Below, in pieces: positions 1 through 64,000 of a DNA stretch of 64,000 nt; position 1 is the stretch's first letter; every line of letters starts with the position of its first letter. The DNA is from Pinguiococcus pyrenoidosus (Eukaryota > Sar > Pinguiophyceae > Pinguiochrysidales > Pinguiochrysidaceae). Made by a program: the position numbers and the translations under genes. The stretch lies in NCBI GenBank assembly GCA_019677205.1, contig JAAMXY010000665.1, positions 1 through 64,000 of the forward strand. The letters are read 5' to 3'. The notes beneath the pieces were generated by a model. The model saw only the letters and a list, made by a program, of their open reading frames with translations. It did not search any database and had not been told where the DNA came from.

Positions 1-223
1 TGAGAATCCTTGTGCATTTTGGGGCTTTTTGAGACACACAGCGTCAACACCGCAATAGGTACACACTGGTACTGCGAGTAGACACACTTGCATTGACAAG
101 CAGCCACAGAAGAACTTGCAAGGCACGAGACTTGCGGCTCTTGCACCATAGTTCCGTAGCTTGCCCGCGAGCGGCCGTGCTGTCTTCAGCGGCCGTGCTG
201 TCTTCAGTGGCCTCCTCCGCCTC

Positions 224-290
224 TGAAAAGGAGCGGAAGGAGCGGAAGGAGCGGAAGGAGCGGAAGGGGCGGAAGGAGCGGAAGGAGGTG
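224..290. repeat. 9-bp tandem repeat (GGAAGGAGC-like)
   Basis: About seven imperfect head-to-tail copies of a purine-rich 9-base unit, one copy with a G substitution. It lies in sequence with no supported gene. Confidence 0.8.
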
Positions 291-740
291 GCATGGCGCG
301 ACGCGGAGTTGCGGGACTGAATGGGAAGAGATTCACCGTCTGAAGGAACGTAGTGGAGAGAGCGAGACAGTCCCCATGAGAACTTGACATGGGACGGCAT
401 CAAGCAGAAGCAAGGGTTCGGAGATGCTTCTCTTCAAAAAGAAACCGGAGGACTTGCGCAGGCGAGCGGCACTTGGAACCTGGGTCACGGATACGACATG
501 ATCGATCGCCACGAGGAACGAGAAGGGGAGCTGCCGTGCCCTGCGCAGGGCCGCCGTGTCCATCGCGTGAGCACAGCGAAGCAGAGGGCAGAAACGCCAC
601 TTCGAATCAACGAGCCAGGGAAGCCAAGGCTCGAGAGCAACTTTATTACGTTGTCATCTGCTTGTTGGAAACCCGTACTGATCATTCCCTCCTAGTAAAA
701 ATGATCTGTGTCTGCACCTTCCCCAAAACGAGCAGGAGGA

Positions 741-779
741 GCTCCTGCTCCTGCTCCTGCTCCGGCTCCTGCTCCGGCC
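741..779. repeat. CTCCTG/CTCCGG microsatellite
   Basis: Short hexamer-like repeat with two CTCCGG variants; it would encode a Pro-Ala run if translated, but no gene is supported here. Confidence 0.7.
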
Positions 780-1052
780 ACGTCAAGTCGACCTACCACT
801 ACTTCTCGACCTCGAACAACATGCACTAGTTGGAAAACTTCGCAAGCTGCATCACGCGAACAGTCGGCGTACAGGAGCCAGATCCTGCAGCTTGCCAAAA
901 AAGATCTGGTAACAACTGAGACGAGCAGCACTGCCGACAGCTTTTAAGTGGACTCTCATCCACTGCGCAAGGTCCCGGTGCTAGATCTCTGCATCGTTTC
1001 CTTGAGCGCCTCCAGGGCCTTCTTCAGTCACATTCTCCCGTGGATCAACCTC

Positions 1053-2312
1053 TTAAGGGAGGAAGTAGCGGTAGAAGAAGCCTAGTGCTGGAAAGGTGTG
1101 GTCTTCCATTTCCAACGGAACCCAAGCGATCTGTGCAAGAGCCTCTGCAAAGGTTGCCTCCTCGCCCTCACCATTCAGTATCCACCACAACTCCACATCC
1201 TCGGAAAGCCCTGGACTTAAGATCTGCAGGAGAAAGGGAATGCCAGCCTCATCTGGTAGGTGTTCGCAGGCTAGAATCATCAGACTAATATCGTGCCGCA
1301 GCCTCTCACTGGCAAAGCGCAGGGCGGTGCCGGTCTGCTGCAACGCTAGCTCCGCAATAGCCGCATCATCTCTGAGATGAGGTGGAGCCCATTGGAGCGT
1401 CACTCCGTCGTTCGCCACGGCCCTCTCAACGACTCGGCGGCGCTCGCCTTCATCAGCCAGTTGCTGATACTGCAGTGCGTTAGGGTCTTGGCGCACGGCC
1501 GCCTCGACCACGCTGGCGTCGTTTCTGCATGCTTCATCCGCAAATTGCAGCGCCATCCCATTTTGCTGCACGGCCACCAGAACGATGTAGCGGTCTTGTG
1601 TACAGTTGCCCATTGCATGCCCCAGGGCCAATCCATTATTCTGCACTGCTTCCAGCACGACATCAGGATCTCGGCGTAAGCGACCGAGGGCATACCTCAG
1701 AGCGAATCCGTTGCTTCGCACTGCTTCCAGGACGATGTCGCGGTCACGGCGAAAGCGAGGAGGTGCATGCCTCAGCGCCAATCCAGACTCCGTCACCGCC
1801 GCCATCACGATTCTGCGACTGCGCAAAAGACGCTCTGGCACATGTTCAAGCGTCTCACCATGGCCGCTCACGGCGATGTGGGCGATCCGAGGATCTGCGC
1901 GGAGGGGTTCAGAAGCATACTCGTACGCCTCAGCATTTTGCGTGACAGCCTCCAGGACGATCCGCTCATCGTTTTGATATTGTGCATCTGCGTACTGCAG
2001 ATTTTCACCATCTCGCTGTACCGCAGAGAGAACCAGCTCGCGCGTGTGGCAGCCTCTTAGAATGAATCTTAGGGCGGATCCGCTGCTGCCCACCGCAGTA
2101 CAAGCGATTTGCCAGTCCCTCCTCAACGCCCTCGCCGCAAACTGGATCGCATCGCCATCATTCTGGACAGCTGCGAGCACCACATTGCGGTCGCTCCGCA
2201 GATCGTGGCTAGCGAACTGGAGCTCCCGACCATTCACTCGAACGCGCGCAAGCACGTAGTTTCTGTCCGCCCGCATTTGCTCCGTCGCCAACTGAAGCGG
2301 AATGGGAGCCAT
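1053..2312 (-). CDS. DUF4116 repeat protein
   Basis: A 419-residue single-exon frame from an ATG at 2312. Almost its whole length is a tandem array of about 24-25-residue units with the pattern 'L+.D+.vVLaAV..nG.aLqfA', for example DRNVVLAAVQNDGDAIQFA and DRDIVLEAVRSNGFALRYA. This is the DUF4116 repeat signature, which is common in protists and of unknown biochemical function. About a dozen units are visible. The C-terminal 60 residues (from LPDEAGIPFLL onward) depart from the repeat and may be a cap. The frame stays open upstream of the ATG for some 15 codons, so a further 5' exon is possible. No targeting peptide is seen. The family call is secure; function is unknown. Confidence 0.85.
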   Translation of the reverse strand: MAPIPLQLATEQMRADRNYVLARVRVNGRELQFASHDLRSDRNVVLAAVQNDGDAIQFAARALRRDWQIACTAVGSSGSALRFILRGCHTRELVLSAVQRDGENLQYADAQYQNDERIVLEAVTQNAEAYEYASEPLRADPRIAHIAVSGHGETLEHVPERLLRSRRIVMAAVTESGLALRHAPPRFRRDRDIVLEAVRSNGFALRYALGRLRRDPDVVLEAVQNNGLALGHAMGNCTQDRYIVLVAVQQNGMALQFADEACRNDASVVEAAVRQDPNALQYQQLADEGERRRVVERAVANDGVTLQWAPPHLRDDAAIAELALQQTGTALRFASERLRHDISLMILACEHLPDEAGIPFLLQILSPGLSEDVELWWILNGEGEEATFAEALAQIAWVPLEMEDHTFPALGFFYRYFLP

Positions 2313-4088
2313 GTTCTCGTCATTTTCGATCCTGCGATAGCGACGATTTTTAGTATTACAATTTTCGATATTGACAGGCGATCGGCGATCGGCGATCAGC
2401 GCTGCTCTCGAAATGGGCCTCGCTCATTGGATCACTCCGCCCGGAGGAATCGGTAACCCAGCCATAGCCGAACCTACCCTGGCATCATCTTGGGAATTCC
2501 GGCACCGGCTTCTCCAATCAGATAATATCGTTGCCCGGGAATCCGCGCTATTTGACTCCGTCCTGGAAAATCGAAAACTGATGAGGAATCCCTCGGACCA
2601 ACCGCATTGTGCCCGTCTTCTCGATACATGCACTTAGGATGCGATGCCTGCGCTTCTTATCATCCCAGAAGCAAGCTGCCCTTGCCTCACGATTCCTTGC
2701 TTCCATCTGCCACAAGCAGAACACATCGCCAGTCTGTTCCCTCTCCATTTTAGTCATTCTTAGACAGTAAATCCAACCCAGCCCAATCCCGCCTTCCCAT
2801 TGCGGATTTAATTACTGCAACCTCGCGCGGGCACTGGAGAAAATAAGAGCCCTCCGGCCCCAAAATCCTCCCCGATTTTCGCCCTCGGGCGTGCTCGAAA
2901 TTTGACCCTCCGGCGTGCTGGGCGCGCCCCTCACTGCGCCCCTCGATTTCTCTCCTCTCGAGCCGAATGCTCTCTCCGCGCGCGCGCAACCTTCCTCGCG
3001 GCGTCTCTGATTCTCAATACCCGCCTCAAAGGCGCCCCTAGCGCGCCAAGATCCTTCTCGCACGCGTCAAGAAACCCCGCCTTGCGGCGCATCTAGCTAC
3101 TGGTTCCTTCGCGCCGAAGCGCGCGGAAAGAAGCGCTACTTGACACTTTTCGTACCTCGGTGAGCGAGAATGCAGCGATGCAGAGAGCTGTCGTGGGCTT
3201 GGCGTGGTTTCTTCTCGGGAGTGGGAGCAGAAGGCGAGCAACTTCTTGCGAGGTGTGCGACGCCGAAGGCGACGAGCGACGTGGGCCGGCGGGGGATGGA
3301 GGTTCTGTGGCTGGGGCGCAGTCCGCGCAGTCTGAAGAGCCGAATGAAGAGCCGTCGGAGCTAATTTCATTTTGAAATCTTCTAATTATCACATTGCGCC
3401 TTCTCAGATGTAATGACGCGTCGCACGTATGCGGGCTGGTCACATCATGCTCTCTCTTCTCAACTTGAATGATGCGCCGCACATTTACGAAGGAGATCTC
3501 TCTCCTCTCGATGTTTGAAATTTAGGGGCGGCGCTTCTCTCCACAAGCTTGCCGATTCTTGATCAAGCTCCCTACACGTGCAATAGCAGCGTTTCCCCAT
3601 CATCCGCCGCATTCTCGCGTTCGAGGTACCTTGTAAGTAGGCAAGAGGTACCCGAAGAGTACGAAAGCGGGTGCAATTCATGCATCGATCAGGTTTGCTA
3701 CGCGCTGGTGGTACTCCAATACGTTTGTATTTGCATCGGCGTAAGCGCGTGTGCTTCTCCAGTCTTCGTCGGCCAAGTTTCGATTTTCGTCCTGCCTTTC
3801 TCTCGCATTGGAAGGAAGGATTAGAATGGGCTCCACACCGGAACGATCGCGAAGTAAGCACCCAGATCCTGGTACAGCCCAAGTTGGAAGTTCTGTATGT
3901 CAAATTGAGCCAACCCCAGAGCATCAAGCAATAACCTTGAAATTTTAACTCAAAAACATAATACTCACTCAAAAATGCCATAAAGTATAGTAAGATCAAA
4001 CGGTCCTTCTATCTCGCCATAGATTGCCTTCGCCGCCTCTCTCAAGCTCTCCCCCGCGCTTTCCCTCTCTCCCTCGCTCCATACGCAC
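2313..4088. other. Intergenic, no supported gene
   Basis: About 1.8 kb between the divergent DUF4116 and EF-hand-like genes. It includes a GC-rich part (about 2820-3120) and an AT-richer part (about 3370-3990). The small frames on both strands have irregular composition and match no family I recognise. A 179-codon minus-strand frame at 3460-3999 looks like chance. Confidence 0.5.
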
Positions 4089-4628
4089 ATGCAAAGGCCG
4101 GACAGAGTCGCCGCTGCGGCTGAGAGGCTTCTTGACGCCGTCGGTGAGGCTTGTGGCGCGCTTGGCAAGCGCGCAAGCTGCTAAAGCTCTTGCTTCTGTG
4201 GCAGGTGGAGCGGAGTCGGCGTGGACGTTTCTTCAGGAGCTCAAGAGCTCAGACGTCTTTGCGGCGTTGCCCAGAGAGTTGCCCCTACCAGCGCTGCAGG
4301 TCATACTGGGCGCCTACATGCCCGCGTATGCCCTCGATCCGGCACAGAGAAGCGCGCCTCAGGTACGCAACGTCTCGCCTTCGTGGTGCAAGGGCACGGA
4401 TTGACCAGGCTTTCGCACACGCAGGAGCTATTGCAGATGCTGGGCGAGGACGGTAGCGGCACGGTGGACATCCGCGATCTCCTGAGCGTCCTTGAGACGA
4501 TGGTGGTGGCTAGGCTCAGCAATCCCAAGATGATGTATGTCCGAGAACGGGTCCTGTGCCTCCTGCCGACCATCGACTTGCAGCTTGTTTGTGGGAGGAG
4601 ACAAGCAACAGAAGCGGAAGTTGCGTGA
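4089..4628 (+). CDS. Small EF-hand-like protein
   Basis: Three-exon model 4089-4143, 4205-4362, 4425-4628 giving 138 residues, with GT-AG introns of about 61 bases in compatible phases. The last exon contains LGEDGSGTVDIRDLLSVLE, which resembles the second half of an EF-hand (acidic loop with Gly and a hydrophobic exit helix). The middle exon is helical (SAWTFLQELKSSDVFAAL). Only one partial calcium-loop motif is visible, so calcium binding is uncertain. The last exon may really end earlier at a donor after MMYVRER near 4544, with more exons downstream. Moderate confidence that this is a gene; low confidence in its function. Confidence 0.5.
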
Positions 4629-5037
4629 GGGAGGCGCGCAACAAGAGGCTGCAGCTTGGGTGGGGGGGAGCAAAAGGGGTCATCCACCAGGCATCAAGCG
4701 CCAAGCGTTCTCCGGCTGCCCGTCTCCAGTAGCCTTCTGTCTGTGGGACCAGAAATGGCTGCACATGAGCAACCATATGTGTGCAGAGCCGTTGTCCACA
4801 TGTGTTTCTCTGACGGCGCCGCGCTCCCAAGGGCGACAAGATGATGCTCTTCTGTGGGCTGTGCTAGCAAATGCCTGCAGCAAAAGGGTCTCGCAGAAGC
4901 GTCCAGAACAGTGTCTGTTAGGCAGTCCTTGTCCAAAGCATGGCCAGATTGTCAACATGTTCATGTGCTGTAGGTCTTCTCCGTCGCTTCGTGGGTTAGG
5001 CTTCCATTGATCTTGGCCTTCATCTGCCGCTCATTCT
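4629..5037. other. Short gene-poor stretch
   Basis: About 400 bases between the EF-hand-like gene and the stop codon of the PDE12-like gene. No coding exon could be supported; it may hold 3' untranslated sequence of both convergent genes. Confidence 0.5.
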
Positions 5038-7460
5038 TCATGACAAGGGACGCACGTCGGCGAGAAGCGACACATGGTCCGAGGGCATCACTGGCGACGG
5101 GATGGCGACGTATTCGCTCAGAATGTCTTCGCTTGGCGTCTCGGCAACGCGGAGCACCTCCAGCTCGGATGATTGCACGCAGATATAGTCAAGCACCGCC
5201 TTGAACCTTGTCAAAGGAAACAGCAAAAGAAACAGAGAAAGCAATCGAGATCGAGATCGAGAGAGAGAGAGAGAGAGTGTGAGACAGAGAGAAAGAAACG
5301 AAGAACCGGTGTCAGCAAGGATTAGCTTTGCGGGCGACCTCATCACAAAACAGGCAGCCACGTTGAAAATGAAGGAGAGAAGCAGACGAGAATCACAAGC
5401 GCTTACCCTGGAACAAAATTGGTTGGGAGGCGCCCGACCTTGCTTCCGTCAAAGTAGGCGTCGATGAGGCGGCTTGACAGCGGATTGCGCAGACGAGGTC
5501 GATAGGCCTCGGCTATGGGCAGTTGCCCCTCCACCTCGCTGGCGAGCGCTTCGAAATACCCGCGCAACTCCTTGCGCCTCCAGGCTGCCTCCTCTGCTGC
5601 AGCTTCTGACGCCTCCGCCTCATCCTTCCCTCCCTCGGCGTCTTGGGAAGACGCCGCTTCTGGCGGAGAGGCGGACTCCAAGGCCGTCTTCTCCGGCCCC
5701 GCTTCTGGCTTCGGCTCTGGCGCTGCGTCCGGCTTGGGCTCCGACTTGGGCTCCGACTGTGGCTCCGGCTTGGGCTCCGACTTTGCCTGCGGCCTGGGCT
5801 CCGCATCCGTCTGCGTCTCCGTCGTTGTCTCTTGCTGCGCGGCACTGCGGCGCCGCCCCCATCGAAATTGGTCGAGATACTTCCACACCTCATGATTGGC
5901 CGGCACCGCATAGCCGTTCCCATCCGCCTCCCCCTCGTGGTTCCCCGCCTCAGCCCCTCCGGGTTGCGTCCCGCGGTGTGTCGGCCCCGACGTCAAGATA
6001 TCGTAGGCCGACGTGTCCAAGGACGAGTTCAGGTCGCCCACGAAAACCACCGCGGAGCGCCCCTGCAGCCCCTCGGCGATGCGCAGCTGCAGCTCGTTCA
6101 GGCATTCCAGCACGGTGTACATCTGAATCAAGCGGATGTGGTCCGCCAGCGGATGGTAGTAGAAGTGGCTGTTGGCAATGATGAGGTACTGCAGAGCGTC
6201 CTCCTCCGCGTCGCGCAGTCGCACAACTTTCAGCTGCGAGACCGACGTGATTTTGGTGGTCAGCTGCTCCAGCAGGTCCGGGTACTGCACGAACAAGGGC
6301 AGCAGCTGCTCCGCCACTTTCCGGCGCGTCTCGGGGAAAGGCACGTCCTTCCGGCCCTGAAAGAGGTGCGAATGGAGGAGGTCGTAGCTCAGCTCCGGCA
6401 CCTCCTCGAAGCGCGAAGAGCGGAGAAGCATGGCGCAGCCCTCTTGCCCGTTCCTCTTGGCGCCGAAGGACGCAGTGTACCCTTTGATGGCCGCCAGGGG
6501 CTGCATCGTCTTGTTGAAGAACCAAGGATCCACCTCCTGAAAGCAGCAGATGTCCGTGTCGTAGCTGCTGATCTCCTGCAGCATCAGGTTGAGCCGGTAC
6601 GCCGCGTCGACGCACCGGTTGCGCACCGCGTAGGAGAAGAGCTTCTTCTGCACCTGCGGCTGCCTCGTGTAGCAATCGGCCAGGATGTTGTAGCTGAGGA
6701 TGCGGAAGGCCCCCGCCGGCTTCAGCTGCTCAAGGAAGGCCTCGCGAAAGCCGACCAAAAACGGCGGCGGCGCCGCCTCCACCGCACCGACGAAGAAATG
6801 CGACAGGCACAGCCCCGGCGTCGGCGCGTCCTCGCCCAGCGGCGTCACCTTGAGCCACAGGTGCCCGCCGACGTCCCCTTCGACGGGCCTGTACGTCACG
6901 CCCTCATGCACCGGCAGCCAGTCGTCCGATCCCCTCCGCTGCACGAACCACTCGTACCGCAGTGACGCAGCGTCGGCGGCCTCCACCTCTGCGAAGACCT
7001 CGCAGCCCCGGAGGATCCGCCGGAACAGCGGGCTGACCGAGATGCTCTCCACTCGCGGGGGATTGATCCGGATCGGCCGCAGCACACCATCGCCAACGTC
7101 CAAGTGAGAGGCCCCTGCCCACGCCACCGAATTCTCCAGCGACGAGGGCTGTTCCGGCACCAGCTTGGGTCGGATCGGCGGCCGATTTTTGCCCTTCTTC
7201 TTGCCCCGCTTCTTCTCCAGAGATGCCCCTAGCCGCCGCAAGGTCTTTTCAAGGGGCTCGGCCGCGTCGCGCTCCAGCTGCAGCTTCTGCTGCTCCACCT
7301 GCAGCAGCACCCGGACCTTGTCGGCCTGCAGCAGCACCGTGACGGACGGAACGTCGCCGGGTGCAGCGGCCATGGCGCCGCGGAGAGGCCGAGCGAGCGA
7401 CAGCGCACGCGAACTCAAGGCCGTCAGCGTGGCGAGCAGGCCGAGCGGCGTGCTGCGCAT
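5038..7460 (-). CDS. PDE12: 2',5'-phosphodiesterase 12-like (EEP family)
   Basis: Two exons, 7460-5407 and 5206-5038, spliced across a 200-base intron to give 740 residues. The C-terminal half is an endonuclease/exonuclease/phosphatase domain: FRILSYNILADCYT, CCFQEVD, ANSHFYYHPLADHIRL, VFVGDLNS and, in the last exon, LDYI and MPSDHVSLLADV. These cover the Asn, Glu, His, Asp-Asn and Asp-His active-site positions. Order and sequence fit PDE12, the mitochondrial enzyme that trims 2'-5' oligoadenylate and poly(A) tails, rather than CCR4 (no leucine-rich repeats). The first 30 residues are basic and Ala/Leu-rich, consistent with a mitochondrial presequence. An insertion rich in Glu, Pro and Lys (about 5660-5810) lies between the VFVGDLNS and LDYI motifs and looks lineage-specific. 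Confidence 0.88.
5246..5278. repeat. GA microsatellite inside the PDE12 intron
   Basis: (GA)n tract following GATCGA copies, wholly inside the 5207-5406 intron. Confidence 0.8.
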
Positions 7461-7556
7461 GCCCGCACCTTGCGAGAGCGTCGCTGGCGGCGTTTAGCTC
7501 CCGCCGGTGACAGATGGACATAGTGGAGGACAGATGTCAAGAATAGAAACAAGACG

Positions 7557-7632
7557 GATCCAATCCAATCCAATCCAATCCAATCCAATCCAATCCAATC
7601 CAATCCAATCCAATCCAATCCACATCCAATCC
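7557..7632. repeat. CCAAT pentanucleotide tandem array
   Basis: About fourteen perfect head-to-tail copies of CCAAT (or its permutations), plus two flanking near-copies, in the 289-base gap between the divergently transcribed PDE12-like and IFT22 genes. Each copy is the core of an NF-Y (CCAAT-box) site, so it could be regulatory or simply a microsatellite. Confidence 0.9.
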
Positions 7633-7749
7633 AACGTCTCCGTTCGTGACGGATGGATTCACTCACGGACATCATTCCGTTTCGATATGGAATGACCGAA
7701 TTTCCCGCGTTTCGTCTCGTGGGATTTGAATGCGCCGCCGCCGCTTTGG

Positions 7750-8670
7750 ATGCGCAGCATGGAGGAAGAGCCGCTGAAGATCCTGGTGGTCGGGCCGGAG
7801 CGCTCGGGCAAGAGCAGCATCGTGAACTTCCTCTGCGAGCAGACGTCGGAGCTGTCGGCGGCCACCTATCTCCCGACCGTGGGCTGCAGGTGAAGAGAAG
7901 AGCCACGGGTTCTTTCGGTGTGGCTTCGAAGCGGCATCTGTCAGTGCTCTGTCATCTGATGTGGGGATTCACGCATTTTGCTGAACGTCCTTCCGCAGAA
8001 TCCTGGAGACGGAAAGAGCGGTCTACAACACGCAGGAGGCCGTGCAGGTGCGAGCTGCCCGTGCCTGGCGATCTGAAACTCGCATCTGCGACTGAATAGG
8101 GGCCACCGCGACGCAGATCTGGGATGTCTCTGGCAGACAGGAGTTCGAAGGCTGCTGGCCCGCCATCATGGACGGCGCGGATGGCGTCATGCTGGTGTAC
8201 AACCCGGGCAGTCCTGCCCACGAGACGGAGATTGTGATTTGGTGCGTACTATCTTGATGCGTGGCGACGAGGATGCTTCCTCTTGATGCTTCCTCTTGAT
8301 CTTCCTCTTGGTCTTGGCCAAGAATTTTGAACTCAAGAATCGATGCATCCTTCTTCCTGTCGCAGGTACGACTACTTCGTCCAGGGCCTCAACATCGGCC
8401 ACGACAATTGCCTGGTCCTCGCGCACAGCGGGAACGACGACGGTCCCGACAAGCGCCGGCCGCCCCCTCCAAAGGTGCATGTTCCTCTGGAGCGTTTCGT
8501 TGACTGATATCAAGGGAGCGTGATTTCTCACCAGCTGTCCCCCTTTTGTCGTGCTCGTTGGGCAGCTCGAGGGCATCACCAGGTTGATGACCGACTCGCA
8601 CAGCTCCACCGAAATCCAGCGCACGTTCGACGATCTGCTCCGAAGCATCCTCTCCCGGAGAGGGAAATAG
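7750..8670 (+). CDS. IFT22: Intraflagellar transport protein IFT22 (RABL5)
   Basis: Five exons: 7750-7889, 7999-8047, 8117-8241, 8366-8474, 8566-8670, giving 175 residues. The N-terminus LKILVVGPERSGKSSIVNFL is a small-GTPase P-loop (GPxxSGKS). Exon 3 carries IWDVSGRQEFEGCWPAIMDG, matching the IFT22 'ELWDCGG..FESCWPA' block in which the Rab DTAGQE is degenerate. Exon 4 has YDYFVQGLNIGHDNCLVLAH. This fits IFT22/RABL5, an atypical Rab-like subunit of the IFT-B complex moving cargo in cilia. There is no C-terminal prenylation cysteine, as expected. Two in-frame ATGs (7750 and 7759) are equally possible starts. It shares its upstream region and the CCAAT array with the PDE12-like gene. Confidence 0.9.
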
Positions 8671-8871
8671 AGCTCGGGAGCCCCTGACGAAGCGCTGGAC
8701 GGCCACAAGAATGACGGATAGATTGGCGTTGGGTTGTTGCACTCGTGCGATGCTCTCAGCCCTAGGGAAAGACGCATCGCATGTCAACTCAACTACTATA
8801 GGAAAAAGAATAATATAATTGAACGATTGACTACATAATCTACATAATGTTTCTCACGATCTGAAACAATT

Positions 8872-10542
8872 ATGAAACGTCTTCGAGACGCGATTTTCGA
8901 TCTCATGACCCGAGGCACTTATCTACCTATTCCAGAGCAAAATACCGAGTCTCTTGGGAACGAAGGCAAATTGCGGGTCTCTCCCGCGCGAACGGCGGTC
9001 AAGATGACCGACATCACTCAGGAATTCCTAGATGTGGTGCGCGAGCAGAGCTTGACCATCATCCCCAACTTGGACGCGCGGCGCGAGCGCCCGGCGGCCG
9101 CGGCGGTGGCGAGTTTGCGGGAATTCCACGCAGCGGCCGCGGACATTGGCGCCAAAATCGGCTTCACAAGCCGCAAGATCAGCCAGCTCATCTCCCTCGT
9201 GCGCCAGACGACCATGTTCAACCATCCGGAGGCGCAGATCAACGGACTGGTCCACTCCGTGCGAGAAGACATCACGTCTCTCAATGCGCAGATGGAAGCC
9301 GCGCAGGTGAAGGGCCTTTTCACGGCGATTCTCAAGACCTTGCGACAGCCTGTGGATCGTCAGACGACGTGGCAGAGGGGGCGGAAAGGGTTGTGAAGAG
9401 AAAAAGCGAAAAGCGGAAAGCGAAGAAATGTGAACGCGAAAAAAGTGCACAGTTCTCAAATGCTCTTCCTTTGTAGGCCTTTGTAGAGGACTTGAAGACC
9501 AGGAAGGCGACGAATGCGCAGGGGGCGCAGCATAGTCTCAACGTGGTAAGTGTTCGCGATGGAGACGCTGCTGCGCAGAGGGGGTTTTGTGGACTGACGC
9601 TGCGACAACACAGGTCAACGCTCTGCGAAACGATCTGAGCTCCACGGCAGCGACGTTCAAGGATGCCTTGCAGAAGCGCACAGACAGCCTGAGACAACTG
9701 CAGAAACGGGAAGGGGAGGTACGAAGCCCATCGCAGGAATTAGTGCTGCTCAAGGCCGACTCTGATGAGAAAATCGCCCAAAGGTTGGCGTGTCCACGGC
9801 GGACCAAAGCGTGCTGCTGCTGGGCGCTCCCACGGTGTACAAACCGATCTCCAACGCGCTGCCGAGACCAGCAGGGGTGGCCCCGAGCGGTCGAGGTATG
9901 CATATTCTAGGAAGACGCAGAGGCTTCTCCTTCCGAACGTCGCCACGGCAGCAAGACGGAGCTTGCTGCCTTGCCAGTTCGCCATCCTCACTCGCCTTCC
10001 TCGCAGATGAACTTGCTCCGTTGCCGAGTCCATGGGCAATGCCGGCGGATGGCCCGTTGGTGACGCAGCAGCAACAGATGGAGCAGGTGCAGCTCATTCC
10101 AGATCAGAGCTATCTGGAGTCTCGGGCAGCGGCTATGACAGAGGTAGAGACTCAAGTGCAATGCGGCCGCTTCGAAAGACGGTGAAGAAGTCGTCGTGCT
10201 GAAGCTGCTCTTTTCCACCACCTCCTTGTTCCAGGTTGAGGGATCCATCACGGAATTGAGTCAGCTTTTCAATCGATTAGCAACGATAATCAGCGATCAA
10301 CAAGAAGCTGTGGAGCGAATTGTAGACAATGTGGACTTGACGGCGGAGAACATGCAGATCGGGCAGGTAAGAAGCTGTGGTTCCGCCCGCCAGCCGGCTT
10401 CCTGCCCGCGCTGATTGGCGTCGTTCCCTAGGCACAACTCTTGCGGGCGCTGCGGACAAGGTTTTCGGATCGAAACCTCGTGGTGAAGGTCTTCAGCATC
10501 TTCATCCTCTTCATCGTCCTGTTTATCGTTTTTGTAGCGTAG
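8872..10542 (+). CDS. STX5: Syntaxin-5/Sed5 Qa-SNARE
   Basis: Seven exons: 8872-9306, 9477-9545, 9614-9718, 9784-9895, 10007-10143, 10235-10366, 10432-10542, for 366 residues from the upstream ATG or 322 from the ATG at 9004. From the second ATG the protein starts MTDITQEFLDVV, like the STX5 'RTQEFL' N-peptide that binds Sly1-type SM proteins. Helical Habc segments follow. Exons 5-6 hold the SNARE motif: QLIPDQSYLESRAAAMTEVE joined to ITELSQLFNRLATIISDQQE, with the zero-layer Gln in SQLFNRL. It ends with a membrane anchor, VFSIFIFLFIVLFIVFVA, with no lumenal tail. It should mediate ER-Golgi and intra-Golgi fusion. The 44-residue extension begins MKRLRD and may give a second isoform. Confidence 0.92.
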
Positions 10543-10811
10543 AGAGCCTCGGTCGACAAGCGAAGAAACAAGAGACCGAAGAAGTACATCCCTTGCAGCT
10601 TTACCACGCCTGCCTGCATCACCGTTCCCGCCTATTGGGGGGCCGAAAGAGGGATGATACGGCGAGGCTTTCACTCGTCCTATCTCCCTTCTTCCATTGC
10701 AGTTTCGCTAAGAAGCGCACGCACCATGCTCTGGGAGTGCTCCCTTGTCGCGTTTCCTTTCATGACGAGAAGCAGCACCACAACCGCCTGCCGCGCGCCT
10801 CAACGCGCGTC
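10543..10811. other. Intergenic
   Basis: 3' flank of the syntaxin gene; no coding exon supported. Confidence 0.5.
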
Positions 10812-11341
10812 CTACTTGTACAAAAGGCTGCGCTTCAGCAAGTACGGCCGATTCTCGATTCGCTCCCGATACTGCATCGCGACGCTGTGCACAAGTACGC
10901 ACAGGTTCTCGTTCGTGACATCCAGAGTGGTCGTCAGGTCGCTCTCGAGCTCCCAAAGCAGCTCCAAGTAGAGCCAAGCAATGACGTGGTCTTGGCCACT
11001 TGCGTCACTTCTCTCACTCTCGTCAACATCACAGCACCACGGGGCGCGCTCAAGCCACCTGAGCAGGCTGTACTTCGCTTTGGAGGAATGAAGGCACCTG
11101 TGCTTTCTGCCCAAGAGCCAGTCCTAGCAGAAGTCGAGGGCAGTTCAGCGAAATCCTCTCTTCGTTGATCTTCCCTTTCGATCGCAGGAAGCTCGCTCCT
11201 CACCTCACTGTCGCACTCGTCCTCGACCTCGACCTCGCGCTCGCGCTCGCGCTCGCGCTCGTCATTGTACTCGCCCTGGCCGTCTGGTGATCGATTCACG
11301 GCGGCATCATCCTCAGCTGCTGGGCCTTCACTCAGCTGCAT
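10812..11341 (-). CDS. Possible hypothetical protein (uncertain model)
   Basis: The minus strand from an ATG at 11341 encodes an acidic stretch (MQLSEGPAAEDDAAV, then Glu/Arg repeats). A second frame ending at 10812 encodes a helical stretch including HVIAWLYLELLWELESDL and NENLCVLVHSVAMQYRERI. A GTGAGG donor near 11200 and acceptors near 11060 or 10995 could join them, but I could not settle one splice. No family is recognised. The Glu-Arg stretch partly reflects a GCGCTC-type repeat at 11221-11261 and may be chance. Confidence 0.28.
11221..11261. repeat. GACCTC / GCGCTC hexamer repeat
   Basis: Three GACCTC-like then four GCGCTC-like units. On the minus strand it encodes the Glu-Arg / Glu-Val run of the uncertain frame at 10812-11341. 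Confidence 0.8.
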
Positions 11342-11646
11342 CTTCCCAAAATTTGCGCTGTCCAAGACGCTGAAGTCCCCTGACAAGGTTGATACCGGCC
11401 CTCGAGTGAGCGATGGGCTATGAAACCCGGCCCCAATAGCTGGTGCGCCATACCGTCCATGAGTTGGGCCTCGGCCTTCCGTCGACGGCCTTTATGAGCC
11501 GCGTGCATGCGGCAAAACCTCTTCGTCGCAAGCGTCGAGGTTCGCAAGTACGCCTCCGCCTGAGAACGTCATTGTCGCGACCCGTTGGGACACAATCCTT
11601 CAGCATTTTCATACAAAATCCGCGTAGCGAGTCGGCACGGACCTCT

Positions 11647-13094
11647 TCAGCATCCTTTTCGAAGGAGTTGCGAACGATGGTAGCAGAGCGCTTCGGACCT
11701 CGGAAGCTCTTCTCCGGGTACGGCGTCTGTGGAGTCCACTGCGTCGATAGAGATGTTAGGAGATGCGTCCCACGTGGTCGTCTTCTGTCGCGCAAGCGTA
11801 GGCAGACGTACGTCGTCTCTTGCATCTCGTTTGGCAAGCTCCATCTGCAGTACTGTTCTCCGTCCCCGCAAAACGTCATTGATCCAATGCTCGCACTTTT
11901 CCCCTCTGCGCGACGACGCGAAAGGAGAATTAGCTGCTTGGCCTACCGAATCGAGCAGCTCGACGAACTGAGAGTAGCGTTACCTAAAGAAGACCGCATC
12001 CCCCTTCTGCAGGGCATACCGTCTAGCGAGTGCCGCTCCGGGTCTCTTGCGGTCGAGGCTCGGCAGTTGAGCCGGCCTAACTCCGGAACTCTGCCGTTCG
12101 TTTTCCTCAGCGCCAACGTCTCGCTGACGCTCAGAATCCTTGGAAAGATGATCAAGCTGTCCTGCCTCGACCAACTCTTCTGAAGCACCACTGGCGGGAG
12201 GGCCATCTCTTCGTTCGTCCTCAACAAGGCTCGGCGGAGGCGGCGGCCGAGGCGGCGCAGGCAACGCCGGCGCGCCCTGCGACACCTGAAAAGGCACTCG
12301 AGGTTCGCTCTCCATCGTGCGTTCGATGCGCCTCATCGCATTCCGAAACCTTCGCCGTCTCGCAGTGGCGCGATCCTCTCTAGGGGGCGCACCGGACTCG
12401 TCCAGTTCCATCTTATCGTCGTTGTCCGCTAACCCCTGGTCTTGCTCCGTCTGGGAATCCTCATCATCCGAATCCGTGTCCCAGTCCCACTGCAAGGGTC
12501 CATCCGCGTCCTCATCGTCCAGAGAGGACGCATCCGAGTCCGACGAGTCCGACTGCAGATCTTCGGTGATTCCCGGCTCAAAGTAGTTCACGCCGCCCTC
12601 GAAATCGGCGTTGGGATCCGCGAGCATTGCGACCATCGTGATGAGGGAGCCGTTGTCCACATGCGGCTCGATGCTCGGCTTCTCGGCGCTATCTGGGTTC
12701 GCATCGGCATCGTACTCAATGTACTCAATCTCCGGACTCAAGAGGTACCGGCGCCGCGCCTTGGGCACGCTGAACCAAAAGCGATCGTCGCACTCCTCTG
12801 CAAGGGCTAAAACCTTCTCATAGAGCGGCCGAAAACACCTTCGCAACGGCACCTCGATTCGCCACACATTGTGGTGGAACTCGAGGCCATCGCTCCGGTC
12901 ATCGGCAAACACGGAGCCTGCGCGAGGAGGGGAGGATCAGCAGCGAGACTCGCAGCAGCTCGCGAGCACACGCCAGTTTCACCTAACATCTGCGGCGTCT
13001 CGTCGATTTTGCGAATCTCTTCGTCGGAGAAGGCACTCTTGATGACGGCAAAGCCCAGGTCCGGGTGGCCCTCCAGCGCGTCGAACCATTGCAT
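11647..13094 (-). CDS. 2-oxoglutarate/Fe(II) oxygenase, prolyl hydroxylase type
   Basis: Three exons, 13094-12983, 12917-11984 and 11905-11647, closing in frame at 434 residues. The N-terminus (GFAVIKSAFSDEEIRKI) resembles the start of prolyl-hydroxylase-type oxygenases. IEPHVDNGSLITMVAMLAD supplies the His-x-Asp iron ligands, followed by FEGGVNYF. The core resumes after a long insertion with GDAVFFR joined to GEKCEHWINDV and LRGRRTVLQMELA, giving the distal His ligand and the Arg that binds 2-oxoglutarate. The insertion (about residues 150-310) is acidic, then Pro-rich, and probably disordered. About 60 residues after the core have no recognised domain. The substrate is not predictable; no signal peptide is seen, so the enzyme is probably cytosolic or nuclear. 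It faces the P4H-VHL gene across a 626-base gap. Confidence 0.8.
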
Positions 13095-13720
13095 CTTCAG
13101 CGGCGCCTATCGTGGCAGAGACACTCCGCGTGTGAGCTAGTGAAGGCTTTTTGGAGACTTTCCGGCGCTTCAGTCGGTTTTTTCCTCTCCTGTTTGCACA
13201 AGCGAAGGAACTCTCGTCTATCTAGCTTTGACAAGAGGCACTTGGAAGTCGAGCGGATCAAGAAACGCTCTGCCGCTCATACGCGGACGAGCGCTCTTAC
13301 GCCAGATCGCCTCTCAAGCTCAAAGTTCCTCACCTCTCTAGGCTTCTCGTCGCTCATGCTGCCTCCCCCCACAGAGCTGTACTCGAAACGCGATCACGGA
13401 CGGCAGCACTTGATGGAAAACGCGCGACTGGGGAAACGCTCGTGGCGCGTTTTACGCAAGGCGAAAAGCAAAAACCGCCGGATACTAGCGGGCGTGTAAA
13501 ATTATCGCTTCTGCGTACTTGAGATTTGCAAACTTATCGATCTTGGGTCAATCTCATGATGGTGCAGCCACAGGCCTGGCGGCCTAACGCGCCACACAGC
13601 GTCGGAAGGCCTTGGAAAAGCGTGCTGGGGTCAAAGGGAAGGTCGTGCAAAGGGAGTGGGCGAGGCGTCCGAAGAAACCCACCAAGTCGCGTCAGTCAGT
13701 GGCGCCGGCCACCCTCGTCC
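13095..13720. promoter_or_regulatory. Shared upstream region of two oxygenase genes
   Basis: A 626-base gap between two head-to-head starts (13094 minus, 13721 plus). No long coding frame or recognisable motif was found; it must contain both promoters. Inference from position only. Confidence 0.45.
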
Positions 13721-16039
13721 ATGGCATCGGAGGGTCTCCACGGAGATCTCCGCAAGGCTGGAGAGCCGCCAACCGCGTCTGCGTGGCTCTGCTACATCAG
13801 CGCGGCCGCTCTGGTAGCATTGCTCGCTTTGGCTGCCCAGTGGTGCACCGACGTATCCGGTATCCTTTGAATTGGCGTCGGTTGGCTTTCGAGGCCATGC
13901 CAGTGGGTCTCGATGCGTGACACTCCGGCTTGCTTCCACCAGGCTTCCTCGACACTCGGTCTGTGATGGCCGATGGTGCAATTGCGGTGGAGGTGTATGC
14001 AAATGGAGACTTTGAGTCTCCGGCGACGGTCCGAGTGGATCGTCATCACTGCCAGACGAAGGAAGCCCTTCAGGTACGTCAAGGGTCTCCTGGGATGCCA
14101 CAGGTGGGAACGGGGAAGAAGCAGAGACAGACCTCGATCAAGAGGGCGTCCCCAGTGGAGAACCTGGGGTAGCGTACTGACTCCGGTTTTGTTTTGTGCT
14201 TTTGCAGGAGGTGCTCTCGTCGGTGCCTTCCCATTGCCCCTTGCGAGGCCAAGAAGGAACCCGCCAGAGCTGCGCTGCGTTTTCCGCAGACGGACGGGAG
14301 ATTGCAACGTGCGAGGTGGCTTTCAGCAGCGGTATCCCCTCTTGGGAGCCCTGTGGCCCTGAGTCTGACACAGAGTTGCACGGCAGGTCTTTGTTCCGGA
14401 AGCGAGAGCGTGGCTCGTCCCTCGTGACCGGCCGTTCATGCACGTTGCCCGGGAGGTAGGACCATATGGCTGCCCCGGAACGGTCGTAGCAACCGTGGAA
14501 GGTTCGCTCTCAATCTCTGAACTGGCAGATTGGGCATAAGATCCATTTGGACCATGTGCGAGAAGGCCTTGCGTTGGAGACGTTGAGCCTGGAGCCTCCG
14601 GTGTTCCGCGTCTCCAACTTCTTCGACCAGAGCGACGTGGAGCTCCTGAAAGCCGCTGCTTTGAAGGAGAAGGACTCGACCAAGAAGCTGCAGCGATCTA
14701 CGACGGGGACGAGCAAAGTCGAGGTGGGAACGAAAGAAGCGAGCACGGCGCTTGTGTCCATATGTTGACATGGCCGTTGCGGCGTCGCCTGTGCAGGTTT
14801 CCAGGACCCGGACATCAGAAACGGCGTGGGTGGTCGAGGCCCCCGTCTCCTTCAAGCTGAAGAGGCGCTGCTTTGAGATGCTCGGGATGCGCCCATACGA
14901 GGAGAAGATGGCAGATGGCCTCCAAGTGCTGAGGTGGAGACGTCGACCGGTCGCATTTCTGCTTGAGCGTTCTCCTGGTTTCTGACAGGTCATGGTCCGC
15001 ATAGGTACAATGTGACGGCAGCTTACAATTCCCACTACGACTTCATCGAGGGAAAAGGATGGAATCGGAAGCGGAGTGACAACCCAAAGTCAGAGCACAA
15101 GCAAAAGGCGGAGCCAATTGGTGGCGGGACGGCGGGAGAAACGGACCCGCACAACGACGAGTTCAACTGGAATCCGGCCGACGGGGGCAGCAATCGATTT
15201 GCCACGGTGCTCCTCTACCTTAGCGACGTCGCAGAAGGGGGGGAGACCGTCTTCCCACGGGCCAAGGGCTTCGACGATCAGAAGGGGTACGCCACGGCGT
15301 GAAAACTCGCAGCGCTTCGGGAAGTTGACCGGCGAACGCTTCAAATGCTTGTGCTAGGAATCGAAATGAGCTCGCCGCCTTTCGCCAGACTCCTCACGCG
15401 TCGCTGTTCCGAAGAGGATCCTGGGAGGAGAGCTTGGTGGGCCAGTGCCGGAGCAAGCTGGCCTTGAAACCAAAGCTTGGCGAGGCACTGCTTTTCTACA
15501 ATCAGAAGCCCGACGGATCGAGGGACGACAGCTCGCTCCACGGGGCGTGCCCCATCTTGGAAGGCCAGAAGTGGGCGGCGAATCTCTGGGTGTGGAACGA
15601 CTACCGCTTCGGCTACAACCGACCGAGAGGTAGGTTCTGCTGGTTGTCCGCACGAAAGCGACGGCGATCGGCCGCGTGCAGACCTTGTGACAACACGACT
15701 TGCAGCTGTCGCAGCGCAGCAGGACACGAAGTTTCGGGCAACGTTTGTGAACAAGAGCGCCCAGAGGGTGCAGCTGGTATGGTTCGACGCTACATCGCAG
15801 AGGAGAGTCGCCTTCGGGCATATCGCCTCGGGAGGCTCAAAAGGTGAGGAGGCCAAAGCGCTTGTGGCAGCCGTCGGGAGGGTGACTTCGTAACAAGTCT
15901 TGCTCTCCAAGTGATGGACACATACCGAGATCATGTCTTCGAGCTACATCAAGCGGCTGTCGCCGAAGGAGCGTTGGACGATCTCTCCCGAGTGAGGCAC
16001 TTCTCGCTTGAGGAAGGCACAGTCTTCGTGCACGAGTAG
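13721..16039 (+). CDS. Prolyl 4-hydroxylase with C-terminal VHL beta-like domain
   Basis: Ten exons: 13721-13859, 13943-14073, 14208-14315, 14387-14455, 14529-14723, 14797-14933, 15005-15298, 15358-15629, 15706-15843, 15912-16039, totalling 536 residues with every phase consistent. Near residues 18-45 is an uncleaved signal anchor (AWLCYISAAALVALLALAAQ), so a type II ER/Golgi protein. The P4H catalytic domain follows: VFRVSNFFDQSDVELL, AAYNSHYDFI (His-x-Asp iron ligands), FATVLLYLSDVAEGGETVFP, then DDSSLHGACPILEGQKW with the distal His and the 2-oxoglutarate-binding Lys. The last two exons encode FRATFVNKSAQRVQLVWFDA and MDTYRDHVFEL, which match the beta domain of von Hippel-Lindau protein, including the 'SYRGHLW' hydroxyproline-pocket block (here TYRDHVF). 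It would hydroxylate prolines and may also bind hydroxyproline. Confidence 0.85.
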
Positions 16040-16517
16040 AAGAGCAGCTGCGTTTGGAGCGAGGCGTCCATGTTTTTTTGTGGGCGGCAGTGACACCGAA
16101 GGCGGAGGAGCACGAAAAGAGAGCAAGGACCGACGCCGTTGGTGATGCGTTGCCGTGCGGAACTCAGCTGGAGTGACACGAAAGCGAGACGCTCACGTAG
16201 GAGGAGAGCGTGCGAGATTACGATAGACGGTGTACAAAGCAGAGGCTTCACTTGACGAGCTGAAGGAGCTGAAGGAACTGGAGGGACTTGCGGCTGCCTT
16301 CGATGTGTCGCATTTGCTATCCTGCAACGCGAGGTTGCGATCATTCGCACCGACCAAGAAATGCTGCTCACAAGCGTCTGGCTGCTTCTGCTTCTGCTTC
16401 TGCTTCTGCTTGTGCCTTGATAGAGAAGACCTTTGCGCGTTTCACGCAGGGAAACCCGGTTGACACCCCGTTGCCAATTGCCCTGTTGGAAACGTCCCCA
16501 TCCTCCCCGAAGTGGTC
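16040..16517. other. Tail-to-tail gap; expected SECIS region
   Basis: This holds the 3' flanks of the P4H-VHL and DsbA-like genes and a CTTCTG microsatellite near 16381-16410. If the DsbA-like gene is a selenoprotein, its SECIS hairpin should lie on the minus strand here. An ATGA occurs on the minus strand at 16344-16341, but the helix after it is too short for a convincing SECIS core by eye. Confidence 0.4.
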
Positions 16518-17561
16518 TTATTCCAAGTCGAGGAAAACGTTGATGAACTCCTGGACGGACTGTGCGCCCATGTGCACAATGCTGCCATCGATGATCCAGG
16601 AGGGCACCCCGTCCATACCGAAGCGCTCCTATTGTTGCAGGAAGAGTATGAGGGGTGGAACCTTCCGTGCATTCACATTCCTCCGCGGACTCACCGTATA
16701 GCTTTGATATTGGGTCATGACCTCGTCCAAGAAGACAGCCTCGTTGCCTTCACCTTCCCAAGGCCAGACGATTGACGAGAAGGATAAGGGGGGGGAAAGT
16801 AGGAAGTAGGAACAAATCCAGAGTCGCTGAGGAATGTGCCACCGATACGCACCCAGTACTTCAGCGGCATCGTCGATGCCGACTCTCTTGGAGGCATCTA
16901 GCAAGACGGTGGGATCGCCTACGTGCCATAGACTCGTAAGTTCTGATGTTCCTGCTGCGCCCTTCCCATGGTCGGCCCATGCTCACCGATGAACCTCTCG
17001 TTCTGAAAGTTGTCGAGAAACAGGGCTTCCACGAGCTCGTTCTGCTTCTGCCAGCCATATTTCTCAAGACACCACGCAAGCAGACGTTGGGAGTCGACCG
17101 TGCTGCCGGTCTTTCCTCCCATGCTGAAGCGAATCCCGATGTCCTGCGCTCCTTTCATGAGGTAGTTCCAGAACCCAAAATGCACTAGGCGCAGTGGCTT
17201 ACCGCCATTCTATTGGTGAGCTCCTCCTCCTCTGTGGACCTCGAGTGCGTGCGTCCATAAAGCGAGCGCTACAGAAGGCTTTGTGTGAGCCCAGCGTCTT
17301 TCGCAACATGAGATCCGCAGAGATTCACAGGTGAGGCACCTTTGCAAAGCCTTGGCCACGCGGCTGGAGAGGCTCCAGGAAGAAAGGGCGGTAGCGGATC
17401 TCCAGCTGCCAGCCGTGGTGTGCGCTTTGCACCTGCGCCGCCGCCGCGTCGAGGTAGCGCTTGCCGAGGAGGCACCACGGTCACGCGGTGTCGATGATGG
17501 CGTCGACCTGGATCACGCGCTGCGCAGCGTCCATGGGTAGCACGAGCGGTGGCTCGGACAT
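16518..17561 (-). CDS. DsbA/FrnE-family oxidoreductase, predicted selenoprotein
   Basis: Six exons: 17561-17340, 17268-17203, 17143-16987, 16918-16853, 16753-16695, 16628-16518, giving 226 residues if one TGA is read through. The start reads RVIQVDAIIDTA, then TGA (17483-17481), then PWCLLGKRYLDAA. Family members read '..D..CPWC.+GKR..' here, so TGA stands in for the first active-site Cys and would make Sec-Pro-Trp-Cys. Downstream homology continues without break: FFLEPLQP, ELTNRMADIGIRFSMGGKTG, DSQRLL, VGIDDAAEVL, DEVMTQYQ, FGMDGVPSWIIDG (with the cis-Pro loop GVPSW). The fold is a thioredoxin domain with a helical insertion, as in FrnE/2-hydroxychromene-carboxylate-isomerase relatives. The likely role is thiol-disulfide redox chemistry; there is no signal peptide. 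The alternative is a gene with a premature stop, which six intact exons argue against. Confidence 0.82.
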
Positions 17562-17829
17562 CGCAAGCGCTGAAGGCTTCGCGATGGTTGCGCTTTTGGC
17601 GCCAAAATCTCAAGTGCGCCTTTTGGTCACGGAATTTCCGCGAAATTCCATGGATTCAGAAGCCCGCAGCGCCGCTCTACCGGTGAATTTTGGTTTCAAA
17701 TGGAAGCCTTTCGAGTCGTCCTACGGCCCCGATAAGCGAGAAGAACTAATAATTTTGCGAACAGGCACATGATTGGAAGACTGCTTCAACCGTCCATGAA
17801 AAAGGTATCTTCGCAAATCATCCCATACA

Positions 17830-18138
17830 ATGACACCGCAGGAACCACAGGAACCTGCTCAGCTGATTGGTATTCAAACCGCGACGCCCTCGGCTGCTTT
17901 GTGGATCCCGCGCGACACCGCCGATGGGTTTGTGGACGTTGCGCGACACAGCATCGAGAATCGAGGCATCCTCCCGTTATACCTAGGTACCAAGAAAAGG
18001 CGTTTCCTGTTACATCGAATGCTACGACGGTACGTCTTCTTCTCCGTATGGCGGATAGACACGTCTGATCTGCTCGTCAGGGACGTCCTGGTGTTGCGGC
18101 GCGGGCGTCCAATCCATCAGTCAGAGTCAGCCACTTGA
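17830..18138 (+). CDS. Possible small hypothetical protein
   Basis: A 102-codon frame from an ATG (MTPQEPQEPAQLIGIQ). Its first half (ALWIPRDTADGFVDVARHSI) looks protein-like; the second half, after a possible GTACCA donor near 17986, looks less so. No family recognised. It lies between the DsbA-like start and the convergent plastid-protein gene. Confidence 0.3.
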   Translation: MTPQEPQEPAQLIGIQTATPSAALWIPRDTADGFVDVARHSIENRGILPLYLGTKKRRFLLHRMLRRYVFFSVWRIDTSDLLVRDVLVLRRGRPIHQSESAT

Positions 18139-18178
18139 GTCAGCCAGTTTCGGCGCAGGCGAGGCAGTTCCCAGTTGC

Positions 18179-19042
18179 TCACGCTACCTGCTTCACGATG
18201 ACCGGCCCGACGAAGCCGCCGTCGTCCATGCGATACCGCAGCAGCCGCTGTTGCAGTTGCGTCCGCAACTCACTCTCGTCCTCAGTGTCGACGGTCATCT
18301 GCGCAAGCGCAGTACGCGCAACGTTGAAACTTCCTTCGCAGCGAGCAGCGCTGCGACGCGAGGCCCTACCTCGGCGCGCTTGGCCACTTCCTTCAAGTCG
18401 TCGAGCGTCTTGGCCTCCTCCAGCAGCGCTTCCAACTTTGGCCAATCAGCCCACCAGGGCCGATACTCCTCCACGTAATCTAGCCCCAGGTTCTGTGCCT
18501 CCACGAGCCACCTGAAGAGCCTCGTGAGCCGCGCATTTTCCCGGCTCGTCGCAGCGCCACGGCGCATCGCCTACCAGTCCGCCGGCCGCTGAGACGCACG
18601 TCTTCCGCGACCTCGGCCACGACCGCGCCCTTGTCGACCCCCTCCGCGGCCTTTTAGGAAGTTTCCATCGTCAAAGGTTGGCTGGACCTTACGAATGCGA
18701 ATGCCGCCAAAACGCGCAGGAGAACGCGGAAGAGGCACAAAAGGCACAAGAGCATCAGAGCATCACCTCTGCCGCCCCCCCGCCGCCCCGCGAAGCGGTC
18801 CGCCTTGCGCCGACCGCCAGCCTCTCCCGAGTCCCACTGCCGCCTCATGTTCTCCGACGGCCCTGGCGGCCATCCGGGGTGAGCTGCGCGGATTTGCAGC
18901 GCGAACGGAGAGACCGTCCAAGGGGAAACGCACCATCTGACAGGCGAACGGCCGAGGAGCAGCGCACGCGCGCCAGCGGCGTCAAGAACGCCTCAGTTCC
19001 ATACCAGAGAAGCAAGAGCAGATAGAGCGCCGCGCGGGCCAT
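18179..19042 (-). CDS. Plastid-targeted protein with RG-rich segment, unknown function
   Basis: Five-exon model: 19042-18934, 18883-18767, 18650-18575, 18544-18370, 18298-18179, for 198 residues, all phases agreeing. The N-terminus MARAALYLLLLLWYGTEAF is a signal peptide ending before Phe, followed by LTPLARVRCSSAVRLS, a transit-like stretch; this is the secondary-plastid import pattern. Residues about 60-100 are Gly/Arg-rich (GRRGGGR, RQGRGRGRGRG), typical of RNA-binding tails. The C-terminal half is helical and charged (NARLTRLFRWLVEAQNLGL, PKLEALLEEAKTLDDLKEVA) and ends RYRMDDGGFVGPVIVKQVA. I do not recognise the family. The intron between exons 3 and 4 would be only 30 bases; alternatively exon 3 ends at an adjacent TAG and two genes are present. 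Confidence 0.5.
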
Positions 19043-19161
19043 TTTCGCGCCGCAAGCGAAACTTCACTTCGTTGCTCCAAAGTTCAAGTGTTATCGCGCT
19101 GTTCTACAGCGCAGCAGGAAACGCACTTGCGCAGATCTTCGCGTTTTGGCCGCCGCTCGCC

Positions 19162-20196
19162 ATGGCTCTCCGCGTCCTGCTGCTGCTGCTTGGCAGCCTC
19201 TCTGCGACGGCCGCTCTGGTAAGGCCAAAAGAAAGCTTCACTCGCCTCGTGCGCAGAACCGCAAGCTGAGCCTCTCGGCGCCAAGATGAAAACGGCGCCT
19301 GCCTCGGCAAGACTGTATCGAGCGCCGAGCACCGCGCTCCAGCGCGTCCGCGGCGGAGAGGTGCACAACATGCAAGACTTGGAGGATACGTAAGAAAGTG
19401 ATGGCTCAGTGGATCTCTCTCCCAGACGCGTCCGCAGGCGCTGTCGTCCTTTGCGGCGTGGTATGCGGCGTCCATTGCCAGCAAGCCGATCTTGACCAAG
19501 GCGGTGACTTCCGGTGCGCAGCGGCAGCTTTGGGTGGACACCTCGGAGAGGCTGGCTGAAAGGCCTGTGCATCGTCTCTTCTTGTTTCAGGACTCATCTT
19601 CGCGGCTGCGGATGCAACGGCTCAGAGCATCGCACCGGCGGAGACCGGGCGGCAGCACAAGCAGACCATTCTCAACATGCTCGTGGGCCTGTGTTACTTC
19701 GGGCCAGCGGCCCACTACTGGTACCACTACATCACGAAGCTCTTTCCCCAGAACACGCTCAAGTACGTGGTCATCAAGGCGTTCTTCGGGCAGATCATCT
19801 TCGGTCCCATCTTCACGACCGTCTTCTTCGCCGCCACGTGCCTCGGTGCGTAGCGTCGTTGGACTGCCCTCCCTCGCCGAATTCGGATCCTGATACAGGA
19901 ATCGCTGCGTGCAGGCAATAACATGGGCTTCAGCACCTTCTCGAAGATGGTGCGGCACGACTTGCTCCCCACGCTGCGAAATGGGCTCGCATACTGGCCG
20001 CTCGTCGACCTCATCAGCTACTCCTTCATCCCCGTCGACTACATCCCCCTGTTCGTGAACGTGAGTTTCCGCTGACGTATGTGCGCCAACGTAGTCTTCG
20101 TGCTGAACCCATCTCCCGCTTGCCTTGCAGATGGCGAGCTTCATTTGGACCATCTACCTCGCCTTCAAAGCGTCCGTGGCTGCTCGCGCAGGGTGA
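19162..20196 (+). CDS. Mpv17/PMP22 family membrane protein
   Basis: Six exons: 19162-19218, 19271-19360, 19438-19513, 19591-19845, 19915-20060, 20131-20196, giving 229 residues. Family blocks are in order: ASKPILTKAVTS then GLIFAAADATAQ (N-terminal helix), LCYFGPAAHYWYHYI (the G-P-x-x-H-x-W-Y motif), KAFFGQIIFGPIFTTVFF (the 'D-Q-x-x-x-P' helix), and GLAYWPLVDLISYSFIPVDY (the 'W-P-x-x-x-x-x-N-F' block), then FVN joined to FIWTIYLAF. Four transmembrane segments are visible. The start MALRVLLLLLGSLSATAAL is a signal peptide followed by a Ser/Arg/Ala-rich stretch, so plastid rather than peroxisome or mitochondrion is likely (inference). Mpv17 proteins form membrane channels of uncertain substrate. 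It starts 119 bases from the divergent RG-rich gene. Confidence 0.88.
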
Positions 20197-20575
20197 CCTC
20201 GGAGGCCGAAAGGAATCGGCTTCTTCCTCGCATCAGAACGACCTGGAGGAGGGGATGGCGACGTCACAAGCTTTGGGTCTTCGATGCAAACTTGCCGCCT
20301 TGCAAGTGGGAAAAGAAGAGGAAGCGGGAGAGGACTAGGGAGGGGCGCCGAGCAGGTCTGCCTACCGGAGCTCGCTCGCGCTCGCGCTCTCGGGTCTCCA
20401 ATTGGGCGCCTCCATGGCAGAAGCCAAGCCGTGGATGTCCAAGCCGTGGATGTCCAAGCCGTGGATATCCAAGCCGTGGATGTCTGCACTGGATGACGGA
20501 CGCACAAGGTTCTGACGCCGAACATGGCTACTAGATCCAAAAAGGGTTCACTTTCTTCGCGGTTTATCGAAATAT
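20197..20575. other. Tail-to-tail gap with a 15-bp repeat
   Basis: Between the Mpv17-family and NAA10 stop codons. It contains four copies of a 15-base repeat and no supported coding exon. Confidence 0.5.
20426..20485. repeat. 15-bp tandem repeat, four copies
   Basis: Unit AAGCCGTGGATGTCC repeated head to tail four times; the third copy has A for G and the last diverges at its end. Confidence 0.85.
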
Positions 20576-21746
20576 CTACACTCCGCCTGCTTGTTCCAAC
20601 GCGCCGAAGAACGACCCAGCTGCATATCTCGCCGCGTCCTGCTGCAGCGGCCTGGTCATGACAAAAGCATCCTCGTTGTCGTGGTAATACCTGGCAAAAA
20701 GCGGTCCGCGGAAATCAGCGAAGTCCCGCAAGCCGAAGCGCCCCCCCGCGGGGCGGTGGCGCTTACCTTGGTACCGTCCTTGACACCGTGTACCCCAGCA
20801 CATCCTTGTACAGCCGGGTCGCAGCCTTGTTGCTGACCCGCACGTTGAGGCTCACGCCCTCGGCATCATAATGCCGCCCCATGTTCTCGTGGAGACACAT
20901 CATCAACGCTTGTGCGACTCCCAACCGACGGTAATCCTCGAGCACCGCGAGCGACGTGATGTGTCCATGCCTGGACGGATCCGTCGTCAGCGAATCCTCC
21001 ATGCGGCCGAGGACGTAACCAATGATCTCTCTGGAACTCTCCTCTCCTGCGCTCGCATCCCTGGGCTCTATCGGGTCGGCCTCCATGCGTCTCACGGAGG
21101 TCGGGATCCGATTTGACACGCGAGACAGCCGGTCTCGCAGCACGGGCAAGTCCATGTCCATCGGCAGTCCCAGCTCCACTTTGTCCGGCATGACTCCTGC
21201 AACAGGGCGCGTCCTTGTCAGGCACAGCCATGCTCACCCGGAGCCCCGTGACGTGGCAGCTCCTCATCAACCAGATGGACCCTACCCGCGCGGAGTGCCC
21301 GGACTGTACTGGCGTCGGCCTCGGCGACAAAGTTGAGCTGCGGCCATTTCATGAGGTGCTGAATGAAGAACTGCCGGGTGTAGTTCTCCGGCAGAGTGCG
21401 TTGATTGATGGCCGCGATGGCGTCGATGTCTGCCCGCCGCGCAAGACGGACCGACACGCCCGCCTGGCTGCCTGCCGCGCAGCAGCTGCGCAGCAGCTGG
21501 CACAGAATCAGCACCTGCGAACGGACACAATTAGAGCCTTTGGGCACTGTCTTGGGCAAAGAGCGCACTTCTTCGGTTCAAGAGGGGACAAACGCAGAGC
21601 GACGCGCCTCTGTAGCGCGGAAACCCACGCTTTTGCGAGTCGAAAGGCGCAAGAATTGAAGCGCTCTTCTGCTGTATCACACGACAGGCGACGACGAAGC
21701 GCACCTGACGTTGCTTCCGCATCCCCGCTGAGCCCGCGAGCCTCAT
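20576..21746 (-). CDS. NAA10: N-alpha-acetyltransferase, NAA10/ARD1-like
   Basis: Four exons: 21746-21705, 21514-21310, 21196-20767, 20690-20576, for 263 residues. The GNAT domain starts VSVRLARRADIDAIAAINQR with TLPENYTRQFFIQHLMKWPQ, close to the NAA10 'CLPENYQ..' block. IIGYVLGRMED, HGHITSLAVLEDYRRLGVAQ (acetyl-CoA loop R-R-L-G-V-A) and VSLNVRVSNKAATRLYKDVL follow, ending YYHDNEDAFVMTRPL. NAA10 is the catalytic subunit of ribosome-bound NatA, acetylating Ala-, Ser-, Thr- and similar N-termini. Compared with the family there is an insertion of about 55 residues (VMPDKVELGLPMDMDL to GEESSRE) before the IIGYVLG strand, and an N-terminal extension of about 35 residues from the small first exon. 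The start exon is the least certain part. Confidence 0.88.
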
Positions 21747-22179
21747 AAAGACCGCGGAGGTTGTCTTGCGCCCCCGAGGCGTCGCCGGATAGCGCTTCAA
21801 AGCGGCGACAGCGGTAACTTAACTTTTCGTGATTGCGTGGGAAGAGACTGACGGAGAACTCTTACGTGCATATCATTGGTTCTTTCGGTAATTTCAATTA
21901 TATTTGAAATAAATAAAAAGTTATAGAATTGTCAAAGATAAAAAATTATTGATAAAATTGATGTAATAACAATTATAAAAATGAACTGCTTCATTTTCAA
22001 TTAACGAAGAGATGATAACAAGAGAACTCAACTCGAAATCTTGCGGATCTGTCCGGCTCTCTTTCGAAGCGACGGAAAGAAGGGACAGAACGCCGCAGTT
22101 CAATACCGAATCCTCTCCTCGGAGCTGTGCAGCATTCAGAGCCGCTCGCCCACGTTCTCCTTTGCAGATATCCACGCCA
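21747..22179. promoter_or_regulatory. AT-rich head-to-head intergenic region
   Basis: About 430 bases between the NAA10-like (minus) and thiolase (plus) starts, with a strongly AT-rich core at about 21880-22010 in otherwise GC-rich DNA. Presumed to contain both promoters; no specific element identified. Confidence 0.5.
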
Positions 22180-22486
22180 ATGCTGTCTCGGGCTCGACCT
22201 CGGGTTCCTGCAGCCGCAAGCCTCAGCCTGCGGTCCCTGGCAACGGACAGAGACGCGGTGATCGTGAGCACGGCTCGGACGCCCATTGGACGCTTCCAAG
22301 GCGAATTCGCGAGTCTGACGGCTTCCAGGCTGGGCGCTCATGCCATCCGTGCCGCAGTCGAGCGAGCTGGGATCGACGGGAGCGACATAGAGGAAGGTGT
22401 GGCCATTGCTCGTTGTTGCCGTGTGGGAGGCGTCGTTTCCTCATTTCGTACCCCATCTTCTCGTCTTCTGTTGGTTAAAAAAAAAT

Positions 22487-22517
<31 letters not shown>

Positions 22518-23619
22518 GCATTTCTCGGCAATGTTGTGAGCGCTGGAGTAGGCCAGGCCCCGGCAAGACAAGCGGTGATTGGCGCCGGGCTGCCTTGGAG
22601 CGTCCCGTGCACCACGGTGAACAAGGTCTGCGCTTCCGGCATGAAGAGCGTCATGTTTGCAGCTGCGCACATTCAGGCTGGGCTGCGAGACGTGGTCCTG
22701 GCCGGCGGTTTCGAGTCCATGAGCAACGCGCCGCACTACTTGATGCAGGCTCGCAGCGGGTACCGGCTGGGCAACGGCACGCTGGTGGACGGCGTGGTGC
22801 ACGACGGCCTCTGGGACATCTACAACGACCAGCACATGGGCCTGTGTGGCGAGAAATGCGCGGAGGACTTCGGCTTTCGCAGGGAGGAGCAAGGTCCGCT
22901 GTTGCTCCTCCATGGCTGTTGCTCCTCCATGGTTGTCGCTGCAGCTCTAACTTTCCGCCGCAGACGCCTTTGCCATCGAGTCCTATCGGCGCGCTGCGAC
23001 CGCGATCGAGGCCGGCCTGCTGGCGCCGGAGATCGTTCCCGTCGAGGTTGCGCAGCGCAGGGGTGGGCCGGCCCTGGTGGAGAAGGATTCGGAGGTGTTT
23101 GCCACCGATGAGTCCAAGATCCCAGCTCTGCGGCCAGCCTTCAAAAGGGATGGCACCGTCACCGCCGCGAACGCGCCGTCCCTGAACGATGGCGCCTTCG
23201 CCGCCGTGGTCATGAGCGCGGCTGCTGCACGGGCTCGCGGTCTCAAGCCCGTGGCAAGGATCCTGGGCTTCGGAGACGCCGCCAAGGAGGCAGTCGACTT
23301 CACGACGGCCCCGTCGGATGCCGTGCCCCTGGCCCTCGCCCGCGCAGGCGTCTCGCTCTCGGACGTCGAGTACCACGAGATCAATGAAGCGTTCGCGGTG
23401 GTGGCGCTGGCGAACATGCAGCTGCTGGGTCTCGATCCCGATCGAGTGAACGTGCACGGTGGCGCGGTCGCATTTGGGCACCCCATCGGGATGAGTGGCG
23501 GGAGGATCATCGGCTCCCTGCTCAACGTTCTTCGGCAGAAGGACGCGTCGATTGGCTGTGCCTCGATCTGCAATGGTGGAGGCGGCGCATCGGCAATCGT
23601 CCTCGAGCGCCTTTCCTAG
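22180..23619 (+). CDS. Acetyl-CoA C-acetyltransferase (thiolase), mitochondrial
   Basis: Three exons, 22180-22396, 22519-22893 and 22964-23619, for 415 residues, the usual thiolase length. The start MLSRARPRVPAAASLSLRSL is an Arg/Ser/Ala mitochondrial-type presequence. The core begins DAVIVSTARTPIGRFQGEF. The nucleophile Cys is in TTVNKVCASGMKSVMFAA. The C-terminal catalytic blocks are YHEINEAFAVVALA, VNVHGGAVAFGHPIGMSGGR (catalytic His) and CASICNGGGGASAIV (second Cys). Sequence order and length fit the biosynthetic/ketolytic acetoacetyl-CoA thiolase (ACAT) class. The first intron ends with a (CA)n tract directly at its AG. Confidence 0.93.
22488..22518. repeat. CA microsatellite at a 3' splice site
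   Basis: About fourteen CA dinucleotides end exactly at the acceptor AG of thiolase intron 1, taking the place of a pyrimidine tract. Confidence 0.85.
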
Positions 23620-24056
23620 ACGGGAACCTTGTTCTTGACACAGCAGCAAGCGCAACAGACCAAGAAGCAGTATTCGCGAGCCTGAAGCCAACGAAACTCG
23701 TCGAAGCACCCACGAGATCGACGCACTCGGTCGGCGATCCCGAAGCGATGCAATGCTGCAAACGCTGCGGCGGAGGAAAAGAAGAACGTGTCGCTATCCT
23801 GGCTAATGTTCCCTCATCCAAGAAATTCAATATTTTCAACATTTTAGATACCCAATCGCGGACCAGCCTGCGTTGAAGATCGGCAGAAGATCTCCGAGGC
23901 CGCCGACTTCTCCACTGCCTCTCCAGCCGTCTATCGCCTACTCGCTTCGACTCTCCCAGGTGGGTGGCGTTTGGCGTTCTCCTCGTTGGCAAGAATTCTG
24001 GAAGCAAGCGGAAGGAATGCACGTCTTGTGGCTCACGTGAAACGCAGATACGAAAC
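23620..24056. other. Intergenic
   Basis: Between the thiolase stop and the next plus-strand start; no supported coding frame or repeat. Confidence 0.5.
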
Positions 24057-24516
24057 ATGCGGAGCCGTCTTCTCCAGTTCCTCTGCTTCTTCGGCGCTTC
24101 GCTGCTGGCCAGCGCTTTCGTGCGCGCGCCTGCCGGGCGCCTGGCTCCGCAAAGGCTCTACTCCTCCTCGCAGACCGACGGGAGCCTGGCCGCGGCGCCG
24201 CAGGCGTTCCACAATCTCGAGGCGGCAGCGGAGGAGGCGAGAGAAGCGGCCGAGGCCTTCGGGAATGAGACGGCACACTTCATGAACGTCTGGCTGGGCA
24301 AAGTGGTGCGAGGAGGTGAGAGGCAGTCCAGCGTTTTTGGCTCCGCTAGCGATGATCGCTCATGTGAGACCCCCGATAGACGAAGGCAAAGCGGAAATGG
24401 ACTTGCATATCATTGAAGAATGCCTCGTGGACGACTCGGAGCGATGCCAACGTCTCGAGGAGGCCATCAAGAAGGTGCGCACGGCGGCGGGTAGCTGGAC
24501 TGGCCTCAATGGCTAG
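24057..24516 (+). CDS. Small plastid-targeted protein, unknown function
   Basis: Two exons, 24057-24315 and 24386-24516, giving 129 residues. The N-terminus is LLQFLCFFGASLLASA followed by FVRAPAGRLAPQRLYSSS, a textbook bipartite signal with Phe after the signal-peptidase site. The mature part is helical and charged (HNLEAAAEEAREAAEAFGNE) and ends with KAEMDLHIIEECLVDDSERC and QRLEEAIKKVR. Two Cys separated by seven residues in an acidic helical context recall the N-terminal pair of the Calvin-cycle regulator CP12, but the AWD-x-VEEL core and the C-terminal Cys pair of CP12 are absent, so I do not assign that identity. A stop in frame follows, though a donor at 24490 could extend it. Confidence 0.6.
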
Positions 24517-25511
24517 ATCTTTGCAGTGGCTTCGGCGGCCTTCACGGACTCTCAGTGTATGTATCTCGGTGCTCTTCGCGAGAGAGACGATGTTGAGCAC
24601 TGGGCACGGACGAATTCCTGTTCCCGGAAAAAAAAAGTTTTCTTGGCGTTGGCGCCTCCGTGTGTCTGATTCCACCGTTTCAGCAGAAGTGTCACCGACC
24701 ATGTCGGGAAGAGGAAGAGCAGCGGAAGGACGCCGCATTCCAGCTTGGGAAAAAGAATTGGGAAAACGGGCTTCCTGGACCGGAGAGAAGGCAACGAAGG
24801 GGCAGGACGCTGAGGGCAGATGCACAAGGGCTTGCTTAACTGCTCCTTCCCGAAGCGTCTGTGCGCTTCGATTTCCACGCAGCCGAGTCGTTGGGTATGT
24901 ATGGCAAAGTGCTGCGAGCCCCCCTCTGTGCGTCGGCACACGGCGAGCGGCAAGCCTTTGCCGCCATGCCTTCTTCCCTCGCATCTCGCTCTCGAGCGAG
25001 CGGCTGTCTTCGTTGCGAAATCCCGAGCTGCGGTATTCTCAAGGGCGTCGACACCAAAGGAATGAGGAATGAGAACCGAAAAAGGAAGATCCGGATCAAA
25101 CCCGGCACTTTCCTGTTCTCGTCCCGGAACGATCTGCGATCTGCGATCTTCGACAGCTGCCCAATCCGACTCTTGTTTTGAGCTTTGCACCGTTTTAAAC
25201 CAGAATCTTCGGCAGAGGAGCCAATCAAGCGGATCCAAGTCATGACGCCGATACTTTCACTTCCCTCTAGGATGCACGCAGAGGACAAGGAATCTTTGTA
25301 TATTTTTATTTAAATATATCATCCAGAACATCAGAATTCATCAAATTTATGTATTTTATGTATAACTTTTTATTTATTTCAAAACAAACAGTATTTTTTG
25401 AAAAATCCGTCAGAGTCGTGACGTACACCGTTCCACGTCTCTCACGCCGTAGTCCGCTGATCGCGCAGGCGAGACGTCCGCACGGCAGACCTCACATTGC
25501 CAGCAGCAAGC
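24517..25511. other. Intergenic, about 1 kb
   Basis: Overlapping frames on both strands here show no consistent coding signal. The 3' part (about 25300-25410) is strongly AT-rich and precedes the UGP-PGM gene, so it probably contains its promoter. Confidence 0.5.
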
Positions 25512-28500
25512 ATGGGAGATTTTGAAGCCTTCCGCACGAAAATGGAGGCCGAGGGCCTAGGCCCCTCGGTCATCTCCTCCTTCGAAGCGGTGTACTCGTC
25601 CCTGGTGGCCGGAGCCTCCGGCACCATTCCTGAGGATACCATCGAGCCGGTAAGACGGCCTATCCTGGGGCAAGGCAATGGGCAGGCACATGCAGCCCGT
25701 GACGAGGCATTGGGAAGGACTGTGTGGGTGCAGAAGTGGAGGGGGGGGCAAGACCCAGTGGCCAGCTGGCGGAGGGCGATGTTCTGCGGAACCGGAGGAA
25801 GGACTGAAACTTACTTCCCAAAAATGATCCGAGTAGGTCCCGTCTCTGCCGTCGTTGGAGGAGGACATCTACGGCAAGACCACCGCGGAGTCCACGCTGC
25901 TCCAGCAGACGGTCGTGCTCAAGCTCAACGGAGGCCTCGGCACCAGCATGGGCCTCGACAAGGCCAAGAGTCTGTTGCCCGTGAAGGGCAGCGATACCTT
26001 CCTGGACCTCACGGCCCAGCAGGTCATGCGGATGCGCGAGACCTTTGGCTCTCAAGTGCGCTTCATGCTCATGAACAGCTTCAGCACCAGCGAGGACACG
26101 CTGGCCTTCCTGCAGAAATACCCGGCGCTGGCCACGGATCCCAACATCGAACTGATGCAGAACAAGGTGCGCGCGCAGGAAAAAAACAAAAAAAAACAAA
26201 AGCAAGAAACCTCTCGTGGCTGGCACGGCGGGCGTAGGCGGTCTACAAGAATTGGGGATTAACGCACCCATGCATCGATCGACTCCTTAGGTGCCGAAGG
26301 TCGACAAGTCCACGATGCTTCCCGCGGAGTACCCCGTGAACCCGAAGCTCGAATGGTGCCCGCCGGGCCACGGCGACCTCTACGCGGCGCTGTACGGCAG
26401 CGGCAAGCTTGACCAGCTTCTCGAGGAGGGCATCAAGTACATGTTCGTGTCCAACTCGGACAATCTCGGCGCCACGTTGGACCTGGACCTGCTCACCTAC
26501 TTCGCGCAGTCCGACAAGCCGTTCCTGATGGAGTGCTGCAAGCGCACGGAGAACGACAAGAAGGGCGGGCACCTGGCCGTGCGCAAGGCCGACAGCCAGC
26601 TCATCCTGCGCGAGGGTGCCATGTGCTCCGAAGAGGACGAGCCGTTCTTCCAGGATGTCACGCGCCACCGCTTCTTCAACACCAACAACCTCTGGGTCCG
26701 CCTCGACATTCTCAAGCAGGTCATGGATGCCAACGGTGGCATGATGCCCCTTCCCATGATCAAGAACTCCAAGACGGTGAACCCGCAGGACAGCTCCAGC
26801 TCCCCCGTGTTCCAGCTCGAGACCGCCATGGGCGCCGCCGTCGAGTCCTTCACCGGGGCTGGCGCGGTCGTGGTTCCTCGCCGCCGCTTCGCGCCGGTGA
26901 AGAAGTGCCAGGATCTCTTCATTCTCCGCTCGGATGCCTACACGGTGAACTCGGCGATGATCCCGGAGCTTGACGCCAGCCGCAACGGCATCGTGCCGAT
27001 TGTGAGCCTGGACAGCAAGAAGTACAAGCTGGTGCAGCACCTCGAGGCGGCCACGGCCGGTGGCATTCCGTCGCTCGTCCAGTGCGACCGCCTCTCGGTG
27101 AAGGGGCTGGTCTACATGAGCCGCAAGAACATCTTCGTGGGATCCGTGTCGATTGTGAACAGCAGCGACGAGCCCAAGGTGCTCCCCGCCGGTGTCTACC
27201 ATGACACGGACATCGACCTCACGGACGCTCCGGGTCTCGGCCCGCTGCGGCCCGTGACGGAGGAGACGACGCCCTTCGAGGGACAGAAGCCCGGCACCAG
27301 CGGCCTGCGCAAGAAGACGGCCGTCTTCATGGACGGCCTGTACCTGCACAACTTCGTGCAGAGCACCTTCACGGCCCTCCGCGACATGGGCATCAACTTG
27401 CACGGTGGCACACTGCTCGTCGGCGGCGACGGCCGCTACTACAACGACACCGCGATCCAAGTCATCTCGAAGATCGCCGTCGCGAACGGCGTCCGTCGCA
27501 TCCTCATCGGTAAGGACGGCCTCCTCAGCACGCCGGCGACGTCGGCTGTCCTCCGCGAGCGCGTGCCGGTGTGGCAGAAGGCCTTCGGAGCCTTCATCCT
27601 GACCGCCTCCCACAACCCGGGAGGCCCGGAGGAGGACTTTGGCATCAAGTACAACGCTGGCAACGGCGGACCGGCTCCGGAGTCGCTCACGGGAAAGATC
27701 TTCGAGAACACGAAGAAGATCCAGTCGATCAAGATCTGCAGCGACCTCCCCGAGATCGCCATCGGAGAGGTGGGTGTCACGAAGATCGAGAGCGCCGACG
27801 GATCGGATGCCGTCGTCGTGGAAGTCATCGACTCGGTCGAGGAGCACAAGAAGCTTCTCGAGTCCGTCTTCGACTTCGACAAGATCCGGGCCCTGGTCGC
27901 GCGGGAGGATTTCTCCATGGTGTACGACAGCATGCATGGCGTGCAGGGTCCATACGCGAAGGCGATCCTCGCCGAGGCCCTTGGCGTGCCCATGGAGTCC
28001 CTGATCAATGCCGAGCCCAAGGAGGACTTCAACGGCGGCCACGCCGACCCGAACCTCACCTACGCCAAGGAGCTCATTGAGATCATGGGCGTCGACAAGT
28101 CGGGCAATGCGGTTCTCACGGAGGAGGCTCCTCCCTGCTTCGGCGCTGCCGCCGATGGCGACGCTGACCGGAACATGATTCTGGGCCAGAAGTTCTTCTG
28201 CAGCCCCTCGGACAGCCTGGCGGTCATCGCCGCGCACGCCGATGTCATCCCGTACTTCGCGCAGCAGGGCGGCCTGTGCTCCGTGGCGCGGTCGATGCCC
28301 ACCTCGGGGGCCGTGGACCTCGTCGCCAAGAAGCTCAACTTGAACCTCTTCGAGACGCCGACCGGCTGGAAGTACTTCGGCAACGTGATGGACTCCGCGG
28401 TCGTGTACGGCAAGGAAAACTACGGTCCCGTGCTGTGCGGCGAGGAAAGCTTCGGAACGGGCTCCGATCACATCCGTGAGAAGGATGGCATGTGGGCCGT

Positions 28501-29008
28501 CCTGGCCTGGTTGCAGATCCTTGCGCACTACAACGAGGACCCGGCCAAGGAGTTCGTCCACGTCCGGGACATCGTCTTGGAGCACTGGAAGAAGTTCGGC
28601 CGGAACTACTACTGCCGCTACGACTACGAGGGCGTCGAGAAGCCCAAGGCCGAGGCGTTCATGGACCACATGCGCGCGCAGGCCGAGTCGCACGTCGGCC
28701 TGAGCATGCATGGGTACATCGTGGCATCTGCCGACGAGTTTACGTACTGCGATCCCATCGACGGCAGCATCGCCAAGCGGCAAGGCATCCGCAGGCTCAT
28801 GACGGATGGCTCCCGGGTCGTGTGGCGCCTCAGTGGTACCGCCGGTGCTGGCGCGACCATCAGAATGTATCTTGAGAAGTACGAGCAGGATGCCGAGAAG
28901 CTGGAGTTGCCCACCGCGGAGGCCTTGAAAGAGCTGGTGGACACGGCTCTGGAGATGAGCAATCTTCGCGAGATGATCGGCATGGAGAACCCGACCGTCA
29001 TCACCTAG
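25512..29008 (+). CDS. Fused UDP-glucose pyrophosphorylase / phosphoglucomutase
   Basis: Three exons, 25512-25649, 25837-26166 and 26291-29008, for 1061 residues. The N-terminal half is a UGPase: VVLKLNGGLGTSMGLDKAKS (nucleotide loop), LDLTAQQVMRMRETFGSQVR, EWCPPGHGDLYAALYGSG, MFVSNSDNLGATLDL. The C-terminal half is a phosphoglucomutase: FILTASHNPGGPEEDFGIKY (phospho-Ser about residue 597), GAAADGDADRNMIL (metal loop, about 774), CGEESFGTGSDHIREKDG (sugar loop) and VWRLSGTAGAGATIRMYLEK (phosphate loop). One polypeptide would convert glucose-6-phosphate to glucose-1-phosphate and then to UDP-glucose, the entry to storage beta-glucan, wall and glycolipid synthesis. Such fusions are known from diatoms and other stramenopile-lineage algae. 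No targeting peptide is seen. All catalytic loops are intact. Confidence 0.95.
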
Positions 29009-29506
29009 GCAGGCACGGACGGACAGCTCTTGGGTGGTTCTAGCGCAGATCGGGCAGTATTCCCGCGCCGTCACCAGTTTGTGAGTCCATCCATCGGTCT
29101 TGTGGTGTGATGACCGTAGTGAAGTGACCAGTGTGAAGGCCGGAGTGGGGGGGGAAACAGAGGAGGGAGAACGAGCGTTTCGCGTGAAAGAGTTTGTTTG
29201 GTGTCATGATCGCTCTCTTGCTCGAAAATGGCAAGTAGCGCATAGGGCGTCCTCTTGGTCGCCGCAATCATAGGTCGGGCCGTCCAGCTAAGAACACCCC
29301 GTAATTTTCTGCATCGAGTTTTCATGAATCTGGATCGTTCGATGCTTTTTCACAGGCTACCTCTTTTGTGCCGGCGCAACGCGATGGACGACGCTGAGAC
29401 ACGACTGATGCTGCTGAGCTCGACACGACTGATGCTGCTGAGCTCGACACGACTGATGCTGCTAAGCTCGACACGACTGATGCTGCTGAGAGACGCGACG
29501 GACATG
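29009..29506. other. Tail-to-tail gap with 24-bp repeats
   Basis: 3' flanks of the UGP-PGM and 5-alpha-reductase genes. It includes a poly-G tract near 29148 and four 24-base tandem repeats; no supported gene. Confidence 0.5.
29399..29490. repeat. 24-bp tandem repeat, four copies
   Basis: Unit beginning ACACGACTGATGCTGCTGAG, four head-to-tail copies with one G-to-A change. They lie 17-108 bases beyond the 5-alpha-reductase stop codon, on its 3' side. Confidence 0.85.
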
Positions 29507-30578
29507 CTAGACTACGAAGGGGATCAACGCTCGCCTGCGCTTTGGGCAAGTCTCGGGAAACTTCTCCTTGTACCACAGATGGTGGTGATAGGCGCGGGGT
29601 CCTTGACGCCGCGCAGTCGTCAGAGGAGCGTGCGGGGCAGGGGTGTGAGGGAAACGCTTTGCACCGTCTTACCAATGTTGCACGCCGTGAAAAAGGCAAA
29701 CGCTGCCGCTCGAAGGCGCCAGGACGCCATGGCGAAGCTGCAAAAGACGGGTCATCCGCGCCTCTAGGCCACAACAACGATAGCTGATAACCTACCCGAT
29801 CCACTCGAGGATCTCTCCGAAGTAGTGGGCTCCGCTGATGTACTCGAACATGCCTCCCCTCGGGATCTTGTAGCCGGTCTCCCCCGGCTTTCGCAGGTTC
29901 CGCAGGATGCCATCCGACTGCACATTGATAAGGAGCCCAGCTGCCCATAGGGCGCTTCCCAGCAAGAATCTGGCGAGGATCGGTTGGCGTCGTGCTCAGC
30001 AGGTGCTTCCAGACTTCCCTCGTTCTCCTTCTTCGGACACGTTTGGGAGGATTCGATACCTTGGATCTCTCGTCCAGCCTTCGGCATACTCGTCGAAGGA
30101 GCATATGGACCGCGCCTGCAGGTAGCCATTGACCACGCAGAAGGTCCAGGCCAATGCGCACACGAGTACAGGCATCGCTTTTCCTCCGCGGAGCAGGAGC
30201 GGATAAGCAATCGCTCGATTGACGTAGTGCCCCGAGAACATTGCAAGAAGCAGCCAATTCGCCCAAGCCAGTCCAGCGTCCTCGCGAATCTGCAGGCAAA
30301 GCAACGTCCACACCAGCGTCGGGCTCTCCATGACGAACCAAGCAAGTCGCGCGGGGATCCGCGGGCCCCATTGCTTGCTGGAGTATCTGCCATAGGGCGC
30401 TGGGGATCCCAGAGAACATCGGCGTTTGCACTCGGATACTCCTTGCGCGGTTGTCGGATTCAATCTGCTTCGCATGAGGTCGCCACATACCTCTTAGGAC
30501 CGTAAGACTGAGGAAGGCGACGACGCCGGTACCAAGCATGAGCACGCTCAGGCCGAAGATGAACGTCTGCTCCTGCAT
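29507..30578 (-). CDS. 3-oxo-5-alpha-steroid 4-dehydrogenase family protein
   Basis: Five exons: 30578-30491, 30399-30060, 29969-29796, 29737-29673, 29601-29507, for 253 residues, matching the family length. Blocks in order: LRAPYGRYSSKQWGPRIPAR, LAWFVMESPTLVWTLL, HYVNRAIAYPLLLRGGKAMP, NGYLQARSICS, GLLINVQSDGILRNLRKPGE then TGYKIPRGGMFEYISGAHYF (NADPH-binding region and FEY-x-S), and ACNIGPRAYHHHLWYKEKFP with a C-terminal RRALIPFVV. Multiple membrane helices are present. It reduces a delta-4 or polyprenol-type double bond using NADPH; the native substrate in an alga (sterol or other enone) cannot be read from sequence. It is divergent from panC, with a 31-base palindrome between them. Confidence 0.92.
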
Positions 30579-30903
30579 GGTGCCCTAGGTCCAAGCGCTC
30601 CCTCGTATCTAGCGAGATGCCGAGCGTCAAGCTAGCTGTCCACCCCAGCGACCTTGGCGAAATCGGTAGACTCTCTCAGCGTTGACACCAAGTCAGACAA
30701 CAAGCTTGCTGTCCTATGGAAAACACGCACTAAGAACTTTTCGCAGCCTTTTGTGGCGTCTTGCCTCTGTCCGCTTGGCGGCCAAGCGGACAGAGACGAT
30801 AGATACCTGCGGGCCCACGTTGCCAAATTGGATCTTTTTTTTTGGGTGCGAAAATGCTGCATTTGCGCTTTGCGCTTTGGGGCCTCAAGAAGGTACACGT
30901 CTT
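30579..30903. promoter_or_regulatory. Divergent promoter region with 31-bp palindrome
   Basis: A 325-base gap between the 5-alpha-reductase and panC starts. It includes a perfect inverted repeat at 30765-30795 (two 15-base arms around one G) and a T8 run near 30833. Regulatory role is inferred from position. Confidence 0.5.
30765..30795. repeat. Perfect 15-bp-arm inverted repeat
   Basis: Left arm CTCTGTCCGCTTGGC, one G, right arm GCCAAGCGGACAGAG. It could form a cruciform/hairpin or bind a dimeric factor. Confidence 0.9.
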
Positions 30904-31967
30904 ATGTTGCGGAGATTTAGCGCCCGCGTCCGCCCTCTGGGCTGCAGGAGATGGCTGAGGTAAGCTTGAGCACCGGAAGTGGCGTTGACGCGGCTGACGC
31001 TTGCGGCAGTACCGTAAAGCAGCAGGAGGACTTTCAGCTCGTGACCACTCTGGAGGACTTCGCAGCGGTGCGCCGCGCGCTGCCGGCCGACGCGACCGTG
31101 GGCCTGGTGCCCACGATGGGCGCTCTTCACGCGGGGCATCTGTCGCTGGTGACGGCCGCGAAACAGGACTGTGACGTCGTGGTGCGTCGTGCTTGAGTCG
31201 GCGTCGATGCCGCTTCTCATGGCTCACAAGCCTTCATGCGGCCTCAGGTGGGAACGGTCTTCGTGAATCCGGCCCAGTTCGGGCCCAACGAGGACTTCGA
31301 CCGCTATCCCAGGAGTCTGGATGCCGATGTGGAGGGCCTCCGCGACGCCGGCGTGGACATCATCCTGGCTCCGCCCCTCGAGTCGATGTACCGAGCCAAG
31401 CACAGGACGTTTGTGGTGCCGGAGGGCATCGTTGAGAGTACCGCCGAGGCGGGGCGGAGGCCGGGCTTCTTCCGAGGCGTGTGCACCGTCGTGGCGAAGC
31501 TGTTCAACATCGTGCAGCCGCACAAGGCGTTCTTCGGACAGAAGGACGGCATGCAGTGCTCCATCGTGAGAAACATGGTGCTGGACCTCAACATGCCGGT
31601 GCAGATCTGCGTCTGCCCGACCGTGCGGGAGGCAGATGGGCTGGCGATGAGCTCCCGGAATCAGTACCTCACGGCGCAGGAGCGCGCCAAGGCCGGTGTC
31701 GTCTACCAGGGGCTTCGCCATGGCTTGGACAAGTTTCGGGGGCTAGCAGGTCAGGGCTTTCCGGCGGTGGAGGCCGGGGTGATCCGCGCCGCCGTCAAGG
31801 CAGTCTATGATGCGGAGCCCATGGTGGCTGAGATAGAGTACATTAGCGTCGCAGACGGAGACACCTTTGCGGAGGTAGAAGAGGTGCCCGTCGACGGCAA
31901 GGCCAACCTGTCGACGGCCGTGAAGGTCGGCAAGGTGCGCCTCATCGATAACCTCATCCTTGAGTAG
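30904..31967 (+). CDS. panC: Pantothenate synthetase
   Basis: Three-exon model 30904-30959, 31010-31181, 31248-31967, for 315 residues. It condenses pantoate and beta-alanine with ATP to pantothenate, the precursor of coenzyme A. Signature blocks: VGLVPTMGALHAGHLSLV (HxGH nucleotidyl-transferase motif), VFVNPAQFGPNEDFDRYPRS, HKAFFGQKDGMQCSIV and GLAMSSRNQYLTAQERA. Exon 1 encodes MLRRFSARVRPLGCRRWLR, a good mitochondrial presequence, and ends in a GTAAGC donor. If the 50-base intron is not removed, translation could instead start at an ATG at 30951 (MAEVSLSTGS) in the same downstream frame, giving a protein without the presequence. The stop codon lies 9 bases from the stop of the convergent coiled-coil gene. 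Confidence 0.93.
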
Positions 31968-31976
31968 TAGCCTCGG

Positions 31977-33081
31977 CTAGTCCGCGCTATCAAAATCCTC
32001 CTGCCCCTCATCTTCGTCGTCGCTATCGTTGTTCCCGTAGCTTGCATACAACTCCTGGCACAGGTCGCTTTCTAACTGGATCCGTTTCTCCAACGCCTTT
32101 GCCCTTTCCTTCTCAATCTCTGCGATTCGTTCTTTCTCTTCTTTCCGCTCGACCTCAATCTTCTCGATGTCTTCCTCCAGATGCCTCCGGCGTTGCCGCT
32201 CCTGCGCAGCAGCCGCGCTCAGCTCCTCTATCGTCCGGGTGGCCGTGTCCCGATCCTCCCGCAGCTCCGACAGCGACGCCGCGGCAAGGACGTTCTCCTC
32301 GCGCAGCATCTGAAAGCTGTCCCCCAGGCGGCAGGTTGCAAGCCGCCACTTCTCCCTCAATGCCCGTCTCCTTCGGCGCTCTTGGACGGCATCATGCGAA
32401 CGATTTGAGCTCTCCCCCGAGATGTGCCAAAGCCGCCTTGGACGCCTCACCTTGTTTCACGACCTTTCCCTGATTCCGCAAGCTTTGCCTCAAGCTCTTG
32501 ACCTCTGTGCTGAGCGTGTCGTTGTCCTTGCGCAGCATCTCCGACTCCGCCTCGGCCTTTTCGAGCTTTTCGCTTGCCAGCTCCAGCGCCTCCTTCACCT
32601 CCTCCAGAGTCCTCGCGACCAGCCTCTTCCGCGATTCCTGCCACAGAGCGCATGTCAGCGGAGACATCCGACGCCACCAACTCCTGTGCACGGCGACTCA
32701 CATCCTCGCGATGCTTCTCCGCCTCCTTCAGCGCATCCCGCAGGCGCGCGTTCTCCTCCTCTACGACCAAAAGCGCCTCGCGGGCCACTGTGGCCTCCAC
32801 CCGCAGCACATCACGCTCCTCCCTGGTCCGCGAGATCTCCCGCTCGGCCTCGATGACTTGCTTCTCGCACTTCTCCGCAAACGCAGCCACTTCCGCCTCC
32901 CTCTGCGCCAGCAAGTGGCTGGCCCGCTCCAGCTTACTGCGGACCTTCTTGAGCGCCTTGCGTTCGCTGCGCTCCAGGAGAGACGCCGCGCCCAAGTCGG
33001 AGTCCAGCTGGGAGCACACTGTCAGAGCGGGGCTTGGGAAGCTGTCGAGAAGGGACACCGGCCTACCTGGACGTCGCCCAT
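31977..33081 (-). CDS. Coiled-coil protein, unknown function
   Basis: Four exons: 33081-33067 (only MGDVQ), 33007-32702, 32637-32451, 32380-31977, for 303 residues, with GTAGGC, GTGAGT and GTGAGG donors. Nearly the whole protein is heptad-rich coiled coil (SERKALKKVRSKLERA, EKCEKQVIEAEREISRTREE, LASEKLEKAEAESEML, IEKIEVERKEEKERIAEIEK) and it ends with an acidic tail, NDSDDEDEGQEDFDSAD. No family recognised. It is divergent from the giant kinesin gene and tail-to-tail with panC. Confidence 0.75.
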
Positions 33082-33693
33082 GGCCACTGGGACGCGAAGA
33101 AAAGCGCGCGAAAACCTGTTTTGCCTGCTCTGATGCGGATGTCCGATCTTTTTAGCACGAAACTACGGTTTGAAACTAACCGATGAGGGTCAGCTGATGC
33201 TCCGGCTCCCGCCAATTTAACGGAATCGATATTTGAAATCTTATTCAAATTTTGCAAGTCGAGGCTTGTGCGCGCATCCTACATCACACAGAAACGGACA
33301 GCTGGCAAAATAGGAAACGCTATCAACGCGACTTGTGGGAGAACAGAAAGCGTCCCGTTTGAACCGCTGGCGTTTTCGGCGGCGACCTTCGGGATGCGCC
33401 GCTAGTCTGCGGCGCGCTTGGGGGCCATCCCGCCATGTGAGTCAGCGTGGCCTGTGTACCAAGGTCTCGAGCGGCTGTGGCAGCACATCTCGAGGCGCAT
33501 ACTTGCGGCGTGCATCGTCTCTGTCCGCATCTCTGCAGGGCTGCAACGCGGGTGGATCTCCCGGACATGGTCGGACTTGTCTCCTCGTGCGACGCTGACA
33601 CCGCGCGAACGGCTTCTGAGAGTGCCTTGAGAAGCTTGGAGTAGGTTTTGGAGGCGGCGCGAGGCGCAAGTCTTGCTTTCACAGCGCTACGCC
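33082..33693. promoter_or_regulatory. Head-to-head intergenic region
   Basis: About 610 bases between the coiled-coil protein (minus) and kinesin (plus) starts, with an AT-richer patch at about 33215-33260. Both promoters are presumed here; no specific element identified. Confidence 0.45.
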
Positions 33694-36600
33694 ATGAGCG
33701 AAGAGGTGGAGCCCGTCCAAGTCGTCGCCCGGATTCGGCCGGGCGACGACCCCGATGCGGTCCCCGTGGTGGCCATGACCGCCGCTGGCAACGAGGTGGT
33801 GACCCGGGATCCGGAGGAGAATCCGCAACGGCGGAAAGGACAGCGGGTGTACCGCTGTACGGAAGTTTTGGGGCCGCAGAGCGCACAAGAAGAGGTGTAC
33901 AGGCTTGTGCGCCCATTGGTGCTCAGCACGGTGAAAGGCTACAACGCGACAGTCTTTGCCTATGGCCACACGGGCTCTGGCAAGACGCACACGATGACGG
34001 GAACTCCGCAGGAGCCCGGGGCCATTCCCCGAGCGATTGCAGACATCTTCGCGACGATCCGGCTGGCGACGCAACGGAGCCACGATGTCATGTTCCTGGT
34101 CCGCATGAGCTTCGTTGAACTGTACAACAACGCCTTCCGCAATCTGCTGCCGGAGGCGGCCTTCGACAAGACGGCGAGCACGCCGACCGACAGGACGGGC
34201 TCGTCTCGACGGACGACGAAAGGCGGGAAGATCGAGGTGCGGGAGGCGGACAACAAGGGAACCTTCCTGTCCGGCAAGGGCCTGCGGCACACCGTGCGGA
34301 ACGTGCAGGAGGCTGTCTCATTGTACCGCAAGGGACTGAGATATCGAGCGACCGCCACGACGGATCTCAACGAGCACAGCAGCCGCAGTCATGCGGTGCT
34401 CACGTTCCACGTCGAGTCGCGGTTCCTCAACGGGAGCGGGCAGGCGGAGGTTCGCCTCGGGAAGCTCAACCTGGTGGATCTCGCGGGGTCCGAGCGGCTC
34501 AGTATGAGTCACGCCGAGGGAGAGACGCTCGCTCAGACGCAGCACATCAATCTCAGCCTCAGTGCGCTTGGAGATGTGCTCAGCACGCTGAGTGCGAAGG
34601 CTCAGGGCCGCGAACAGGGCACCGTGGTGCCCTATCGGAACTCCAAGCTGACCTTCTTGCTGAAGGACTCCCTCGGCGGCAACTCGAAGACGCTCATGAT
34701 TGCGAACCTGCATCCGGATCCGATCTTCTTCAAGCAGACCTTGATCACACTCATGTACGCTTCACGAGCTGGTCGCATCCAGAATCGGGCCTCCGTCATC
34801 ACCGATGTGAAGGGCGAGTCCGGGATCCACCAGGTGACCCTTGACATCGACGAGCTCCGACGGCGCCTCCAGGACAGAGCGTCGCAGTTCGAAGCCCTGA
34901 ACCAGCAGCATGCGCAAAGCGCGCAGGAGAACGTGCAGCTGCGGGCGAAGCTGCAGAGCCTCAACGACGCGAACCTGCAAGAAAAGGAAATGCTTGAGCT
35001 GCGCCTCAAGGAGGTGATCACCTCTGCGGCGTCGCACTTTCAGCGGGAACGAGACAACTTCATGAGCTTGGAGCACAAGCTCAAGGCGAGGCTCAGCTAC
35101 TTCCAGCACAAAGTCCAAGAGCAGGAGCAGGAGCTCGAGTCCCTCCGGTCGACGGTGCAGGAGCTCCAGTCCAGCCGGCGGCCGGCGGCGGAGATGACGG
35201 AGATGCAGAAGGCGCTAGACATGTGGCAGGGACAAGCTGCGCAGGCGAAGGAAGAGGTGCAGACGCTCACGAGAACCCATGCAGCCTTGTCCAGCAACAA
35301 TCGCGAGTTGCAGAGCCATGCCGACCGCCTGGGTCGCGAAGTCGTCGGCCTCAGGAGCGCCAACCAGACCCTGGATCATGACGCCCAGGCTTTCCGCACG
35401 CTCGAGAACAAGCTGAAGCTGCCGCTGCGCCTTGCCCTGAGCGTCCTGTCTGAGGAGGCGTTTCGAGCGCTGGTGCTCCAGAAGCTTTCCTCGAGCCTCC
35501 CCTTCGAGTTTGAGCTGCTGTCAAGGGTGGCGAGCACTGCGAACAGCGTTAAGCTGCTGCAGGATCGCCTAAGCACCCTGCGGATGGAGAAGAGAACCAC
35601 CGAAGCCGAGCTGAACTCCCTTTGGACCTCGGTCAAGCAGCAGACCGGCCTTCTGGGCCAAGGGAAAGCCTTGGCGTACCTGAAGCGAGCGGCCAAGGAG
35701 TGGCCAAGGCAGAAGGCGCTGAACGATCGACTGCACGAGACCTTGGAGAGCTTCAAGGGTAGCATCGTGAAGCTGCAAGAGGAAGCCCACGCCGCGCTGG
35801 CGAACAGGGACGCGCAGATCGAGGCCCTCAAGGAGCAGCTCGGGAGGCTTGAGGAGGAGGGCGCCAGGGACAGCGAGGAGAAGTCACAGAAAGCACAAGA
35901 AGAGCTTCGCCACGTGACAAAGATGTATGGCGAGCGCGAGGAGCGGCTCCTTAATGAAAAGCGGGAGAGCGTCGCCTCGCTGCAGGCGAAGTTGCAGGCG
36001 ACTGAGGGCGAGCTGAACAGGACTTTCAGCGAGCTACACCGGGCGCAGATCACCATCAAGGGACGCGAGCGAATGCTGGACGCGAGGGAACGCTTGGAGG
36101 AGGAGAACGATCACTTGTCTTACCAGTACGAAGCATGCCGGCGCCTACTGGACGAGGCACGATCACAGGCTGCCGCCCACTTGGCCGAACTTAGCAGCAC
36201 CAGGCGCTGCCTGGAGGAGAAGCAGGCCGAATTGGACACTGCGAGCCAGAAGTTGGAGGAGGTGGAGAGCGTCCGAGAAGAAGTGGAGATTGCGCATGCG
36301 CAAGCCATGACGCGGGTGGTGGCGTTGGCGGTTAGCGACACGGCGAGGATGAGACAAAGCCTCCAGAGCGAAGAGCAGCGCGCGGCGGAGGCCACGAAGC
36401 TGGCCAAGGAGCGGACGCAGATGTTTGCCGAGGAAGAGAAACGAGCTATGGCAGCCGTTCAGGACCTCACGGACATCAAGGCTGACATGGTGTACATGGG
36501 GATGCAGCTTCGCGAGCGAGAGGCGGCCGAAGAAGAGGCTAAGAGAGCTCAGGAACGTGTTCAGGAGCTGGAGACACTCCTCGCGGATCATGAGATGGCA

Positions 36601-39600
36601 GCGGAAGACAACGACCGCCTCAAGGACAAGACTGCTGCGCAGGAGAAGGAGATCGAAGCACTCCGGGCGGACGTCGAAGAACGCGATGCTCGCTTGGCAA
36701 GTTTCCAGACTCAGGCCGAGGCTCTGCGCACGGAGAACTTGGCTCTGATGGGTGCTGGCGAGGCACATTCCAAGCAGCTTGAAAGCGGCGAGAAGGCCCT
36801 CGAGGTCGCGCGATCTCAGATTGAAAGGCTTCAAGCTGAGCTCCTCGAGCAGGCCGCGACGGCTGCCGCATTGAAAGCGGACCTGTCCGGCACGGAGGAG
36901 AGCATCAAAGAGCAGGCGGACGAGAAGCTCGCCCTCGAGGATAGGGTGAAAGAGATGGTGGAAAGCCTCGCGGCGAGCAATGCGAGGCTAGTGGAGCTAG
37001 AGAAGCATGCGTCGGAGGAACAAGCATCCGCACAGCAGGAGATCGATCGCCTGAACGCTGAGCAAGCCACATCCAAGGCGGACCACGAGACCACGCTGAG
37101 CAACCTGCAGGAAGCTCGTGTTCATCTCGAGAACGAGGCCACTCGGCTAGGCGACCTTCTACGTGTCGCGGAATCTGATCAAGAAGAGCTGCAGGCACAG
37201 TTTGACGAGTTGAAGGCCGAACGAAGCTCCCTCCTCTCGAAGCTGATGACGGCACACTCTCAGGAGGTCGAGCTCCGCGGTGAGCTTCGCCGGGTCGCTG
37301 CGGAGGACGAGCAGAACCTGGAGGCGCTCCACGATGGATTACAGAAGGCCGAAGAGGAGAATCGGGCGCTTCAGCAGAAGCTCGTCGATCGCGACCACGA
37401 AATCTCGGACATGCGCGGCTCGGTGTCGCGAACGGCCGCGGAAGTCTCTGAGCTTCGGAGCTTGAAGAGCGAGCAGGATCAGCAAATTGCGAGACTCGAA
37501 GAGGAACTCGCGCAGGAGCGAGCGGCGTCAGAGGAGTTCCAGCGCGCGTCCCAACAGGCCCAGAAGGACGGCCAGGAGGTCCTGCAGCGCGCCCAGACAA
37601 GAGTAGACGATCTGGACAGGGTGATAACCGAGAAGCTGGAGCTTGAGAAGGAGCTTCGGACTCGCATCGAAGACCTGGCCTCTGAGAAGGTGGCAGAAGC
37701 AGAGCAGCTGGACAGCCTCCGCACGGAAGTGGGCGCTTTTGCCACCGAGAGGGATCAACTGGCTGCGAAGATCGCACAGCTTGTCAGCGACGCCGAAGCG
37801 AAAGACCTCGAGGTGCTGGACTTGCGCAGAGCACATGCAGCTGAGAAGGAGCAGATGACGATGGCACTTTGCGAGTGCCAAAAGCGATTGGAGGAGTCGT
37901 CGCGGAGTGCTGAGCTCGCACAAGCGGCAACTGCAGATCTAGAGATGGCGCAGAAGGCGTTGAGCGAGGAAATGCTTTCGAAGGATGCGGACGCCGATCG
38001 ACGCAGCGCTCAGCTTGAGAGGGCCACGCGTCGAGCTGATGAGTTGCAGAAGCAGCTTGCAGACCTCAACCAGCAAGTGAGAGAGGAGGCCGAGGCCTCG
38101 AATCAGCTGCGACGTCTGCTCACGGTGAGCGAAGCAAAGCTCGAAAGCCTGGGTGGGAGGTGTGGCGAAGCAGACAAGTCTGCAGCCGAGTTCCAGGCGA
38201 AGGCACAGTCCCTGGCGGAAAGCAACGCGGAGCTCCTCGGAAAGCTGGACTTCACCGAGCAGGAGTTGCGCCGGGCCTGCGAGGCGCTCAAGGCAGCCGA
38301 GGGGACGATCTCCACGAACGAGGAGCACATTGCGGAGCTCAAGCGAGATGCGCGGGAAGAGCGCCAGGGTCGGGAGGGTGCGCAACTCCAGGCGCAGAGC
38401 ACCCAGCAGGAGGCCATCGAAGCTCGGACGCGGCTCGCAGAGCTCGTGGAAGCGAAAGCGGCTCTCCAAGATTCGCTCACGTCCACGCAAGCAGAGCTCG
38501 CGTCGTCCCTGGACGCCCTTCATCAGCTTCGAGAAGAAAGGGCTGCAGCAGCTTCCCGCATCGAGGCCCTCCAAGCCGACTTGGCGAGAAGCGAATCAGC
38601 CCGAGAGACTCTCCAGGAGGAGGTCGCCGTCCTCAAGGAAGCCAAGGCGCACGCAGAGGGGGGCCTGATGCAGATGCGCGCGGAGCTAGATAAGACGAAG
38701 CAGGTGGTAGATCAGCTGCATGCGACGCATGCGAGCGCGCTCGAAGGAGCGGGTGGTATGCAGAAACAGCTGGCTATCGCGAACATGGAGGTGGCGCGAC
38801 TGAACGAGACCAAGGATGCTTTGCAAGCGACGCTGCAGGAGGCAACAGCGAAGCTGCATCTGGCCCACGAAAACCTCCAGGCGACGCAGTCGGAGGTGAG
38901 AAGCCTGTCCGACGCTGGCGATGCGCTGAAAGAAGAGCTGGAGTCGAAGGTGCGGGCGGTTGAAGCGCATCTTGCCGACAGCGAGGCTCAAAAGGCGCGG
39001 ATTGAGCACCTGGAGCAGAGTCTGAGGGAAGCGAAGGACGAATGCAGCACGTTCGAAGCGAACTCCCTCGTTCTGCAGGACCGGCTTCAAGCTGCCGAGA
39101 CGTCTCTGGAGCAGATCAGGGAGTCCGCAACAAGCAGCGACGCTCAGATGGCGCAGCTGGTGCAGCGGCATACGAAGCAAAGCAATGAGCTGCAGGCGAC
39201 GAGAGAGGAGCTAGTCGTGTCCAAGCAAACCGCAGGGAAAGTGAAACAGGAGCTGCTGGACTTGCGATCGCTGCTGGACATCAGCGCGGACGAGAATGAG
39301 CAACTCCGGCAGCACCTCAAGAGTGCGAAGGCCTCGGCGAGCGCTGAAAAGACTCGGGCCGACACGGAACGAAGTCGAGCCGACGAGACGGCGGAAGAAA
39401 ACCGCCGCCTCGCAGCGGAACTGGAGAGCCTTCACGCGACGCTTGACGCCAAGGCCCAAGAGCTGATTGGTCAATCCGCAAGCCTACAGAGCGAGCTTGC
39501 GGAAAGTCGACAAAAGCTGCTCAGCATGGAACGGGAAGTCGAGGCGAAACGCCAGGTGACCGCCGCGGAGAAGGCGACGCTGCAGGAAGAGCTCGCGCGC

Positions 39601-41985
39601 GCGAAGAAGGAGGTTGCTCACCTGTCTGCCCAGACGCGTCAAAGCGAAGAAGCGCTGCACGCCAAGCAGAGCGAGTTCGATCGGGAGCGGATCCAAATGG
39701 CGGCGGCATCAGCAGCAAAGAGCTCCCGTCTGGAGGATGCGGAAGCGCGGGCGCAGCAGCTGTCCGCGGAGGTCCAGCAGCTCAGGCAGCTCATCACGGC
39801 TGCGACGGCTAGCCTTGGACCGGCGGAGAACGAAGGCAACGGCCACGCTCCTCTCGCTCAGGAGCCGCCGAACCTCAAGGCCATGCTGGAGATGAAGATT
39901 GCCATGAAGCTACAGCAGGCGACGGAGGCTCACGAAGCGGAAAAGGCAGAGCTGCAGCGGGTGCACGAGGCGAAGCTCTCGGAAAGCAAGGTGCAGGTCG
40001 AGACGGACTTCGAAGTTCGCGACAAGGTGTACCAGGATGAGATCCGCACGCTGGAGGAGAAACTCGCCCAGGCGGAGCAGCAGGAGGCCTCCCTTCGAAA
40101 TAGCCTTGAAGCGCAGAAGAGCCGGACGGAACGGCTCGCGGCGGTGTTTGCGCAGGTCCGATCCGACATGAAGGAGACCGAAGGCCAGCTCACCCTGGCC
40201 CGCGCGGAATCCGAATCGGAGATCTCCAAGCACCTGAGAGAGATCAACCTGTGGCAAAGCAAGTTCCAGTTGCTGGACGACGGACATCGAAAGAGCTTGC
40301 GACAGCTGGAAGGCGCGAATGAAACGCTCGCGGATGTCATGGGAGCGCGAGACCAAGCAAACCGACAGCGAGATGACCTGTCCGAGCAGCTGCAGGCGTT
40401 GCGCAAGAGGCTTCAAGACGCCAACTCTGAGATCGACGCGCTGAAGAGCAAGGCGGAGGTGAACGTTGCTGAGATGGATCGGCGAATCGCTGAGCTGGCC
40501 GATCAGCACGACCGGGAGATCTCCTTCATCCACCAGGAGAATGAGACCCATCTGCGAGAGCTTGCCGAACAGCATGAGAAGGAGCTGCGAGAACGGGAAC
40601 GGGCGATCAGCCGATCCGGTAGCGAGGTGAATCGGATGGTGCACGAGGAGCTCAGCGCTTTGAAGGCGACCTACACTGATCGCCTTCAGAAGTTGGAGAA
40701 CGACAGCAGCGCTCAGATGGCGGCGCTGCAGCATGCGCACGCGCTGGAGCTGGAGAAGCAGCGCCGGGCTGCCGAGCACGCGAGCGCCGTCCTTGAGCAA
40801 GTGAGAAAACAGACGCCGCGGCAGCGACTGCAGACCGTCTTTGATGACATCACGTCCGGCTCGTGCGCGATCTCTCCGTCCGAGCAGACGTCCTTCCGGC
40901 GCCTTGCGAAGCAGCTTGCAAGCCTGGCCCGCAGCAGTACCGCCGGGGTCGCGGATCGAGAGAACAGCTTGAGCCCGCGCCATGGAGGGAAATCGCCTCA
41001 GTCCGCGGCAAGTGCGACGCAAAGGACACGCCTTAAGCTGTCGGACGCTGGAGAAGCGCCGCTGAGCCCGCGAAGTGCAAACGTTGACCATCCGAGTCCA
41101 ACCCTCCCACATCCACCGGTGTCCAGCTTAAGTCCACCGGCGTCCAGCTTAAGTCCACCGGTGTCCAGCTTAAGTCCACCGGCGTCCAGTGCAAGTCGCC
41201 CGGCGTCCAGCGCGGCTCTGCCACCATCGAAGGAAGCTCCACCTGCGTCGAATGAAGACCCAAGTGGCCTTTGGGCTGAAGCAGCTGCAACGGAGGCGAG
41301 GTCGCCGTCCAGCGCCCTTCACTTCATCGGTCCCCACAGGATTGACCCCATGATCTTTGCCGAGCGCGTCTCGGCTGCAGCAATTGAGGGAAACAGCATC
41401 GCGCTGTCGAAGATCCTCCACGAAGCCGGCATCCATAGCATGAAGGACGACTGCAACTGCCTCAGAAGCACGTTGCTGCCGCTGCATCGAGCTGTGAGCG
41501 GTTTCCATTTTCATGGGAACAAGAGACTCCTTATGAACACGCTTGGAACGCTACTGAACTTTGGAGCGGACGTTGAGCAGCGGGATCACTACGGCAACAC
41601 CATCACCGCGAAGGCCATTCAGACGTGCACCAACAGCGCCGTACTGCCCGTGCTGAAGCTCCTCCTCAAAGGTGGCGCTCCGACGAACGTTGCCAACAGC
41701 GAGGGTGACACGCCGATCCATGCGGAGATGAAGCGGTTGCGCCGAGACTCGTCGGCGGTCATTGAGCTTCTCGTAAGCCATGGGGCCGACATCAACGCCA
41801 CCGATCGCTTTGGGGAGACGGCGTGGCAGATATTTATGAAGCTGGTGAGCACAGGGAAGGTTCCCCCGTACGGCGCCAAGATGCTGCGCACCCTATTGGA
41901 GAGCGGGAGCGCGGTTACAAGCCCAGCAGATGTCCGACAAGCGCAGAGCCTCATGTCACGACTGGAAACAGGACGGACCACGTGA
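33694..41985 (+). CDS. Giant N-terminal kinesin with C-terminal ankyrin repeats
   Basis: An uninterrupted 8.3-kb frame, 2763 residues from the ATG at 33694. The motor (about residues 5-375) has VARIRPG, the P-loop YGHTGSGKTHTM, switch I NEHSSRSHAVLTFH, switch II LVDLAGSERL and NSKLTFLLKDSLGGNSKTLM. An active plus-end-directed ATPase is expected. Residues about 390-2390 are almost continuous coiled coil, followed by a conserved-looking globular segment (RLQTVFDDITSGSCAISPSE). Then comes a Ser/Pro linker with PVSSLSP repeats (nucleotides 41116-41200). The last 200 residues carry ankyrin-type units: LLNFGADVEQRDHYGNTI, LLLKGGAPTNVANSEGDTPI and LLVSHGADINATDRFGETAW. Motor order resembles long CENP-E/KIF15-like kinesins, but the ankyrin tail sets it apart. 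Cargo unknown; the tail probably binds protein. Confidence 0.92.
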   Translation: MSEEVEPVQVVARIRPGDDPDAVPVVAMTAAGNEVVTRDPEENPQRRKGQRVYRCTEVLGPQSAQEEVYRLVRPLVLSTVKGYNATVFAYGHTGSGKTHTMTGTPQEPGAIPRAIADIFATIRLATQRSHDVMFLVRMSFVELYNNAFRNLLPEAAFDKTASTPTDRTGSSRRTTKGGKIEVREADNKGTFLSGKGLRHTVRNVQEAVSLYRKGLRYRATATTDLNEHSSRSHAVLTFHVESRFLNGSGQAEVRLGKLNLVDLAGSERLSMSHAEGETLAQTQHINLSLSALGDVLSTLSAKAQGREQGTVVPYRNSKLTFLLKDSLGGNSKTLMIANLHPDPIFFKQTLITLMYASRAGRIQNRASVITDVKGESGIHQVTLDIDELRRRLQDRASQFEALNQQHAQSAQENVQLRAKLQSLNDANLQEKEMLELRLKEVITSAASHFQRERDNFMSLEHKLKARLSYFQHKVQEQEQELESLRSTVQELQSSRRPAAEMTEMQKALDMWQGQAAQAKEEVQTLTRTHAALSSNNRELQSHADRLGREVVGLRSANQTLDHDAQAFRTLENKLKLPLRLALSVLSEEAFRALVLQKLSSSLPFEFELLSRVASTANSVKLLQDRLSTLRMEKRTTEAELNSLWTSVKQQTGLLGQGKALAYLKRAAKEWPRQKALNDRLHETLESFKGSIVKLQEEAHAALANRDAQIEALKEQLGRLEEEGARDSEEKSQKAQEELRHVTKMYGEREERLLNEKRESVASLQAKLQATEGELNRTFSELHRAQITIKGRERMLDARERLEEENDHLSYQYEACRRLLDEARSQAAAHLAELSSTRRCLEEKQAELDTASQKLEEVESVREEVEIAHAQAMTRVVALAVSDTARMRQSLQSEEQRAAEATKLAKERTQMFAEEEKRAMAAVQDLTDIKADMVYMGMQLREREAAEEEAKRAQERVQELETLLADHEMAAEDNDRLKDKTAAQEKEIEALRADVEERDARLASFQTQAEALRTENLALMGAGEAHSKQLESGEKALEVARSQIERLQAELLEQAATAAALKADLSGTEESIKEQADEKLALEDRVKEMVESLAASNARLVELEKHASEEQASAQQEIDRLNAEQATSKADHETTLSNLQEARVHLENEATRLGDLLRVAESDQEELQAQFDELKAERSSLLSKLMTAHSQEVELRGELRRVAAEDEQNLEALHDGLQKAEEENRALQQKLVDRDHEISDMRGSVSRTAAEVSELRSLKSEQDQQIARLEEELAQERAASEEFQRASQQAQKDGQEVLQRAQTRVDDLDRVITEKLELEKELRTRIEDLASEKVAEAEQLDSLRTEVGAFATERDQLAAKIAQLVSDAEAKDLEVLDLRRAHAAEKEQMTMALCECQKRLEESSRSAELAQAATADLEMAQKALSEEMLSKDADADRRSAQLERATRRADELQKQLADLNQQVREEAEASNQLRRLLTVSEAKLESLGGRCGEADKSAAEFQAKAQSLAESNAELLGKLDFTEQELRRACEALKAAEGTISTNEEHIAELKRDAREERQGREGAQLQAQSTQQEAIEARTRLAELVEAKAALQDSLTSTQAELASSLDALHQLREERAAAASRIEALQADLARSESARETLQEEVAVLKEAKAHAEGGLMQMRAELDKTKQVVDQLHATHASALEGAGGMQKQLAIANMEVARLNETKDALQATLQEATAKLHLAHENLQATQSEVRSLSDAGDALKEELESKVRAVEAHLADSEAQKARIEHLEQSLREAKDECSTFEANSLVLQDRLQAAETSLEQIRESATSSDAQMAQLVQRHTKQSNELQATREELVVSKQTAGKVKQELLDLRSLLDISADENEQLRQHLKSAKASASAEKTRADTERSRADETAEENRRLAAELESLHATLDAKAQELIGQSASLQSELAESRQKLLSMEREVEAKRQVTAAEKATLQEELARAKKEVAHLSAQTRQSEEALHAKQSEFDRERIQMAAASAAKSSRLEDAEARAQQLSAEVQQLRQLITAATASLGPAENEGNGHAPLAQEPPNLKAMLEMKIAMKLQQATEAHEAEKAELQRVHEAKLSESKVQVETDFEVRDKVYQDEIRTLEEKLAQAEQQEASLRNSLEAQKSRTERLAAVFAQVRSDMKETEGQLTLARAESESEISKHLREINLWQSKFQLLDDGHRKSLRQLEGANETLADVMGARDQANRQRDDLSEQLQALRKRLQDANSEIDALKSKAEVNVAEMDRRIAELADQHDREISFIHQENETHLRELAEQHEKELRERERAISRSGSEVNRMVHEELSALKATYTDRLQKLENDSSAQMAALQHAHALELEKQRRAAEHASAVLEQVRKQTPRQRLQTVFDDITSGSCAISPSEQTSFRRLAKQLASLARSSTAGVADRENSLSPRHGGKSPQSAASATQRTRLKLSDAGEAPLSPRSANVDHPSPTLPHPPVSSLSPPASSLSPPVSSLSPPASSASRPASSAALPPSKEAPPASNEDPSGLWAEAAATEARSPSSALHFIGPHRIDPMIFAERVSAAAIEGNSIALSKILHEAGIHSMKDDCNCLRSTLLPLHRAVSGFHFHGNKRLLMNTLGTLLNFGADVEQRDHYGNTITAKAIQTCTNSAVLPVLKLLLKGGAPTNVANSEGDTPIHAEMKRLRRDSSAVIELLVSHGADINATDRFGETAWQIFMKLVSTGKVPPYGAKMLRTLLESGSAVTSPADVRQAQSLMSRLETGRTT
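41116..41200 (+). repeat. 21-bp coding repeat in the kinesin linker
   Basis: About four copies of a 21-base unit encoding P-V/A-S-S-L-S-P in the flexible linker before the ankyrin repeats; the last copy diverges. Confidence 0.8.
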
Positions 41986-42020
41986 ATGCTGTCGAGGGCG
42001 TCGGCGGTCGAAGCGTAGCG

Positions 42021-42046
42021 TTTTGTTTCGTTTCGTTTCGTTTCGT
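42021..42046. repeat. TTTCG pentanucleotide repeat
   Basis: Four to five TTTCG copies just beyond the kinesin stop; a TG-rich stretch (about 42115-42160) follows. Confidence 0.8.
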
Positions 42047-42266
42047 GCCGTTCTATTTTGAATATCCCATTGTACATGCCGACTGTGATCTGCGCACGTA
42101 GGTGCTTGTGAGTGATGTGTGTGTATGTGTGCGTCTCTTGTGTGTGTGTGCGCGCGTTTGCTTCCCTTCTTTGACTGTCCTGCCGATGGGCTCCCGTAGA
42201 AAGCGACGCATCCAGGTGTAAGTAGCCAGTTTGCTGCCTTGCTTTGATTTGCTTTGGTCCCTCGCG

Positions 42267-43317
42267 CTACATGTTGAAGAGCTCTGCAGCGGTGCCTCCA
42301 AGGATGCGCGCGGCGTCTTCCGGATCAAGCTCACTGACCCAAGCGCGGACGGCTTCCACGCTCGCTCCGTACTGGCCCTCGTGGAGCTGCACAAAAGGAA
42401 AGTCCGATCCGTACATGAGGCGTCTTGACCCTAGCACGTCGACCAGCCTCTGAAATCGGGGTCTGAGGTCGTCATACTGCGGTCCTCCCGTTCCGCTCAC
42501 GCGGAAGAGGGCGGAGATCTTCACGTAGAGCTGAGGAATGTCCTGGGCAAGGGCCAGCAACAGCTCGAATGCTTCTTCATCGACAGCCTGCGCGGCCGGA
42601 GGACTGGCCGGGTCGTCCCTGAAGAATCCCCAGTGGTCGATGATGAGCGGCGTGGCCGGCGCCTCCGCCGCCAGGTGCCGCAGCGGCTCCGCAAGCGGCT
42701 TGAGGCCCTTGAAGGCCATGACACCGACAGGCATCCCGAGCTCGCCCGCCACCTTGTACATTTCGACGCCGGTCGGGTTGTCGATCTGCTGGCCCTCCGG
42801 CCAGAGGTACGGGTTGAACCGCACCCCGCAGCAGCCCTTCCCATGCAGCGTCCGGAGGAAGTCGCAGGCCTCCTCCGGCTCCTTGGTCGGGTCTGCCAAG
42901 AGCATGACCGCCAAGCGATCCGGATGCTTCCCCATGCAGTCCAGGACGTAGGAGTGGTCGAAGGCGTACACGGACGGCTGCACGATGAGAGACTTGTCCA
43001 CGCCGGAGGCGTCCATCGCGGCCAGCAGCGCCTCGGCGCTGCTCACGTCATCGCCGAGGCTGTCTGGCGGCGCGCTCGCGAAGCCGCTGGGCCACGCGGC
43101 AGACCAGACGTGCAGGTGCGAGTCGATGACCTTGGGGGCGGTGGCCATGGCCGACACGGCGCGCTGGTGGCTGCAAGATTGCAACGGGGCCCAGGGCAAG
43201 GCAGGGCTGACGTCAGCAAGAACAGGGTCCGCCAGCGGGTTTGGGGGCTTCTTACCGCGGGCTGTACAGGAGCGTCCCGCAGGCCAGGAGCACCGCCTGA
43301 GCGCGCGTCAGCAGCAT
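42267..43317 (-). CDS. Amidohydrolase-2 family metal hydrolase
   Basis: Two exons, 43317-43256 and 43170-42267, for 321 residues. Exon 1 encodes MLLTRAQAVLLACGTLLYSP, a signal or targeting peptide. The core starts KVIDSHLHVWSAAWPSGFAS (His-x-His metal ligands) and has VDKSLIVQPSVYAFDHSYVL, GCCGVRFNPYLWPEG, TPLIIDHWGFF and RRLMYGSDFPFVQLHEGQYG (Asp ligand). This is the TIM-barrel fold of the amidohydrolase-related (PF04909) family, which includes lactone hydrolases and decarboxylases such as ACMSD. The substrate cannot be deduced. The domain is complete to its C-terminal helix (EDAARILGGTAAELFNM). An internal ATG at 43148 could give a form without the leader. Confidence 0.87.
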
Positions 43318-44400
43318 CCGCGGAGACAGCTGCCCTGCGGAAAGCCTGCCGCAAGGGCTCTTGTGGACGATTCAGGATCACGAAGAGGAAGAAAAAAAAG
43401 GTGGGAAGGATTCACTTTCGCTGATGTGCTGCTTTCGCTGCATCGCGCTGCCGTGCTCCCTTTTGTTTTCATTGTTTTCATTGTTCCCGCGCGGATCAGG
43501 AACGAGCGTGCGACTCATGTTTTTGCGATAATTGGGAAAGCACAAGCCATATAATATTGCATATTGCGTCTTATTGATACCGTTCATGTTCGTAGAGTGC
43601 ACACTGCGCGAGAAGGCCACGTAAGCCGGCCGCGGCCACTTGCGTTCTGCGACGCACTCAGTGCAACCGGTAGCAGGCAAGAAAGCACCAATGCAAGCAA
43701 GGTACGTGGTCAATACTTGCCGGCATTGCTGTTTGAAGCGCAGGACTATTGGCCAGATTCTCTGACGATGGATACGTCAGGGTATCCTTCATCCAATCAT
43801 GATTCGTGACGTAATTGCTGGAAGTCTGACACGCTCATCTTCAGGGCCACGACTTTCGGAGCTGACCACCTTCGCGTCAGCGATTGGCGTGTCGGGAGAT
43901 CCATCTTTCCGACAGTTGGACATGGCGGGCACCAGTGTCCAATCCCGTGCGAGAACAGCTGCTCAAGCCGGATTCCCGCTGCGCACCCCAATGGTTCTCG
44001 CCGAAGTTCAAGGATGGAAACAGCGGCGCCTTCTACCCCTAAAGCATGGGCCTAGAAGGCCGTGTCCAAACCGACGCAAAAGGGTCGCAGCCACGAAGCC
44101 GCCGGCTTCGGCGTGAATTCAACATTCGAAAACGAGCTGTACGCAGTCAACCTTATCGTTTCTTTGCATCTTCCGTATGAAAAAGGTAACGCCCGTGGAA
44201 CGCTGATCATAATTGCCCTGTGCCACCATCTCTGCCGCAGGGAAAGCGCCTCGTCGCCTCCACAACTCCCGAAGCGCCACCCCGCCCACTGCAATCAGCA
44301 GAGCGATTACCAAGTATTGCCAGGACCCGAGAGCCCCTGGCACCAGCTTCCCATCCGTGTGCTCTGAGCGCTTCCTACGCTTGGAACCTGCCTTTGGACC
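43318..44400. other. Intergenic, about 1.1 kb
   Basis: Between the amidohydrolase and PAS-protein starts. One minus-strand frame near 44230-44400 encodes a possible transmembrane segment (SWQYLVIALLIAVGGVAL) flanked by basic residues, but it lacks an ATG in reach and I could not build a gene. Nothing else is supported. Confidence 0.4.
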
Positions 44401-46252
44401 ATGGCCATGGCCGAGCGTCGGGTGCCAACGGGGCGAATTCCGCTGCCCAGACAGGTAGCCAATGCCACAGGCCCCGCAGGTCTCCTGCAGGCTGGGACTC
44501 AGCAGCAGCGTATGCCTCCGCAGGACCTGCAAAGGACAGTTCTGACGCGCGTGGAGCTCAACATGATCCCTCCGCATGTGCAACCCGTGTTCATGGACGA
44601 AGCCATCCGCATTGCCAAGCAGGCTCGCTTGGTCGTGGCCGCAGCAGCCCCTCACCGCGTCATTCATAGCAATGTGAGTAGCAGGAAGAAGATGAAGCGT
44701 AGTGCCAAGCCAAGCCCAAGCCAAGGCCAAGCGAAGGCCACGCGAAGCGGATGCGGATGCTGATGCCGATGCTTCTCTCCCCGCAGAAAAGCTGGAATGG
44801 CCTCTTCGGCAGCAGCGGCAGCTGCGCGACGGCGCGCAGCTGCAGCCTGGCGGCGATCTTGAGCAAGATCCTGGCGCCTCAGCCGGGTTGCGAGCAGCTG
44901 GTGGAAAAGTTCCTCAGTGATGTGTACACACGAGGCCGGGGAGACACCACTTGCTTGATAAACGACGGGACCTCGGACCCCGTGCCGATCCGCCTTCGCG
45001 CCATCGCGGTGGTCAAGCCCGCGCAGCGGCTCAACATGGACAAGCTCAAGGTCGTAGCGTACCTCCTCAGTGCCGATCCGCTGGGCGAAGACCTGGGCGT
45101 GGGCGGCTCCGGCAGCTCCGGCGCGGAAGAGGCGGTTCCCAGGGTTGCCGAGCGTGCCAAGGGAAGGAGGGGCCTCTCCATGCCGGAGATGGTGCTGCGC
45201 GCCAACAAGTGTCCAGCCGACGCGAGCTCCGAGTCGTCCGAGACGAGCGCTCCCAGCCTTCTTGATCTTGACGAGGAGCTCCGCCAGAGGCGCGCGACCC
45301 TCGGGCTCCAGCGCGCGACCAGTGACGCGTCCTCAAGTGCCGGTTTGTCTGACGGAAGCCAGCGGGCGAGGGCGAAGCGAAAGCGCCCTCCCGCGGACAA
45401 CGGGGACATCTGCGGGCGAGTGGAGAGCTACAGAAAGCTGCACAAAGGGCTGCTGTCCTTCTACGAGGAGGCGGGAGGGTACTTTGATGCTCGTCGGATG
45501 CCGTATGCGGACTTCCAGAACGTCCGCGGTGCCCGCGTACTGAGCCGCTGCGGAATCATCGCGGTCAACACGCGAGAGAGCACTTCTGAATGGCAGGAGG
45601 TAAGCACGATGCAAGAGTCGTCATTGTGGAAACCAGCACCGTGGCTAAGCCGGATTTGTCCCCAACTTTCCAGAACGAGGGCTTCCTGGAGCCGTGGATC
45701 GTTGCCTCCACCGTCCCTCCGGAACAGCGACCACAGCCCGCCGCTTTGGGCGACTATCAGCCCCCGCCCTGCATGACGATCTCGACGTTGATGAGCCGGG
45801 TCGCGAACATCTACGCCGCCCTGGAGAGGGACCAGAACAAGCTGCAGAACCAGAGGGGCTCCTGCAACAACCCGATGAAGCAGGAGAACGCGCCTCGCGC
45901 GCCTCCAGTGGACGAATACCTCCTGACAGCTTGGCAAAGCCGCCAGGAGTATCTTAGAGGGCTAGAGAGGACGAGTTACGCGCAGGTCTTGGACAGGAAC
46001 TCGGACGAGGGCCGCACCTCGGGCGATTCGCCTGTCCAAAGCTCTGTACTTTCTAGAGAAACCTCCGACGCCCTCGGATCGGAGCATTTCGAGAGCCTGG
46101 GATCGGAGAGCTCCGAGAACACCGGCCCCACGGAGTCGCTGTTCTCTGATTTAGACTCGGACGTGCAGGACGATCAGATGCGTTGGGAAGACTTCGCTGC
46201 GCAGGATACTGACGACAGCGAAGGCACCTCAGACGGCGCCGCATCGTCCTGA
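44401..46252 (+). CDS. PAS-domain protein, putative regulator
   Basis: Three exons, 44401-44673, 44787-45599 and 45674-46252, for 554 residues. Residues about 65-200 resemble a PAS fold: ARLVVAAAAPHRVIHSN joined to KSWNGLFGSSG (the first strand and 'N..W..LFG' block), SLAAILSKIL, GDTTCLINDG and DPVPIRLRAIAVVK. The LOV photoactive-Cys motif is absent, so blue-light sensing is not indicated. Beyond it come a basic stretch (ARAKRKRPPADNG), a middle block (RKLHKGLLSFYEEAGGYFDA) and a long acidic Ser-rich tail ending DSEGTSDGAASS. This layout suggests a transcriptional or signalling regulator, but no DNA-binding domain is visible. A second ATG two codons in is equally usable. Confidence 0.72.
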
Positions 46253-46630
46253 GAGGCTCCCCAGCACTTCATAGGCGTTCTGGGGCGCACTTTTGTGTAT
46301 AGCAACGCTGTGTGCAGACGACTTGGTTGGTGTCAGGCAAAGTTGAGCGAGTGCATGTCCCATAATGACATTGAGGATTTTTCTTCTTCCGGCGCACTCT
46401 GGATCCTTAAGTCCCTCACATTGCGGACATCCCTGGACCGGGTACTTTGCACACGACTTCGCAGGGCGTGGCGGACCGCCCGGGCTTCGGCCTTTCTCAG
46501 CGTCGACCGCGAGACTTCTCCCAAGAACGTATCTCCCGTCACGCCAAGCCGTTGTACAGCATGCGTCCTCGTGCGTTCGTCGCATTTCTACGTTTGTTCC
46601 AGAATGTTGCTTCTGTTTGTGTGTGCCCGC
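46253..46630. other. Tail-to-tail gap
   Basis: 3' flanks of the PAS and armadillo genes; no supported frame. Confidence 0.5.
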
Positions 46631-49600
46631 CTACAGCTGGAGCCAATTCGGAAAGTGGCGGAAGGTTCTAATCAAGACTTGCATGCCCGCGAGGAGGTCA
46701 TCCCGGGCTTGGACACTGCGGCACTCGAGGAAGAGGTCGGCGTCATTTGCCGTGGAGATCCAGAACGATTTCTCCGGATCGGCCGCGGTGGTGCGCTCGC
46801 CTCCCAAGAGGCCTTGCCGGTAGTGGCCTTCGCCAAGGCCCGCTTCGATCTTGCGAACGTTTCGCAGGATGAGGCGGACGCCGGACTTCGCCTTCTTCGC
46901 CGTGTCCTTGACGATGATCGCGTTCCAGTCCACCGAGATGAACATGTGGCGCTGCACAAACCCGCCGCTCTTGTACTCCGCCAGAAGGACGCCAGCGCGC
47001 AGCATGTTCCGGTGGTCCGCGAGCGGATCGGAAGTCGGCTCCTGAAGATCCTCCCCGACCTTCCCGTACGCGTTCGCCCGCAGATCCACGACATCTCCCA
47101 GCCGAGCGAAGAGGGCGCCACGGTTCACCTTCGTGCCGTCCCGTTCCTTCGCCCTCGCGGTCGCCTCCATGCTCAGGATCGCGGCGTCCGCGGCTTGCAC
47201 GACGGCTTCGTCATACTGATTGGCAGCCTTGACCTTCTCGACCGCCTCTTTCCCACCCTTCTGCATGACCAAGGTGGCGTACTCCTCGTCCGCAGAGACC
47301 ACGTTGTCAAGGACGTTGATCGCCTTCACCATCAAATCGGAGTCCGTGTCGTAGAACTCCATCGACTTCAAGATGATCTTGATCGCCCCGGCTTGCACGA
47401 TGACCTTGAGATTCTCCTTCACGAACGCTAGCTGACCGTAGAGCTCGAAGAGCATCGACAGCAGATCCAGATCGTCGATGAACTTGGACACGATCTCCAC
47501 GAAGAGATGCATGCCCACTTCCGCCACCTCCACGCTGCTGTCGTCATCCGTGGCCAGTCGCGTGAGCGCCTTGATGACCCACTTCATGATGTCGGGCGAG
47601 TCCTGGACGATGGGGAGATTCATCACGCGCACGAGAATCGGCAAGCCACCGGCGTTGCGAAGCGCGAGACGGTTCTCCTCCATGACGAAGGAGTTGCCGA
47701 GCGTGAGCATCGCGTCGGAAAGGAACTCCTCGTCGTCCAGGTGGTTCTGCAGGCTGCGGAGAATAGCCTCAATGCCGTCATTTCCCGCGATGGCGCCGAC
47801 ACCGACGCGGGAGTAGGAGAGCACGCTGATGAAGCGGATGCAGTGGCCAGCCACCTCCGCGTTGTGGTCCTGCGTTTCCAGGATCTGCAGGGCGACCTCC
47901 ATGGTGCCCAAGCTGACAAGGAGTTCGGCCGCCTCCGGATCGTTCCCCAGATTGCAGAGGGCGTCTAGGCCTGCGCTGAGCAGCTCCGGCTCACGGAGGT
48001 GCTCGCTGATGACGTCGAGGATCTTGCTCAGTCCGCCCTCCTCGGAGATGTACCTCGTGGCCTCCTCATCGTTGTCGTCGTCTTCCATGGCCGCGAAGTT
48101 GGAGATCACCTCCATGGCCGTCTTCAGCAGGCGGACGCTCTCCCCATTCACCTCCATGCAAACGACGATGCGCTCGACGGCCCGGCGGCGCACCATCTCG
48201 AGGATGCAGTCATCAACGAGGCTCAGGTTGCCCATGCATCGCAACGTCTGGACCACGAGATCGTCCACTGCAGCGAAGTTCTCGAGCACGAGCAGGATCT
48301 GGTCCACGCACTCCTGGCAGATCGCTAGCTTGTTCTCGTCCGACTCGTAGAGCAGGTTGGACGCCGTCGAAATCGCCGACTCCTGGACCACTTCCTCGCC
48401 AGGGTGCTCGACGGCCGACTTCTTGATGGTGAACGGCACATTCAGCTCCATCATGTAGGTGATGTTGGTGGGGTTGTTGTACGCCAGCAGAGCAAGGCAG
48501 TTCAGGCCCTTGTACACGAGCACCTTGTTGCCGGTGTGGCCAAGAATGGTGTTGTTGATGATGCTGATGTACTCCAGGCAGCTCAGCTTGTTGCGCATGT
48601 TCTGGAACTTGCACAGGGCTTCGAGCGTCCGGATGCCAGCCAGAAGCAGGTCTTCGTCCGTCGAATGCTGCTGAAGCACCGCGCAGATCGCTTCAATGGA
48701 CGAATGGTCCGCGAGCAGCTCGGCGTGCCCCGGATAGCCGCTGAACGCCTCCGCGATGCGGCAAACCCGGGTCGCGATGGTCCGATCGTTGACATGCGTC
48801 GAGAGCAAGCTGAGCACGTCCAGCTTGTTGGACAGGTCAACGTCGGCAACGGTGGCCTGGATCTCGTCCACGAGCTGCAGAATGGTGTCGAGCTCATTCA
48901 CAAGCACTGCGTGCGCTTCGGGTTCCTCCCACTGCGTTGCCTGCGTTTCGCTTTGGAAGTAGTACACGCGGCCGTCGTCAGCGACGACCTCCTCCCAGCC
49001 ACCTGCCGCGCTGATGAGGGTGCCGATGTCGGCGAGATGCGACTCAAGAAGGGACTCGATTCCGCCGGCAAACGCTGACGCCATGAAGTCGAGGCAAGCA
49101 GAGGCAACATCAGTGATGTAGGCATCGTCGGGGTACTTCCTGATGACGTCCCCGATGATCTTCATCCCCTCCTTCGACACGCCCATGTTCAGCACGCCAA
49201 TGGTCTCCGACATCGCGCGCAACCCATACGAGGCATTCTGCACGAACTCCGGAGAGTGCTCCCCCCGCAGCGACTCGAGGATGGCGCTGGGGATCTTCGC
49301 GTCCACGATCGCGCCGTTGACCGCGACGTCGTTGTAGGCGACCATCTTCGCGACCATCTGCGCCACCGAGAGGGCGATCTCTTCGCGATCCGAGCCGAGA
49401 CCAGCACACAGGACCAGCATGCTCTCACTGTCCTGCGCCAGCAGCTTGCAAGAAGCTAGGTCCGCCGTGGCGGATTCGTAGAGGACGAGAGACTCGGGCT
49501 CAATTTGGGTCGTCGCCGCAATCGAGGAGATCTGCACCGCCTTGGTGAACGGCAGCAGCTCGCTGCGCTCGTCGCGATGCGCCAGCAGAGCTCGCACGAT

Positions 49601-52600
49601 GGCGGAGATGGCTTTCTCCTTGCCCACAGGCTCCTGGGGCTGCAGCTCGACAAGCGTGTCAAGGAGCGCTGCGAGGCCTCCCTCGTGCTCCAGAATAGCG
49701 CCGATGGTGGACATGAGCTGCTTGTGGTCCGTGGCACCGAGCAGAATCTTGGACAGGGTCTTTGCCGCGTCGTCCGAGTCGAGGAGGATCGCCGCGTGGC
49801 TCGCGCACTGCTGCTGGATGAGGTCGATCGCTTCCTCCGCGGCGCGTTGGATGCCGCCGCCGCCAATGATACCTACGCGGCTCTTGTCGAGGGCCACGCC
49901 CTGGATCTGCGACATGATACCGTGGCTGGCAATCGCCCGGACGCCCGCCGTCGACAGAGCGATGTTTCCCACGCAGGCACAAGCCGCCTTCACGACCATC
50001 GGGCTGGCGCCGTCCACGAAGGAGTGGGACAGGACGCCGGTCGCCTGCTCCACGTCGATCTTGGCACTCTCCACGGTCACTAGGCGCGACAGCGCGTCGA
50101 GAGCGGCGGACATCGCTTCCTGCTGATCTACGGCGAGATCCATGCCGCGAAGGAGTGCGAGCGTTCGGTACATCACTCGCTCCAGCTCCTTCCCGGTGGC
50201 GGCGTCCACGGCACCCTCCATCAGCATCACGTTGCTGGTCAGTTGAAGCATGCCCGTCAGGTCGGAGACCTTGGCCGCGTCCGGATTGCTCTCCAACGAG
50301 TCGAGCAGAGCGTCCAACGCAACCACCATGCCAGAGACATTGGCCGTGGCGTCGCCGCTGATCGTCTCAACAACTGCAGCCGCCGCAACCAGTGCCTCCA
50401 TGTTGGCGGATCCGACTGCGTTCATCGCGGCGAGCATGACATCGTGCGCATTGTAGCTCTTGAGCTGCACCGTGGCGCTTGGCATGACGCACACCTTCTC
50501 CAGCAAATGCGCGTAGGAGGCCACCACCTCCGGAGACTTCATCAACTCCTGGTTGGACTCGAGAATCGCGAGCTGCTTCGCAATCACACCCCTAGCCATC
50601 ATCGCGTCCACCGTCTCCGGCGACAGGGCCATTCTGTCCATCATCCTGGCGATGTCGTTGAACTCCTGGGCCGACACGCTGTTCGACTTCCCAAGATGAT
50701 CAAGCGTCTCGTCGAGGATGCTCAGCAGGTCTACTCCGGCCATGTCTTGAGCGCTGGCCTTCGCCGTCAGGGTCTGGAGCACGTCCAGGCCGACCCGCAA
50801 GGCCGCGGTGTTGTTGTTGTCGATGGCCTCCGTGGTGAAGTCCGCCACGCTGCGAAGGCCACCCTTGGCAAGCACCTCGCGTGCTCCGTCTTCAGTCTGA
50901 GCGATGGCGTTCACGGTCTGGACTGCGCTGAGCGCGAGGTCTGCGCTGGCGATGCCGCTGAGCAGCGGCATGAGGTTGTCCACCACTCCTGCCTTGATCA
51001 TCGCGTTGAGCACGGCGCTGTCGGCGGCCAGGTTCTGCACGGCGCGGAGTGCGTCCTCACTGGCATTCACTTGGATCTCTTCCATCAGGAACGGCACGAC
51101 GCCCACCGCATTCTCCACATTCTCCACGTGGACCGCGCCGGCCGCTCTGCCCAGCGCCCGGAGGGCCGCGCGGATCAGATCATTCCTTTCGGCGCTCGGC
51201 GGAGCGACCTTGGCGCCGTTGATCACGTTCACGAGCACCTGCACTCCCCCGGCTTCCTGCATCACCCCCGAGAAGTCGCCGCAGAGCAGGAACAGGCCCA
51301 GCTTCTCGGTGATCGCCTTGATTCTTTCCATCTTCCGCTCGTTGGACCCGGCGACCACCTCCTCGCTCACGAGCCGAAGCTTCTTGACGATCGGCAGCAC
51401 GTCCTCCTCCCGGATGAAGGACTCGAGGCAGTTGATGCAGGCATCCTGCACGCCCTCGTCATCGTACGCGTCCATCAGCGCCGTGATGACATCCGTGGCT
51501 CCCGGAACCGACGCCACGAGGTTCTTGGTCGCCGGCGTCGACGCCGAGTCCGCGATGAGGCGAAGGAAGCCCTTCACCACGGGAATGGCCTCCTTGTTCC
51601 CCTCCTCGGCCAGCCCATTCAGCGCCGAGAAGATGTTGGGCACGACCTGCCGCGTCGCAAGCTCCGCGGCTTGCGCGCCGCCGGGGCAGAGGGTGCTGAG
51701 AACGAGCTCCGCGGCCTCGAGGACCTCCACGTTGTCGCCGTGCTTCCCGATCAGCACGCTCGTCGCCTCGAGGACGCCTTTGTCCAGGCAGGCGGCCTGG
51801 TTGGCAGGGATGCTGGCGATCAGGGCGATGGTCTTCAAGGCCTGGGTCGCGACCTCGGCCGACTTTCCGTACTTGCTCATCGCCTGCAGCGCCCCGTCAA
51901 GGATGCTCAGGTCGTACTCGTGAGAGTGATTCTCACGGTCGTTGCGCATCAGCTCCTGCATCGCGTTCATCAGGGTGGCCAGCACGCTGGCCTGCTGCGG
52001 GAACTTTTCCACGCTGCAGACTTCGATGAAGGTGGACTTCATCACCTCGAAGCCGCCCTGAGCGACGAGGAGGTCGACGTTCTGCTTGACCGTGGCCAGG
52101 GTGCCGATCGTCATGGCAAGCGCGGGAATCTCCTGAACGCGGGACTTGTCCCCGGCGGCGATCCGTCGCTGAACGGCCTGCAGCGTGCCAATCTTCGAGG
52201 ATATGATCGGCGGGGTCGAGACCATGCGCACGAACTGCTGCGCGGCCGCTCGAATGCTCTCGTCCTTGGGATTCGCGATGAGCGCCTTCACGGCACCGTC
52301 CAGTCCCCCCGCGGCGATGATGGCGTCACGCTGGGCAGGAACGGCCGCCAAGCTCGACAGGAGGCGCATGGACTCGACCAGCATCTCCGGGTCGCCCCCG
52401 AGCGCCTCCATGTTGTGCACGACGATCGGGACGATGCCATCCTTGCCCAGGCCCTCGAGGTCGCCTCCGCTCCCGGCGATCTGGTTCAAGGCCGTGGTCA
52501 CGGCCATTTGGGTCACCATATCATCGGGATTCGCCTTCATCACACCCACGAGCGCCTCCAGAGCTTCCCTGTCGATGAGCGCTGCCGTGTCCACCGCCGA

Positions 52601-54178
52601 GGAGGCGCTCGCCTGGCCCAAGAAGTCGGCTGCAATCTTGCCGACGGCCGCATCGTCGCCGTGCTTCTGCAGGCACTCAACCACGCGCTTCGCCCCGTCC
52701 ATTTCGACAATGCTGCTGACGTAGTCCCCGGTCGCGCCAACGGCCAGCATCGCGCCGATGAGAGCCGCGGCGGACTCGGCCGTGTTCTCCTGCTTCGCGA
52801 GAGCATCCACAACCGCCTTCATGAGGCCGCTGGACACGATCTCTTTCGCGTTCGCCGGATTGGAGGCGAGACGCTCCACGATGAGAGCGCACTGCTCCAG
52901 AGCTTTCGGAGAGGTCGTATTCTGCACCACATCCGTGAGAATCGCCATGCCGCCCTTGGAGATAACCTCCTCTGCGGTCGCGGCGTTGGTCACGATCGAC
53001 GACAGCATCGTCAGGGCGCGCACTTGCATGACCGACCGATCCTGAACGCTTTCGAGCAGCTCTTCGACGGAGTCCCCGGCGGCGTTGCTGAGAACTTTGC
53101 CCGCAAGCCTCGCCACGCGATCGCTCTCGGGAAAAGCGTCGATGACGTTGAGAAAGACCTCCTTGCCTTCGGCCAACTTCAGCGACGCCTGGCCGAGGCC
53201 CTCTCGCTGCAAGCGCAGCAGGACCTTCGTCGTCTGCACGGCGAGCTCCTCCTCTTCTTCTCCCGTCACTTCGGAGACCGAGATCTTCTGCAGGAGATGC
53301 AGCAGGGTCTGCACCGTTCCCACCGAGATGAGCACAGGAGGTCCCTCTGCGGTCTTGGCGATCTTGTCGAGGACGCGGATCACCGCCGCGGCAACGCCAT
53401 TGTCCTCTGCATAGTCAGAAGCATTAAGAGGTGTACAGATCGGGCCCAGGCAGAGGCGAGAAACGACCCGTCTCGAGGGCCTGGGACGGTTCCACGGTAC
53501 CTGCGTTCTGCGGGACGAGCTTTAGCAGCCGCTCGATGAGCGCGGGATCCTTTGCCATGTAGCCCAGAGCCTTATGGTGGGCGGACAGGTTCTCGAGCAA
53601 GTTGAGCGCATCGCCGACAACGGAAGCTGGAAGGTCGTCCGCGGCCTGGGGACGGAGCTTGTTACGCATTTTGCTCCGTCGCTCCGGAACCGGCAAGCCT
53701 GCCGGCGTACCTCGATCGACGCCAGCAGCGCTTCCACGCCACCCTCGGCAGCGATGATTTCCGCATTTCGCGGCTCCGCTGCCAGTTTGCCAAGGGTATC
53801 CGAGCAGCCCAGAAGCACCTTCGGGGGAGGAACGCATCGCGTCTGTCAGGCGATTCCCGCAGCCACGACCCTCTCCAAGCGGGCGACGTCCGCACGGACC
53901 TGCTCATTCCCAGGATGCAGCCGCAGCACTTGGACGGTGGTCTTCGCCGCTCCGCACTCCGTGGCCATCTGCAGATTCTCGCGCCAGCGCGCATTGGGCG
54001 GCGCCAGCACCTGCGGGTGAAGCCTGCGGTGAGGAAACCCTACGTGCAGCGGAACCAGGGACAGAAGCGACCGCGGAACCTTGCTCAGACAGTCCATCGA
54101 GTAGCATGCCAGCTGCTTGAACTTCTTGTGCTCATTCACAGAGCTCACGAGAGCCTCCATCTCGTCCTTGAGACCCAT
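46631..54178 (-). CDS. Giant armadillo-repeat protein with WW and PH-like domains
   Basis: Five exons: 54178-54080, 54010-53870, 53818-53711, 53645-53501 and one huge exon 53406-46631, for 2422 residues. The start is MGLKDEMEALVSSVNEHKKF. Almost all of the protein is armadillo/HEAT-like helical repeats of about 40 residues (GGVEALLASIE, GGMAILTDVVQNTTSPKALE, GGLSKILDVISEHLREPELL, GGLPILVRVMN). A WW domain interrupts them at about residues 1630-1660: WEEVVADDGRVYYFQSETQA then TQWEEPEAH. The C-terminus (about 2300-2420) looks like a PH domain (SGGFVQRHMFISVDWNAII ... LLAGMQVLIRTF). WW domains bind Pro-rich ligands and PH domains bind lipids or proteins, so a large scaffold is likely. No orthologue with a name comes to mind. 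Confidence 0.85.
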
Positions 54179-54691
54179 GGCGCAGCCACACGTGCGTCGA
54201 GACGCTCTGACCGCCGTCGAAAGCCGCGCAGGATCGAAGCGGCGCCGTCTGGGATCGCCCGATCGCCACCAACGATGCACCAGTCGTTGCAGAGGCCTCC
54301 GCAAACTCGGGAGCCGAGGGCGACAGACCGGATCGCGTCGAAATTGCGGCGCAAATCCGATGGACGGCGGCGTCTTCGAGATGTCCGCCGCGTTACTTTC
54401 GGTGGTGACATAGGAAGCGCGAATACCGGTGCAACGGAGCGTTCACGGAACCAAGAATACCGCTCCTCCATTGGCCGAATCTTGCGCGGCCGCTGACATA
54501 TTCAGCCAAATAGCCTTCTGCAGCGATTATCCAGCCAAAGGATAACGGAATTCTGTGCCGCCTTACAGTAACCCAACTGTACCAAACTGTACCCGCATTG
54601 TTTGCCAACGATGCCAGCAGTTCTTGCTGACAAATCGCGCGCGCGGCGCCTGCGGACCGCCACCGACCCGTGCAGCCGGCTTCTTTTGGCA
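54179..54691. promoter_or_regulatory. Head-to-head intergenic region
   Basis: About 510 bases between the armadillo (minus) and GlyRS (plus) starts; both promoters presumed, no specific motif identified. Confidence 0.45.
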
Positions 54692-56916
54692 ATGTACAGG
54701 CTCTCAGTCCTCTTCGTGGCCTCGTGCGTGGGCGCAGGAGAGGCCTTCCGGCAGTGCCGCGCCCCCCTCGCCCAGAGGAGTCGTCAGCTGACGCTGGGCG
54801 CCATCGCCAGCGGCGCAGATGTGCAGGATGTGGACTTTGAGCTGGGCATGGAGGACGTCGTGAGCCTCTGCAAGCGCCGCGGCTTTGTGTTCCAGTCGAG
54901 GTGGGTACTTGTGGAGTGGAAGCAGAGCGGCAAGAAGCGCTTTTCGGCAAACTTCAACTTTTTTTCCTCATCCCCCCTCCCCCCTCCCTCCCGGCGCTGC
55001 AGCGAGATCTACAACGGCTTCAATGGCTTCTACGACTACGGCCCGCTGGGCGTGGAGCTGAAGAAGAACATCAAGGAGGCCTGGTGGCGCGCGGTGGTCT
55101 ACGCCCGCGACGACGTTGTCGGGATCGACAGCAGTATCATCATGTCCCCGAAGGTGATGATTGCATACGCAGAGCGTCGCAGGCTCGTTGTCTGGCCAGG
55201 CCGTGACGTGCGTTTCACGCTTGCCTACGCCTGATGCCTTTGACCTAGGTCTGGGAGGCGTCCGGCCACGTCGCGGGCTTCAGTGACCCGATGGTCGACT
55301 GCAAGGAGAGCAAGATGCGCTACCGGGCCGACCAGCTGTTCTTCGGCAAGGTGGAGACCCAGGACGGAGAAACGCTGGGCTACGTCAGCGTCATGGAGGA
55401 CGCGGCGATGCAGGCCGAAGCTGAGAAGAAGGCGGAGAAGATGCGCAAGAGCGCGCAAGCCGGCGCGCTGAAGCTGCCGATCGAGCTCAAGGACCTCACC
55501 GAGGCGACGCCGGAGGAGATCGAGCTCGTTCCCTCGCCGGCCACGGGCAAGCCCGGGTCGCTCACGCCCCCGCGGGCCTTCAACCTCATGTTCCAGACGC
55601 AGGTGGGAGCGATGAGCGACGCGTCGTCGACCGCATATTTGAGGCCGGAGACGGCGCAAGGGATTTTCGTCAACTTCAAGACCACGCAAAATGTCGCGCG
55701 TGGCAAGCTGCCCTTTGGCATTGCTCAGGTGCGACCTCCTCCAGCCTCCTTTTGGTGTTCATCGCAAAGATGGCCTCACCGCATCCTCCGGGGCGTCCAT
55801 TAGATCGGGAAGGCTTTCCGAAACGAGATTACACCGAGAAACTTCATCTTTCGCAGCCGCGAGTTCGAGCAGATGGAGGTCGAGTACTTCATCCCGCCCG
55901 AGGACGACATCTGGCGCGGCCATCACGAAGCTTGGATCGACTTCAGCTGGAACTGGCTGAAGCAGATCGGTTTGAGGGAGGAGCTGATGGGCAAAGACGT
56001 CCACGAGGACTGCGATCTCGCCCACTACGCCAGGGCGTGCACGGACATCACCTTCAAGTTCCCCTTCGGCGAGTCCGAGCTTCAGGGCATTGCGGCCCGT
56101 GGCGATTACGACTTGAACGCCCACCAAGGCAGCAGTGGAAAGTCGCAGGAGTATTTTGACGAGGCGAACAAGAGGAAGTACGTCCCGCACGTCATCGAGC
56201 CGAGCATTGGGGTGGAAAGGCTCTTCCTCGCCCTGGTCTGCTCAGCGTACCACGAAGATGAGGTATCCACCAGCGCTGTCGCTTTCGCGCAGCTCAATCA
56301 AACCGGTCTCACGGAAGATTCTGGGGGCGGTGGGTGCTTGCTTCGCCCTGCTTCTGTTTGGGATAGGTTGGAGGAGAGAAGCGCTCGGTGATGCGATTCA
56401 CGCCACAAATGGCCCCCATCAAAGCTGCTGTCTTGCCCCTTGTGAAGAACAAGCCCGAGCTGCTGGAAGTTGCGCAAAAGCTCTTCAACAAGTAAGTCTA
56501 GTATGCTCTTGCCGAAGCGAGGTCCCTGCGCTTCACGCTAAGTTTGGACTGGTTTGCAGGCTCTCGGAGAAGCACAACGTCATGTGGGATCAGTCCGGCG
56601 CCATTGGACGGAGATATCGCCGCCAAGACGAGGTGAGAGACATAGCTTGACTGCTGCAAACACTAGCCCGCTTGCGTCGCGAAGGCGGAGGCACCTCGTC
56701 CGAAGCATGCCCATCATCCGTGTCGTGTCTCATCAGGCGGGCACCCCATACTGCATCACGGTGGATTTCGATACGCTCGAAGACGGCACCGTGACGATCC
56801 GTGATCGCGACACATGCGAGCAGCTGAGGTTGCATATCAAGGACGTCCCAGAGTACGTCCGAAAAGCGGTCGACGGGGAGGTGGAGGAAGATGAGTGGTG
56901 GAAGGCATCGGAGTAG
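54692..56916 (+). CDS. Glycyl-tRNA synthetase, plastid-targeted
   Basis: Seven exons: 54692-54900, 55003-55153, 55249-55728, 55804-56262, 56367-56491, 56560-56632, 56737-56916, for 558 residues. The start [19 protein letters not shown] then [14 protein letters not shown] is a signal peptide with Phe at the cleavage site plus a transit stretch, so plastid import is likely. Class II alpha-2 GlyRS blocks: [59 protein letters not shown] (motif 2), [12 protein letters not shown], and [16 protein letters not shown] (motif 3). The anticodon-binding domain follows ([45 protein letters not shown]). The fifth exon start is the least certain (56367 preferred). Acidic residues [12 protein letters not shown] end the protein. 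Confidence 0.93.
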
Positions 56917-57018
56917 GTAGTGTACTAGATCAAGTCGATGCGTCGCTTCGGCACGCGCCCCGATGTCTCCTGTGCTGGGAAGAAGTGCGAATCCAAGCAA
57001 CTCTCTACTCTTGCTGCT

Positions 57019-59911
57019 CTACTTTTGCTGCTCTTCTGCCAACGCGCTGAGGCGAGGATCGGCGGTCAGTTGCTTGTCAAGGTCTGCGTACTTCTGCAAG
57101 GCATGGTCTTCGTGCTGGGTCAGGCGCTGGTCTAGAATCTGGATCCGGAAGGTGGTCTTCAGGCAGAACTCCTCGAACTCGCGCTCCGCCTCCGGGTCGG
57201 CGTTTTGCCCTCGATGGAAAACCGCCTGCCGCTTGGCCAGCTCCGCCTTCTCTTCGTTCAGCCGGTTCTGAATGATGTTCGCGCGCTCGAGAAGCCGTTC
57301 CTTCAGAGCACGGAGGCACGCATCCCGCGCCTGCTTCGCTTTCTCACGCGGTAGAGGGCCGTCGGGGACGTCATCCGGCAAGAATGGAGTCAAGTAGTCC
57401 CCAAGCACACCGTCGGTACTCTGGCGCCGCCCGAGGCCCTTCTTCTCCGCTTCGTCCTGGGTGAAGCGCCGCTCGCGCGCCAAGTCGAAGATCGGGAGGT
57501 CGAGGATGATGGATTCCTCTTCCTGCTCCCGCTGGAGCAGCAGGTTGTTCGTTTCCTCTAAGTGGTCCTTGATCATCTTGACGGTGTTCTTCTCCGCGGC
57601 CGCCGCCGCCTCCACCTGCTGCTGCAGCTGCTGCGCCTGCACGGTCGGCATCTCTCCGGCAGTCTGCGCGCTGCTGGCGGACCGCAGCGTCGTCGGGTAG
57701 GATGCCGTCGCTCGCGTGATGCGACCTTCAGCGTAGTGGTACTGCTCCTTCATGAGGCCCTGCCGGACATAGAAAGTCCGCTTCGCCACGTCCTCGTCCG
57801 CATTCGGCAGCTCAGGATTCCGCCCGTACTTCTCGGTCATCTTGGCGATGGCCAGCTGGTTCATTCCGGCCGGAGCTGCAAGGAACAAGGCACTCTCGGC
57901 CCGGTCGCCCGCGTCCAGCTTCTCTCGGTCTACCAGTTGGACGCTCAGGTTGAAGAGCAAGTCGGCCCTTCCCTCGTAGAGCTCTTCAACGCTGCGTCCG
58001 ATCTCCTCGTCGCGCTGGTAGAGCCCGTCCAGGCGTGCGTCCGAGTAGAACGTGAGAATGCGCCGATGGCCTTGCCACTCGATTCGCTCCTTCAGCGCAG
58101 GCTGAGGCGACGGCCGGCCTGGCAAGAAGAACTCGTGCACCTTCGCCTCCAGGGGGAACCGCCGCCTCAGAAGGAGCTTGTCCCGTCGATTCATGAAGTC
58201 CTCCTTGATCTCCTGGACGACAGTCATCTTGTTGTCGACGAAAGTCGTGAGCCGCCGAACGACGCCGTCCGGATGGCGATTCGGGGTGAAGAGCTCCAGC
58301 TTGGATTTCTTGTAGATGAGGATCCGTCGGCCCTCCGGGGGGTATCGAAGCTCGAAGCGCTCCCGCGGGATTTCCAGCTTGTAGACCCACGTCGGGGGCT
58401 TCTCGAGCACCTGGCGAGTTTCAGCGAGACCGGCTGAGTTGCGCGCTTCGTCTCCTCCGCGAGGAGCCTTGGAACGTCGGCATCTATCTTCTTACCGGCT
58501 TGGAGTCTTCCCCGTCGCCCGCGCCCTCATTCGCCTTGTCAGCCTCGCTGGGCGGTTCCTCGGACGCCGATCCCTCGTCACCGGCGCCGGCGCTCGCGTT
58601 CTTCTTGTCCGCACCGTCGTCGATCAGCACGAACTCCCACTCCTTGTCACTCGAGAAATCGTAGCTCAAGCCCTTGAGAGTCCGTTCCTCAGCCGGCTTC
58701 TGCATGTTGACCCAATAGTTCTTGTGGTTCCAGGCGGCCTCGATGGAGTGATAGGGACTATCGTCAACGGGCATCACCCTTCCCGTGGACGCCTCGACGA
58801 AGACGGCCTCCTCGACGTCCCTCTTGCCACCCAGAACCAGGACCCAAGCATGTATGCGCTGACCGTGCAGGGGATCTTCGTCCTCCGTGGGAGGGAGGCT
58901 GTCGACGTCTTCGTGCACCGCCCACACCGTCTCAGCGGGGTCCACAACCTGCTCTCGTTTGCGCCGCTCCTCCATGTCTTTCAGGTAGGTGGACTCGCGT
59001 ACGCCACGGGATTCGACCTGGTAGGGCTCGCGAGCTTCGATGGAAGGCGAGTTGTCAAGGACCGAGTCGTCCTCGTTCTCGCTGCTGGTCTCCGCGGTGC
59101 CATCCTCTGCGTCGTTCGTTTCTGGCCCCGCCCCAGCCCCCGCTGGTGCCGCCGTCGCGTCTTCAGGGGTATCTCCACCTTTTGCCGCAAGCTCGGCTTT
59201 CTCAGGCACAGAAGTCGCCTTGCCAGGAGTCTTCGTGGCCGCGGCAACCATTGCCTCCGCCTTTGAGCCAACCGACACGGGACAAGCGAGCTCGGACTGG
59301 TCCTTGACGCACACCCAGCGCGGTGCCGTGCCGTACACGACGTACGCGTCATACCCGACGCCAAGGAGGTAGCTGCACAGTAGCATGGACATGTCGAAGG
59401 CGTCGCCAACGCCCCAATCGAGCACCTGAGAACTGCTAGGCAGAACCTCTGCAACCCAGAACAACGAAGCGATCAGGAAGGACCTGCTGCGACCTTGCTG
59501 CTGGGGGCATCCAACGGGCTCAGAAAGCCAGCTTGCATACACAAACTCACCTGGCGGCTTCTCGGCATGCTCTACGGTTTCATAGTGCAGGAAGTACGCG
59601 AAGAAAGAGGCGCAGGACTCCAGATCATACAGCTCCTTGTAGGGGAGCTGCGTGGGACGGAGGCTGCAAACCACAAACTTTCGTACGCCGCACTCGTTCT
59701 GGGGCGCCAGATAGAGTGGTCTCCTCTCGGGGAAAAGTGCAGCAAAATCGCGGGCGAAGTTGTCGACGTACTCCAGGCACAGCGCCTCCTTTGCGCTGCT
59801 CGTGCGGAAGGACTCTGGAGAGGCCTCTGTGTCCAGCGCCCCGGTGCGCTCCGTCTTGGCCGCACGGCGGCCCTCCGCTGTGTACGTATCCGGCAGGCTA
59901 AATTGCACCAT
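57019..59911 (-). CDS. DRC7: Dynein regulatory complex subunit 7 (CCDC135/lobo)
   Basis: Three exons, 59911-59551, 59448-58496 and 58410-57019, for 901 residues, close to animal DRC7. ALCLEYVDNFARDFAALFPE and PLYLAPQNECGVRKFVVCSL form the conserved opening. A transglutaminase/peptidase-like segment follows: SSQVLDWGVGDAFDMSMLLC then SYLLGVGYDAYVVYGTAPRW. The Cys/His/Asp triad of true transglutaminases is not evident, as expected for this family. Next come HGQRIHAWVLVLGGKRDVEE, PYHSIEAAWNHKNYWVNMQ, WVYKLEIPRERFELRYPPEG and a coiled-coil C-terminus (NRLNEEKAELAKRQAVF). DRC7 sits in the nexin-dynein link of motile axonemes. An acidic low-complexity insertion (about 59040-59240) separates two domains. 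It starts at the second ATG-like codon, the first true ATG (MVQFSLPDTY). Confidence 0.93.
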
Positions 59912-60322
59912 GATCGCTGGCAAGCATGCGGGAAAATCTTCAGGATGTTGCGCGATCGGCCAAAGTTCTCCACGTGAAACCGTCGGGCTGCGGCTATATG
60001 ACTGTCACCAGACGCAAGACTGTCACAGGACAGTGGAAGCGAGCCTTCCGCAACCTCCAGAACCGGGATCGCCTCCGTTCAAATACGGGGCCGGTTCTAT
60101 CCGGTTCTATCCTCACCGCCTTCACTTCGGACGCCGTGACGTTCCGGTTTATGCCGCAAATCACGCAGCCGCGTGGAAAACCGGGGCACTCCGGAAAGTG
60201 AAACCGTCGCAAGGGCGCTTGGGTCGCTCTCGCTGTTCCGGCTGTCACAGATCTACGTCAGCCTTGGCGCTCAGCTTCTTCCAGCAGCCGAGTCGCCGCC
60301 GCAGTGCTCCCGCAGGTCCAGC
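59912..60322. promoter_or_regulatory. Head-to-head intergenic region
   Basis: 411 bases between the DRC7 (minus) and ferredoxin-like (plus) starts; both promoters presumed, no specific motif identified. Confidence 0.45.
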
Positions 60323-60902
60323 ATGAAGGTGTTCACCGTCCTCGTGGTGCTAGCTGCCTTGCTGCTTGCCCCGGCAAGCGCGTTTGTGAGAAGCGCTCCT
60401 AGGGCGCCTTTGGGAGACAGGCTCCGCCTGCAAGCCAAGCAGGTGCAGAGAGGGTTTGCCCATCTGGGGCGTGGCAAGCAGGCTTGGCTGACTTGGACTG
60501 CACGGGCGTAGGTTGAAGTCACATTCACAGACAACGGCAAGACCGTGCTGGCCACGCAAGGGGAGCCCATTGGCAACGTGGCCAAGCGTGCCGGGGTCAG
60601 AATCCAGGTAGGCCAAGCGCCAAAGTCATGCCGCTGAGCGTTGTGGTTTGCCCTTCCGGTGCCATGAGGGATTCCCGAGTCTAAACCTTTTCTACTCTCC
60701 AGTTTGACTGCAAGAAGGGCCGATGCGGCACGTGTGAGGTTCGCCTGAACGGCCGGGCGAGCGCGAAGATTTGTCAGGGAGCCAAGGTGCGCCGTCCTGT
60801 CGCTGCCTGCAGGTTCCTCTCCGGGCTGTCCCAGCTCACCTTGGCTTGCTCCAGATTCCCATGGGGCCGGCGAAGAAGCTGTCAATTCAATACCGCAAGT
60901 AA
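60323..60902 (+). CDS. Plastid 2Fe-2S ferredoxin-like protein
   Basis: Four exons, 60323-60442, 60512-60607, 60703-60786 and 60855-60902, for 115 residues. The leader MKVFTVLVVLAALLLAPASA precedes FVRSAPRAPLGDRLRLQAK, a classic signal-plus-transit peptide with the A|F site. The mature domain is EVTFTDNGKTVLATQGEPI ... VRIQ joined to FDCKKGRCGTCEVRL, then SAKICQGAKIP. The iron-sulfur Cys pattern is C-x4-C-x2-C-x12-C; photosynthetic ferredoxins have a much longer gap (about 29) before the fourth Cys. This therefore resembles the short ferredoxin-like proteins of plastids (for instance NDH-associated subunits) more than the main photosynthetic ferredoxin. An electron-transfer role in the plastid stroma is inferred. 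Confidence 0.87.
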
Positions 60903-61210
60903 ATGCTTCGCAGCAGAGAGGCAAAGGTATTTTTCTCCGCGAGCAGAAGGGTTTGGCGTCATGAAAAAGCTGCTCGTCCAATTCTTCGCTGCTTTTCTTC
61001 TGCTGCATCGGGACATGCGCCGTGAGATCAGCTTCACAGAGCCAATCGACAACGACATCCGAGCCATTGACGTGGTTTGCACTGCAGGCACAAGACACCA
61101 AAATTGTCCTCCCTCCCGTCACAGAAGCGACACCGCTTTGGAGGCATAATTCTTCTGGAACGTTTGGAACAGACTGTGCGATTCCCAATCTACACGAGGG
61201 ATATCACAAG
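60903..61210. other. Tail-to-tail gap
   Basis: 3' flanks of the ferredoxin-like and RRM-like genes; nothing else supported. Confidence 0.5.
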
Positions 61211-63985
61211 TCATATGGTGTGGGCGAAGGCGCTGACCTCCTCAGTTGGCCACTTACCGCTCATCTTCATCGTGAATGTACATGGTGGCCTCTGAGAGCA
61301 CCGAAAGAAGCGCATGAACTGGCGCTCGTGCACTTCGTCCGCCTCGGCAAACACGGGGTTACAGAGCTTGCGATGCCCCGTGCAAGCCGGCGGCACAACC
61401 TGTGACCGCCTCGGCGGCATGTTGAGGGGCTTGTACAGGCTCTCGGTCACTACTACCGGCAGCAACGGATCGGGCTCGGACGATGGGCACAACTCCGTCA
61501 GTTGTGTCTGCAACGGGCCCCCTTGCGATTTCACGACAGCTTCGGCCCGTTTCTGCGGCGCCGCCTTGACGCCTTCGTTGTTGGAAACTGGAATCCCCTG
61601 CTGTGCTTGGAGCAACGAGGGGCTAGCGACCGTTGCTGAATGACAAAGGCCGTGTGCAACATGTGCCGCAGCTCCCGACTCCTCCTTGACGCTATTGGGG
61701 ACCGTGCTCGGGTCTTTGGCGGCCTCTTTGGCGGCCTCTTTGGTGGCCTCTTTGGCGGCCTCTTTGGCGGCCTCTTTGGCGGCCTCTTTGGCGGCCTCTT
61801 TGGCGGCCTCTTTGGCGGCCTCTTTGACCGCATCATTGGAATATCTCCCCTCAGACTTGCTCAACTCAAGGCCCTCGTCATCGTCGACATCCAAGATCTC
61901 CCGTGCGCTGTGAACTTGCCGCCCGACGCCGCTCTCTTCCGGACGAGAAGCCGCCAGCTCGAGGTTCTCGGGCGCTTTCTCATCCTTGATTCGCCTTCGT
62001 CCCTGCACCCGATTGCCCCCTGAGCTCGAAAGATGCTCCCGTTGCTGCATCGCCGTCGAAAAGGACTCTTCTTCAAGCGCGTCAAGCTGGGCAGCAAGCG
62101 ATCGTCCTCCTTCTTGAGTCGTCCGAGCTCTGCTTCTTGCGCCCGCCAGATCGATGACCCGCTTGCGACGCCTCGCTCCCGGCGCCCTGTCGCCTTCTGG
62201 AGGAGCTGAGGTCGTTCGTCGCAAAGTAGGAGGTTGACGCTTGCCCAACTTCCGTCGGCCATCTCCGCTTACGGCCGGATGCGACTTCTCGACGCGATTG
62301 GGCTCCCACAGCAGGCGCTTCGGTGCCCGCCCTTCTTCCGCATTCGGACGCGCACCACTCCCTTGACTATCCTTCATGCTCCCGGCTCGATCATCCCTCG
62401 CCACTACACTTCGGCGCAGCGGCAGCGCTGGTATGATCTTTGATCGGAACACCTTCTTCTTCACCGTTGCCGTTGCCGCTGCCGCTGCCGCCGAAGTTGC
62501 CTTCGAAGTTGTAGACGCAGCCGCTGCCGATGCCTGTGAACTTGTAGACGCAGCCTTGAGTGGAGAGGCATGTGGCGGGCTTGGTCGAGAAGCTGAGCTT
62601 GGTCGAGAAGGTGAGCTTGGTCGAGAAGCTGTGCTTGGCCGAGAAGCTGACTTTGGCGGAGTCGGTGGAGGAGGCGCTTGCGGTTCAAGGGCTTCCGCCG
62701 GCGGAGGAGGAGGCGTCTTCGCTTGGGAAACTGCTCCACTGCGAGCGGCTGGTGCTGAAGCCGACGCGGCCGGCATCCAGCTCGGCAGATTGGAGACTCT
62801 CCTGCGACTGCTGTCCGTCACGGGTCTCTTTCTCGGCCGTGATCCTTCACCGAGCTCCGATCTGTCCGATTCGAAGCGTGGCGCTCTTTTGCCAGGTCTA
62901 TTCTGCAATGCACTACTACCGGAGGCGTCGACACCGTTTGGCTTCATTGCTTTACTGCGAGGACTGGCACCATCTTGGGATGCGAAGGACGTCATCCGTG
63001 TTTGAAAACTCTTCGTCTGACGCTGGCCAATGCTGTCTGCAGCCAAGGTCACGTTTGCTCCAGAAGCGGCTCTGGATTGGGACTCGGCGGACGCGTTGGT
63101 TGCCAAGCTTCCCCTTGACGAAGCGTCGCTCCCTTGCGATGGGCGGTCCGCCGGGCCATAGTTTCCGAAGCTGTCGAAGATCTCCTCCACCGTCTCCGGT
63201 TGGGCCTGATGGCCTTGCGGAAGCGATCGATGCGAGACCGCTTCACCAGAGCCGTCTCCGGAAGCATCCCGCCTGATCGGCTTCTTCGGCTTGAACGACT
63301 TCTTCCTCCGCTGGTTCGCCTCCGAAGTCGCTTTGCCAGTGCCCTCGTCCTTCTTCCCGGGCCGGGATGAGACTGCAAGTCCATTTCCAGGCTTGGGAAG
63401 AGGCACCGAGCGTCGAAGCGCCGCGGCCTGGGTGCACAGCTGCCATCCGGTTGACGTCGCCGCTGCCGGCCCTCCGGCCTTGTCCGCAGCTACTGCCGTC
63501 GGCTTGGCGATGACCTTGTGCTCCGCGGCTTGACTGCCCTTCGGGGGTCCTTCTCGAGTGATGTAAAAGACCTGCAGGACGGGGTTCTCGGAGGGATCCC
63601 ACTTCTGAGGAGCTGGCCGCTCGAGGTCTTCCTCCCGGAAAAGACGAGCTCGGTGGAGCTGGCGAGCGCGGAAGAGGGCGTCTCGAACGGCGTCTTCCGG
63701 CCCGAAGAAGCTGATCACCGCACTATTCGCATGCAGCCTCAGATCCCCGGTCTCGCGCATCTGAAACGACCCGATTTTGGCCCGCAAGTTGACGCCTGTC
63801 CCCGCAACGACACAGCGGCGCTGGAAAAACTCCTCCAGATCCGCCGCGCTGGTGTGCAGGCCCAAGCCGCTCACCCGAACCGCGTCGCAGTCCTTCGGAA
63901 CCGCCTCGATGGGCCTCTTGCGCCCACGGCCGTGGAGATGGCGACGTCTGGCGCCGCTGGTCAGAGCTTGGACGTCCGCGCTCAT
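61211..63985 (-). CDS. Long disordered protein with N-terminal RRM-like domain
   Basis: A single-exon frame of 924 residues from an ATG at 63985. Residues about 33-115 look like an RNA-recognition motif: CDAVRVSGLGLHTSAADLEE (first strand and helix) and NSAVISFFGPEDAVRDALF (third strand and second helix), though the aromatic RNP-1 residues are weak. The rest is low-complexity: basic stretches (RRKKSFKPKKPIRR), Pro/Ser runs (SASRPSTASRPSSPSRPSSA), poly-Ala, an acidic patch (ILDVDDDEGLELSKSEG) and nine tandem K-E/D-A-A units (repeat at 61711-61830). The C-terminus has a Cys/His-containing segment (CTGHRKLCNPVFAEADEVHE). Probably a nuclear RNA-associated protein; function unknown. The model is complete within the window. 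Confidence 0.75.
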   Translation of the reverse strand: MSADVQALTSGARRRHLHGRGRKRPIEAVPKDCDAVRVSGLGLHTSAADLEEFFQRRCVVAGTGVNLRAKIGSFQMRETGDLRLHANSAVISFFGPEDAVRDALFRARQLHRARLFREEDLERPAPQKWDPSENPVLQVFYITREGPPKGSQAAEHKVIAKPTAVAADKAGGPAAATSTGWQLCTQAAALRRSVPLPKPGNGLAVSSRPGKKDEGTGKATSEANQRRKKSFKPKKPIRRDASGDGSGEAVSHRSLPQGHQAQPETVEEIFDSFGNYGPADRPSQGSDASSRGSLATNASAESQSRAASGANVTLAADSIGQRQTKSFQTRMTSFASQDGASPRSKAMKPNGVDASGSSALQNRPGKRAPRFESDRSELGEGSRPRKRPVTDSSRRRVSNLPSWMPAASASAPAARSGAVSQAKTPPPPPAEALEPQAPPPPTPPKSASRPSTASRPSSPSRPSSASRPSPPHASPLKAASTSSQASAAAASTTSKATSAAAAAATATVKKKVFRSKIIPALPLRRSVVARDDRAGSMKDSQGSGARPNAEEGRAPKRLLWEPNRVEKSHPAVSGDGRRKLGKRQPPTLRRTTSAPPEGDRAPGARRRKRVIDLAGARSRARTTQEGGRSLAAQLDALEEESFSTAMQQREHLSSSGGNRVQGRRRIKDEKAPENLELAASRPEESGVGRQVHSAREILDVDDDEGLELSKSEGRYSNDAVKEAAKEAAKEAAKEAAKEAAKEAAKEATKEAAKEAAKDPSTVPNSVKEESGAAAHVAHGLCHSATVASPSLLQAQQGIPVSNNEGVKAAPQKRAEAVVKSQGGPLQTQLTELCPSSEPDPLLPVVVTESLYKPLNMPPRRSQVVPPACTGHRKLCNPVFAEADEVHERQFMRFFRCSQRPPCTFTMKMSGKWPTEEVSAFAHTI
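61711..61830 (-). repeat. 12-bp coding repeat, (Lys-Glu-Ala-Ala)n
   Basis: About nine copies of a 12-base unit encoding KEAA on the minus strand, with one Thr-for-Ala variant. A perfect-helix repeat; on the plus strand it creates a misleading FGGL-repeat frame. Confidence 0.9.
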
Positions 63986-64000
63986 GTTGTTACGGCCGCG

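Follow-up and report, generated by a model that had tools for sequence, protein, structure and literature searches.

Sec-containing proteins of the DsbA/FrnE type are already in print for algae, chordates and bacteria. In the excerpt of Liang et al. 2019 on which we draw, Mamiellophyceae and Mesostigma viride are listed as having a Sec-containing FrnE oxidoreductase, and algal selenoproteins, especially those of Mamiellophyceae, were predicted without a SECIS (PMC6627142). Sec-DsbA has been described in Ciona and Branchiostoma in a paper that also mentions a previous case, Micromonas; in three chordate DsbA proteins the upstream Cys of the CXXC motif is replaced by Sec (PMC2874816, in the sections drawn on here). 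The cited part of a survey of algal selenoproteomes counts DSBA as one of the Sec families with the widest distribution in algae (PMC7539508). A marine prokaryote DsbA 1 (pfam01323, UxxC) belongs to the GOS selenoproteome, according to the portion of that report used here (PMC2398784).

The original prediction had called the gene described below a probable new-type selenoprotein and had regarded Sec in this family as little described in eukaryotes. Neither view holds in the light of the reports on Mamiellophyceae, Mesostigma, Micromonas, Ciona and Branchiostoma, and the alga's gene is very probably a further example of the known Sec-DsbA/FrnE proteins, not a new kind of protein. Like the FrnE of Mamiellophyceae and Mesostigma, as presented in the excerpt (PMC6627142), it would be a Sec-containing FrnE of a eukaryotic alga. 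With the chordate Sec-DsbA proteins it shares the position of Sec and, in the case of Ciona, a similar misannotation as UTR, whereas a SECIS was identified only in the chordates, as far as the cited sections go (PMC2874816). The likeness to the DSBA of algal selenoproteomes is one of family name (PMC7539508). The GOS DsbA 1 has the same Pfam family and Sec motif, but it is prokaryotic in the portion cited (PMC2398784), whereas the gene studied here is an intron-bearing nuclear gene.

The DsbA/FrnE-type gene is located on the minus strand at 17561-16518 of the window, by which we mean the whole stretch of 64,000 nucleotides that was analysed. In the preferred model it has six exons and a product of 226 aa. 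Exon 1 (17340..17561) contains the ATG, the N-terminus and the active site with the TGA, and ends with ...QGFAK. It is followed by exon 2 (17203..17268; RSLYGRTHSRSTEEEELTNRMA), exon 3 (16987..17143), exon 4 (16853..16918), exon 5 (16695..16753) and exon 6 (16518..16628), the last of which holds the GVPS loop and the TAA stop at 16520-16518. The introns are all GT-AG, with lengths of 71, 59, 68, 99 and 66 nt, and the exons join in phase. Codon 27 is an in-phase TGA (17483-17481, minus strand), around which the frame reads ...QVDAIIDTA-TGA-PWCLLGKRYLDA..., and it is the only in-frame stop within the 226 codons. The GC content by codon position is 0.62/0.39/0.77.

Six intact, phase-consistent exons had been proposed originally, and this was retained in our model with a different start of exon 2. 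In the first model exon 2 was confined to 17229-17203, giving a protein of 213 aa that is about 18 residues short at this place in comparison to its homologues. A start at 17268, with the acceptor TTCTGTAG, adds 13 residues. The structure match to SCO1869 (3gl5) then improved from 1.4e-10 to 3.6e-12 and that to FrnE from E 6.6e-8 to 1.3e-9, whereas the Pfam score did not decide between the models (76.4 bits for 213 aa and 75.9 bits for 226 aa). As the gap to the homologues is partly filled and the structure matches are better, 17268 is the more likely start on sequence grounds, and the 226-aa model was preferred over the one starting at 17229. The choice leaves the TGA unaffected.

With an E of 3.2e-21 the protein is a member of PF01323, the DSBA-like thioredoxin family (positions 1-186 of the 191 of the profile, beginning at residue 18; similar for the 226-aa model). 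Among solved structures it matched SCO1869 (3gl5) and FrnE (5cnw/5cp1) over nearly the full length, including the active site and the GVP loop, with Cys in those proteins at the position where the TGA is found here. In a profile search for homologues all but one of 8,000 scored candidates (7,999) passed. Residues were counted by column among the 120 matches listed, in 119 of 121 proteins, the two entries of the gene itself (P0001 and P0002) being excluded. The original prediction had proposed to look for homologues with Cys or TGA at the column of codon 27. All 119 aligned homologues have Cys there and read CPWC where the alga's protein has X-PWC, X being the TGA, so that the in-frame TGA at the first active-site Cys was borne out. 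The Pro-Trp-Cys that follows is likewise invariant (119/119). Towards the C-terminus V185 and P186 (213-aa numbering) were found in all 119 listed proteins, G198 in 119, Q200 in 118 and G184 in 115, and both the GVP loop and the GxQ are present in the FrnE-like protein. Many of the 119 are close relatives of each other, and diverged algal homologues lie outside this comparison. The listed bacterial Cys homologues have 23-30% identity to the alga's protein, and the rows with an organism name belong to what we take to be actinobacterial genera. Judged from this alignment, the coincidence of the lone stop with a position occupied by Cys in 119/119 of the listed matches is more than chance.

The MMETSP transcript protein P0001 (132 aa; Transcript_4607) agrees with the predicted product at every residue (100% identity) between the last codons of exon 2 and the stop. 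It joins the final two residues of exon 2 to exon 3 and continues through exons 4, 5 and 6, so that four splice junctions out of five are confirmed; its span begins downstream of exon 1 and the TGA. The ORF, which is labelled 'complete', starts at Met-95 of the 226-aa model, the first Met to follow the TGA. The label is indirect evidence, from an independent transcriptome, of an in-frame stop ahead of this Met; a transcript that retained intron 1 would have such a stop, in frame with exon 2, as well. A second protein, P0002, which comes from a JGI contig, includes translated introns of the gene and stops short of exon 1.

The original prediction had also proposed a check for Sec machinery in the genome, and genes for both tRNA-Sec (72.3 bits, anticodon TCA) and eEFSec were found. 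The eEFSec gene matched PF21208 with 65 bits and the solved eEFSec 5izk/7zjw at 7.8e-101. SelD was over the cut-off, in two pieces of one frame with 256.8 bits together. From these matches the genome appears to carry the means of Sec insertion, namely tRNA-Sec, eEFSec and SelD. The SelD matches (L063/L064; G000:C403:30829-31824) fall within the C-terminal portion of a single long open frame, of which the N-terminal part looks by eye like an NAD(P)H-dependent oxidoreductase. The SelD site reads RCGGCGAKV, without a TGA.

Other redox families of the same genome were compared for stops. None of the 37 thioredoxin-domain matches has a stop inside the matched stretch, and a general reassignment of UGA as a sense codon was rejected on this count. 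The matched stretches of five MsrA and six AhpC-type hits were stop-free as well. One of two Rdx matches (L009) spans a TGA and a TAG; it was rejected as a Sec candidate, as it reads CTGC and the two stops are apparently intronic. Among three GPX matches, two have TGA at the classic Sec site (NVASY-TGA-GKT and NVASF-TGA-GQT) and the third has Cys. The L008 GPX contains a second TGA, apparently within an intron; its first piece alone gave 25.7 bits (Pfam cut-off 27), and the genome search gave 33.9 bits, above the cut-off. For PF08806 (Sep15/SelM) the genome search gave no matches, and the controls were also silent. The PF01323 profile itself gave no match in the whole genome despite the presence of the FrnE-like gene, so exon-by-exon family searches are weak in this genome. 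A second copy of the gene was not found in an exon-wise search, which a diverged paralogue could escape; all five genome matches were pieces of the gene at 17561-16518.

Each of the two GPX 3' flanks contains one hairpin (L006:2062-2125 and L008:2148-2212, on G000 contigs C550 and C382) with a common anatomy in the unconstrained minimum-energy fold. On the 5' side this consists of an outer helix, a 7-nt 5' loop G(A/G)AUGAA and a helix II of 6-7 bp, and the remainder is a 3-nt bulge, a 3-bp mini-helix and a 3' loop GGA(G/A)A. Helix I, the ATGA/GA quartet, helix II and an apical region are thus all present, and the stop codons precede the ATGA by about 75 and 135 nt. One published SECIS search, in the part of the paper that we cite, used as a criterion an unpaired AA or CC located 10-13 nt downstream of the quartet (PMC2375036); this is absent from both hairpins, which have GA at 8 nt instead. 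A descriptor of the anatomy, drawn from these same two cases, gave three hits in 498 kb on both strands (some loci overlap), two of them the GPX elements. The GPX2 hairpin is unusually stable (z -4.04, 1/200 shuffles as good), and the stability of the GPX1 hairpin is ordinary (z -0.77, 40/200). As MAFFT had misaligned the pair, the covariance model R1 was built from the GPX1 hairpin entered twice, and it did not discriminate, placing the GPX2 hairpin at 4.3 bits, rank 13 of 17. Because R1 missed GPX2 above noise and the GPX1 fold is unremarkable, the evidence for a SECIS in the GPX genes is the shared anatomy of the hairpins, which are possibly a lineage-specific SECIS form.

A SECIS of the FrnE-like gene would be expected in its 3' flank (16040..16517, minus strand). 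By eye, the stop of a convergent gene lies at 16037-16039, which leaves about 478 nt for the 3'UTR unless the two overlap. The original prediction had seen no SECIS by eye, and our scans agreed. An Rfam scan of 15000-18000 gave no SECIS hits; Rfam SECIS_1 gave none genome-wide at E up to 1, the GPX loci included, so that the silence of Rfam at the FrnE-like gene, as it also misses the GPX genes, is uninformative. With sensitivity calibrated on the two GPX examples only, the GPX-type descriptor had no hit in unspliced sequence down to 14500 or in 1,803 trial GT-AG splices with donors up to 478 nt from the stop. The minimum-energy-fold scan had none in 1,518 nt of the flank (down to 15000), as compared to one per GPX flank and two in 60 kb of background, and the canonical NTGA-AA/CC-GA pattern was not found at the gene. 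Two hits antisense to the convergent gene were poor and were rejected, one at 15839 (strict stem scan, and canonical-pattern scan with GA) and a single one at 15933 (helix-II scan). A short candidate at 16307..16356 (minus strand) has an ATGA quartet at 16344, a 5-bp helix II and AGGAT, and resembles the GPX loops. It came from a relaxed descriptor, chosen after the sequence was seen, with 17 hits in 498 kb on both strands (one at FrnE, two GPX elements and 14 elsewhere; some loci overlap). R1 gave 21 matches on FrnE, the best at 8.5 bits, with the candidate at rank 10 (4.5 bits). The minimum-energy fold differs from the candidate (z -1.38), which is not claimed as a SECIS. No convincing SECIS was thus found for the FrnE-like gene, which is the main gap in the Sec reading. 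Given similar gaps in algal selenoproteins in the excerpt of Liang et al. (PMC6627142), the gap alone is not strong evidence against Sec. There may be a divergent SECIS class in this alga, with a helix II of 6-7 bp and GA for the apical AA in both GPX genes, and with a more reduced or remote element in the FrnE mRNA that present models do not recognise, perhaps the 16344 hairpin; we consider this speculative and rather unlikely.

The convergent gene (about 14500-16039, plus strand) has a 2OG-Fe(II) oxygenase domain (PF13640) and looks prolyl 4-hydroxylase-like by eye. Its next exon (ATFVNKSAQRVQLVWFD...) resembles a pVHL beta domain by eye, and Pfam gave no hit for that piece. Elsewhere in the window there are a 456-aa open frame with eight DUF4116 stretches (1056-2423, minus strand) and a 2784-aa open frame that matches a kinesin motor and, towards the C-terminus, ankyrin repeats (33631-41982, plus strand). 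At 57022-60004 (minus strand) adjacent frames matched dynein regulatory complex subunit 7 and a CEP76 peptidase-like domain, and their predicted products suggest a flagellated organism. The same genome includes a contig of 37.8 kb with 29% GC, whose genes (tufA, psbB, ilvB and others) we take to be those of a plastid with a red-lineage gene set, and which marks the organism as an alga. In this respect the alga presumably differs from the Archaeplastida that the study of Mamiellophyceae and Mesostigma covers (PMC6627142).

We consider it well supported, with a probability of roughly 85%, that UGA encodes Sec as originally proposed and that the FrnE-like gene encodes a Sec-Pro-Trp-Cys thiol oxidoreductase with Sec at the first active-site residue. 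This assessment is based on the full active-site context, the transcript, the genes for tRNA-Sec, eEFSec and SelD, and the two Sec-GPX genes. A decaying gene or a strain-specific nonsense mutation, in which a Cys codon became TGA and function is being lost, would fit with the failure to find a convincing SECIS near the gene or a second copy that could show the Cys form. Such a gene would hardly be expected to have its remaining codons and splice sites intact and a transcript ORF, nor its sole stop at the known Sec residue of the family in a genome with Sec machinery, and decay is therefore improbable.

The start chosen by the MMETSP ORF caller, downstream of the TGA, could instead be taken at face value, with a functional truncated protein from Met-95 and exon 1 as UTR. 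The active site would then be lost, yet exon 1 keeps the invariant PWC and GK in frame, and in the Ciona DsbA selenoprotein gene the part with the Sec-TGA was likewise miscalled UTR, according to the cited sections (PMC2874816), so that truncation is even less likely than decay. The least probable of the alternatives is an error of sequencing or assembly at the TGA. P0002 ends short of exon 1 and thus leaves room for one, but the error would need to strike exactly the Sec-prone codon, and the 'complete' label of P0001 points to an upstream in-frame stop, for which a retained intron 1 is the alternative source.

If codon 27 is read as Sec, the ribosome would decode the UGA with tRNA-Sec(UCA) and eEFSec, presumably guided by a SECIS in the 3'UTR of the FrnE mRNA. 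The selenolate of Sec-27 would act as the nucleophile that attacks substrate disulfides or becomes oxidised, and the retained Cys-30 may resolve the selenenylsulfide.

The gene adds a Sec-DsbA/FrnE from another alga. Its annotation is a typical misannotation, in which the transcriptome ORF starts past the TGA and the predicted protein is consequently without its catalytic part. If functional, the non-canonical hairpins shared by the two GPX genes would help to account for the failure of SECIS finders on some selenoprotein genes of algae.
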